DNA of 40,260 bases, taken from Devosia sp. (GTDB lineage: Bacteria > Pseudomonadota > Alphaproteobacteria > Rhizobiales > Devosiaceae). Position numbers and translations under genes: made by a program. The notes below the pieces were generated by a model. It was given only the letters and a program-made list of their open reading frames with translations. It was not told where the DNA came from and did no database searches. The stretch's first letter is position 1. Each line of letters begins with the position of its first letter. The stretch spans positions 1-40,260 of the forward strand of contig JAHCJW010000013.1 in the NCBI GenBank assembly GCA_026126125.1. The letters run 5' to 3'. Below are positions 1 through 40,260 of this stretch, piece after piece.

Positions 1-997
1 ACATCGCGTTGACGATGGAAGAGGCGTACTCGCGGCTCGAATTCACCTCGATGGTCTCGGCGTTACGGTACTCCTCGGCCTGGGTTTTCCAGCGCGCGAT
101 CTGCTCAACGCAGCGCTTGGGATACTCATCGAGCGGGATGCCGAACTTCTCAATCAGGTCCGGCCGGTCGCGCTTGATGAACCATGGCGTGTATTCGGCG
201 AAATGCTCCGAGCTTTCGGTGACGAAATAGCCGAGCCGCGTCATCATCTCGTAGCGCACCTTGTTGGGGCAGCGCGGGTTCCAGCCCGGCTTGGGCGCGC
301 GGCCCTCGCGATAGGCCCGGTGCAGGTCCGGATAGAGGTTCTTGTAGGTGCCATCGGCCTGGCGGTGCTCGAAATTGAGGAAGAAGGCCATGTGGTTGAT
401 GCCGGCCGAGCGGTAGCGGATTTCCTCGTAGGGAATGTCGAGGTCGTGTGCCAGTTCCATGGCCGTGCCCTGCACCGAGTGGCAGAGCCCCACCTGCTTG
501 ATGGTCGGATATTTTTCCGAGATAGCCCAGGTATTTATCGCCATCGGATTGACATATTGCAGCATGATCGCCTCGGGGGCGACCTGGAGCATGTCTTCGC
601 AGATGCTCCACAGATGCGGCACAGTGCGTAAGCCACGCATGATGCCGCCGACCCCCAGCGTGTCGGCGATGGTCTGGCGCAGATTGTATTTCTTGGGCAC
701 GTCGAAATCGATGACGGTGGAAGGCTCGTAGCCGCCGATCTGGAAGCAGACGACGACGAAATTGGTGCCCTCGAGCGCCTGGCGCTGATTGGCATAGGTT
801 TCCACGCTCGCCGGCACGCCGAGGGTGGCGATCAGCTTTTTGGCGATGATCTCGCTTTCCTCGAGCCGGGTCGGGTTGATATCCATCAGCCGGATCGTCG
901 CTCCGGCCAGCGCCGGCCGCTGCAGGATATCGCCGACAATGTTCTTCATGAACACCGCCGAGCCCGCACCGATAAACGTGATTTTGGGATTTGCCAT
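1..997 (-). CDS. melA: GH4 alpha-galactosidase (MelA type), C-terminus cut by window edge
   Basis: NAD- and metal-dependent glycoside hydrolase of family GH4, expected to hydrolyse alpha-galactosides such as melibiose in the cytoplasm. The 332 visible residues start with a Rossmann dinucleotide motif (ITFIGAGSAVF, about residues 5-15). They contain NPMAINTW and the family signature GLCHSVQ; within GH4 the CHSV form is the one associated with alpha-galactosidases, as opposed to CHEV, CHGx and CNVP. The start is ATG at 997, preceded by GGAG. The gene follows the ABC transporter ATPase gene by 19 bases on the same strand, so it is the visible end of the uptake operon, which may continue to the left. 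About 100 C-terminal residues are probably missing. Family certain, substrate inferred. Confidence 0.85.
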   Translation of the reverse strand, partial: MANPKITFIGAGSAVFMKNIVGDILQRPALAGATIRLMDINPTRLEESEIIAKKLIATLGVPASVETYANQRQALEGTNFVVVCFQIGGYEPSTVIDFDVPKKYNLRQTIADTLGVGGIMRGLRTVPHLWSICEDMLQVAPEAIMLQYVNPMAINTWAISEKYPTIKQVGLCHSVQGTAMELAHDLDIPYEEIRYRSAGINHMAFFLNFEHRQADGTYKNLYPDLHRAYREGRAPKPGWNPRCPNKVRYEMMTRLGYFVTESSEHFAEYTPWFIKRDRPDLIEKFGIPLDEYPKRCVEQIARWKTQAEEYRNAETIEVNSSREYASSIVNAM

Positions 998-1016
998 TTA
1001 GAAAAGCTCCGAAACG

Positions 1017-2681
1017 TCAGGCAGCAATGTCGAATGCGGCGCGGACCAGCCGGGCCGTATATTCGGATTTGGGGTTGATGAGCACTTCATTGACCGGCCC
1101 CTGCTCCACGATTTTGCCGTGCTGCATGACCATCACCCTGTGGCACAGGGCCCGCACCACCTTGAGGTCGTGCGAAATGAAGAGATAGGAGAGGCCCTTC
1201 TCATCCTGCAGCTTGCGCAAAAGGTCGATGATCTGGGCCTGAACGGATAGGTCGAGCGCCGAAGTCGGCTCATCGAGCAGGATGAATTCGGGCTCGAGCG
1301 CGATGGCCCGGGCAATGGCGATGCGCTGGCGCTGCCCGCCCGAGAATTCATGCGGAAAGCGGTTGAGAATGGTGTCCGGCATGCCCGCGTCGCGCAGCGC
1401 CTGCCGCACGCGCTCGGTCCGCTCCCGCCCATTGGTGCCGATGCCATTGACGATCAGCCCCTCGGCGATGATCTGCCCGATGGACATGCGCGGATTGAGG
1501 CTGGCGAACGGGTCCTGGAAGACGATCTGCATCCTCGAGCGCAGCGGTCGCATCCCCTTGCGATCCTTGTCGTGGATCGGCTCGCCATCGAAGAAAATCT
1601 GCCCGCCCTGATTGCCGATCAGCCGGATCAGCGCCTGCCCGAACGTGGTCTTGCCCGAGCCGCTTTCTCCGACAATACCCAGCGTTTCATGGCGCATCAG
1701 CTTGATGTCGAGATCGTCGACGGCCTTGAGATCGAAAAAGTCCGGCTTGAAGAACCCGCCGCGCTTGAGCGTATAGGTCACCTTGACGTTCTTGCCTTCG
1801 AGCACGGTGTCGTGCGCGCCCTCCTCCAGCGGCAGCGCCGTGCCCTTCGGCTCGGAGGCCAGAAGATGCCTGGTATAGGGATGCTGGGGATTGGCAAAGA
1901 GCGCCTCGGTCGCATTGTGCTCCTGCACACGTCCGTTCTGCATCACATACACATAGTCGGAAAACTGCCGGACAATGGTGAGATCGTGGGTGATCAGGAT
2001 CACCGCCATGCCGTATTTGTCCTTGAGATCCTTGATCAGGTTGAGGATCTGCGCCTGCACCGTCACATCGAGCGCGGTGGTCGGCTCGTCGGCGATGAGC
2101 ACGTCGGGGCGGTTGGCCAGCGCCATGGCGATCATCACGCGCTGACGCTGCCCGCCCGAGAGCTGATGCGGATATTGCCGCAAGCGCGCCGCCGGGTCGG
2201 GGATCTGCACCTCCTCGAGCAGCTTCTCCGCCCTCGCCATGGCTTGGCTGCGCGACACCCGATTGTGCAGGTGAATGATCTCGCAGATCTGTTGGCCGAT
2301 CGTATAGACCGGGTTAAGCGAACTCATCGGCTCCTGGAAGATCATGGCGAGGTCGTTGCCGCGCAGCTTGCGCATCTGCTTGTCGCTCATCGCCACCACG
2401 TCCTTGCCGGACAGGGTGATGCGCGTATCCTTGCCGATGCTCGCCCGCTTGGTGAGCAGTTTCATCAGCGTGCGCGCCGTCACCGACTTGCCCGAGCCGC
2501 TTTCGCCGACGAGAGCGATGGTCTCGCCCTTGTGCAATTGGAACGACACATTGCGCACCGCATGGACGACGCCGCCCTCGACCTTGAAATCCACCGCCAC
2601 ATTGCGCGCGTCGAGGATCAGGTCGCGGCCATGCTGTCCGAGATCGAGGCGTTCGGGGGGAGCGAAATTGCTCTGTCTCAT
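1017..2681 (-). CDS. Fused dual ATP-binding subunit of a peptide/alpha-galactoside ABC transporter (DppD-DppF type)
   Basis: Both nucleotide-binding domains of a type I importer lie on one 554-residue chain, powering the two permeases encoded upstream. The N-terminal half has Walker A GESGSGKS (about 59-66), signature LSGGQRQRV and Walker B IADEPTTALD. A linker with the oligopeptide-type HPY motif (NPQHPYTRHLL) follows. The second half has GESGSGKT, FSGGQRQRI and LLDEPTSALD. ATG at 2681 is chosen because GAGGTG lies 9 bases upstream and the gene then begins 10 bases after the permease stop; an in-frame extension to 2744 would run into that permease gene. Fused DppD/DppF ATPases are common in Hyphomicrobiales. 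Sugar specificity is inferred only from the neighbouring GH4 gene. Confidence 0.93.
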   Translation of the reverse strand: MRQSNFAPPERLDLGQHGRDLILDARNVAVDFKVEGGVVHAVRNVSFQLHKGETIALVGESGSGKSVTARTLMKLLTKRASIGKDTRITLSGKDVVAMSDKQMRKLRGNDLAMIFQEPMSSLNPVYTIGQQICEIIHLHNRVSRSQAMARAEKLLEEVQIPDPAARLRQYPHQLSGGQRQRVMIAMALANRPDVLIADEPTTALDVTVQAQILNLIKDLKDKYGMAVILITHDLTIVRQFSDYVYVMQNGRVQEHNATEALFANPQHPYTRHLLASEPKGTALPLEEGAHDTVLEGKNVKVTYTLKRGGFFKPDFFDLKAVDDLDIKLMRHETLGIVGESGSGKTTFGQALIRLIGNQGGQIFFDGEPIHDKDRKGMRPLRSRMQIVFQDPFASLNPRMSIGQIIAEGLIVNGIGTNGRERTERVRQALRDAGMPDTILNRFPHEFSGGQRQRIAIARAIALEPEFILLDEPTSALDLSVQAQIIDLLRKLQDEKGLSYLFISHDLKVVRALCHRVMVMQHGKIVEQGPVNEVLINPKSEYTARLVRAAFDIAA

Positions 2682-2691
2682 CTGCGGCACC

Positions 2692-3879
2692 TCAATACGG
2701 ATCGATGGCATCGCGCAGGCCGTCACCCAGCGCGTTGAAGGCAAACACGGTGATGAGCACGAAGATCACCGGCGACAGGATCCATGGATACGAGCCAATC
2801 ACCGAGAACGTGCCGGTATCCTGCAGCATCAGCCCCCAGGAAATCAGCGGCGGCTTGACCGCGAAGCCGAGGAAACCCAGGAAGCTCTCGAGCAGCACCA
2901 CGCTGGGAATGGCCAGGGTCACCGAGACGATGATGTGGCTCAGCACATTGGGCAGGATATGGCGGGTGATGATCCGCCCATCCGACGATCCCACCGCGAT
3001 GGCCGCCCGCACATAGTCGATCCGCGCCAGCGACAGGGTTTTCGAGCGCACTTCACGGCTCAATTGCGCCCAGCCCAACACCGCCATGACGAAAATGACG
3101 AAGGTCAGGAACACATTGGACGGCGCCGTGACCGGGATCAGCGAGGTCAGCGCGAGATAGAGCGGCAATTGCGGGAAGGCGAGCACGAACTCGACGAATT
3201 TCTGCACCCAGGCATCGAGCCTTCCCCCGATATAGCCGGAGCTGATGCCGATCAGCGTCCCCACCGTCGTGGTCAGCGCCACCACCACCAGGGCGATGGT
3301 CAAGGAAATCCGCGATCCGACGATACCGCGCGAAAGAATATCGCGACCGAATTTGTCGGTTCCCAGCAACTGGATCGGGCGACCATCGGTCGAGCCGAAG
3401 AAGTGGATATTGGTCGGGATCAACCAGAGCAATTGGTAGCTATATCCCTGGACGAAGAAACCGGTCGGTGTCGGATTGTCCTTCATCGCCCCCGTCAGGG
3501 GCTGATAGGTCACCGGGTCGAATTCCCCCGTATCCCCAATAGGATAAACATAGGGGATCAGGCTGAAATTACCTTCGGGATCTTCAAAGGCGATAAGATC
3601 GGGCGGGGCGAAAGGCAGGTTGGTCGCCTTGGGGTCCATCGGCGCGAAGAAATCGGCGAAGACCGAGACCATCAGCAGCATCACCACCAGCACCAGCCCG
3701 ATCATGCCCATGATCGAGCGCCGGAAGCGCCGCCACACCAGCGCGGCATAGGTTTCGTTGCCCGAGCCGAAGCGCGTGACCGCGGGAGCCACGTCGGCCT
3801 CTTCGGCGCCTGTGGGGGCGGGGCCAGCGGCGACATCGCTCGGCAAGGGAATCGAGGAATGCGTATCGGGCGCGCTCAT
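2692..3879 (-). CDS. ABC transporter permease, DppC/OppC family
   Basis: Inner-membrane permease of 395 residues, longer than the usual 300. After a cytoplasmic N-terminus and a first membrane segment (VVMLLMVSVFADFF, about 62-75) there is a long non-membrane stretch of roughly 100 residues. The conserved transport domain then follows with GTDKFGRDILSR and the EAA-type loop (about 275-310). The C-terminus ends GDGLRDAIDPY, typical of DppC proteins. It overlaps the upstream permease gene by 4 bases (ATGA), indicating translational coupling. With the DppB-type partner it should form the membrane channel for the substrate delivered by the binding protein at 5055-7124. Confidence 0.92.
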   Translation of the reverse strand: MSAPDTHSSIPLPSDVAAGPAPTGAEEADVAPAVTRFGSGNETYAALVWRRFRRSIMGMIGLVLVVMLLMVSVFADFFAPMDPKATNLPFAPPDLIAFEDPEGNFSLIPYVYPIGDTGEFDPVTYQPLTGAMKDNPTPTGFFVQGYSYQLLWLIPTNIHFFGSTDGRPIQLLGTDKFGRDILSRGIVGSRISLTIALVVVALTTTVGTLIGISSGYIGGRLDAWVQKFVEFVLAFPQLPLYLALTSLIPVTAPSNVFLTFVIFVMAVLGWAQLSREVRSKTLSLARIDYVRAAIAVGSSDGRIITRHILPNVLSHIIVSVTLAIPSVVLLESFLGFLGFAVKPPLISWGLMLQDTGTFSVIGSYPWILSPVIFVLITVFAFNALGDGLRDAIDPY

Positions 3880-4886
3880 TCGGTTTGTCCTCCCAGACGA
3901 ACGCGCGGGTCGAGCGCGACCAGCAGCAGATCGGCGATGATATTGCCGATGATCAGCGTCGTGGCGAGAACCAGCATGAAGCTGGCGGTGACGAAAACGT
4001 CGCCGACCCCCATCGAGCCGACAATGGCCGGGCCGACCGTGGCGAGGCCGAACACGATGGCGACTTCGATCTCGCCGGTGAGCATGTAAGGCAGGACAAC
4101 GCCCTGATAGGCCACCAGCGGGTGCAGCGCATTGGGCACGGCGTGCTTCATGATCACCGCGCCTTCCGGCAGGCCCTTGGCGCGCGCCGTCTCGACATAT
4201 TGGCTATTGAGCACATCGAGCAGATTGGCCCGCATCACCCGCATATTATAGGCAAGGCCACCAAAGGTGGCGATGAACACCACCGGCCAGACATGGGCGA
4301 CTAGATCGGCGAACCGCCCCCAGCCCCAGGGCTGACCACCCCAATAGGCGGAATTGAAGCTACCGATCTCATTCACGCCGATGCGGAACACCAGCACATA
4401 CATGATGATGATGGCGAGCAGGAACCGTGGGATCGTCATGCCCATGAAGGAGATGATGCCCAGGATCGTGTCGGTCCACGAATATTGGCGGGTTGCCGCG
4501 ATGATCCCCAGGCCAATGCCCAGTATCGACGCCAGAATATGGCACACCAGCGCCAAGGCGATGGTCGGCGGCAGGCGCTCGGCAATCACATTGCCCACTG
4601 GCTTGTTGTAATAGAGTGAGTGCCCGAAGTCGAAGCGCGTCACGATTCCGAAAATCCAGCGAAAATACTGGACGATGATCGGGTCATTGAGCCCGTTGGC
4701 CTCTCGATAGGCTTCGGCCTGCAGCTCGGCCAGGTCAGGTCTGACCCCACCCTGATTGATCAGCATCGACCTGATATAGTCGGCATAGTCGCCCGGCGGC
4801 GCCTGAATGATGGCGAAGGTGACCACGCTGAGGAGGAACAGCAACGGTATCGCGCCGAGAATTCGAAAGGACAGAAAGCGAAGCAT
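3876..4886 (-). CDS. ABC transporter permease, DppB/OppB family
   Basis: Inner-membrane permease of 336 residues. It begins MLRFLSFRILGAIPLLFLLSVVTF, the classic first helix of DppB proteins, and has GDYADYIRSMLINQGG in the periplasmic loop. The transport domain carries the EAA-type loop YVETARAKGLPEGAV and ends with DPRVRLGG. The stop overlaps the DppC-type start by 4 bases. The gene is separated from the upstream binding-protein gene by 168 bases occupied by a large inverted repeat, so it may be expressed at a lower level than that gene. It pairs with the permease at 2692-3879. Confidence 0.92.
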   Translation of the reverse strand: MLRFLSFRILGAIPLLFLLSVVTFAIIQAPPGDYADYIRSMLINQGGVRPDLAELQAEAYREANGLNDPIIVQYFRWIFGIVTRFDFGHSLYYNKPVGNVIAERLPPTIALALVCHILASILGIGLGIIAATRQYSWTDTILGIISFMGMTIPRFLLAIIIMYVLVFRIGVNEIGSFNSAYWGGQPWGWGRFADLVAHVWPVVFIATFGGLAYNMRVMRANLLDVLNSQYVETARAKGLPEGAVIMKHAVPNALHPLVAYQGVVLPYMLTGEIEVAIVFGLATVGPAIVGSMGVGDVFVTASFMLVLATTLIIGNIIADLLLVALDPRVRLGGQTE

Positions 4887-4912
4887 AAGGCCCTCATCGA
4901 CTAGGGGAAGAC

Positions 4913-5025
4913 CCCCTCACCCTGGCCCTCTCCCCGGAGGGGCGGATCGCGCATGCGGGCACGATTTTACCAAGGTCACTGAGTTGGTCCCCTCGCCCCT
5001 CCGGGGAGAGGGGCGGGGTGAGGGG
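4913..5025. repeat. Long GC-rich inverted repeat between binding-protein and permease genes
   Basis: Arms at 4913-4944 and 4994-5025 are complementary at 30 of 32 positions by direct reading, with a 49-base spacer. The arms consist of CCCCTC and CCGGGGAG blocks. Repeats of this look are common between genes in Hyphomicrobiales. Inside a transcript it would fold into a very stable hairpin just downstream of the binding-protein coding region. Comparable hairpins protect upstream mRNA in other binding-protein operons, so the same role is inferred here. Confidence 0.85.
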
Positions 5026-5054
5026 CGGTAACCACCGCCCCCCTGTCTTTCAGA

Positions 5055-7124
5055 TCACACCGGACCGGCACCGCCGGGAGCACCCGGCAGCGTTTCGGGG
5101 TGCAGTTCATACCCGCCCTGGGCCTCTTCGGGCACGAACACGCGTTCGCGGATGATATTGTCTTCCGCCCAGTTGAACATGAAGATCGGCGCGCCGTCGG
5201 GGATATTGGCGAAGCGCTTGTTGATGATCAGCGCCCCCGGATACTGCGTGAGGCCGACCGAGTAGACATTCTCGGTGTAGAGATGCTGATACTGCTTCAT
5301 CAGCTCGGCGCGTTCGGCATTGTCGCTGGTGGCGATGAAGGCATTCACCACATTCACCATTTCCTGCTCGAAGGGCAGAAGATCGACGGTGCCGTCGGAG
5401 CCGCCACGGTGGAACGCATGGATGCGCGGCCCGGTCGGAGCCAACGCCGAGGTGCCTTGCACCACCGACACCATTTCGGAACCCTGGCGCCGCACATGCC
5501 AGTCGAACTGCCCCGACTGATGCATGTCGTCACGCGCATTGCCGGCCTGGAAATTGGCGATGACGCGGATGCCGAGCGGCTCCATCATCGCGATCACGCC
5601 TTCGGCCAGGTTCGAATCGGTCGCATAGTCGGTGTTCGCCAGCAGCGTGATCTCCACATCCGCGCCGCCATTGGCGAGGTTGCGCACGCCATTGCCATCG
5701 GTATCGACAAGCCCCAGCCCGTCGAGCAGCGCATTCGCCGCCGCCAAATTGTGCGGGAAGTAGACCGTCGACGCCTTGTCGTAATAGGCCGTGCCCGCAT
5801 AGAGCCCGCCCGGATAAATGGCGGTGAACGGGCCACGGACGAGAGAGTCGCCGAGACGCTGGCGGTCTATGGCGATTGAAACCGCCTTGCGGAAATCGAG
5901 ATTGCGGTTCAGCTCACGAATGGCCTGGCCACGCGCATCGGGCTCGCCCCAGCCATTGCCGGACAGATTGAGATCGAGCGTATAGCCGATGGTGCGCGCA
6001 CCAAATTGCAGACGGGCCGGCGCCGTCGCCTCAGCGGAGCGACGCAGGGCTTCGACATAGCTTTCGGCTTGTTCGAGATTGGAGAAGTCGCCCGAGCCGG
6101 CCACGGCCTGAACGTCACGGTCCGCCCAGGTCGAGAGGCGATAATGCATCTCGTTGAGATAGGGCAGCTGGTTACCGGCCTCGTCGACTTTCCAGTAATA
6201 GGGATTGCGCCGCATCACGACGATGTCGTCGGGGCGATATTCAACCGGCACCCAGGCGCCCATCACCGCAATATTCATGTACTCGGGCGGGAAAGCGTTC
6301 TTGTACTGCTCGTAGGTATTGCTCGAGTAGCTCGGATGCTGCGGCTTGAGGATGTGGCTGGGGCCGGGGCAGAAGGTGCCATAGGCCATGGCGTAGAGAT
6401 ATTGGGTGGGGAAGGCTTCCTTGAAGGTCCACTTGACCGTGTAGGCGTCGACCGCTTCCAGCGTCGTGCCGACCCCGAAGGTTTCCGGCGTGCCGCCATT
6501 GAGCGGGCTGACATTGGGATCGAGGATGTGATCGTTCCAGTAGAACATCAGATCTTCGGTATCGAACGGGTCGCCATCGGACCATTTTGCCCCTTCGATC
6601 AGGTGCATGGTCAGCTGTTTGCCGTCCTCGGACCACTCCCAGCTCTTGGCCAGGTTCGGCAGCGGCTCGAGCTCATCCGCCTTGACGGTGAACAGCGGCC
6701 CGGTGCGCGTCAGGCATTCGGAAAGCCCGATATCGATGCCGCCCCAGCCCTGGGATTGGCCACCGATATAGTTCCAGCCTTCCGGCCGGCCACCGATGAC
6801 GTGGCGCATCGTATCGCCATAAACCCCGATGCCATCGGGCATGTTGCCGGCCTTGTAGACCATCGGCTCCTTGGGCAGGCGCTCGGCCACCGGCGGCAGG
6901 GTGCCGGCATCGACATATTTGGACGTCACCCAAGCGGGCTCGTGATATTCGGGCAGCGCCTTGTATTCGAGGATGTCGCCGACCGAAACGAAGTTCGGCT
7001 CGCTCTGCGCGGCAAATTCGGGCGGATCGGGCAATTCGCCGGTCAGCTCCTGCGCCGGAATGGCCAGCATGGACACGGACAGCAGCAAGCCTGCCCCGCC
7101 AAGGGCATAAGTATGTCTTCTCAA
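5055..7124 (-). CDS. Periplasmic substrate-binding protein, SBP family 5 (DppA/OppA, AgpA-like)
   Basis: Receptor of 689 residues for the ABC transporter. The N-terminus (MRRHTYALGGAGLLLSVSMLAIPA) is a Sec signal peptide with cleavage likely near residue 24. The family 5 fold shows in LTMHLIEGAKWSDGDPFDTEDLMFYW (shortened here to its core SDGDPFDTEDLMFYW), the region typical of peptide-binding proteins. It is longer than the usual 500-550 residues. The start is TTG at 7124, supported by GGGAGG 5 bases upstream. In Sinorhizobium meliloti the alpha-galactoside binding protein AgpA belongs to this peptide-binding family, which together with the downstream GH4 gene suggests melibiose or raffinose-type substrates. 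The peptide option is not excluded. Confidence 0.9.
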   Translation of the reverse strand: MRRHTYALGGAGLLLSVSMLAIPAQELTGELPDPPEFAAQSEPNFVSVGDILEYKALPEYHEPAWVTSKYVDAGTLPPVAERLPKEPMVYKAGNMPDGIGVYGDTMRHVIGGRPEGWNYIGGQSQGWGGIDIGLSECLTRTGPLFTVKADELEPLPNLAKSWEWSEDGKQLTMHLIEGAKWSDGDPFDTEDLMFYWNDHILDPNVSPLNGGTPETFGVGTTLEAVDAYTVKWTFKEAFPTQYLYAMAYGTFCPGPSHILKPQHPSYSSNTYEQYKNAFPPEYMNIAVMGAWVPVEYRPDDIVVMRRNPYYWKVDEAGNQLPYLNEMHYRLSTWADRDVQAVAGSGDFSNLEQAESYVEALRRSAEATAPARLQFGARTIGYTLDLNLSGNGWGEPDARGQAIRELNRNLDFRKAVSIAIDRQRLGDSLVRGPFTAIYPGGLYAGTAYYDKASTVYFPHNLAAANALLDGLGLVDTDGNGVRNLANGGADVEITLLANTDYATDSNLAEGVIAMMEPLGIRVIANFQAGNARDDMHQSGQFDWHVRRQGSEMVSVVQGTSALAPTGPRIHAFHRGGSDGTVDLLPFEQEMVNVVNAFIATSDNAERAELMKQYQHLYTENVYSVGLTQYPGALIINKRFANIPDGAPIFMFNWAEDNIIRERVFVPEEAQGGYELHPETLPGAPGGAGPV

Positions 7125-7234
7125 TAGAACCTCCCATTGCTGTGGGGCTCAGCGCTTATCGCTGCGGATCAGACACTCCCATTGGTCCCACCCCACGCAA
7201 CTTTGAACCTACGACTTGCCAGCCGCGAAGCAAT

Positions 7235-7259
7235 CCGGAATGATAGAGACTAATTCCGG
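7235..7259. promoter_or_regulatory. Inverted repeat in the divergent promoter region of the alpha-galactoside locus
   Basis: CCGGAAT at 7235-7241 and ATTCCGG at 7253-7259 form a perfect 7-base inverted repeat with an 11-base spacer, between the binding-protein gene and the MelR-like gene. Its position suits an operator. It also overlaps an in-frame ATG at 7240, which argues for the later start at 7285. A 9-base direct repeat (CTCCCATTG at 7131-7139 and 7176-7184) lies nearby. Function is inferred. Confidence 0.4.
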
Positions 7260-7284
7260 GTTTCTAAGAAGATCGCTGATAAGT

Positions 7285-8202
7285 ATGATTGATGAAACCG
7301 GCCTCACCCCCGTCCGGCCACGGGAAAAGGCCCCCCGCCCCACCCCACGCCCAGACCGAAGCTTTTATGCATCGGGCAAGGCTTTCGGCAGATTCGGCAT
7401 CCGCGCTTTTCCCCCGCAGATCATGCCGCAGCCCCATAGCCACGGGCATATCGAGTTCAACTGGCTCACCAAGGGCCGCATGGACTATGTGTTCGATGGC
7501 GGTCCGATCAGCGTCGAGGCCGATTGCCTCGTTGCCTTCTGGGCCGGCATTCCCCACCAGACGGTGGCCCTCAACGGCGTCGGCGACGGGCGGCAGCTCA
7601 ATATCTACCTGCCGATGGATGCCTTTCTTGAAATGCCGCAACTGGGGCGTCTCACCGAAACGCTGATGGGTGGCGGCGTCATCCAGCTCAAGCCCGAATG
7701 CATTGGGCTCGAGACGCTGGAGCGCTGGCATACCGACTATCGCAGCGGCAATTCCCTGCGCACCGACCTCGTCCGTGCCGAAATCGCCACCATGTTCCGT
7801 CGCGCCGCCATTACCGGCTGGGACACCCTGCTGCCCGCCTGGGTGGAAAAGACCGGCGTGCGCACGCGCACAACGTCACCGGTGCGCTACGTGGTGCGCA
7901 TGGTCCGCCATATCGTGGAAAACATCACCGATCCCCTGACCGCCGAGGACATTGCCCGCGTCGTCGGGCTGCACCCCAACTATGCCACCAACCTCTTCAC
8001 CAAGGTCATGCATATCTCGGTGCAGAAATTCGTCACCCGCATGCGCCTCATCCGCGCCCGCAGCCTGTTGTTCGACGGCAGCCTCTCCATCGCCAACATC
8101 GCCTTCCAGTCCGGCTTCGTCAGCCAGACCCAGTTCTACGAGCATTTCCGCAAGGCCTATGGCATGACGCCGAGCCAGATGCGCAAGGACACGATCGGCT
8201 GA
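7285..8202 (+). CDS. AraC/XylS-family regulator, MelR-like
   Basis: Transcription factor of 305 residues, close to the 302 of E. coli MelR, and divergent from the transporter-glycosidase operon it probably activates. The N-terminal cupin sugar-sensing domain has HSHGHIEFNW and FWAGIPHQ, which match the WHGQVEVN and FWACTPHQ blocks of MelR. The C-terminal two-helix-turn-helix DNA-binding domain covers about residues 200-300 (LTAEDIARVVGLHPNYATNLF and SIANIAFQSGFVSQTQFYEHF, each read directly) and ends FRKAYGMTPSQMRK. In-frame TTG at 7216 and ATG at 7240 are possible but lie across the inverted repeat. ATG at 7285 gives the MelR-like length. Confidence 0.85.
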   Translation: MIDETGLTPVRPREKAPRPTPRPDRSFYASGKAFGRFGIRAFPPQIMPQPHSHGHIEFNWLTKGRMDYVFDGGPISVEADCLVAFWAGIPHQTVALNGVGDGRQLNIYLPMDAFLEMPQLGRLTETLMGGGVIQLKPECIGLETLERWHTDYRSGNSLRTDLVRAEIATMFRRAAITGWDTLLPAWVEKTGVRTRTTSPVRYVVRMVRHIVENITDPLTAEDIARVVGLHPNYATNLFTKVMHISVQKFVTRMRLIRARSLLFDGSLSIANIAFQSGFVSQTQFYEHFRKAYGMTPSQMRKDTIG

Positions 8203-8264
8203 CGGCGAGCCAAAACCGGCGACACGAAAAGCAGAGCATGTTCACATGGATCCGATCTTTGCGG

Positions 8265-8298
8265 TGTTCGTCACCACCGGATTTGTCCCGTTGGTCAC
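8265..8298. repeat. Degenerate REP-like palindromic unit
   Basis: Downstream of the AraC gene, the segment beginning TTCGTCACCACCGG resembles the better-preserved unit at 28691-28725 (TTCGTCATCACCGGG), matching at about three quarters of positions by eye. The hairpin arms are partly decayed. This appears to be a relic of the same dispersed repeat family. Confidence 0.5.
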
Positions 8299-8314
8299 GC
8301 AAGGGCCAATAAGC

Positions 8315-8341
8315 AAGGCCGCCTCGTGGGCGGCCTTTTTT
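8315..8341 (+). terminator. Rho-independent terminator after the MelR-like gene
   Basis: AAGGCCGCC (8315-8323) pairs perfectly with GGCGGCCTT (8329-8337) across a 5-base loop. A run of T follows through 8341 on the plus strand. It lies 112 bases after the regulator stop and 68 bases before the convergent ychF stop. Confidence 0.85.
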
Positions 8342-8408
8342 GGATGTGGTCGGCACGGCGCAGCAAAACCCGCTGCACCGGCGCGTTTTCAGGGCGACGT
8401 CGCCGATC

Positions 8409-9506
8409 TCAGGTATTGAACTTGAACAGCATCACGTCGCCATCCTTGACGACATATTCCTTGCCTTCGTCGCGCGCCTTGCCAGCTTCCTTGGCCGCGA
8501 CTTCACCGCCCAGCGTGACGAAATCCTCGAAACCGATGGTCTGGGCGCGAATGAATCCGCGCTCGAAATCGGAGTGGATCACACCGGCCGCCTGCGGGGC
8601 CTTGTCGCCCTTGTGGATGGTCCAGGCGCGGGTTTCTTTCGGGCCGACGGTGAAATAGGTCTGCAGGCCGAGAAGATCATAGGCTTCACGGATCAGCCGG
8701 TTGAGGCCCGGCTCGTGCAGACCCAGCGATTCGAGATATTCGGCCTGCTCGGCATCGGGCAACTGCGCCAGCTGGCTTTCGATTTCGGCCGAGATGATGA
8801 CGACGCCGGCATCGTTGGCCTTGGCATAGTCCACGACCTTGGCGCTGAGCGCATTGCCTTCGGCCGCCGAGCCTTCATCGACATTGCAGACATAGAGGGC
8901 GGGCTTGGAGGTCAGCAGTTGCAGTTCCTCGAACGCCTTTTCCTCCTCGGCGTCGCGCTCGACGAAACGGGCCGACTTGCCGTCCCGCAGCAGCACGATG
9001 GCACGATCGATGAGGTCCAGCGTCAGCTTGGCGTCCTTGTCCCCCTGCTTGGACTTTTTCTCGACCCCGGCGCGACGCTTTTCGAGGCTTTCGAGATCGG
9101 CCAGCATCAATTCGGTTTCGACCACTTCCGCATCAGCCAGCGGATCGACGCGATTGGACACATGGATGACGTTGGAATCCTCGAAGCAACGCAGCACATA
9201 AGCAATGGCGTCGGTTTCGCGAATATTGGCCAGGAACTGGTTGCCCAGCCCTTCACCCTGCGAAGCACCTTTGACGAGGCCCGCAATATCGACAAAGCTC
9301 ATCCGCGCCGGCAGCACATTGATCGACTTGCCGATGGCGGCAAGCTTTTCCAGACGCGCATCGGGCACCGAAACCTCGCCCACATTGGGCTCGATGGTGC
9401 AGAACGGGAAATTGGCGGCCTGCGCGGCGGCAGTGCGCGTCAATGCGTTGAAAAGCGTCGACTTGCCGACATTCGGCAGGCCGACGATGCCCATTTTAAA
9501 GCCCAT
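8409..9506 (-). CDS. ychF: Redox-responsive ATPase YchF (Obg-related)
   Basis: Universally conserved P-loop protein of 365 residues (E. coli 363) that prefers ATP to GTP, binds ribosomes and modulates stress responses. P-loop GLPNVGKST lies at about 8-16, followed by the switch region and [10 protein letters not shown]. The base-specificity motif is NVDE rather than NKxD ([10 protein letters not shown]), the hallmark of YchF. The TGS-type C-terminus ends with [16 protein letters not shown] at 9506 is preceded by GGAG; a longer in-frame extension to 9599 would overlap the end of the exporter gene and lacks family support. The gene appears monocistronic. Confidence 0.96.
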
Positions 9507-9576
9507 GGGGAACTCCGGGAATAGATTGGGCTCCAATTGGGTCGGATTGGCCTTGATGTCAATGCGCCAAGGCGCA

Positions 9577-10155
9577 TCAGCGCAATGTCTGCACGGCAAG
9601 CAGCGCGGCGAATACCGCCAGGACCACCGCCGTGATCTTATCGACCCGCGATGAGGTGAGCAGGCCCGCCGAGCCCTTTTGCGCCAGAGCCCCCAACATC
9701 ATCCAGCCGATGGCCGTCGCGATCACCAGCAAGGCAAAGACGCCCAGAAAGGCAAGCCGCCCGACAAACCCCGCCGCCGGAAAAATGGCGAAGGCGAAGA
9801 CCAGCGCCTTGGGATTGATCAGCGTGGTGGCAAAGACCCGGCCAAGGGTGATGCCGCGCTGCGCTAGGTCCGACCGGCCGGCATTGCTCCAGAGTTTCCA
9901 GGCAGACCAGGCGAGGAATGCCACCGCGACCAGCCTGGCGACCAGCGGCACCAGCGGTTGGCGGACGGCCGCGGCCCCGACGATCTCTGTCCAGGCGGTG
10001 ATGGCGATGGCATAGCCGCCCAGTTCACCCAGAAGCAGCGGCAGGGAGCGCGCCACGCCCCGCTGGGCACCACTGGCTGCGACCAGCGTATTGGTGGGGC
10101 CCGGCGTTGCCAGCAAGGCCAGCACCGCCAGGATGAAGGGAGTCCATTCGGTCAC
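9577..10155 (-). CDS. LysE/RhtB-family amino-acid exporter
   Basis: Inner-membrane transporter of 192 residues with about six hydrophobic segments. The first segment contains [13 protein letters not shown], the PGP(N/T)-type motif that identifies LysE/RhtB exporters. These proteins export amino acids or related small metabolites by proton exchange. The start is GTG at 10155, overlapping the stop of the halogenase gene as GTGA, so the two are almost certainly co-translated. The substrate cannot be read from the sequence. Pairing with a tryptophan-type halogenase suggests export of a halogenated indole or amino acid as one possibility. Confidence 0.88.
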
Positions 10156-11693
10156 GCCATCTCCTGCACGATCCGCAGGAACTCCGCATGGCCCAGGGCC
10201 TGGTTCGCTGCGGCGCGATATTCGCGGACGAGACCATCGAAAGTCTCCTGCGCAAAACGCCGCAATTTCGGATTGGCTTCCATTTCGCGCCGCGCCACGG
10301 ACTGATCGAGCAGCCCCAGCCCGTTGAGCACGGGATAATGCAATTGCGTTTCGATATGCGGCAGGCCGCCCAGATAGCTGGCGAAATGGTCGTGGCGCGG
10401 CATTTCCCTTTGCCAGCGGGCGAGCCGTTCCTTCGTCTCGGGGTGGATGCGATTGGCCCGCACCTCGCGCCAGAACGGGGTGTCGTCGCGCTCGGTGACA
10501 TAGTGCGTGTTGACGAAGGTGCGGAAATCATCGACCTGCCGCCCGACCCGCGCATTATAGTCGTCGCGCGCCGCTGGGGTGATCTTGCCCGGTTCATCCA
10601 TATAGCGCTGGGCGAACAGCATCATCTGCACGATGGTGCCGTGGATCGAGGTGGATTCGAGTGGCTCGAGAAAACTCGATGAAAGCCCCACCGCGACGCA
10701 ATTGCCGATCCAGGCTTGTTCCAGCCGGCCGATCTGGAAGCGAATATCACCGCGCACCTCGATCTCATGACCGAGAACACGCTCGACTTCGTCTTTCGCC
10801 TGTTCGGGCGTCGAGAATTCGTCGGAATAGACATAGCCGCAGCCATAGCGCGTACGAGTTGGGATCTGCCACATCCAGCCCGAACTCTGCGCCCAGGCGC
10901 GCGTGTAATTGGCCAGTTCCTCGCCGTCCTTGCGGTCGATCCAGAACGGCAACGCCCGGTTGACCGGCAGTTCATGCGCATAGGATTTCCACGGCGCTTC
11001 CAGCGCCTTGACGATGATCTGCTTGCGAAAGCCGGTAGCGTCGATGAAGAAATCGCCCTCGAGGCGGGAATTGTCGTCCAGCACCAGTGCCGTGATGTCG
11101 CCGGTCTCGCCGTTGCGCTCGACCCCGGCGACCATGGCGTCGACCTTGTCGACCCCCTTCGATTTGCTGGCAAAAAACTTGCCCACCAGCGCCTGATCGA
11201 AGTGAAAGGCGTGGTGAAACGGCCCGAGCGGGATCAGCGACCCATCCGGCTTTAGCGCATAGGGCGCCTTTTTCTGCTCCAGCAGCGGCTGAAACAGATG
11301 CATGTCCTGCACCGGGCGGCCGGCCGCGACAGCATAGACATTGAGATAGTCCGACGGCGCGCCAGGCGGCGGCTGCACGACGAGGTGCGGATCATCGATC
11401 GGACCATAATAGGTATATCCCTTTCGCCGCCAGTCCTCATGGCGAATGCCGAGCTTGAAGCTGGCATCGGTCTTGCGGAAGAATTCGAACTCGTCGATAC
11501 CGAAATGCCTGAGCAGGACGCGGAATGCGGCGGTCGTCGCCTCGCCGACGCCGACAGTGGGAATGCGCGAGCTTTCAACCACCGAAATCTTGAAATCGAA
11601 ACCGCGGCGACGCGCCTCGTCCTGGATGATGAAGGCGGCGATCCAGCCCGCTGTGCCTCCGCCCACGATAACGAAATGTGCCGGCTTTGCCAT
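10152..11693 (-). CDS. Flavin-dependent halogenase, tryptophan halogenase family
   Basis: Predicted FADH2-dependent enzyme of 513 residues that would generate hypohalous acid and halogenate an aromatic substrate. The FAD-binding motif GGGTAGW lies at 11-17. Lys80 in DASFKLGI aligns by position with the catalytic Lys79 of PrnA. WMWQIP (273-278) matches the family WxWxIP motif. Glu346 in FLEPLESTSI corresponds to PrnA Glu346. ATG at 11693 has GGGAGG upstream. The gene is separated from the upstream GH4 gene by a terminator and has its own promoter candidate. No flavin reductase gene is adjacent, so reduced flavin must come from elsewhere. Many relatives in this family have unknown, non-tryptophan substrates. 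Confidence 0.88.
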   Translation of the reverse strand: MAKPAHFVIVGGGTAGWIAAFIIQDEARRRGFDFKISVVESSRIPTVGVGEATTAAFRVLLRHFGIDEFEFFRKTDASFKLGIRHEDWRRKGYTYYGPIDDPHLVVQPPPGAPSDYLNVYAVAAGRPVQDMHLFQPLLEQKKAPYALKPDGSLIPLGPFHHAFHFDQALVGKFFASKSKGVDKVDAMVAGVERNGETGDITALVLDDNSRLEGDFFIDATGFRKQIIVKALEAPWKSYAHELPVNRALPFWIDRKDGEELANYTRAWAQSSGWMWQIPTRTRYGCGYVYSDEFSTPEQAKDEVERVLGHEIEVRGDIRFQIGRLEQAWIGNCVAVGLSSSFLEPLESTSIHGTIVQMMLFAQRYMDEPGKITPAARDDYNARVGRQVDDFRTFVNTHYVTERDDTPFWREVRANRIHPETKERLARWQREMPRHDHFASYLGGLPHIETQLHYPVLNGLGLLDQSVARREMEANPKLRRFAQETFDGLVREYRAAANQALGHAEFLRIVQEMA

Positions 11694-11713
11694 GCATTGG
11701 TCCTCCCCCGCAC

Positions 11714-11749
11714 AGGCTATTTTGCCGAACGGAGCGCGGCAAGCGCTCC
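11714..11749 (-). promoter_or_regulatory. Candidate promoter and palindrome of the halogenase-exporter operon
   Basis: On the minus strand TTGCCG (11737-11742) and TAGCCT (11714-11719) are spaced by exactly 17 bases, a plausible but weak sigma-70 promoter. A perfect 7-base inverted repeat, GGAGCGC (11731-11737) and GCGCTCC (11743-11749), straddles the -35 box, where a repressor could act. Promoter and operator roles are inferred from spacing alone. Confidence 0.4.
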
Positions 11750-11795
11750 TGTGAAATCCGGAATTTTTCCTCGAAAAGACGAAAACTCCGGTCAT

Positions 11796-11825
11796 AAAAA
11801 AGCCCCCGGCGGAGGAACCGGGGGC
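11796..11825 (-). terminator. Rho-independent terminator of the second GH4 gene
   Basis: Read on the minus strand, GCCCCCGG (11825-11818) pairs with CCGGGGGC (11809-11802), followed by six T residues (11801-11796). It lies 30 bases after the GH4 stop and separates that gene from the halogenase gene. Confidence 0.9.
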
Positions 11826-11854
11826 CAGGGAACGCCAGAAAAAAGCGCGTTGGA

Positions 11855-13309
11855 TCAGTGATGTGCGCCACCCGTTGCGCGCAATTCCTCCACCGAGCGG
11901 ACGCGCTTGCGGGCGGCGCCGTCCCAGTCGCGGGTCTTGATGGTGGATTTGGCGAGACGCTCACGGGCAGCCGGCACGGCGTCGGCATATTGCGGCAGCC
12001 ACTGCGCCTGGGCGACGACCATTTCATCGACCATCGCCCAGACCTCGTCGGGGGTGCAGATCGCGCCGACCAGCGGATCGTGCAGCACGGCAAGCTTGAG
12101 CGTGTCGATATCGCCGTTCATCGCCGCCTCGACCGACAGGCGCTGCACCGAAACCGACACCGAGCAGGTGGCGGCGCAGGCGGTCGGCAGGGTGATGCCC
12201 TCGATCATATTGATGCCGAAGCGGTCGACATAGCCCGGGCTCTCGATGATGGCGTCGGCGGGCAGATTGGTTATGATGCCATTGTTTCTGCGATTGAAAT
12301 GGCCGCGATAGACACGGCCCGTTTCCAGCGCCTCGATGATGTAGCTGGCGTGCTCGCTGGTGCGCTTATGGTCGGCAAGCGGCTTGTTGGCCTGCTCCTT
12401 GAACATCGGGAAATCGGTTTCGAACCAGTTTCGGCGCTCGGTGGAATAGCGCAGATAGCCGCCGGTTTCGCCGTGAATCCAATCGCTCATGTCGATCCAG
12501 CGGCCGATTTCGTCCGGGCGCTTGCGATACCAGGGCAGATATTCGGAAAGATGGCCATTGCTTTCGGTCGAGTAGACGCCGAAGCGCTTGAGGACGTCGA
12601 TGCGGACCTTCTCCTGCCTGGAATAGACCAGGTGCCGTTCAAACCCTTCAATCAACTCATCTTTCTCGATCTTGCGGCCCTTGGCGCGGATGTCGACATA
12701 CCAGGTCTGATGGTTGATGCCCGAGCACATATAGTCGAGTTCGCTGTCCTCGACGCCGAGCACCTGGGCGATCTGGTGGGCGCCGTGCTGGACGCCGTGG
12801 CAGAGGCCGACGACATTGACGCCGCCATATTTCTCGGCCGCCCAAGTGTTCATGGCCATCGGGTTGGCATAGTTGAGGAACAGCGCGCCGGGCTCGGCTA
12901 CCTCCCTGATATCCTTGCAGAAATCGAGAATAACGGGAATGTTGCGCTGCCCATAGAGAATGCCCCCGGCGCAGATCGTGTCGCCGACGCATTGGTCGAC
13001 GCCATATTTGAGCGGGATGGAAATGTCGCTGGCGAAAGCCTCCAGACCGCCGACGCGGACGCAGGACATGATGTAGCGGGCGCCGGAAATCGCCTCGCGC
13101 CGGTCGGTGGTGGCACTCACCTTGGCCGGCAGCTTGTTCACCGCAACGATGGTTTCGATAATTTGTCGAACCATATCAAGGTTTTGCGGATTGATATCGG
13201 TCAGCGCGAATTCGACATCAGCGAATTCGGGAACCTTGAGCAGGTCCGAAATCAGCGTCTTGGTAAAACCGACCGAGCCAGCGCCGATAACGGTAACTTT
13301 GAATGACAT
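11855..13309 (-). CDS. GH4 glycosidase of the CHG subgroup (alpha-galactosidase or alpha-glucuronidase-like)
   Basis: NAD- and metal-dependent GH4 hydrolase of 484 residues, full length for the family. Rossmann motif VTVIGAGSVGF lies at about 5-15, with NYANPMAMNTWA and the family signature GLCHGVQHGA further on. The CHG form differs from the CHSV of the gene at 1-997. As I recall, CHGx members include alpha-glucuronidases and some alpha-galactosidases, so the substrate should differ from that of the first enzyme. ATG at 13309 is preceded by GGGAGG; longer extensions overlap the divergent regulator. A strong terminator follows. No transporter gene is adjacent, so substrate may arrive through the first locus or another system. 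Confidence 0.88.
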   Translation of the reverse strand: MSFKVTVIGAGSVGFTKTLISDLLKVPEFADVEFALTDINPQNLDMVRQIIETIVAVNKLPAKVSATTDRREAISGARYIMSCVRVGGLEAFASDISIPLKYGVDQCVGDTICAGGILYGQRNIPVILDFCKDIREVAEPGALFLNYANPMAMNTWAAEKYGGVNVVGLCHGVQHGAHQIAQVLGVEDSELDYMCSGINHQTWYVDIRAKGRKIEKDELIEGFERHLVYSRQEKVRIDVLKRFGVYSTESNGHLSEYLPWYRKRPDEIGRWIDMSDWIHGETGGYLRYSTERRNWFETDFPMFKEQANKPLADHKRTSEHASYIIEALETGRVYRGHFNRRNNGIITNLPADAIIESPGYVDRFGINMIEGITLPTACAATCSVSVSVQRLSVEAAMNGDIDTLKLAVLHDPLVGAICTPDEVWAMVDEMVVAQAQWLPQYADAVPAARERLAKSTIKTRDWDGAARKRVRSVEELRATGGAHH

Positions 13310-13332
13310 TGCGTGCCTCCCGCGTGACGCAG

Positions 13333-13354
13333 ATGTGCCTGTTGGTGAGCACAT
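13333..13354. promoter_or_regulatory. Perfect inverted repeat between GH4 gene and divergent AraC gene
   Basis: ATGTGC (13333-13338) and GCACAT (13349-13354) are perfect 6-base arms with a 10-base spacer, inside the roughly 100-base divergent promoter region. The size and position suit an operator for the neighbouring AraC-type protein or a catabolite regulator. This is inference from symmetry and location. Confidence 0.4.
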
Positions 13355-13412
13355 TGCTAGCGTTGAGCGCGGGTGCGTGCTAAAGAAAGCTTGTGCGAAC
13401 GCGGGTAATTTT

Positions 13413-14282
13413 GTGCTCTCCCAGCTTCTCGACCACGGCCACGACATCCGAGCGCTGACCCCCCTCCGCAGCATGGCGCCGCTGCACTGCATGGCGGCGG
13501 GCGCCGGCTATGAGCAGCGCATGAACGAGGTCTATTCCTGGGACGGGCTGCAACGCGGCACCGCGCCGTTTCTGGTCATGCAGCACACCACTTTGGGCGA
13601 GGGCCGGCTGGATTTCGCCGGCACGCTGCATCGGCTGACGCCCGGCCGCACCATGCTGGTGACCATGCCGCATGCGCATCGCTATTGGCTGGAGCGCGGC
13701 GGGCGATGGGAATATTTCTGGTTGCTCCTCAACGGGCGCGAGGCTCTGCGCTTGGCGCGGCAGATACTTGATCACTCCGGCCCGGTGCTGGATCTGTCGC
13801 CCGACGAAATCGATCGTCTCGCCGCGTCATGCCTTAGTCTGCTCACCGCCGCCGAGCCGTCGCCCGGCCAGGCCTCCAGCGCCGCCTATGCGGCGATGGC
13901 CACGCTGCACGACAGCGTCTTCGGCAGCCGCCCGGCACCCGAGCGCCCGCTGGCGCCCGCCCTGGCCCGCGCGCTGGCCCATGTCGAAAGCCATATCGCC
14001 ACGCCACTGCCGGTCGAGCGCCTCGCCACCATCGCCCAGATGAGCCGCGCCCATTTCGTCCGCAGCTTTACCGCCGCCATCGGCACCGCGCCGGCCGAAT
14101 ATGTGCTGGAAAAGCGCCTGGAACGGGTCGAGCGCCTGCTGCTGGCGACCGAGTTGAGCGTGGCGGAAATCGCCGCGGCAACCGGATTTTCCGACGGGAA
14201 CTATCTGGCCAAGGTCTTGCGCCGCCGGCGCGGCGTCGCCCCGCTGGAGTTTCGGGCGGCAGGACGGCGGGCGGGCAATTAG
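13413..14282 (+). CDS. AraC-family transcriptional regulator
   Basis: Predicted sugar-responsive regulator, about 289 residues with the GTG start at 13413. The N-terminal half is an AraC-type cupin domain (PFLVMQHTTLGEGRLDFAG, TMLVTMPHAHRYWL). The C-terminal helix-turn-helix pair includes LATIAQMSRAHFVRSF and LSVAEIAAATGFSDGNYLA, then VAPLEFR. It is divergent from the CHG-type GH4 gene and probably controls it. The start is uncertain: GTG at 13377 and ATG at 13476 are also in frame and none has a convincing ribosome binding site. An open frame running back to 13107 overlaps the GH4 gene antisense and is not real coding. Confidence 0.78.
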   Translation: MLSQLLDHGHDIRALTPLRSMAPLHCMAAGAGYEQRMNEVYSWDGLQRGTAPFLVMQHTTLGEGRLDFAGTLHRLTPGRTMLVTMPHAHRYWLERGGRWEYFWLLLNGREALRLARQILDHSGPVLDLSPDEIDRLAASCLSLLTAAEPSPGQASSAAYAAMATLHDSVFGSRPAPERPLAPALARALAHVESHIATPLPVERLATIAQMSRAHFVRSFTAAIGTAPAEYVLEKRLERVERLLLATELSVAEIAAATGFSDGNYLAKVLRRRRGVAPLEFRAAGRRAGN

Positions 14283-14342
14283 CAGCCTTGCCTTTCTCAC
14301 CGTCCACATGGCAAAACCACGATTGACGCATAGGGAAAGACG

Positions 14343-14816
14343 ATGACCAATCCTGTCACCCAAGACCGGCGCCATTTCGAGGACCTCGCGGAAGGCGAAG
14401 TGATCGTCCTGGGCAAAACCACCGTGAGCAAGGAGATGATCTTTGCCTTTGCCCGCGAATTCGACCCCTTCCCGTTTCACCTCGATGAAGCGGCGGCCAA
14501 GGCGAGCCTGTTGGGCGGGCTGTCCTCGAGCGGCTGGCAAACGGGAGCGCTGAGCCTGCGCATGCTGGTCGACGGTTTCCTCTCCAAGGTCGCTTCCTGC
14601 GGCGGGCTGGGTTTCACCGATCTGAAATGGAAGAAGCCGGTGATGGTGAACGACACGATCGGTGGCACGGTGACCATTGCCGGCCTGCGCCGCTCCGGCA
14701 GCCACCCCAAATGGGGCATCGTCACCCTCGATTTCGACATCCGCAATCAGGATGATACGCAGGTGCTGACCATGCGCCTCGCCAATCTGGTCGAATGCCG
14801 CGAGGCCGTGGCATGA
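14343..14816 (+). CDS. MaoC-family hotdog dehydratase (first of a pair)
   Basis: Single-hotdog protein of 157 residues related to (R)-specific enoyl-CoA hydratases. The hydratase motif with catalytic Asp and His appears as FDPFPFHLDEAAA (about 39-51), followed by GGLSSSGWQ. ATG at 14343 directly follows AAAGACG. The stop overlaps the next gene as ATGA, so the two MaoC proteins are translated together and may form a heterodimer. The acyl-CoA substrate is unknown. It starts 60 bases after the AraC gene on the same strand, so read-through from that gene is possible. Confidence 0.85.
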   Translation: MTNPVTQDRRHFEDLAEGEVIVLGKTTVSKEMIFAFAREFDPFPFHLDEAAAKASLLGGLSSSGWQTGALSLRMLVDGFLSKVASCGGLGFTDLKWKKPVMVNDTIGGTVTIAGLRRSGSHPKWGIVTLDFDIRNQDDTQVLTMRLANLVECREAVA

Positions 14817-15370
14817 CGCGCTGGTTTGAAGATATAGTCATCGACGAAGCCTTTCCTCTCGGCAGCCACACTTTTTCGGCCGAGGAGATCATCCGCTTCG
14901 CCACGCTCTATGATCCGCAATATTTCCACATCGACCCGGAAGCGGCCAGGCACAGCCATTTCGGCGGACTGGTGGCCAGCGGCTGGCACACGGTGAGCCT
15001 GGGGCATCGCAAAATGGTCGATGCACTCGATGCCGAAGCCGAACGCCTGCGCGCCCTCGGCGAAGAACCAGGCACGTCCGGCCCCTCCCCCGGCGTCAAT
15101 TCGATGGACTTCAAAGCCCCGGTGCGCCCGGGCGACACGGTGACCTATGAACTTGTCGTGACCAGCAAGCGCCCTTCCAATTCGCTGCCCGGCTGGGGCC
15201 TGCTGTTCAACCGGCTGACGGCGACCAACCAGCGCGGCGAACTGGTCTATCGCGCCGAGCTGGTGGGCTTTTCCAAATTGCGCGACTACCGCATGCCGCT
15301 CAAACTGCGATTGCTGCTGGCGCTGAGCCGCCTGCCAATCATCGGGCCGCGCTTGAAGCGCGGCACTTGA
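14813..15370 (+). CDS. MaoC-family hotdog dehydratase (second of a pair)
   Basis: Single-hotdog protein of 185 residues. The hydratase motif LYDPQYFHIDPEAA (about 32-45) keeps the Asp and His expected for catalysis, and GGLVASGWHT follows. ATG at 14813 overlaps the stop of the previous MaoC gene (ATGA), which gives a better start than the in-frame ATG at 14795 inside that gene. The C-terminal 30 residues (KLRLLLALSRLPIIGPRLKRG) are basic and hydrophobic and extend beyond the usual domain. Both proteins resemble the MaoC-like proteins of fatty-acid or polyhydroxyalkanoate metabolism, but no pathway genes are adjacent. Confidence 0.85.
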   Translation: MTRWFEDIVIDEAFPLGSHTFSAEEIIRFATLYDPQYFHIDPEAARHSHFGGLVASGWHTVSLGHRKMVDALDAEAERLRALGEEPGTSGPSPGVNSMDFKAPVRPGDTVTYELVVTSKRPSNSLPGWGLLFNRLTATNQRGELVYRAELVGFSKLRDYRMPLKLRLLLALSRLPIIGPRLKRGT

Positions 15371-15401
15371 AAGCGCGAGGGCGGCCCGGCAATCTGCTCT
15401 C

Positions 15402-15746
15402 ATGCGCCGATTCGCCCTTGCCCTTTCGCTGTTTGCCGCCCTTGCCACGCCCACGCTGGCCCAGACCTATCAGGGAAACTGGAGCTGTCGTGACGCGACC
15501 TCGAACCGCGCCGGCATCTTGACCATTTACGGCCAGGTCTATGGCTGGGCCTCGCGCACGCCCGGCGACCCCAATTCGGGCACCGGCACGACGACGCCCT
15601 ATCAGGATGGCGTCGGCATCAATGACGGCAATCTGCGCGCCAATGCCGGCATCCATGCCGGCCGCACCATCAGCGACCCCAATTACGGGGTTGCGCTGCA
15701 ACTGGAAACCGCCCAGGCCATCGTCATGTTGTGCACGCCGCGCTGA
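15402..15746 (+). CDS. Small secreted protein of unknown function
   Basis: Protein of 114 residues with a clear Sec signal peptide (MRRFALALSLFAALATPTLAQ, cleavage likely after ALA near residue 20). The mature part of about 94 residues is rich in Gly, Thr and Asn. It has two Cys residues (in NWSCRD near the start and MLCTPR at the end) that could form a disulfide closing the domain. It starts with ATG at 15402, 31 bases after the MaoC pair, with only a weak ribosome binding site. I do not recognise a family. Confidence 0.7.
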   Translation: MRRFALALSLFAALATPTLAQTYQGNWSCRDATSNRAGILTIYGQVYGWASRTPGDPNSGTGTTTPYQDGVGINDGNLRANAGIHAGRTISDPNYGVALQLETAQAIVMLCTPR

Positions 15747-15750
15747 GGCA

Positions 15751-15796
15751 CGGCGCGTTTCTTTCAGATCAGCTCTTTGCGCTTTAAGTGTTTGAT
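15751..15796 (+). repeat. Truncated RIME-like intergenic repeat
   Basis: The stretch beginning GCGCGTTTCTTTCAGATCAG closely matches 33087-33106 in the full element at 33078-33186, and continues with GCGCTTTAA. Only about the first 45 bases of the element are present. It starts just after the stop of the small secreted protein. Confidence 0.75.
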
Positions 15797-15825
15797 CCCG
15801 CTGATCCCTGCGGCGGCGACAGGGT

Positions 15826-15846
15826 TTGCCCGCACGTGCCGGGCAA
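15826..15846. repeat. REP-like hairpin
   Basis: TTGCCCG (15826-15832) and CGGGCAA (15840-15846) form a perfect 7-base stem with loop CACGTGC. They are followed by TGACG, which on the opposite strand gives the CGTCA lead-in seen in the units at 8265 and 28691. The rest of the 15747-16038 gap holds the truncated RIME-like repeat and the terC leader. Confidence 0.5.
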
Positions 15847-15950
15847 TGACGACGGAAGCGAGGCGGGAAGAGAAATCACGCCCCATCCGAGGGGGTTGCC
15901 TCCCTCCTCACAAACCGGGGGGTTGAACTTTTCGTTCATTTGCGCATTTT

Positions 15951-15974
15951 AGAGGGGCAGCGCCGGGCCCCTCT
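15951..15974 (+). promoter_or_regulatory. Hairpin in the leader of the terC-family gene
   Basis: AGAGGGGC (15951-15958) pairs perfectly with GCCCCTCT (15967-15974) across an 8-base loop, 64 bases upstream of the terC start. No T run follows, so it is not a simple terminator. TerC genes elsewhere are often under manganese riboswitch control, but I do not see the conserved yybP-ykoY motifs here. A regulatory role is speculative. Confidence 0.35.
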
Positions 15975-16038
15975 GGTCATGGATTCACCGTGACGATGTC
16001 GGAGCTGCTCCACCAAGTTACATGGAGAAGGTCCGGCG

Positions 16039-17058
16039 ATGGAAACGCTTCTTGCCGCCCTGTCGGGTGATTTTCTAGGCACCCCCGTTTATTTCTGGAT
16101 CGCGTTCATCTCGATCGTGATCGGGCTTCTGGTCTTCGACCTTGGCATCCTGCACCGGGATGAGCACGAGATCGAAGCCAAGGAAAGCCTGCTGCTCTAC
16201 GGCTTTTATGTCCTCATCGCCGTCGCTTTCGGCGCCTGGGTCTGGTTTCAGCGCGGTGCGCAGGCCGGACTCGAATTTTATACCGGCTATCTGATCGAGC
16301 AATCGCTGGCGATGGACAACATGTTCGTCATCGCCACCATCTTCGGCTTTTTGCAAATCCCCCGGCTTTATCAGCATCGCGTGCTGTTCTGGGGCATTCT
16401 GGGCGTCATCGCCTTCCGCGCCATCCTGATCGGCGTCGGCGCTGCCCTTGTCTACCAGTTCAGCTGGATCCTGCTGTTCTTCGGCGCCTTCCTGATCTTC
16501 ACCGGCATCCGCATGTTCCGCCATGAGGATGAAGAGCCGAACATGGAAGACAACAAGATCTTCCAGTTCCTCAACAGGCGCTTCCGCATCACCAAGGAGC
16601 TGCATGGCCGTCGGTTTACGATCAAGGCGCCTCACCCCAATACCGGCAAGATCGTCACCTGGCTGACGCCGCTCGCCGTGGCCCTGATCATGGTGGAAAT
16701 CGTCGACCTGATCTTTGCCGTCGATTCCGTGCCCGCCGTGTTTGCGGTGACGCAGGATACGTTCATCGTCTACACGTCCAATATCTTTGCCGTTCTGGGT
16801 CTGCGCGCCCTTTACTTCGCGCTGGCGGCGGCGATGAACCGCTTCCGCTATCTGCAGATCTCGCTGGCCATCATTCTGGTGATGATCGGTCTCAAGATCT
16901 GTCTGGTGCCGTTCGGCTATCACGTTCCCACGGCGATCTCGCTGGGCCTGACCATTTCGATCCTGGCGGCCGGCGTGTTTTACTCGCTGTGGAAGACCCG
17001 CAACGAGCCCAATATCAGCGCCGAACAGGACCCCAAACGGGGTCAGCTCGAGCCCTGA
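16039..17058 (+). CDS. TerC/Alx-family integral membrane protein, probable Mn export
   Basis: Inner-membrane protein of 339 residues with about nine hydrophobic segments. Family motifs are SLAMDNMFVIATIFGF (about 89-104) and DLIFAVDSVPAVFAVT in the C-terminal half; the acidic residues within membrane segments are typical of TerC. It matches the size of E. coli Alx (321). Relatives export Mn(II) or help load exported metalloproteins with metal. A cytoplasmic loop (about 165-205) is charged. ATG at 16039 has GGAGAAGG upstream. A terminator-like hairpin follows directly. The tellurite-resistance label of the family should not be taken as function here. Confidence 0.92.
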   Translation: METLLAALSGDFLGTPVYFWIAFISIVIGLLVFDLGILHRDEHEIEAKESLLLYGFYVLIAVAFGAWVWFQRGAQAGLEFYTGYLIEQSLAMDNMFVIATIFGFLQIPRLYQHRVLFWGILGVIAFRAILIGVGAALVYQFSWILLFFGAFLIFTGIRMFRHEDEEPNMEDNKIFQFLNRRFRITKELHGRRFTIKAPHPNTGKIVTWLTPLAVALIMVEIVDLIFAVDSVPAVFAVTQDTFIVYTSNIFAVLGLRALYFALAAAMNRFRYLQISLAIILVMIGLKICLVPFGYHVPTAISLGLTISILAAGVFYSLWKTRNEPNISAEQDPKRGQLEP

Positions 17059-17077
17059 TCGGCTTTAAAACAGCTCT

Positions 17078-17112
17078 GGCGGTGGACCGGTTGACCCGGC
17101 CCGCCGCTTTTT
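17078..17112 (+). terminator. Terminator-like hairpin after the terC-family gene
   Basis: GGCGG, GG and CCGG blocks (17078-17090) pair with CCGG, CC and CGCCGC blocks (17096-17107) around a TTGA-containing loop, followed by five T (17108-17112). It begins 20 bases after the terC stop. Small bulges are present, and its loop overlaps the -35 box of the promoter candidate at 17091. Confidence 0.65.
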
Positions 17113-17119
17113 CTATGCT
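17091..17119 (+). promoter_or_regulatory. Strong sigma-70-type promoter candidate
   Basis: TTGACC (17091-17096) and TATGCT (17114-17119) are separated by exactly 17 bases. It faces a gene-free stretch of nearly 300 bases before the next start codon at 17420. Confidence 0.55.
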
Positions 17120-17125
17120 TTCTCC

Positions 17126-17295
17126 GTTCCTTCAAGAACGAGGTTTTGCTCCCAAATGATCTGAACAGTCACCCAGGACGCTTCCGAGCCATCGCCCCAC
17201 CCTGTCACCAGGGCGCGGCCTGCTCATGGAGAGTGTCGGTGTGACGCCGGATCGAGGGACGACCTGACCGCCTGAATAGGCGTCCTTTCCCCAAA
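17126..17295 (+). ncRNA. Candidate structured small RNA of unknown class
   Basis: This stretch lies downstream of the promoter candidate and has no credible open reading frame. Seen in it are the hairpin CGTTC/GAACG at its 5-prime end, CCCTG-TCAC-CAGGG in the middle (around 17200-17213), a 7-base long-range complement (AGGACGC at 17175-17181 with GCGTCCT at 17280-17286), and a competing hairpin CGCCT-GAAT-AGGCG (17269-17282) followed by TCCTTT. A transcript of about 165 bases would be 6S-like in size, but I cannot match it to 6S or any other named class. It could instead be the leader of the small gene at 17420. Confidence 0.35.
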
Positions 17296-17419
17296 TTGCA
17301 TCGCTGCTCCCCACGCGTCGTCATCGCCTCGCGTCGAACGCCGTTTTCCCGCGCTCGTTGCGCATCGCTATTTTTTCAAGAACCGCCCCCACAAGCGTGC
17401 CGGGCGGAAAGGAAAACTC

Positions 17420-17590
17420 ATGCCCAAAAATCCGCATCAACGTCCCCAACCCATCCAGCGCAATCACAGCGTTCCCCGCCACGGGACGCAGCAACCGCCC
17501 ACCGGCAAACAGCCGCCAAAGAAAGCGCCGCCACCGGCACCGGTCCCGACGCTGGAAAGCCTGCTGGCGCAGGAGAGCCGCAAAAACTGA
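17420..17590 (+). CDS. Small basic proline-rich protein of unknown function
   Basis: Protein of 56 residues with ATG at 17420 and a good ribosome binding site (AAAGGAAA 5-12 bases upstream). It is rich in Pro, Gln, Lys and Arg (PPTGKQPPKKAPPPAPVP) and ends in a short amphipathic segment TLESLLAQESRKN. It has no signal peptide or membrane segment and is probably disordered apart from the C-terminus. It lies within overlapping frames of other spurious ORFs; the ribosome binding site and following hairpins favour this one. No family recognised. Confidence 0.55.
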   Translation: MPKNPHQRPQPIQRNHSVPRHGTQQPPTGKQPPKKAPPPAPVPTLESLLAQESRKN

Positions 17591-17635
17591 GCGTGCGGGA
17601 GGGGCCACGGCCCCCCTTGCCGCAGCTTGCCACGT

Positions 17636-17662
17636 TGCGGCACGAGTCTTGCCGCATTTTCT
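17636..17662 (+). terminator. Terminator-like hairpin after the small proline-rich gene
   Basis: TGCGGCA (17636-17642) pairs perfectly with TGCCGCA (17650-17656), followed by TTTTCT. A second hairpin, GGGGCC-AC-GGCCCC (17601-17614), lies just upstream. Confidence 0.55.
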
Positions 17663-17699
17663 GGTTAACCAGGGGAAAAGGAAGCCAAGGAGATGGGCC

Positions 17700-18107
17700 A
17701 TGGGAGCCATCCACGAAATCGTCTTCGACTGCGACAAGCCGGCCGTTCTGGCCAAATTCTGGGCCAGCCTGCTCGATGGCTACGCCGTGCGGCCCTATGA
17801 CGATGTCGAGATCGCCAAGCTCGCCGCGCTCGGGTTCACGCCAGACACCGACCCCACGGTGATGGTCGACGGGCCGGGACCATCACTGTGTTTCCAGAAT
17901 GTCGAGGGACGGCGCCACGACAATAATCGCGTGCATTTCGACATCGACGCCGGCGACCGCGCCGCCGAGGTCGAGCGGCTCAAGGCCATTGGCGCCAGCG
18001 TCGAGCGCGTGCTGCCCACCTATACGGTGATGCGCGATCCGGAAGGCAATCAGTTCTGTCTCGTGGACCGGCGCGACGCGCGGGAGACACAGCGCAGCGC
18101 GGCGTGA
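17700..18107 (+). CDS. VOC (glyoxalase-like) superfamily protein
   Basis: Protein of 135 residues with the paired beta-alpha-beta-beta-beta modules of the vicinal oxygen chelate fold. It starts MGAIHEIVFDCDKPAVLAKFW (first 20 residues typical of the Glyoxalase_6 type) and has NNRVHFDIDAGD in the middle and VMRDPEGNQFCLVD near the end. The His in VHFDI and Glu in PEGN are the positions that bind metal in related enzymes. ATG at 17700 is preceded by AAGGAG. Substrate unknown; such proteins include lyases, dioxygenases and antibiotic-binding proteins. Transcribed alone, converging on apt. Confidence 0.85.
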   Translation: MGAIHEIVFDCDKPAVLAKFWASLLDGYAVRPYDDVEIAKLAALGFTPDTDPTVMVDGPGPSLCFQNVEGRRHDNNRVHFDIDAGDRAAEVERLKAIGASVERVLPTYTVMRDPEGNQFCLVDRRDARETQRSAA

Positions 18108-18114
18108 GCAATGC

Positions 18115-18137
18115 CCGGGCGCCGTGGCGGCGCCCGG
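18115..18137. repeat. Perfect GC-rich hairpin between convergent VOC and apt genes
   Basis: CCGGGCGCC (18115-18123) and GGCGCCCGG (18129-18137) form a perfect 9-base stem with a 5-base loop. There is no T run on either strand, so it is at best a Rho-assisted or bidirectional transcript end. Confidence 0.6.
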
Positions 18138-18146
18138 CGGAGGCAA

Positions 18147-18680
18147 TCAGTGCCCATCGAACTCGATCAGGGACTGCACCGTGACCTGTTCGGCACGCAA
18201 CCGGTCGGCGCCGCCCAGATCGGGCAGATCGATGACGAAGGCCGCGCCGGCCACCGTCGCGCCGGTGCGGCGGAGCAGGCCGACAGCGGCGATGGCCGTG
18301 CCGCCCGTGGCGATCAGATCATCGACCAGCAACACCTTGTCGTGGGCGCCAATGACATCGGCATGGATCTCGATGGTGTCGACGCCATATTCGAGCGCAT
18401 AGTTCTGCCCGATGGTTTCGCCGGGCAGCTTGCCCTTCTTGCGGATCGGAATGAAGCCGACGCTCAGCGCGATGGCGACGCCAGCGCCGAAAATGAAGCC
18501 GCGCGCCTCGATGCCGGCAACATGGGTGATCCCCTGCCCGCGATGGGCGGCGGCGATTCGCTCGACGCTTTCCTTGAAACCACCGGGGTGCTCGATCAGC
18601 GTGGTGATGTCGCGGAACAGGATGCCCTTCTTGGGATAGTCCGGAATCGTGCGGACGAGCGACTTGAGGTCGAGCGACAT
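18147..18680 (-). CDS. apt: Adenine phosphoribosyltransferase
   Basis: Purine-salvage enzyme making AMP from adenine and PRPP, 177 residues (E. coli 183). N-terminal FPKKGILFRDITTL-type block appears as YPKKGILFRDITTL (about 15-28). GIEARGFIFG lies near 58-67. The PRPP-binding loop is VLLVDDLIATGGTA (about 116-129). ATG at 18680 is preceded by AAAGG-type purines. It lies 23 bases downstream of the small gene at 18704-18898 and is probably co-transcribed with it. The adenine deaminase gene at the right edge acts on the same base by another route. Confidence 0.96.
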   Translation of the reverse strand: MSLDLKSLVRTIPDYPKKGILFRDITTLIEHPGGFKESVERIAAAHRGQGITHVAGIEARGFIFGAGVAIALSVGFIPIRKKGKLPGETIGQNYALEYGVDTIEIHADVIGAHDKVLLVDDLIATGGTAIAAVGLLRRTGATVAGAAFVIDLPDLGGADRLRAEQVTVQSLIEFDGH

Positions 18681-18703
18681 GGAAAGCCTTGGCTGAGGAA
18701 AGA

Positions 18704-18898
18704 TCAGGGAGTGCGGCGGCCCACGATATGGCGGGCGATGACGCCGGCATTATAGGCGACGCTGCGGGTTGCGTTGATCGCCGCGTCACGCGCCTTGGGA
18801 TTGTTGGCCACGGCCTGAATGCCCGCCCGCACGGCCGGATGGCGGCTGACGGTGATGGCAGCGCTCACCACGGTGACGGCCAGGCGAATGGCGGACAT
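18704..18898 (-). CDS. Small conserved-looking protein of unknown function
   Basis: Protein of 64 residues starting MSAIRLAVTVVSAAITVSRHP, with a mildly hydrophobic helical N-terminus, then an Ala/Arg-rich segment (ARDAAINATRSVAYNAGVIARH). It could be a short amphipathic membrane-associated helix pair. ATG at 18898 is preceded by GAGGA. A well-spaced promoter candidate lies upstream (18935-18963) and apt follows at 23 bases. No family recognised. Confidence 0.65.
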   Translation of the reverse strand: MSAIRLAVTVVSAAITVSRHPAVRAGIQAVANNPKARDAAINATRSVAYNAGVIARHIVGRRTP

Positions 18899-18934
18899 GG
18901 CTTTATCCTCGTCGGCAACACGAACGGTGAGCTG

Positions 18935-18963
18935 AATATTGCGGCCAACGCCGCCAATGACAA
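18935..18963 (-). promoter_or_regulatory. Promoter candidate for the small gene and apt
   Basis: On the minus strand TTGTCA (18963-18958) and AATATT (18940-18935) are spaced by exactly 17 bases, 36 bases upstream of the small gene start and just after the pet operon terminator. Confidence 0.55.
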
Positions 18964-18984
18964 GGGTATTGCGCCATTGTGCGC

Positions 18985-19012
18985 AAAGAAAAGGGGCCCG
19001 GCGGGCCCCTTT
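18985..19012 (-). terminator. Rho-independent terminator of the petABC operon
   Basis: AAAGGGGCCC (18990-18999) and GGGCCCCTTT (19003-19012) form a perfect 10-base stem with a 3-base loop. On the minus strand it is followed by TTTTCTTT. It lies 50 bases downstream of the cytochrome c1 stop. Confidence 0.9.
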
Positions 19013-19062
19013 GGAATATTCGCACTTGAGCGCATGTCCTTGGACCGCAAAGCGGCCGATGG

Positions 19063-19917
19063 TCAGTGCTCGATGCCGGCCCAGAGCTTGCGCTTGGTGG
19101 CGTACATCAGGCCGGCGAACAGCCCGAGGAACAACAGTACGGCAAAACCCGTCTGCTTGCGCGACACCAGGTGCGGCTCGGCCATCCACATCATGAAGGC
19201 CGCGACGTCCTTGCCATACTGGTCAACGGTTTCGGGAACCGTCGAGCCGTCTTCGCCGGGCTCATAGGTTACCGAACCATCCGAGAGCGGCGGCGCCATG
19301 CCGATGGCATGACCGGGGAAGTAGTCGTTGTAATACTGACCATCACCCAGAACGAAGCCTTCCGGCGCCGTCGGGGGCACTTCCTCATGATAGCCGATCA
19401 TCAGGGCGTGGATGTAGTCCGGGCCGCCTTCCTGATAACCGGTGAAGTAGTTGGTCACCCACCAGGGGAACGGATCGGTCACGCCGCGGGCCTTGGCCAG
19501 CACCGAGAAGTCCGGCGGCAGCGCGCCGCCCATGGCATCGCGGGCATCCTGGTCGGATGCGAAGGGCGAGGGCCAGCGATCGGCCGGAACGGCCGGACGC
19601 ACACCACCATCGGCGGTGGGGTCGGCGACCTCATATTCGGCGGCCAGCGCGCGAACCTGGGCTTCGGAGAATTGCGGCCCGCCCGGCTCCATCAGATTGC
19701 GGAAGGCAATGAGATGGGCGCCATGGCAGCTGGCGCAGACTTCGCGGAACACCTGAAAGCCGCGTTGCAGCTGGTTCTGGTCATAGGTGCCGAAAATGCC
19801 ACCGAACGACCAGTTCTGCTTCTGGATCGGTGCCCCGCCTTCGGCGGCCTGCGCCGAAACCGAGGACAGACCGACGACGACAGCCAGAGCGGCGATGATG
19901 AACTTGGATTTGAACAT
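19063..19917 (-). CDS. petC: Cytochrome c1 of the cytochrome bc1 complex
   Basis: Haem c subunit of respiratory complex III, 284 residues, passing electrons from the Rieske protein to cytochrome c. The N-terminus MFKSKFIIAALAVVVGLSSV is a signal peptide with cleavage likely after AQA. The haem motif is CASCHGAH (about 62-69), and the probable axial Met is in AIGMAPPLSDG. A C-terminal anchor helix (GFAVLLFLGLFAGLMYA) is followed by basic residues. ATG at 19917 is preferred to an in-frame TTG at 19935 that overlaps the cytochrome b stop. It is separate from cytochrome b, unlike the fused fbcH of Bradyrhizobium. Confidence 0.96.
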   Translation of the reverse strand: MFKSKFIIAALAVVVGLSSVSAQAAEGGAPIQKQNWSFGGIFGTYDQNQLQRGFQVFREVCASCHGAHLIAFRNLMEPGGPQFSEAQVRALAAEYEVADPTADGGVRPAVPADRWPSPFASDQDARDAMGGALPPDFSVLAKARGVTDPFPWWVTNYFTGYQEGGPDYIHALMIGYHEEVPPTAPEGFVLGDGQYYNDYFPGHAIGMAPPLSDGSVTYEPGEDGSTVPETVDQYGKDVAAFMMWMAEPHLVSRKQTGFAVLLFLGLFAGLMYATKRKLWAGIEH

Positions 19918-19931
19918 GTTACCGGCCCCGA

Positions 19932-21185
19932 TCAAGCGTGTGCATTCTTGCCGAGAACGCTCTCGGAAATGCTGGTTGGCAGGGGCTTGGGCGTTTCAAT
20001 CCGCGACAACACCGGCAGGACGATGAGGAAGTAGACGAAGTAGTAAGCGGTGCAGACCTTGGCCAGGACCGTATAGATGCCCTCCGCCGGCTGCGCGCCC
20101 AGATACATCAGGCCAATGAAGTTGATGACGAACAGCCAGTAGAACCACTTGAACATCGGGCGGAAATTGCCCGAGCGGACCTTCGATGTGTCGAGCCACG
20201 GCACGACCAGCAGCATGACCATCGCGCCGCCCATGGCGATCACGCCGCCCAGCTTGGAGTCGATGAACAGCACGTTGAAGTCGATGGCGCGCAGGATGGT
20301 GTAGAAGGGCAGCAGGTACCATTCGGGCACGATATGGGCCGGCGTCACCTGGCTGTTGGCCATGATGTAGTTGTCGGGGTGACCCAGAATGTCCGGCGCA
20401 AAGAAGATGAACCAGGCAAAGGGGATCATGAACAGGACCATCGCGAACAGGTCCTTCATCGTATAATACGGATGGAAGGGGATCGTGTCGCGGCTGTCCT
20501 TCACCTCGACGCCGACCGGGTTGTTATTGCCCGGAACGTGCAGCGCCCAGATGTGGAGCGCCACGACGGCAGCGATGACGAAGGGCAGCAGGTAGTGCAG
20601 CGAGAAGAAGCGGTTGAGCGTGGGATTGCCGACGGCGAACCCGCCCAGAACCAGCTGCTTGATGTTTTCGCCGACCAGCGGAATGGCGGTGAAGATATTG
20701 GAGATCACCGTCGCGCCCCAGAAGCTCATCTGGCCCCACGGCAGGATGTAGCCCATGAAGGCGGTCGCCATGGTCAGGATGAAGATCAGCACGCCCAGGA
20801 TCCACAAGATCTCGCGCGGCGCCTTGTAGGAGCCGTAATAGAGACCGCGGAACATGTGGACATAGAGCGCCACGAAGAACATGGACGCGCCCACCGCGTG
20901 GGTGGCCTGAATGACGCGGCCGCCGCTGACGTTGCGGCGGATATGCTCGACCGAATCGAACGCCAGCGCCGTATTGGGCGTGTAGTGCATCGCCAGGATG
21001 ATGCCGGTTACGATCTGCACGCCGAGGCACATCACCAGAATGGCGCCGAAGGTCCACCAGTAATTGAGGTTCTTCGGGGTGGGAAAGTCCATGAGATGGG
21101 CCTTGGCGAAGCGCACCACCGGCAGGCGGTCGTCCAGCCACTTCTCAACGGCATTTCCCGGAACGTAAGTCGAATGTTCTGACAT
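19932..21185 (-). CDS. petB: Cytochrome b of the cytochrome bc1 complex
   Basis: Membrane core of complex III with two b haems and both quinone sites, 417 residues. Helix B has the haem-ligand pair [15 protein letters not shown], and helix D has [15 protein letters not shown]. The Qo-site motif PEWY is present ([12 protein letters not shown]). Eight hydrophobic helices are visible. ATG at 21185 is chosen; GTG at 21200 is in frame but overlaps the Rieske stop. It sits between petA and petC in the usual order. Confidence 0.97.
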
Positions 21186-21199
21186 CGGAAAAGCCCCCA

Positions 21200-21727
21200 C
21201 TAACCGATCTGGACCAGCGTATCGCTGATGAATTCATAAGGCGGCACAACGAGGTTGGCCGGAGCGGGACCACGGCGGATACGGCCGGCGGTGTCATAGT
21301 GCGAGCCATGGCAAGGGCAGAACCAGCCATCGAAATCGCCTGCATCGCCCACCGGGATACACCCCAGATGCGTGCAGTTGGCGATCATGATCAGCCACTG
21401 CTCGTGACCGGGCTTGGTGCGTTCCTCGTCGGTCTGCGGATCCTTGAGGTCGGACAGCGGAACCGCCTTCGCCTCTGCGATCTCGGCTTCCGTGCGGTGA
21501 CGCACGAAGACCGGCAGGCCGCGCCACATGATGGTGACCGACTGCCCTTCGGCAATGGGACCGACGTCATACTGAATGCTCGCGAGAGCCAGCGTGGACG
21601 CGTCCGGATTGAGTTGATTGATCAGCGGCCAAACCACGGCCGCAGTTCCAACGGCGCCGACCGCGCCGGTGGCGACGTAGAGAAAATCCCGCCGGTTCGT
21701 GGTTGTATGTTCTGCTTGCGTGGCCAA
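21200..21727 (-). CDS. petA: Rieske iron-sulfur subunit of the cytochrome bc1 complex
   Basis: The [2Fe-2S] subunit of complex III. Cluster ligands are in CTHLGCIP and CPCHGSHYD. The N-terminus has a twin-arginine motif ([14 protein letters not shown]) and a membrane anchor. TTG at 21727 gives 175 residues beginning about 11 residues before the Arg pair, as in other alphaproteobacterial Rieske proteins; GGGGA lies upstream. An in-frame ATG at 21787 would add 20 residues before the twin-arginine motif and is less likely. It is the first gene of the operon, divergent from trmL. Confidence 0.95.
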
Positions 21728-21876
21728 GGTCCGTATCCCCGTACGATGCACAAATGACGGAGCCGGCACCGGAACAGTCGCCTGCATAAGCAGAATCGAC
21801 CGCCGGGCGCCCTCAAGCGGTCCGTCAGGTGTGGTTCTTTTTGCACTGTCGGAAGGGCTTGTCCAGTCTGGGCCTC

Positions 21877-21905
21877 GTGACAGCCCACAACTGCGACACT
21901 ATACC
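21877..21905 (+). promoter_or_regulatory. Promoter candidate for trmL
   Basis: GTGACA (21877-21882) and TATACC (21900-21905) are separated by 17 bases, 49 bases upstream of the trmL start. No equally clear minus-strand promoter for petABC was found in the same gap. Confidence 0.45.
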
Positions 21906-21953
21906 CGGGCCAAGCCCGATTTGCGGGTCTTCCCATTTCCCATCGGCGGACCC

Positions 21954-22424
21954 ATGAGCATCGACATCGCCCTCTACCAGCCCGACATCGCCAACAACAC
22001 CGGCACACTGCTGCGCCTCGGCGCCTGCCTTGGGCTGGCGGTCCATGTCATTCACCCCGCCGGCTTTCCCATCAGCCCCAAGACCCTGGCCCGCGCCGGC
22101 CTCGATTATGTCGAGCACGCCGTCTTGCGCGAACACGTCAATTTCGAGCAGTTCGACGCCTGGCGGCGCGCCGCCGACCGGCGGCTGGTGCTGCTGAGCA
22201 CCAAGGCTTCAGAATCGGCCTATGAGGCCCGCTATGCGAGCGGCGATATCATTCTGCTGGGCCGCGAGAGCGCCGGTGTGCCTGACGACATCGCGGCGCT
22301 GGCCGACCTGCGTGTGCGCATTCCGATGCGACCCGAGCGCCGCTCGCTCAATGTGGCGCTGGCCGGAGCGATGATCGCCGGCGAAGCCATGCGACAGATC
22401 GAGGGCTTTACAGCGCTCGCCTGA
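21954..22424 (+). CDS. trmL: tRNA (cytidine/uridine-34-2-prime-O)-methyltransferase TrmL
   Basis: SPOUT-class methyltransferase of 156 residues (E. coli 157) that methylates the wobble ribose of tRNA-Leu using S-adenosylmethionine. It starts [21 protein letters not shown], whose N-terminal IALYQPxIxxNTG block is diagnostic. The trefoil-knot cofactor motifs are [11 protein letters not shown] and [19 protein letters not shown] at 21954 follows GGCGGA. hemF follows after 19 bases on the same strand. Confidence 0.95.
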
Positions 22425-22443
22425 GGGTTCATGTCCTGATCCC

Positions 22444-23316
22444 ATGACACTTCCTGCCGATATCGACACCAAGAAAACCACCGCCAGCACCTGGTTCCGT
22501 ACCCTTCGCGACCGCATCTGCGCCAGCCTCGAAGCGCTCGAGGACGCGGTTGCCGGCCCCAATGCCGACATGGCCCCCGGCCGCTTCGAGCGCACCCCAT
22601 GGGATCGCGCGGCAGGCGGCGGCGGCGAAATGTCGATGCTGCACGGCCGGGTATTCGAGAAAGCGGGCGTGCACATCTCCACCGTGCACGGACATTTTTC
22701 CGAAGATTTCGCCCGGCAGATGCCAGGCACCGAGGCGGGCACCGGGTTCTGGAGCTCGGGCATCTCGCTGATCATCCACCCCTGGAATCCACATGTGCCG
22801 GCCGTGCACATGAACACGCGCATGATCGTCACCGGCAAGCAGTGGTGGGGCGGCGGCGCCGATCTGACCCCCGTGCTTGACCGCCGCCGCACCCAGGACG
22901 ACCCCGACAGCGTCGATTTTCACGCCGCCATGCGCAGCGCCTGCGAGGGGCGGCCGGGCGTCGACTATGACCGCTTCAAGGCGTGGTGCGATGAGTATTT
23001 CTTCCTGCCCCACCGCAACGAGCCGCGCGGCATCGGCGGGATTTTCTACGACCATTTCAATTCCGGCGACTGGGACGCCGATTTCGCCTTCACCCGCGCG
23101 GTGGGCGAGGCGTTTGACACCATCTATCCGGAACTGGTGCGGCGCAATTTCGAGACGGCATGGACCGAAGCCGAGCGGGACGAGCAATTGGTGCGTCGCG
23201 GCCGCTATGTCGAATTCAACCTGCTCTATGACCGGGGCACCACTTTCGGGCTGAAGACCGGGGGCAATGTGAATTCGATTCTCTCCTCCATGCCGCCGGC
23301 GGTGCGCTGGCCCTGA
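22444..23316 (+). CDS. hemF: Oxygen-dependent coproporphyrinogen III oxidase
   Basis: Haem-biosynthesis enzyme converting coproporphyrinogen III to protoporphyrinogen IX with O2, 290 residues (E. coli 299). Family blocks include [15 protein letters not shown] (about 112-126), [10 protein letters not shown] and [14 protein letters not shown] near the end. ATG at 22444, with GAGGG about 14 bases upstream. Its place between the aerobic bc1 operon and downstream genes fits aerobic respiration; the operon link is with trmL and the AAA ATPase. Confidence 0.97.
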
Positions 23317-23341
23317 TGACGCCGATGGAGACGACGGGCGG

Positions 23342-24484
23342 TTGAACATCACCGATCTTTCCATCAAGGGCTATCGATCGATCCGCACGTTGCGCATGCC
23401 CGTGCGCCGCTTGAGCGTGCTCGTCGGCGCCAATGGCGTGGGCAAGACCAATCTCTATCGGGCGCTCGAGCTGGCGCATGTCGCGGCGACCGGCGAACTC
23501 GGCCTGAGACTGGCGCACGAGGGCGGGCTCGCCTCGGTGCTGTGGGCCGGCAAGCGCCGGGTCGGCGAATCGCCCCGCCTCGAGGTCGAAATCGGGCTCG
23601 AGGGCCTGTTGAGCGATGCGGCGCTGAGCGCCTCGACCTTGCGCTATGGCGTCGAGATCGGCTTCGGCGACGCCAAATATGGCGCAGTCTTTGCCGAAGA
23701 GGCGCAGATCAAGCGCGAAACCCTGACCTTGCCCCTGCGCGGCAAGCGGGTGACGCTGCTCGAACGCGCCGGCCCTTCGGCCTGGTATCGGGACGACGAG
23801 GGACGGCGGCAACAGGCGAAAGACCCGCTTCTGGGCAGCGAAACGGCGCTGTCGGCGCTGCGCGGCACACTGCCGGAAGTGGATGCGGCGCGCCAGCTGC
23901 TCGCATCCTGGCGCTTCTATCACGGCTTTCGCACCGACAAGGACGCCCCCGCCCGCCGCCCTTCCCTAGCGGTGACGGCGCCGCTGCTCGACGCCGATGG
24001 CGGCAATCTGGCGGCGGTCTTTGCCACGCTGGCCCATATTCGCGGCGACACGACCGAGCTAGACGCCGCTATCGATCACGCCTTTCCCGGCGCGAGGCTG
24101 AATGTTCCGCCCCCGGCAAAGGACGCCCGCTTCTCCCTCACCTTTCCCGAACTCGCGCACCGACCCTTCACCCAGGCCGAGCTGTCGGACGGCACGCTGC
24201 AATTCCTGGCACTCCTGGGCGCCCTGCTCTCTTATCGCCTGCCACCGCTGATCGCGCTCAACGAGCCCGAAGCCAGCCTGCATCCGGACCTGCTGCCGGC
24301 ACTGGCGCGAGCCATCGGCAGAGCCGCCGCGCGCACCCAGGTCTGGGTGGTCACACACTCGACCGTCCTGGCCGACGCGATCAGCGAAGAAACCGGGATT
24401 GTGCCGATGCGGGTGATCCGGCGCGAGGAAAGCAGTTGGATCGAGGGATTATCCGAGCTGGGCCTGTTTCCCGACGATGACTGA
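23342..24484 (+). CDS. AAA-family ATPase (RecF/OLD-like, AAA_21 type)
   Basis: ABC-type ATPase of 380 residues with an SMC/RecF-like head. Walker A is GANGVGKTN (about 30-38), the Walker B region is IALNEPEASLHPDLL (about 302-316) and an H-loop lies in VWVVTHSTVLADAI. The start is TTG at 23342, needed to include the first strand LNITDLSIKGYRSI; the next in-frame ATG would remove it. It lies 25 bases after hemF. There is no nuclease domain, so it differs from full OLD proteins. Relatives include DNA-repair and defence ATPases, but no partner gene is adjacent, and its function is unknown. Confidence 0.85.
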   Translation: MNITDLSIKGYRSIRTLRMPVRRLSVLVGANGVGKTNLYRALELAHVAATGELGLRLAHEGGLASVLWAGKRRVGESPRLEVEIGLEGLLSDAALSASTLRYGVEIGFGDAKYGAVFAEEAQIKRETLTLPLRGKRVTLLERAGPSAWYRDDEGRRQQAKDPLLGSETALSALRGTLPEVDAARQLLASWRFYHGFRTDKDAPARRPSLAVTAPLLDADGGNLAAVFATLAHIRGDTTELDAAIDHAFPGARLNVPPPAKDARFSLTFPELAHRPFTQAELSDGTLQFLALLGALLSYRLPPLIALNEPEASLHPDLLPALARAIGRAAARTQVWVVTHSTVLADAISEETGIVPMRVIRREESSWIEGLSELGLFPDDD

Positions 24485-24563
24485 GAGACATTTTTCCGAA
24501 CCTTTTCCGCGCCCCGGCGTTTTGCTCATCACCCCTCGAAATTGCGATAGAAGGAGGAGGCTG

Positions 24564-24761
24564 ATGAAACGCTTTGAAGCCGGAACGCTGATTCCCGGTT
24601 CCACCTGGCGGGCGGAAGCGGAAACCGAAGCCGAAGTGGTTCGCCGCGCGGTGGAAAATCTGCGCGCCTATCACGGCGAGACCGAGGTGCGCCCCGAGAT
24701 GGTCGAGCGCATCAAGCAACGCATCGTCGATGTCGATCCCGGCGAGAAGACGCGCCATTAG
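24564..24761 (+). CDS. DUF1059-like small protein lacking the usual cysteines
   Basis: Protein of 65 residues. The pattern MKRFEAGTLIPGSTW, then ETEAEVVRRAVENLRAYHG and a C-terminal helix (RPEMVERIKQRIVDV) matches the DUF1059 layout. That family normally has Cys near positions 6 and 13, where this protein has Ala and Ser. ATG at 24564 has a very strong ribosome binding site (AAGGAGGAGG). The stop codon lies inside a RIME-like repeat. Function unknown; loss of the Cys residues suggests loss of any metal or redox role. Confidence 0.75.
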   Translation: MKRFEAGTLIPGSTWRAEAETEAEVVRRAVENLRAYHGETEVRPEMVERIKQRIVDVDPGEKTRH

Positions 24762-24865
24762 CGCATGTCTGCCGAAAGTGGCCCCGGTTTCGGGATAAAG
24801 ACATGCGGCAAAACAAAGCGCTAAAGCGCAGGGAACTGAGCTGAACGAAACGCGACGCGCTTTAA
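24760..24865 (-). repeat. RIME-like intergenic mosaic element, copy A
   Basis: An element of about 106 bases, whose reverse complement matches the copy at 33078-33186 over its whole length at roughly 80 percent by eye. Features include the palindromic end with CATGTCT/AGACATG, the core GAAACCGGGGCCACTTTC on the minus strand, and the terminal block CGCGTCGCGTTTC. It fills the gap between two convergent genes and contains both their stop codons (24761 and 24862). Confidence 0.85.
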
Positions 24866-26037
24866 GGCGCCGCATGGGCCAGAAGCTGGGCCCGGCTGAG
24901 GCTGAAGTCGCTTTCGACCCACAAGGTTTCGAGGCGCACCAAGGCCGCACCCAGCGCCGGGCCGCTGGCATAGCCTTTGGCCAAAAGGTCCCTTCCCGTC
25001 ACCGGCAGCGGCGCGACGGGCAGACGGGAGACGTCGCGCGCCATTTCCGCCAGCCGGTCTGCGCTCCAGTCGCCGCGCGCCGCGGCCAGCGCCAAACCCT
25101 CCACCGCCGATTCGCCATGGCGATAGACCGCCCAGCCCGGCTTGTCCTCAGCAATGAGCGCGGCGGCGCTTTCGATTTCGCGCACCGCATCGGCAAGGCT
25201 GTTGGACAGCCGCCAATCGGCGCGCAGCCGTTCCATCTCGCCCCCCGAAAGCAGGGCCAGTCGCGTCGCCGCGTGACGGCCGCCGAGGATTTCATAGCGC
25301 AGCAATTGCTTGATGACGTCCTTGCCGATCGGCAACAGCCCGATCTCGGCCATGACGGCAAGCGTGAGCGCGATCTTGGGCAGGCTGAGCATGCGCACCA
25401 TCTCGGACCCGACGCGCTCGGCCGACAGATGATCCAGATGCCCCACCGCCGCCTGGCAGGCGAGAAGCCCTTCGGGGTCGAGCTTTTCACCGCCATGGCT
25501 GGCGGAAAAGCGGAAGAAGCGATAGACGCGCAAGCCGTCTTCGGCGATGCGCTCAGCCGCCGCGCCGATGAAGCGGACGCGGGCATTGATCGCGTCGCCG
25601 GCCCCGCCCAGCGGATCGAACAGCGTGCCATCGGCGCCGCAATAGAGGGCGTTGAGGGTAAAATCGCGCCGCGCCGCATCGGCCCGCCAGTCGGTGCCGA
25701 ACTGCACCTGCGCGTGGCGGCCATTGGTCTCGACATCCCGGCGCAGCGTCGTCACCTCCACCGAGACATCGTCCAGCCGCAGGGTGACCGTGCCGTGATC
25801 GATGCCGGTAGGATAGGCAGCGATGCCGGCGGCCTTGGCGCGCTGCATCACCTCGACCGGCAACAGCTCGGTGGCCATATCGATATCGGCTTCCGCGCGC
25901 AGGCACTGCATCAGCGTGTCGCGCACGATGCCGCCGACCGCCCGCGTCCGGCCGCTGGCGCCATCGAGCACGGCGAAAATCGCCTGTACCGGCGGCCGAG
26001 CCAGCCATTCGGGATTGTCGAGCCGCTGCGGGATCAT
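24862..26037 (-). CDS. cca: CCA tRNA nucleotidyltransferase (class II)
   Basis: Enzyme that builds or repairs the 3-prime CCA of tRNAs, 391 residues. The nucleotidyltransferase head has AVGGIVRDTLM (about 33-43), the metal-binding DIDMAT (about 51-56) and RRDFTLNALYCGADG (about 122-136). The tail is the alpha-helical body and neck. The start overlaps the stop of the Nudix gene by 4 bases. The last codons lie inside the RIME-like repeat, so the insertion probably altered the C-terminus slightly. Confidence 0.95.
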   Translation of the reverse strand: MIPQRLDNPEWLARPPVQAIFAVLDGASGRTRAVGGIVRDTLMQCLRAEADIDMATELLPVEVMQRAKAAGIAAYPTGIDHGTVTLRLDDVSVEVTTLRRDVETNGRHAQVQFGTDWRADAARRDFTLNALYCGADGTLFDPLGGAGDAINARVRFIGAAAERIAEDGLRVYRFFRFSASHGGEKLDPEGLLACQAAVGHLDHLSAERVGSEMVRMLSLPKIALTLAVMAEIGLLPIGKDVIKQLLRYEILGGRHAATRLALLSGGEMERLRADWRLSNSLADAVREIESAAALIAEDKPGWAVYRHGESAVEGLALAAARGDWSADRLAEMARDVSRLPVAPLPVTGRDLLAKGYASGPALGAALVRLETLWVESDFSLSRAQLLAHAAP

Positions 26038-26660
26038 GCCACGGCCTCGCCCAGCGCCAGATCGCGGAACAGCCGGGTCAGATTGGCGGTAATGCCCCAG
26101 ATGGTGTGGCCGTCATGGTCGATCTGCCAGGTCGAATGCTGCTTGCCGCCCCGGCTGACGTGAAACCGCCCGTAGGTGCGGTCATCGAGAATGCGTCGCA
26201 GCGGCACCTCGAACACCGAATGCACTTCGCCCGGATTGGGAATGAAGGGGCCGGACGGCTCGACTTCGGCGACGACCGGGGTGATCAGGTAGTTGGTGCC
26301 GGTGTAATAGGTGCGCATGAAGCCAAGGATGCGCGCATCCTCGGGCACCAGCCCCACCTCCTCATGCGCCTCGCGCAGGGCCGCCGCCGCCGGACCGCTA
26401 TCGGCGCGGTCGATCTTGCCGCCGGGAAAGGCCACCTGCCCCGAATGGGCGCGCAGATCCGGCGAACGTTCGGTGTAGAGCACGGTATGCCCCTCGGGCC
26501 GACGCACCAGCGCGATCAGCACCGCCGCCGGAACCGGCGGCCGATCGGCCGGGGTCAGCGGCGCCCAATCGGGCACCAGCTCTTCCGGCTCAGTAGCGGC
26601 GGGCGCGCTGGACAGCAGGCGGGAGGCCAGGCTTTGGATGATCAGGGGATCGAGGGACAC
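26034..26660 (-). CDS. CoA pyrophosphatase-type Nudix hydrolase
   Basis: Nudix protein of 208 residues. The CoA-type motif LRAHSGQVAFPGGK precedes the Nudix box, and the box ends LREAHEEVGL. The box has Asp in place of the first Glu and one extra residue before RE, as in the NudL-type CoA pyrophosphatases. Predicted to cleave CoA or its oxidised derivatives to phosphopantetheine and 3-prime,5-prime-ADP. It is translationally coupled to cca, an arrangement I have seen described in other alphaproteobacteria without a known functional link. Confidence 0.9.
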   Translation of the reverse strand: MSLDPLIIQSLASRLLSSAPAATEPEELVPDWAPLTPADRPPVPAAVLIALVRRPEGHTVLYTERSPDLRAHSGQVAFPGGKIDRADSGPAAAALREAHEEVGLVPEDARILGFMRTYYTGTNYLITPVVAEVEPSGPFIPNPGEVHSVFEVPLRRILDDRTYGRFHVSRGGKQHSTWQIDHDGHTIWGITANLTRLFRDLALGEAVA

Positions 26661-26690
26661 GCAGCACGGTTCACGAAAATCGACAGGGAC

Positions 26691-26708
26691 CTGGCCAGCT
26701 TAGGCCAG
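26691..26708. repeat. Small perfect hairpin between Nudix and GNAT genes
   Basis: CTGGCC (26691-26696) and GGCCAG (26703-26708) with loop AGCTTA. There is no good T run. Nothing else notable was seen in the 130-base gap. Confidence 0.4.
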
Positions 26709-26790
26709 CGCCGCGCCAATGGCACCTGTTTTTGGCGCGAGCGTGGCCTTGGGCGCAAGCAAAGCCTTCGCCCCAGCAAAACACCTCGCC

Positions 26791-27339
26791 CTATTCGCCA
26801 TCCTCGAAGGCGGCGATGGAGCCGGTGAGGGTCTTGGCGAGGCTCTTGTCCCTGGCATAGAGCAGCACGCGGGTCGGATCGACCGGCCCCGGAAACTGAA
26901 TGGCGCCGGGGGTGGTGATCTCCCAGCCCAGCGGGCAATAGTAGTCCTGATCGCCGACCAAGAGCACGAAATGGCCTTCGCCCCGGGCCAGCGCCCGCTC
27001 GGTCACCTCGCGCGCCAGCAGCTTGCCGGCCCCGCGCTTGCGGAAATTGGGATGGGTGGCGAGCGGCCCGAGCAGATACCCCTTCATGCCGCCAACGCTG
27101 ATCGGGGTCATCCACACCGAACCCGAAGGCGTGCCATCGACCTCGGACACGAGACTCAGGGTCGGATCGATGGGAAACCGCTCGCGCACGCGGAACGCGG
27201 TGCGGGCAAACCGGCCCGGACCAAAGGCAATGGCCTGCAAGTCCTCGATGAAGGCATCATCGGCAGGCGTGGCGTAGCGAATGGTGAGCTGGCCAGCAGG
27301 AGAAGCAGCGACGGCCTCGGCCGCAACAGGCGTGGTCAT
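26791..27339 (-). CDS. GNAT-family N-acetyltransferase
   Basis: Acyl-CoA-dependent acyltransferase of 182 residues. The start of the domain is LTIRYATPADDAFIEDL. The acetyl-CoA-binding motif A is LLGPLATHPNFRKRGAGKLL (RKRGAG matching the RxxGxG/A pattern), followed by VLLVGDQDYYCPLGW, which is typical of the YhbS-type group. ATG at 27339 is preferred to a TTG at 27369, though its ribosome binding site is weak. Substrate unknown. It lies alone, divergent from the long leader of the reductase gene at 27701. Confidence 0.85.
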   Translation of the reverse strand: MTTPVAAEAVAASPAGQLTIRYATPADDAFIEDLQAIAFGPGRFARTAFRVRERFPIDPTLSLVSEVDGTPSGSVWMTPISVGGMKGYLLGPLATHPNFRKRGAGKLLAREVTERALARGEGHFVLLVGDQDYYCPLGWEITTPGAIQFPGPVDPTRVLLYARDKSLAKTLTGSIAAFEDGE

Positions 27340-27479
27340 GGTTCTGATGTCCGAAAAAATGGTGTGCAAGCAGGTAAACGACCGCCGTCACGGGGCCGCA
27401 TTTAACGACCGCCTAGGGTCGTCGGTTCACCAGCAAAACCTTCACCATCCTGGACGCCTCCACGTCTGGATTCGCATTA

Positions 27480-27495
27480 GCATTCGTGCGAATGC
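27480..27495. promoter_or_regulatory. 16-base palindrome upstream of the hydroquinone reductase gene
   Basis: GCATTCG-TG-CGAATGC is a perfect 7-base inverted repeat with a 2-base centre, 206 bases before the next plus-strand start and 141 bases from the GNAT start. Its symmetry suits a dimeric regulator site. The surrounding gap (27340-27700) shows no gene. Confidence 0.45.
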
Positions 27496-27641
27496 GCGTA
27501 AATGGGAATATAGGGATCATGCCGGAAATTCCTTATCCGGAGCCTGGTTGTGTCGCAAACGCACAACGCATTGTCGTCTCGGCGCGCCCTTTTCTCCGGC
27601 GAGCCGCCCACCTAGGTGAAGACCGACACCTTTATTGGCGC

Positions 27642-27665
27642 GTTGGCTCGGTGATTTGAGCCAAC
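27642..27665 (+). promoter_or_regulatory. Perfect hairpin in the leader of the hydroquinone reductase gene
   Basis: GTTGGCTC (27642-27649) pairs perfectly with GAGCCAAC (27658-27665) across an 8-base loop, 36 bases upstream of the start codon. There is no T run. It could control translation or act as an operator; no known riboswitch is recognised. Confidence 0.45.
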
Positions 27666-27700
27666 AATGCCGACAGCATGATGACCGAAAGGGACCGAAG

Positions 27701-28660
27701 ATGGGACAATTGATCGACGGAAAATGGTCGGACCAGTGGTACGACACCAAAAAGAGCGGCGGGAAATTCGTCCGCACCAATGCCGGCTTCCGCAACTGGG
27801 TCACCCCCGACGGCAGCCCCGGCCCCTCGGGCACGGGCGGTTTTGCCGCCGAAGCCGGCCGCTATCATCTCTATGTGTCGCTGGCCTGCCCCTGGGCCCA
27901 TCGCACGCTGATCCTGCGCAAATTGAAGGAGCTGGAAAACCTGATTTCCGTCTCCGTCGTCTCGCCAAAGATGCCGGACGAAACCGGCTGGAGTTTCAGA
28001 ACAGATGAAGGCTCGAGCGGCGACACGCTTCTTCACAAGGACTTTCTCTGGCAGGTCTATACCGAGGCCGAGAAGGACTATACCGGCCGGGTGACCGTGC
28101 CGGTGCTGTGGGACAAAAAGACCAATACCATCGTCTCCAACGAAAGCTCGGAAATCATCCGCATGTTCAACTCGGCCTTCAACGAGCTGACCGGAAACAC
28201 CGAGGATTATTACCCCGAGGCGCTGCGCGACCAGATCGACCCGATCAATGCCCGGGTCTATGACGACATCAATAACGGCGTTTACAAGGCCGGCTTCGCC
28301 ACGACGCAGGCGGCCTATGACGAGGCCGTATCAACGCTGTTCGCGGCACTGGACTGGGTCGAGGGGATTTTGGGCGAGACCGCCTATCTCACCGGCGAGA
28401 GCATCACCGAAGCCGATTGGCGCCTGTTCACCACGCTGGTGCGGTTCGACGCGGTCTATGTCGGCCACTTCAAATGCAATCGCAAGCGCATCGCCGACTA
28501 CCCCAATCTCTCGCACTATCTCAAAGCGCTCTATGAAGTGCCGGGGATCAAGCAAACCGTCGATCTCGACCATATCCGCACGCACTACTATTGGAGCCAC
28601 ATCACGATCAACCCGCACCGGATCGTGCCGATCGGGCCGGAATTGCCGTTTTTGGCGTAA
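27701..28660 (+). CDS. yqjG: Glutathionyl-hydroquinone reductase (YqjG/ECM4, Xi-class GST)
   Basis: Enzyme of 319 residues reducing glutathionyl-hydroquinones. The N-terminal thioredoxin-like domain has the catalytic Cys in LACPWAHRTLI (about 62-72) of the Xi class. Its middle has NESSEIIRMFNSAF, and its C-terminal helical domain includes LTGESITEADWRLFTTLVRFD and HYYWSHITINPHRIVP (in parts), the hallmark end of this family. ATG at 27701 is preceded by AAAGGGA. Likely linked to quinone detoxification. A structured leader precedes it. Confidence 0.94.
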   Translation: MGQLIDGKWSDQWYDTKKSGGKFVRTNAGFRNWVTPDGSPGPSGTGGFAAEAGRYHLYVSLACPWAHRTLILRKLKELENLISVSVVSPKMPDETGWSFRTDEGSSGDTLLHKDFLWQVYTEAEKDYTGRVTVPVLWDKKTNTIVSNESSEIIRMFNSAFNELTGNTEDYYPEALRDQIDPINARVYDDINNGVYKAGFATTQAAYDEAVSTLFAALDWVEGILGETAYLTGESITEADWRLFTTLVRFDAVYVGHFKCNRKRIADYPNLSHYLKALYEVPGIKQTVDLDHIRTHYYWSHITINPHRIVPIGPELPFLA

Positions 28661-28680
28661 GGGTTACCCCCTCACGGCCC

Positions 28681-28735
28681 TCGCCTCATTTTTCGTCATC
28701 ACCGGGTTTATCCCGGTGATCCATGCCGAGGCGAG
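28681..28735. repeat. REP-like nested palindrome
   Basis: The outer arms TCGCCTC (28681-28687) and GAGGCGA (28729-28735) enclose an inner perfect 9-base stem ATCACCGGG (28698-28706) and CCCGGTGAT (28712-28720). Repeats of this type are widespread in Hyphomicrobiales intergenic regions. It fills the gap between the convergent yqjG and Nudix genes and probably extends to 28804. Confidence 0.75.
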
Positions 28736-28804
28736 ATGGATCGCGCCGACAAGCCGGGCAAGGTTGGCGGGGGCTAAAAGCCACGCTGACGAAATCGCGG
28801 AGCT

Positions 28805-29278
28805 CTAATATCCCCAGACGTCCCGCCGCGGAGCGCCATCGAACACTTCGTCGATGCGCTGCGAGGTGGCGGGCGTTACCCCCTCGGGCAGTTTGGTGAT
28901 CTCGAACCAGCCGGTTTCGGAGATTTCGTGGTCCTTCTTGCGCTCGAAGACGAATTCATGGGCGCGCGCGACATAGAACAGCACATGGTCGCGATTGGTG
29001 ACCGGGCTGGTGTTGTGATAAATGCCGAACAGCTGCATCGGCCCGGTGACCTTGTGGCCGGTTTCCTCCAGCACTTCGCGGGCCGCCGATGCCTCGGCGG
29101 TTTCGCCAGGCTCGATGCCGCCGCCGGGGAATTGCCAGCCCGGCACATAGGTGTGGCGGATCAGAAAGACCTTGTTGCCATCGATCAGCATCACCCGCGT
29201 CCCAATGGTCATCCGCCGCAACAGTCCGACGATATTGAGGAACACCTTGGCGCGGACGCGCTGAAACCGATTCATCAT
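28805..29278 (-). CDS. Nudix hydrolase
   Basis: Protein of 157 residues with a canonical Nudix box, GGGIEPGETAEASAAREVLE followed by ETG. Before it comes WQFPGGG. Substrate specificity cannot be read; the VRRMTIGTRVMLIDGNKV-type N-terminus (LLRRMTIGTRVMLIDG) is seen in ADP-ribose or NDP-sugar hydrolases of alphaproteobacteria. ATG at 29278, followed by a second ATG, has GGAGG upstream. An in-frame extension to 29380 has no support. Confidence 0.88.
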   Translation of the reverse strand: MMNRFQRVRAKVFLNIVGLLRRMTIGTRVMLIDGNKVFLIRHTYVPGWQFPGGGIEPGETAEASAAREVLEETGHKVTGPMQLFGIYHNTSPVTNRDHVLFYVARAHEFVFERKKDHEISETGWFEITKLPEGVTPATSQRIDEVFDGAPRRDVWGY

Positions 29279-29487
29279 GGGCAAACCTCCTGGATCGGAA
29301 CGAGGGGTAGCGCGTCGGGCGAAAAAACTCGATAGCTGATTTGCTCCGAAAAGCGGGAGCCTTTGGGCGAAACCCGGCATTGTGCCGCAAGGACCGCATC
29401 AAAAAACCACCCGCAAAACCAAAAACCTTGGCCCCAAGCGCAATTGACCGTTTTCTTGTGGCAGGCCTTCTGGCAAAACCCCTCACA

Positions 29488-30378
29488 ATGATCACGCTCG
29501 CGCACATTTCCGACCTGCACCTGTCGCCCCTGCCCAAGGTGTCCCCCAGGGATCTGGTCGGCAAACGCCTGACCGGCTTTCTCAACTGGAAACTCAAGCG
29601 CCATGGTGAGCTCAACAGCGAAACGCTGAACCGGCTCGTGGCCCATATGCAGGGGCAAGAGGCCGACTTCACCGCCGTCACCGGCGATTTGACCAATCTG
29701 GCCCTGCCCGAGGAAGTCGAACGCGCCGGAAACTGGCTGCGCACCCTGGGCGAGAGCGACAAGGTCGCGGTCTGCCCCGGCAATCACGACGCCTATGTGC
29801 CCAGTGCGCTGGAAATGGCCCGCAATTTCTGGGGGCCCTATATGGAGGGCGAAACGCTCGAGGGCGCGCCGTTTCCCTTCGTGCGGCGCGTGGGCGACAT
29901 GGCCATCATTTCCTGTTCCAGCGCTGTGCCGACCCCGCCCTTCTTCGCCATCGGACGGTTCGAGGAAAAGCAGGCGGCCCGGCTTGAGCGCATCCTCAAG
30001 CTTCTCGGCGATGCGGGCTATTTCCGCGTCGTGCTGATCCATCATCCGCCCAATGCGGAATTGCAGCACCCCTCTTTCGGCCTCAAGGGCCACCGGCTGT
30101 TCCGCAAGGTGATCGCCGCCGAGGGCGCCGAGCTGATCCTGCACGGCCACACCCATCGCTCGTCCATCCACCACATTCCCGGCAAGGACCACGAAGTGCC
30201 GGTGATCGGGGTGGCGGCGGCCAGCGCCGCGCAGGGCGGCACTATTGACGATCCGGCCCGCTACAATCTCTTCCGCATCGAACGCGCCGGCAATGGCTGG
30301 AACTGCACCATGCGCGAATTCGGCTTCCAGCGGCTGGGACAGGACATCGTCATGCGCATGCAGATGCGGATTTATTGA
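29488..30378 (+). CDS. Calcineurin-like metallophosphoesterase
   Basis: Dinuclear-metal phosphoesterase of 296 residues, cytoplasmic by lack of a signal. Metal ligands are in HISDLHLS (about 5-12), TGDLTNL (about 68-74), PGNHDAY (about 97-103), VLIHHPP and ILHGHTHRS. This is the layout of the CpdA/Icc branch, but the N-terminal insert (VSPRDLVGKRLTGFLNWKLK) is typical of a different group, so cAMP is not a safe substrate call. ATG at 29488 has no strong ribosome binding site; a longer in-frame extension to 29341 is rejected because the family starts with this DLH strand. Confidence 0.88.
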   Translation: MITLAHISDLHLSPLPKVSPRDLVGKRLTGFLNWKLKRHGELNSETLNRLVAHMQGQEADFTAVTGDLTNLALPEEVERAGNWLRTLGESDKVAVCPGNHDAYVPSALEMARNFWGPYMEGETLEGAPFPFVRRVGDMAIISCSSAVPTPPFFAIGRFEEKQAARLERILKLLGDAGYFRVVLIHHPPNAELQHPSFGLKGHRLFRKVIAAEGAELILHGHTHRSSIHHIPGKDHEVPVIGVAAASAAQGGTIDDPARYNLFRIERAGNGWNCTMREFGFQRLGQDIVMRMQMRIY

Positions 30379-30447
30379 CGGCAGGCGCCCCACTCCCGCC
30401 GCAGCGGCAAATCACCTATATGAGGGTGCAAAGCCAGCGAGTTGCCC

Positions 30448-31779
30448 GTGACCGAATTTTTCCGCATCGACCGCCCTTCCTTCGACCCCGCGACCGGCGA
30501 GGTCCGCTTTGCCTACGGGCTGGGCGATCTCGGCTTTACCGAAATCCTGACCCTGCCCCAGGGCGCCGACCCGGCCGCCGCCCAATCGCCGGCCTTTGCC
30601 AAACTGCTCGATCTCACCGCCTTTGTGCTCGGGGTCAGCTATTTCAAGCTGCGGGCGCCATTTCGCATCGAGGCGCCGGCGATCGCGCTGAGCGAAGCCG
30701 AACGTGTCTTCGTCACCGATGTCTATGAAAACGGACTGGGCGAGTTCTACGCCCGCAACAATCTGGCGCGGTTCGGGCGGCTGACCCTTGAGACCCCGCT
30801 TGATGCCGAGGCGCGCAAAGCCGCGCCGACGCTGCCGCAGCGCACGCTGCTGCCCATTGGCGGGGGCAAGGATTCGCTGGTCAGCGTCGATCTTTTGAGC
30901 CATGTCGGGGTCGAGTTCACCCCCTTCGCCGTCAATCCCAAGGGGCCGATCGTCACCTCGGTGGAAGCCATCGGCAAGGCGCCGCTCTATGTGACGCGTA
31001 CGCTCGATCCGGAGATGATCCGGCTGGGCAAGGAGCCGGGCTATTATAACGGCCATGTGCCATCGACGGCGATCAATTCAATGATCGCGGCGCTTTGCGC
31101 TGTGTTGTTCGGCTATGACCAGATCGTCTTGTCCAACGAGCGCTCGGCCAGCGAGGGCAATGTGGTGTTCGACGGGCGCGAGACCAATCACCAATATTCC
31201 AAATCGCTCGGCTTCGAATTGCTGATCGCCGGCATTCTCGCCGACGCGACCGGCGGCGCCTTGCGTTATTTCTCGCTGCTGCGGCCCTATTCGGAGGCGC
31301 GCATCGCCTCGCTGTTCACGCAGGGCGGGCGCTTCGACCGTGTCTTTTCCAGCTGCAACCGCAATTTCCGCCTCAACGGCAATGACGGCCCGCTCTGGTG
31401 CGGGGAATGCCCCAAATGCCACTTCGTGTTTCTGATCTTCGCCCCGTTCATGGCCAAGGAGCGACTATTGTCGATCTTCGGCAAAAACCTGCTCGACACG
31501 CTGGAAAACGAGCGCTCCTTCCGCGAACTGGCGGGGCTCGCCGGGCAGAAGCCCTGGGAATGCGTGGGAGAAATCCTCGAAGCGGCGGCCTGTTTCTATA
31601 CGCTCACCCGCCATGCCGATTGGCATGAGGACGCGGTGGTGCGGGCGATCAAACCCGATCTTTTCGCCCAATATGGCGAGGAAAAACTGCAATTGGCCAT
31701 GGCCGAATGCCTGACCGACAGCCATGACCACCATATCCCCCCCGCCCTCGCCGCAAAGGTCGCTGCCTATGCGGTTTGA
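30448..31779 (+). CDS. murL: MurL-type UDP-MurNAc-L-Ala-L-Glu epimerase
   Basis: Predicted ATP-dependent enzyme of 443 residues that inverts the terminal L-Glu of UDP-MurNAc-L-Ala-L-Glu to D-Glu, as described for MurL of Xanthomonas oryzae. The PP-loop LPIGGGKDSLVS (GGGKDS about 138-143) matches the adenylating pyrophosphatase fold. A Cys cluster CGECPKCHF (Cys318, 321, 324) and NERSASEGN are further conserved-looking motifs. GTG at 30448 is chosen because GAG lies 7-9 bases upstream; TTG at 30442 is the alternative. It overlaps the murD2-type gene by 11 bases, and that pairing is the main support for the assignment. Recognition is from memory, without alignment. Confidence 0.82.
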   Translation: MTEFFRIDRPSFDPATGEVRFAYGLGDLGFTEILTLPQGADPAAAQSPAFAKLLDLTAFVLGVSYFKLRAPFRIEAPAIALSEAERVFVTDVYENGLGEFYARNNLARFGRLTLETPLDAEARKAAPTLPQRTLLPIGGGKDSLVSVDLLSHVGVEFTPFAVNPKGPIVTSVEAIGKAPLYVTRTLDPEMIRLGKEPGYYNGHVPSTAINSMIAALCAVLFGYDQIVLSNERSASEGNVVFDGRETNHQYSKSLGFELLIAGILADATGGALRYFSLLRPYSEARIASLFTQGGRFDRVFSSCNRNFRLNGNDGPLWCGECPKCHFVFLIFAPFMAKERLLSIFGKNLLDTLENERSFRELAGLAGQKPWECVGEILEAAACFYTLTRHADWHEDAVVRAIKPDLFAQYGEEKLQLAMAECLTDSHDHHIPPALAAKVAAYAV

Positions 31780-33067
31780 GGCGCCTGTGCTGCTTTATGG
31801 CGCGGGGCGCGAAGCGCTCTCGACGCGGCAGTTTTTGCAGGCCGTGGCGCCCCAGGTGAAGGTTTATGTCACCGTCGACAGCGGCAGCGCCGATCTGCCC
31901 GATACCGAAGCCATCGCGCCGGACGAGCTGCCGGCGGCCTTTGCTGCGCATCGCATCGGGCTGATCGTCAAGAGCCCGGGCGTGTCGCGCTACAAGCCGG
32001 TCTTCGCGCAGGCGGCCGAGGCGGGTATTGCCGTCACCTCCAATCTCAACCTCTGGGGCCAGGCCTATCGCGCCGGCCGCACCGTCATCGCCATTACCGG
32101 CACCAAGGGCAAATCCACCACGGCGACGCTGACGCAATTGATGCTGGCCCATTCCGGCGTCGACGCGGGTCTTGCCGGCAATGTCGGCCTCGCGCCGCTC
32201 GACATCGCCGACCGGCACCGGGTCGTGGTGCTGGAGCTGTCGAGCTACCAGACCGCCGATATCGATTTCCTGCCCGATGTGGCGGCGATCACCAATCTTT
32301 ATCCCGAACATGTCGACTGGCACGGCTCGGTCGAACGCTATTATGCCGACAAGCTGAACCTGGTGAATCGGGACGGCAATCTGGCCGTGGCGCTGGGCGC
32401 GGCGGCGCGCGGCAACGTGCGCGTGGCCAAGGCCGTGCGCGACCATCGCCGGCTCCTCGGCGATCTCAATGCCGAGCAGCAGGCGCGCATCGAAGCCGCC
32501 GTGGCCCCTTCGCGGCTGCGCGGCGCGCATAATCTCGACAATGCCCTGCTGGCAGCGCAGATCGCGCTCTCAGCCGGGGGGACGATGGAGGGTGTCGTCC
32601 AGGGCATCGCCGCCTTCAGCCCGCTGCCCCACCGGCTCGAAGAACATGTGTTCGGCGGCGTGACCATTGTCGATGATTCGATCTCGACGACGCCCGAGGC
32701 CACTAAGGCGGCGCTGGCCGCCTATCCGGGGCGGCGCATCGCGCTTCTCGCCGGCGGGCATGAGCGCGAGCAGGATTATACCGAACTGGCGGGGCTCCTC
32801 GCCCCGCGCGGCGTGACGACGCTGGTCACCCTGCCGGTCACCGGCGAACGGCTGGCCCGCGCCACGCGCGCCGCTGCGGCCGAAATCAGCCTGTTCGAGG
32901 CACCCGACCTCGACGCGGCGCTGGACTGGCTCACCACCCAGGCGGCGCGCTTCGACACCGTCATCCTCTCGCCCGGCGCGCCCTCCTATAATCAGTTCAA
33001 GAATTTCGAGGCGCGTGGCGAGCGCTTCGTCGCCCTCTGCCGCGCCGCCTTTGCCGAAACGGCGTGA
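31769..33067 (+). CDS. murD2: MurD2-type UDP-MurNAc-L-Ala:L-glutamate ligase
   Basis: Mur-ligase family protein of 432 residues that would add L-Glu to UDP-MurNAc-L-Ala using ATP, the substrate-forming step for MurL. P-loop AITGTKGKSTTAT (about 108-120), then ELSSYQTADI and NLYPEHVDWHGS are classic MurD/MurC-family blocks. The third domain has LLAGGHEREQDY and ends SPGAPSYNQFKNFEARG. ATG at 31769 overlaps the murL stop. It is away from any division-and-cell-wall gene cluster, so a standard murD should exist elsewhere. The L-Glu preference is inferred from the pairing; the protein alone could also be an ordinary MurD. Confidence 0.85.
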   Translation: MRFEAPVLLYGAGREALSTRQFLQAVAPQVKVYVTVDSGSADLPDTEAIAPDELPAAFAAHRIGLIVKSPGVSRYKPVFAQAAEAGIAVTSNLNLWGQAYRAGRTVIAITGTKGKSTTATLTQLMLAHSGVDAGLAGNVGLAPLDIADRHRVVVLELSSYQTADIDFLPDVAAITNLYPEHVDWHGSVERYYADKLNLVNRDGNLAVALGAAARGNVRVAKAVRDHRRLLGDLNAEQQARIEAAVAPSRLRGAHNLDNALLAAQIALSAGGTMEGVVQGIAAFSPLPHRLEEHVFGGVTIVDDSISTTPEATKAALAAYPGRRIALLAGGHEREQDYTELAGLLAPRGVTTLVTLPVTGERLARATRAAAAEISLFEAPDLDAALDWLTTQAARFDTVILSPGAPSYNQFKNFEARGERFVALCRAAFAETA

Positions 33068-33077
33068 AGGACGCCGC

Positions 33078-33186
33078 TCAAAAACGCGTCGCGTTTCTTT
33101 CAGATCAGCTCTCCGCGCTTTAACCCTTTGTTTTATCTCATGTTTTTATCCCGAAACTGGGGCCACTTTCGGTAGACATGCTCTAA
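33078..33186 (+). repeat. RIME-like intergenic mosaic element, copy B
   Basis: Full-length copy in the opposite orientation to the one at 24760-24865. It begins with CGCGTCGCGTTTC, contains GGGGCCACTTTCGGTAGACA in its second half, and ends in ATGCTCTAA. It spans the gap between murD2 and the convergent regulator gene and contains that gene's stop codon (33183-33185). Confidence 0.85.
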
Positions 33187-34943
33187 AACGCGCGAATCAG
33201 CGACAAGGCCGGCACCCCGGCCTCGAGAAGGGCGGAGCGGATAGCATCGAGCAATGCGTCATCGACAATGCGCCGGCGCAGCTGGGTGATGATCCCATGC
33301 GCGCGAAAGCCGGGAACCTCCAGCACGCGCGGCAGATAGCGATTGACCATGTCGGCATCGCCCAGCCCCTGGGCCGCCATGATCGCCAGAATCGGCCCCA
33401 ATTCCCGATCGGCCTGTGAATAGGTTTCGGCATATTCCGCCGCCGGCCCGAATTCGTCGCGTTCCAGCGCCGCCAGCGCCCCGACGCCCAGATACCATCC
33501 CGGCGGCGAGGGTGCCCCCTGGAGCGCTGCCTTGGCCATCGGCGCGGCATCGGAAAGGCGCCCGATCAGCGCCAGATGCCGCGCCCGCGCCGCCAGCGCA
33601 TCCATGCTTCCCGGATTGAGCTGCAGCGCGGAGCCGTAGGCGGCTTCGGCCTGATCATGCTCACCCATCACCTCGTGCAGGCGCGCCTTCTGCTCCCAGA
33701 CGAAGCTATCGGTGGAGGCGATGCGCAAGGCGATGGCGATCATATTGCCGGCGATTCGCAGCCGATCCATCTCCGACGCCACGCCGCCACCGCCGCTGAA
33801 TTCGGCGGTGAGGCTGGCGACGGCGGCCAGCGCCGGGCCCGCCTGCCGGTCGCGCTCGCCAAGCGCGGTATAGCAGGCATTGGCCCTTTCGGACGCCGCG
33901 AAGGTGCCAGTATCGCGATACATGTCGAACAGCATGCGGCACAGATAGGCGTTTTCCTGGCCGGTGATAGAATTCTGCGCCAGGAACTCGCGCGCCCGGG
34001 CGTGCAGGGGCCCGCGCACACTGCCCAGAACCGACACCAATTCGACCGAGAGCTGGTCGAGCGTCCTGCCGTCACCGGCCAATACCGCCGGGATCGTCAT
34101 GGATTTGCTCCACACCACGCCGCTGCTCAACAGATCGGTCAGGATGACGCTGTATTGCAGGATCTGGGGCGCGTTCGGCGCGCGCCGAACGATGCCGGTC
34201 AGAACGAAGTCGCTCGTCCGCCCCTCCAGGTCCACGTTGTCATCCGTCCCGCCATAGCGCGCATTGACGGTGCCGAAGGGTTCAAGATCGGTGACCACCT
34301 CGATGGCCAGTCCGGCCGTCGCCGAAATCGTCGACGAATCACCGGTGAGATTCTGGAACTCCATCACCGTGAGTCGCGGGCGCTGCATGGCGCCGGAAGC
34401 CTGGGCCAGCGATTCCTGTCGCGGCCCCCAGGTCGAAAGCGAATAGGCCAGCGCCGTGGAGCCGACGGCAATGACCAACAGCACGAACCACGAAATGGTG
34501 ACGTGGCCCCGCGGCGCTGGCGGAACGGCTTTCGCCGGCGCGGGCAGGTTTGGCCGGCGCTCACCGGCACTCGGCTCGCGGCGCTCCTCGACCAGGAATT
34601 CGGGGACATAACGGCCAACCGGCAATTCGATTCGCACCGTTTCGTCGGCGCCCGGCCCGCTATAATACTGATCGAGCAAGGCCCGCAGGCGGCGCGCCTG
34701 CACCCGGACGATGGGATCGGCCTGCGGATCGAAATCGGAAGACCGCCCCAGCACGTCCACGGCGATGGAATAGGCCTTGATCGACGGGCCTTCTCCCTCC
34801 AGCCGACGCGTGACGATATAGTCGAGAAACCGCATCAACTGCGGCGAACGCGCCATTTCCGACCAGGACAAAACCCTATCCAGGGCCGACTTTATCTCGT
34901 CGCGCCGTGCCGACAGCTCTTTGGTTGGAACCTCTCGCAACAT
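33183..34943 (-). CDS. Membrane-anchored winged-helix/TPR protein (CadC-like regulator)
   Basis: Protein of 586 residues. An N-terminal OmpR-like winged-helix domain comes first (DPIVRVQARRLRALLDQYYS at 77-96, then VRIELPVGRYVP). A proline-rich linker (130-146) leads to one membrane helix (about 149-169, WFVLLVIAVGSTALAYS). The periplasmic part begins RLTVMEFQNLTGDS, like the TolB-type domains of adenylate-cyclase-related proteins, and ends in TPR-like repeats (AEAAYGSALQLNPGSMDALA). No cyclase domain is present. Such proteins are common and uncharacterised in Hyphomicrobiales. ATG at 34943 has a weak ribosome binding site. The direct TTACGC repeats upstream may be its own target. Confidence 0.8.
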   Translation of the reverse strand: MLREVPTKELSARRDEIKSALDRVLSWSEMARSPQLMRFLDYIVTRRLEGEGPSIKAYSIAVDVLGRSSDFDPQADPIVRVQARRLRALLDQYYSGPGADETVRIELPVGRYVPEFLVEERREPSAGERRPNLPAPAKAVPPAPRGHVTISWFVLLVIAVGSTALAYSLSTWGPRQESLAQASGAMQRPRLTVMEFQNLTGDSSTISATAGLAIEVVTDLEPFGTVNARYGGTDDNVDLEGRTSDFVLTGIVRRAPNAPQILQYSVILTDLLSSGVVWSKSMTIPAVLAGDGRTLDQLSVELVSVLGSVRGPLHARAREFLAQNSITGQENAYLCRMLFDMYRDTGTFAASERANACYTALGERDRQAGPALAAVASLTAEFSGGGGVASEMDRLRIAGNMIAIALRIASTDSFVWEQKARLHEVMGEHDQAEAAYGSALQLNPGSMDALAARARHLALIGRLSDAAPMAKAALQGAPSPPGWYLGVGALAALERDEFGPAAEYAETYSQADRELGPILAIMAAQGLGDADMVNRYLPRVLEVPGFRAHGIITQLRRRIVDDALLDAIRSALLEAGVPALSLIRAF

Positions 34944-34960
34944 GCCACATTAGCACCGCG

Positions 34961-35001
34961 TTACATGTAAAACACAAGGCCAGGTTACGCGAATTTTACG
35001 C
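34961..35001. promoter_or_regulatory. Palindrome and direct repeats upstream of the winged-helix gene
   Basis: TTACATGTAA (34961-34970) is a perfect 10-base palindrome. TTACGC occurs at 34985-34990 and again at 34996-35001, an 11-base period. Winged-helix proteins of the OmpR class usually bind direct repeats one helical turn apart, so autoregulation is plausible. The rest of the 250-base gap to 35194 shows no gene. Confidence 0.4.
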
Positions 35002-35193
35002 CAGTTTGCCTTTTGCACTGGCGGCGCTTCTCGCATAGAGGCCGCATCGGCGCGGTTGTGTTGCTGATTTGTCCGGCCCGTCGGATGCGCTGACCGGATG
35101 TGTTTGACCACCCCTTGAGTTTCGATGCGCCAGCAGAGGCCACGCTGCCGGCACGTCCCTTTTTTGTGAATGTTGTTCTGCTCGGCGCGGAAC

Positions 35194-35652
35194 ATGAGGT
35201 TGCGCTTGCTGCTTGGTTCGGACATTTCGCCCTTCATCGCCCTGATCGATGATGACGATCATTCCGCTCATTTGCTGCAACGTATGCTGGCGGATTGTGG
35301 TGCCGTCAACGCCGTGCATCTGGGCGGCGCCCAGACCGGGCTCGCGGCGCTGAAGACCATCCTCGACGACAATGCCGCCACCTGGCCTGCCCTGCTGATC
35401 GTGGACCTCAAGTCCCACAGCGACGCGGTGCTCGAATTCGTGGCGCCGATTCACGACTGGCTGCGCCACAAGGGCGTCGAACTGGCCGTGATGATTCCGC
35501 CGACCGACCGGTCCGGCCGGAACCGATATCTCGAAGCCGGCGTCGATGCCGTCTTCTTTCGCCAACCCGAACGCGACGCCTATCGGCGCGAGGCGGAAGG
35601 CATCATCAGTTTCCAGGCCCGCAGTCGGCGCCTGGATGCAGTTGGCATGTAA
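35194..35652 (+). CDS. Degenerate receiver-domain protein
   Basis: Stand-alone protein of 152 residues with a response-regulator receiver fold. The acidic pocket is IALIDDDDHS (Asp19-22), the putative phosphoacceptor is Asp71 in LLIVDLKS, and Thr104 lies in IPPTDR. The conserved Lys before Pro in the last strand is replaced by Arg (VFFRQPE, Arg123), so phosphorylation may be altered or lost. No output domain or kinase gene is adjacent. An upstream ATG at 35170 is in frame; neither start has a good ribosome binding site. Confidence 0.65.
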   Translation: MRLRLLLGSDISPFIALIDDDDHSAHLLQRMLADCGAVNAVHLGGAQTGLAALKTILDDNAATWPALLIVDLKSHSDAVLEFVAPIHDWLRHKGVELAVMIPPTDRSGRNRYLEAGVDAVFFRQPERDAYRREAEGIISFQARSRRLDAVGM

Positions 35653-35860
35653 CTCCTGCGTCCACAGGTTGCATGTCCAAGCGGAGAGCGTCACTGCAAT
35701 CCGGTTTCGTCACCGGTCTGCATTCCCAAGTGCGCTCTCCGCCCCGACTACGGGCCTCGGTCTGCACCACCGGAGCCTGAAAGCGCCGGTTCGGCTCCAA
35801 GGAACTGGCGCAAGGGCACGGTAGCGACACCTCCCGGTCGCAGACCGTACGGGGGGAGGA
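35645..35860. ncRNA. Candidate structured RNA region between convergent genes
   Basis: No credible gene exists in 35653-35941, yet four hairpins follow one another. The strongest has arms GCGGAGAGCG (35681-35690) and CGCTCTCCGC (35733-35742), extended inward by CACT/AGTG and closing on CCGGT/ACCGG. Others are CATG-AAC-CTG with CAG-GTT-CATG (around 35647-35675), GGAGCC/GGCTCC (35772-35798), and CCTCCC/GGGAGG (35830-35859) enclosing CGGTC/GACCG. It could be a small RNA on either strand, a decayed repeat, or a two-way terminator region. It does not fit a tRNA. Confidence 0.35.
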
Positions 35861-35941
35861 GCATTCGGCCGGCAGCGCTTTGTCCCTCAGCGCAGTCAGG
35901 TCGCTCGATATGCTTCTCCCCGCGGCCCATTGCTGGTTTCC

Positions 35942-36439
35942 TCATCTGTCCGTCTCCGGTTCGACACCATGGCGCAGCACGTCATGGGCAAAGAAGCGCA
36001 GGCTCGCCATGACCAGAACGGCGAGAAGCGCCACGCCTCCGGCCACCAGATAATGTCCCAGGGCCGTCGCCACACCCACCGCCCCGGCCAGCCACATGCC
36101 GGCGCCGGTTGTCAGCCCCCGCACTCCTGCCCCATTGCGGAAGATCGCGCCGGCCCCGAGAAAGGCGATGCCCGCCGTCACCGCTTCGACGGCGCGGATC
36201 GGGTCGGCGCGCGCATCGCTTTGCGGATCGAGCGTGTGAAAAATCTCGAAGGCGAGAATGGTGAACAAGGTCGCGGCGACGCAGATGAGGATATGCGTAC
36301 GCAAGCCCGCACCCGACGCATGGGTTTCGCGCTCGAAGCCGATGATCGCGCCGAACAGCGCCGCCAGGACCAGCCTGATGGCAATGATATGCTGGGGAAG
36401 ATAGGTATCAACGAGGCCGAAACTGTTGCCGACTTCCAT
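35942..36439 (-). CDS. MgtC/SapB-family membrane protein
   Basis: Inner-membrane protein of 165 residues with four or five hydrophobic segments. The family motif is ALFGAIIGFERETHASGAGLR (about 27-47, the GxERE block followed by GLRTH). Later blocks are AGIAFLGAGAIFRNG and VRGLTTGAGMWLAGAVG. MgtC proteins are tied to low-magnesium survival and regulation of the F-type ATP synthase, and are often not transporters. The long C-terminal soluble domain of Salmonella MgtC is absent, placing it in the shorter SapB-like branch. Transcribed alone, from an upstream region of about 90 bases shared with the end of the dehydrogenase gene. Confidence 0.93.
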   Translation of the reverse strand: MEVGNSFGLVDTYLPQHIIAIRLVLAALFGAIIGFERETHASGAGLRTHILICVAATLFTILAFEIFHTLDPQSDARADPIRAVEAVTAGIAFLGAGAIFRNGAGVRGLTTGAGMWLAGAVGVATALGHYLVAGGVALLAVLVMASLRFFAHDVLRHGVEPETDR

Positions 36440-36528
36440 GAAATGCCCCGCAGAGATGACGCTAAGGAGCAGAACTCGGCGAGGCGCTTAAGGTTCCGAA
36501 GGTTACCGCGCGCCGCTTCGTTTTTGTC

Positions 36529-37581
36529 TCAAGCCGGCGCGCCGATCCTGATCTGCAGCTTGACGTCGCTCGGCCGCGCCTCGACAGCGCGATCGAAAGC
36601 CGCGATGGCGTCGTCGAAAGCGAAGGTCTGGGAGATCAGCGGCTTGAGATCGACCTTGCCCGAAGCGATCAGCGCAATGGCGCGATCATATTGATGGGCG
36701 TAGCGAAAAACGTTCTCGATCCGCACTTCCTTGATCGAAGCGGCGGCGATATCGACCTTGACCGGCTCGACCGGCAGGCCGACGATGACGATGGCGCCGC
36801 CCGGACGCGGCAATTGCATGATCGTCTCCCAGGCCCTGGGCGAACCCGAACATTCAAAGACCAGGTCGGCGCCCCAGCCCTCGGTCAGCCGCGCCACTTC
36901 CTCGGCGAGGTTTTTCTCGCTGATATTGACCGGGACCACACCTTGATAGCGCGCGGCGATGTCGAGCTTGGGCTGGGCGAGGTCGGCGATGATGACGCGG
37001 GCGCAACCGCCGGCAAGGGCGGCAAGCGCCACCATGGTGCCGATCGGCCCCGCGCCCAGAACCACCGCTATGTCCCCCGGCGCGATCCGGGCCTTGCTGG
37101 CGGCCTGCATCCCCACTGCGAACGGCTCGACCATGGCGCCTTCGGCGAAGCTGACATGATCGGGCAGCTTGAAGGTGTAATTGGCCGGATGGACCACTTC
37201 GGGGGTCAACACGCCATGCACCGGGGGCGTCGCCCAGAAGCTCACCGCAGGATCGACATTATAGAGGCCGAGGCGGCTGGCGCGGGAATTGGGATCGGGA
37301 ATGCCCGGCTCCATGCAGACGCGGTCGCCAACCTTGAGATGGCTCACGCCCTCGCCCAATTCGATCACCGTTCCGGCGGCCTCGTGCCCCAGCACCATGG
37401 GCGCCTCGACGACGAAGGGGCCGATGCGTCCATGGGTGTAATAATGCACATCCGAGCCGCAGACGCCGACCGTGTGAATGGCGATCTTCACCATGCCCGG
37501 CCCCACCTCCAGCGGCAGCTCGATGTCGCGCAGCGCCAGTTCGTGCTGGCGTTCCAAAACAAGGGCTCGAACCTGCGCCAT
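36529..37581 (-). CDS. Zinc-dependent sorbitol/xylitol-type dehydrogenase (MDR family)
   Basis: Medium-chain NAD-dependent polyol dehydrogenase of 350 residues, oxidising sorbitol, xylitol or L-iditol to the ketose. The catalytic zinc site shows in [15 protein letters not shown] (about 38-52) and [12 protein letters not shown] (about 66-77). The NAD-binding Rossmann motif is [22 protein letters not shown] at 37581 is chosen with GAGGAGAG upstream; an in-frame start at 37644 is less likely. It is monocistronic here, without polyol transporter genes, so the exact polyol is unknown. Confidence 0.92.
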
Positions 37582-37775
37582 GCTCACTCTCCTCGAAATG
37601 CGTTCCGCGCCCGGCGAGCAATACCCCATCGGCACCGCTCTCACCAGTATTGCCGCGCCCGGCGACGGGCAAAAACCAAGCCCATGTTAACCTCAATCGC
37701 CGAAGCGCCGGGGCCATTCATGTTCCGCTAACAGAGGGCGGATCATTTTCTCTCTCGCAAACAACGGGGCAGATC

Positions 37776-39251
37776 ATGGCACAGGAAAACCAGACGCGCT
37801 TCTCCACGCGGTTCCTGGTGCCCACCATCGCGGCCGTCGGGATCACCACGGTGGCGCTGGCCGGCTTCGTCGGCTGGTCGGCCAACCGGATCGACGCCGA
37901 AAGCCTGACACGCGAACAGCACCTGGTCACGCGGGCGCTGGCCGAACAGGTCGACCAACTCCAGATTGCCCAGACCGACCACGCCGTGTGGGACAACGCC
38001 ATCGACGCCTATCTGCGGGGCGACCGGCGCTGGCTGGTCGAAAATCTCGGGCTTTCCGCCTATGACTATTACGGCCATTCGCGCACGATCCTGCTCGACC
38101 CGCAGCTCAAGCCACTGATCGCGCTGCGCGAGGGCGGCCAGGTTCCGGCAAAATCGACCATAGGCGAAATCGATGCGCTGATACCGCTGATCCAGAGGCT
38201 GCGCAGCCTCGACGGGCGCGCGGCCATCGCCGCCTATAATGACGGCACCCGCGACAAGCCACCGTTCGAAACCGATGTCATGCTGTTCGAGGGCGAGCCC
38301 GCCCTGGTCGGGGTCATGCCGCTGCTCTCCTATAGCGGCGCCAACGCGCTGCCGCCCGGACGAGAGCCGATCTATGTGTCGGTGGCGATGCTCAACGACG
38401 GCATGGCGCGCTATCTCGAAGACCAATATCTGGTTGCCGAGCCTGCATTCATCCCGCAGCCCGACCCTGCCTCCGGACGGGCCGCCCATAGAATGGCCGA
38501 CAAGGACGGCAAGCCGGTCACCTGGTTCACCTGGCAACCGGCCCAGCCGGGCGCTCGGCTCCTCGCCGAAACCCTGCCGGCTCTCCTCGTCGGGCTTCTT
38601 ATCGCCGCGGGGATCATGGCGCTCCTGCTGCGCAATCTGCGCCAGGCCCTTGTGCAATTGCAGGCCGAACGCGAGGATGCGCAGCATCGCGCCCTGCACG
38701 ATCCCCTGACGGGCCTCGGCAATCGTCGGCTGTTCCAGACCCGGCTGGCCCAGGACATGGCCGCCATGCCACGCGGCGCGACGCGGCTGGCGCTGTTCGC
38801 GCTCGACCTCGATCATTTCAAGCAGGTGAACGATACGCTGGGACACGACGCCGGCGACGAATTGCTGGTCCAGGTCGCCTCCCGCATCAAGGCCACCCTG
38901 CCCGGCAATTGCACCCTGGCCCGTCTCGGCGGCGACGAATTTTCCATCATCATGCCCGGCATCGAATGTCATGAGGACGCCGCGGCGCTGGCGACGAGCA
39001 TCATCGAGGCCCTCTCGGTGCCCTTCAGCCTCGGCGGCCGCACCGCGACGATCGGCACCAGCATCGGCATCGCCACGGCCCCCGACATGGGCACCCATGA
39101 GACAGACCTGACGCGCCATGCCGACGACGCGCTCTATCGCGCGAAAAACGGCGGCCGCAATCGCTATTGCCTCTATAGCGAGGCTGGCGGCAACGAGCCG
39201 AAACGACGCGAAGCGCGGCTGCGGACGGCGCTCGCCGGCTCGGCCGGCTGA
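37776..39251 (+). CDS. Membrane-bound diguanylate cyclase with CHASE4-like sensor
   Basis: Protein of 491 residues making the second messenger c-di-GMP. A first helix (about 12-34) leads to a periplasmic CHASE4-like domain (TDHAVWDNAIDAYL at 67-80, then the sensor up to 255). A second helix spans about 267-287 (LPALLVGLLIAAGIMALLL). The GGDEF domain starts with HDPLTGLGNRRLF (308-320), keeps DLDHFKQVNDTLGH and has an intact GGDEF at 385-389, so it should be active. No RxxD product-inhibition site is visible just before the motif. ATG at 37776 has GGGGCAG upstream. The ligand is unknown. Confidence 0.92.
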   Translation: MAQENQTRFSTRFLVPTIAAVGITTVALAGFVGWSANRIDAESLTREQHLVTRALAEQVDQLQIAQTDHAVWDNAIDAYLRGDRRWLVENLGLSAYDYYGHSRTILLDPQLKPLIALREGGQVPAKSTIGEIDALIPLIQRLRSLDGRAAIAAYNDGTRDKPPFETDVMLFEGEPALVGVMPLLSYSGANALPPGREPIYVSVAMLNDGMARYLEDQYLVAEPAFIPQPDPASGRAAHRMADKDGKPVTWFTWQPAQPGARLLAETLPALLVGLLIAAGIMALLLRNLRQALVQLQAEREDAQHRALHDPLTGLGNRRLFQTRLAQDMAAMPRGATRLALFALDLDHFKQVNDTLGHDAGDELLVQVASRIKATLPGNCTLARLGGDEFSIIMPGIECHEDAAALATSIIEALSVPFSLGGRTATIGTSIGIATAPDMGTHETDLTRHADDALYRAKNGGRNRYCLYSEAGGNEPKRREARLRTALAGSAG

Positions 39252-39260
39252 AGCACGCGG

Positions 39261-39419
39261 TCAGGACGGCGGCTGCTGAGTCGCCGCATAGATCAGATAG
39301 AGGATGGCGAACACCACCACGATGCCGACGAGAGAGATGACGAGGACGCGCATGTTCATCTTGCGCGGGCTGGCCTGCCTCACCTCGGTCGTGGACTTGT
39401 TGGGATCATAGGTTTCCAT
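39261..39419 (-). CDS. Small single-pass membrane protein
   Basis: Protein of 52 residues: a hydrophilic N-terminus (METYDPNKSTTEVRQASPRK), one membrane helix (VLVISLVGIVVVFAILYLIY, about 25-44) and a short tail. The start, ATG at 39419, has AAGGAGAG upstream. It ends 10 bases from the convergent cyclase stop and is divergent from the adenine deaminase gene. No family recognised. Confidence 0.75.
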   Translation of the reverse strand: METYDPNKSTTEVRQASPRKMNMRVLVISLVGIVVVFAILYLIYAATQQPPS

Positions 39420-39555
39420 GGCGCTCTCCTTGGCCTCTTGAAAAAGCCAACGTGCGCCATGCCGTGACGGTTCCCCGCCGCTGCGTCTGGGGGCTTGACG
39501 GCAAGCGGGGGCAAGCCGACCTTTCGGCAACGAACCACAACAGGACGATGCCAGC

Positions 39556-40260
39556 ATGACCGCACCCGAAACGCTCACCCGTATGATCATGGCCGGCCAG
39601 GGCAAGGAGCCCGCCGATCTGGTCATCCGCGATATCGGGCTGCTCGATGTGATCACCGGCACGATCACCACCACCGACATCGCCATCGTCTCCGACCGGA
39701 TCGTGGGCACACATGCGCGCTATGAGGGCAAGACGGTGATCGACGGCACGGAGCGCTTCGCCGTACCCGGCTTTATCGATACCCATCTGCATATCGAATC
39801 CTCGCTGGTCACCCCACTCGAATTCGACCGCTGCGTGCTGCCGCATGGCGTGACGACCGTATTGTGCGATCCGCACGAAATCGCCAATGTGCTGGGGATC
39901 GAGGGCATTCGCTATTTTCTCGACAGCGCCGAGCGCACCATCATGGATGTGCGGGTGAATCTTTCCTCCTGCGTGCCAGCCACCCCGTTCGAGACGGCCG
40001 GCGCCCATCTCGAAATCGACGATCTGTTGCCGTTCCGCTCACACCCCAAAGTGGTGGGCCTGGCCGAAATGATGAATTTTCCCGGCGTGCTCAGCGCCGA
40101 TCCGGGGATTCTGGCCAAGCTCGTCGCCTTTCAGGACGGGCATATCGATGGCCACGCCCCCCTGCTTCTGGGCCTGGGGCTCAACGGCTATCTCGCCGCC
40201 GGTATCCGCACCGACCACGAAGCGACCAGCGCCGCCGAAGCGCGGGAAAAGCTCAGCAAG
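39556..40260 (+). CDS. ade: Adenine deaminase (AdeC), C-terminus cut by window edge
   Basis: Amidohydrolase converting adenine to hypoxanthine and ammonia. The visible 235 residues contain the metal-binding [16 protein letters not shown] (His77 and His79), [20 protein letters not shown], and [10 protein letters not shown] then GIRTDHEAT, blocks diagnostic of AdeC. ATG at 39556 has AGGA upstream. About 350 residues should continue beyond the right edge. It competes with apt (18147-18680) for adenine. Confidence 0.93.

Follow-up and report, generated by a model that had tools for sequence, protein, structure and literature searches.

A MurL-MurD2 gene pair as the probable route to peptidoglycan D-glutamate in a Devosia genome

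Bacterial peptidoglycan normally contains D-glutamate, and the supply of this residue is a drug target. In a stretch of 40,260 nucleotides from Devosia sp. (the whole of which we call the window), two overlapping genes raise the question of whether this bacterium obtains the residue by a bypass, in which L-Glu would be put into the cell-wall building block first, by the ligase MurD2, and would then be flipped to the D form by MurL, with MurE continuing as usual after the MurL step. We find it very probable (about 0.93) that the pair forms this MurL-MurD2 route, its enzymology being predicted from sequence, and within an assembly that is 91% complete the bypass probably works alone. The genes and the block upstream of them are as follows.

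30448..31779, + strand: murL; matches the family model NF041275 and is 84-90% identical to its counterparts in three Devosia loci (L028-L030); start set by comparison of loci.
31769..33067, + strand: murD2, a MurD-type ligase and predicted user of L-Glu (272 bits against TIGR01087; E180/R333/I305).
31769..31779, + strand: overlap of murL and murD2, 11 bases, common to 8 of 11 Devosiaceae-type loci.
30408..30421, + strand: CAAATCACCTATAT, 14 bases long, upstream of murL, with no difference between the window and seven Devosia loci.

Both frames and their 11-base overlap, described in the original prediction, were confirmed at these coordinates. The murL frame encodes 445 amino acids from the mechanical start, TTG 30442, and 443 from GTG 30448. 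At the position of the latter, five of the seven Devosia loci have GTG and two (L033 and L034) have TTG, and in these last two no start codon stands at the position matching 30442; GTG 30448, the start already proposed, is therefore the better one. The murD2 frame encodes 432 amino acids from ATG 31769 to the stop at 33067; a further in-frame ATG lies upstream at 31724, where the frame is also open. The overlap recurs in eight of the 11 Devosiaceae-type loci (L028-L038), and in the other three (L030, L035 and L036) the mechanical start lies elsewhere. Since both proteins are conserved in the seven Devosia loci (L028-L034; 81-90% identity for MurL, 71-76% for MurD2), the gene pair is not due to chance. 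We infer that murL and murD2 form a two-gene operon and are co-transcribed. The block CAAATCACCTATAT may serve as a promoter or as a regulatory element; within the window, the 16-mer that encloses it has a single occurrence at up to three mismatches, with 0.10 expected.

MurL matched the NCBIfam model NF041275 (MurL) with E 8.8e-118 and 393.6 bits, below the cut-off of 700, over residues 5-442 of 445 and profile positions 8-445 of 447. This is an equivalog model named for Xanthomonadales: proteins of Rhodanobacter (781 bits) and Dyella (778.9) score above its cut-off, a metagenome-assembled genome (MAG) labelled Xanthomonas falls just under it (699.8), and those of two Actinomycetota, Solirubrobacter (404.8) and Mycolicibacterium (326.4), and of another Devosia (388.9) lie far below. 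We thus take the cut-off to delimit the Xanthomonadales equivalog and not the wider MurL family. The genome holds one MurL copy. Even with the threshold at E 1, the window MurL had no Pfam family; a PDB sequence search with this single protein returned photosystem subunits (E 0.0093 and 0.98), which we took as chance matches.

When named genomes were scanned with an alignment of MurLs, 582 loci were confirmed, of which the best 80 were kept ("named loci" below). Forty-seven of these, hand-picked, were aligned with the window protein (n=48), and two motifs stand out, with residues counted from TTG 30442.

30859..30876, + strand: MurL PP-loop motif GGGKDS, residues 140-145.
31399..31419, + strand: MurL CxxCxKC motif (C320, C323, K325, C326), a possible metal site.

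The core GGKDS is invariant (48/48), extended to GGGKDS in 47 proteins and to SGGKDS in the remaining one, which backs the earlier assignment of MurL to the PP-loop type at the level of the motif. C320, C323, K325 and C326 are present in all 48, as is C305, and the four invariant cysteines may bind a metal. The profile of the 48 MurLs matched TtuA, a PP-loop tRNA-thiolation enzyme, with E 2.1e-4 in the loop region only. Against MurL, hhalign gave a probability of 65% for E. coli TtcA, at the same place (the GGGKDS region), 36% for QueC and 2.5% for NadE, with 0.1% for the negative control, E. coli MurD. One of the 48 proteins matched Pfam PAPS_reduct (2.7e-4); other PP-loop Pfam models were matched by single MurLs, only at 0.09-0.23. 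MurL thus has the GGxDS motif and the preceding strand in common with the PP-loop ATP pyrophosphatases (TtuA, TtcA, QueC, NadE), but the likeness does not extend beyond the surroundings of the motif, and it is weak with QueC and very weak with NadE. The fold of this superfamily, HUP/adenine alpha hydrolase, may be that of MurL as well.

PP-loop enzymes convert ATP to AMP and pyrophosphate, typically via adenylation of a substrate. MurL is likewise reported to use ATP and produce AMP, and to have no known conserved domains (accessible text of PMC8788868 and of PMC5808125), so that the PP-loop reading fits the published chemistry. In the mechanism proposed in PMC8788868, as given in its accessible text, the alpha-carboxylate is adenylated, the residue epimerised and the adenylate hydrolysed; a PP-loop site agrees with the adenylation step. 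MurL of the window would accordingly spend ATP to AMP while turning the terminal L-Glu into D-Glu, adenylating the alpha-carboxylate of Glu in its PP-loop site before epimerisation and hydrolysis. A literature search found no paper that brings together PP-loop, epimerase and peptidoglycan, most subscription papers lying outside its scope.

With 272 bits, the ligase scores above the cut-off (211.95) of the canonical MurD model TIGR01087. This match would also suit a rival explanation, in which the ligase is an ordinary MurD that adds D-Glu and whose gene has left the dcw cluster, a racemase encoded on another contig (C228) makes D-Glu, and the MurL-like protein has some other function. Alignment to E. 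coli MurD (K-12 b0088) located three residues bearing on stereospecificity, all of which are visible in the PDB alignment too.

32306..32308, + strand: MurD2 Glu180, equivalent to E. coli Asp182 and, per PMC8788868 (accessible text), to X. oryzae MurD2 Glu197.
32681..32683, + strand: MurD2 Ile305, equivalent to E. coli Lys319.
32765..32767, + strand: MurD2 Arg333, equivalent to E. coli Lys348 and, per the same text, to X. oryzae MurD2 Arg358.

The ligase thus belongs to the same family as E. coli MurD over nearly its whole length, but has E180/R333/I305 where the latter has D182/K348/K319, and its gene lies outside the dcw cluster. According to the accessible text of PMC8788868, changing both Glu197 and Arg358 switches X. 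oryzae MurD2 to D-Glu, and the K319T variant of E. coli MurD accepts L-Glu; the same text reports that with D182E/K348R E. coli MurD still does not accept L-Glu, and that Arg likewise occupies the second position in the MurD of Streptococcus mutans, which is a D-Glu enzyme. Because of these last two observations the residues are indicators and not proof. With E/R/I, the window MurD2 is predicted to side with the L-Glu enzymes at each of the three positions, and not with the D/K/K of an ordinary MurD.

Two sets were compared, the named loci and 385 genomes drawn evenly from the class to which the window belongs (the class sample), the latter searched with a single MurL query and with the glutamate racemase (murI) model TIGR00067 at E 0.001. 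Canonical MurDs, taken from 12 hand-picked genomes of the 125 murI-bearing alphaproteobacterial ones and from one further genome (G086), were D/K/K in 13/13. MurDs neighbouring MurL, from the named loci and the class sample combined, were E/R with Ile or Leu in 74/86. Among the MurDs adjoining MurL in the class sample E/R/I was found in 12/12, and it was the signature of the best MurD in 14 of the 16 class-sample genomes with MurL other than the window's (L124-L138 without L136); of the remaining two, G086 has D/K/K and G050, in pieces, was left out. In the 80 named loci (best 80 of 582), 74 MurDs were found and scored: 62 have E/R with I or L, four have Glu first with the later columns not all covered, and eight have no Glu at the first position (seven Asp, one Cys). 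Arg is missing from the second position in 2 of the 69 covered, and none of the 70 covered has Lys at the third. E/R/hydrophobic versus D/K/K thus offers a three-residue marker, imperfect as an indicator, for telling MurD2 from MurD; such a marker is of use since the canonical MurD model lets MurD2 through.

The arrangement of the genes likewise argues against an ordinary MurD whose neighbour has some other function. In 71/80 of the named loci (best 80 of 582) MurD is the downstream neighbour of MurL, on the same strand; in two it is fused to MurL, and in one (L067) it lies upstream. No MurD was found in the other six; the loci L066, L071 and L080 end near MurL, and L064, L077 and L104 do not. 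The distribution of murI points the same way, as in the class sample 17 genomes have MurL, 125 have murI and none has both (hypergeometric P 0.001, kinship ignored). The threshold of E 0.001 lets in partial racemase-like matches; with the family cut-off (81/385 genomes) the chance of zero overlap with MurL is 0.016, kinship again ignored. The 17 genomes include the window's own and G086, which carries a distant homologue. In this sample 243 of the 385 genomes match neither the window MurL nor TIGR00067 at E 0.001, and their source of D-Glu may escape both queries. Among the genomes of the named loci (best 80 of 582), murI scores above cut-off in 0/37 and 1/43 of two sets, the single case being a Patescibacteria MAG (G423, locus L083). 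Matches at E 0.001 or better, including that one, occur in 15/37 and 8/43 and are mostly partial, the strongest below cut-off reaching 74 bits (G418, locus L067) and 65 bits (G462, locus L099).

The standard route was then sought in the window's genome (3.91 Mb, 302 contigs, 91.09% complete, 0.56% contaminated). The search for murI with TIGR00067 gave no match at E 0.001 in this 91% complete assembly; on control genomes the same model found a match in 10/14, eight of them above cut-off (146.65). The sole MurD above cut-off is the window ligase, and the four weaker matches to the MurD model, all on contig C236, are murC, murF and murE (two matches). The dcw cluster is contiguous on this contig, which is not that of the window, and reads, from translations, lpxC, ftsZ, ftsA, ftsQ, ddl, murC, murG, ftsW, mraY, murF, murE, ftsI, mraW. 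In E. coli murD sits between mraY and ftsW; on C236 no canonical murD lies there, the gap of 156 bases being too small for one. Close relatives agree. In five Devosia-type genomes (G385, G386, G387, G390 and G394) the matches listed include one MurD above cut-off each, which adjoins MurL (5/5), and in three of them MurD2 lies on the same contig as, and far from, a match whose profile range corresponds to murC: about 251 kb in G386, 186 kb in G387 and 143 kb in G394. These distances, and the separate contig in the window's genome, bear out the earlier remark that the pair stands away from the usual cell-wall cluster. In 11 Devosiaceae-type genomes (G385-G395) none has murI above cut-off, and seven have weak partial matches. 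As a separate observation, murB is not between murC and ddl on C236 (L011 7180-7345) and is located on contig C157 (18364-19320); murB and the murC-like match are on separate contigs in G385, G386, G387 and G390 and close together in G394.

Two genes might be sources of D-Glu. The first is the gene on which the rival explanation draws.

1483..2169 of locus L001, contig C228: aspartate/glutamate-racemase-type gene (TIGR00035 191 bits, cut-off 93.1).

Against NF007569 this protein scores 261 bits (cut-off 417). Scanned alone against TIGR00067 it gives 24.8 bits (cut-off 146.65), a match absent from the genome-wide result; such a search can therefore miss weak relatives. The gene might be a minor source of D-Glu or D-Asp. 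The second is the one match to the D-amino-acid-aminotransferase model, at 106.5 bits and below the cut-off of 277.45; in the controls this model found a match in 12/14 genomes, one above cut-off. Neither passes the family test for a source of D-Glu, though either may be a minor one. Given the residues, the gene order and the separation of murI from MurL, an ordinary relocated MurD supplied by the C228 racemase is a very improbable explanation. That both routes run, with murI and a canonical murD in the unassembled part of a 91% complete assembly of 302 contigs, we regard as slightly less probable still, since the dcw cluster is assembled across the place of murD with none there, the 11 Devosiaceae-type genomes are without murI above cut-off (the weak partial matches in seven notwithstanding), and a second MurD above cut-off appears in 0/5 Devosia-type genomes among the matches listed.

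The MurL-MurD2 reading proposed for the pair is thus backed by sequence, by gene order, by the residues of the ligase that bear on stereospecificity, and by the fact that neither murI nor a canonical murD was found. The prediction had allowed that the bypass works alone or alongside the standard route; the first part is favoured by the search of this genome, with which other Devosia genomes agree, and the second is not. Because murI and a canonical murD were not found, the bypass is apparently the sole route here.

Among the named loci (best 80 of 582), identity to the window MurL is highest in Devosia: 89% for Devosia sp. N26CT and 84% for both D. soli and D. faecipullorum, followed by further members of the genus. 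The window MurL falls inside the Devosia clade, with starred support, in a quick tree built from 60 rows. The neighbours of this clade in the tree sample are two Alteromonadaceae and not other Alphaproteobacteria; because this join is unstarred (support 92), we make no claim of lateral acquisition of the pair. Distances between MurLs and between MurD2s correlate (r 0.91 over 45 rows, 0.56 after removal of close pairs), which weakly suggests shared descent. L012 and L052, rows of different sets, do not differ in sequence (tree distance 0).

Beyond the genera listed in the accessible text of PMC8788868, MurL was found (best 80 of 582) in Patescibacteria-type MAGs, Microbacteriaceae, Solirubrobacter, Mycolicibacterium frederiksbergense, Alteromonadaceae and others. 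Eight Patescibacteria-type MurLs (L081, L083, L087, L094, L098, L104, L105 and L107, bins as labelled) form one branch with an unstarred support of 94. Two of these loci, L094 1836-4445 (a Falkowbacteria MAG) and L107 3480-6071 (a Staskawiczbacteria MAG), have single frames of 870 and 864 amino acids that match both MurL and MurD and are apparent natural fusions. In M. frederiksbergense (L102) MurL stands beside a MurD with the signature D/R/L, and its genome (G412) gave no murI match and, among the matches listed, no other MurD above cut-off. A distant MurL-like protein in G086 (L027 796-2235; 32% identity over 281 aligned positions) carries GGGKDS and WCKRCPKC; no MurD was found in its 3.5-kb locus, and G086 as a whole gave no murI match and encodes a canonical MurD (D/K/K). 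A 2018 review mentions, in its accessible text, low-similarity MurL orthologues in a fungus, cyanobacteria and an amoeba (PMC5808125). We lean, with clearly less assurance than for the pair itself, to a broader view, in which MurL would be a PP-loop adenylating epimerase and the bypass a widespread alternative and not the specialty of a few genera, reaching a separate Patescibacteria branch (some members fused), Microbacteriaceae, Solirubrobacter and a Mycolicibacterium, replacing murI in nearly every carrier genome, with Devosia as a lineage where the classical step is fully displaced.

Devosia, Pelagibacterium and Parvularcula are named as Alphaproteobacteria with MurD2/MurL by Ogasawara and Dairi (2021, PMC8788868, accessible text), so that the finding is already known at the level of the genus. 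The same text states that these bacteria have no D-Glu-forming gene. These pairs resemble that of the window in genus (the nearest named relatives), in gene content and in the want of a D-Glu gene, a comparison made by genus name. The assays described there concern Xanthomonas, Micromonospora and Salinispora and, in the accessible text, none concerns Alphaproteobacteria; in the accessible literature on the pathway we found no assay of a Devosia pair. A search by titles and the beginnings of abstracts, with most subscription papers outside its scope, found no paper on the pathway beyond the reviews PMC8788868 and PMC5808125; the phrase 'glycopeptidyl-glutamate epimerase' turned up a single time in one other paper. 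The X. oryzae pair (XOO_1319/XOO_1320), known to us by description, and that of the window are alike in the MurL family match, the two neighbouring genes and the lack of a murI match, and the ligases have the same Glu and Arg switch residues (those of X. oryzae per PMC8788868, accessible text). They differ in that the window MurL is about 37-43% identical to Xanthomonadales MurL and lies below the Xanthomonadales equivalog cut-off. The reactions themselves have been established biochemically by others for X. oryzae, and by analogy we infer that the Devosia pair would carry out the same ones.

What is added here is a test of this particular genome at the level of residues and of the whole genome, and the pair appears as an unremarkable though well-supported instance of a bypass already known. 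In Devosia-type Alphaproteobacteria this L-Glu-first bypass probably operates by itself. Its wider spread, if true, would mean that more bacteria are open to a pathway-specific inhibitor than the accessible text of PMC8788868 states.
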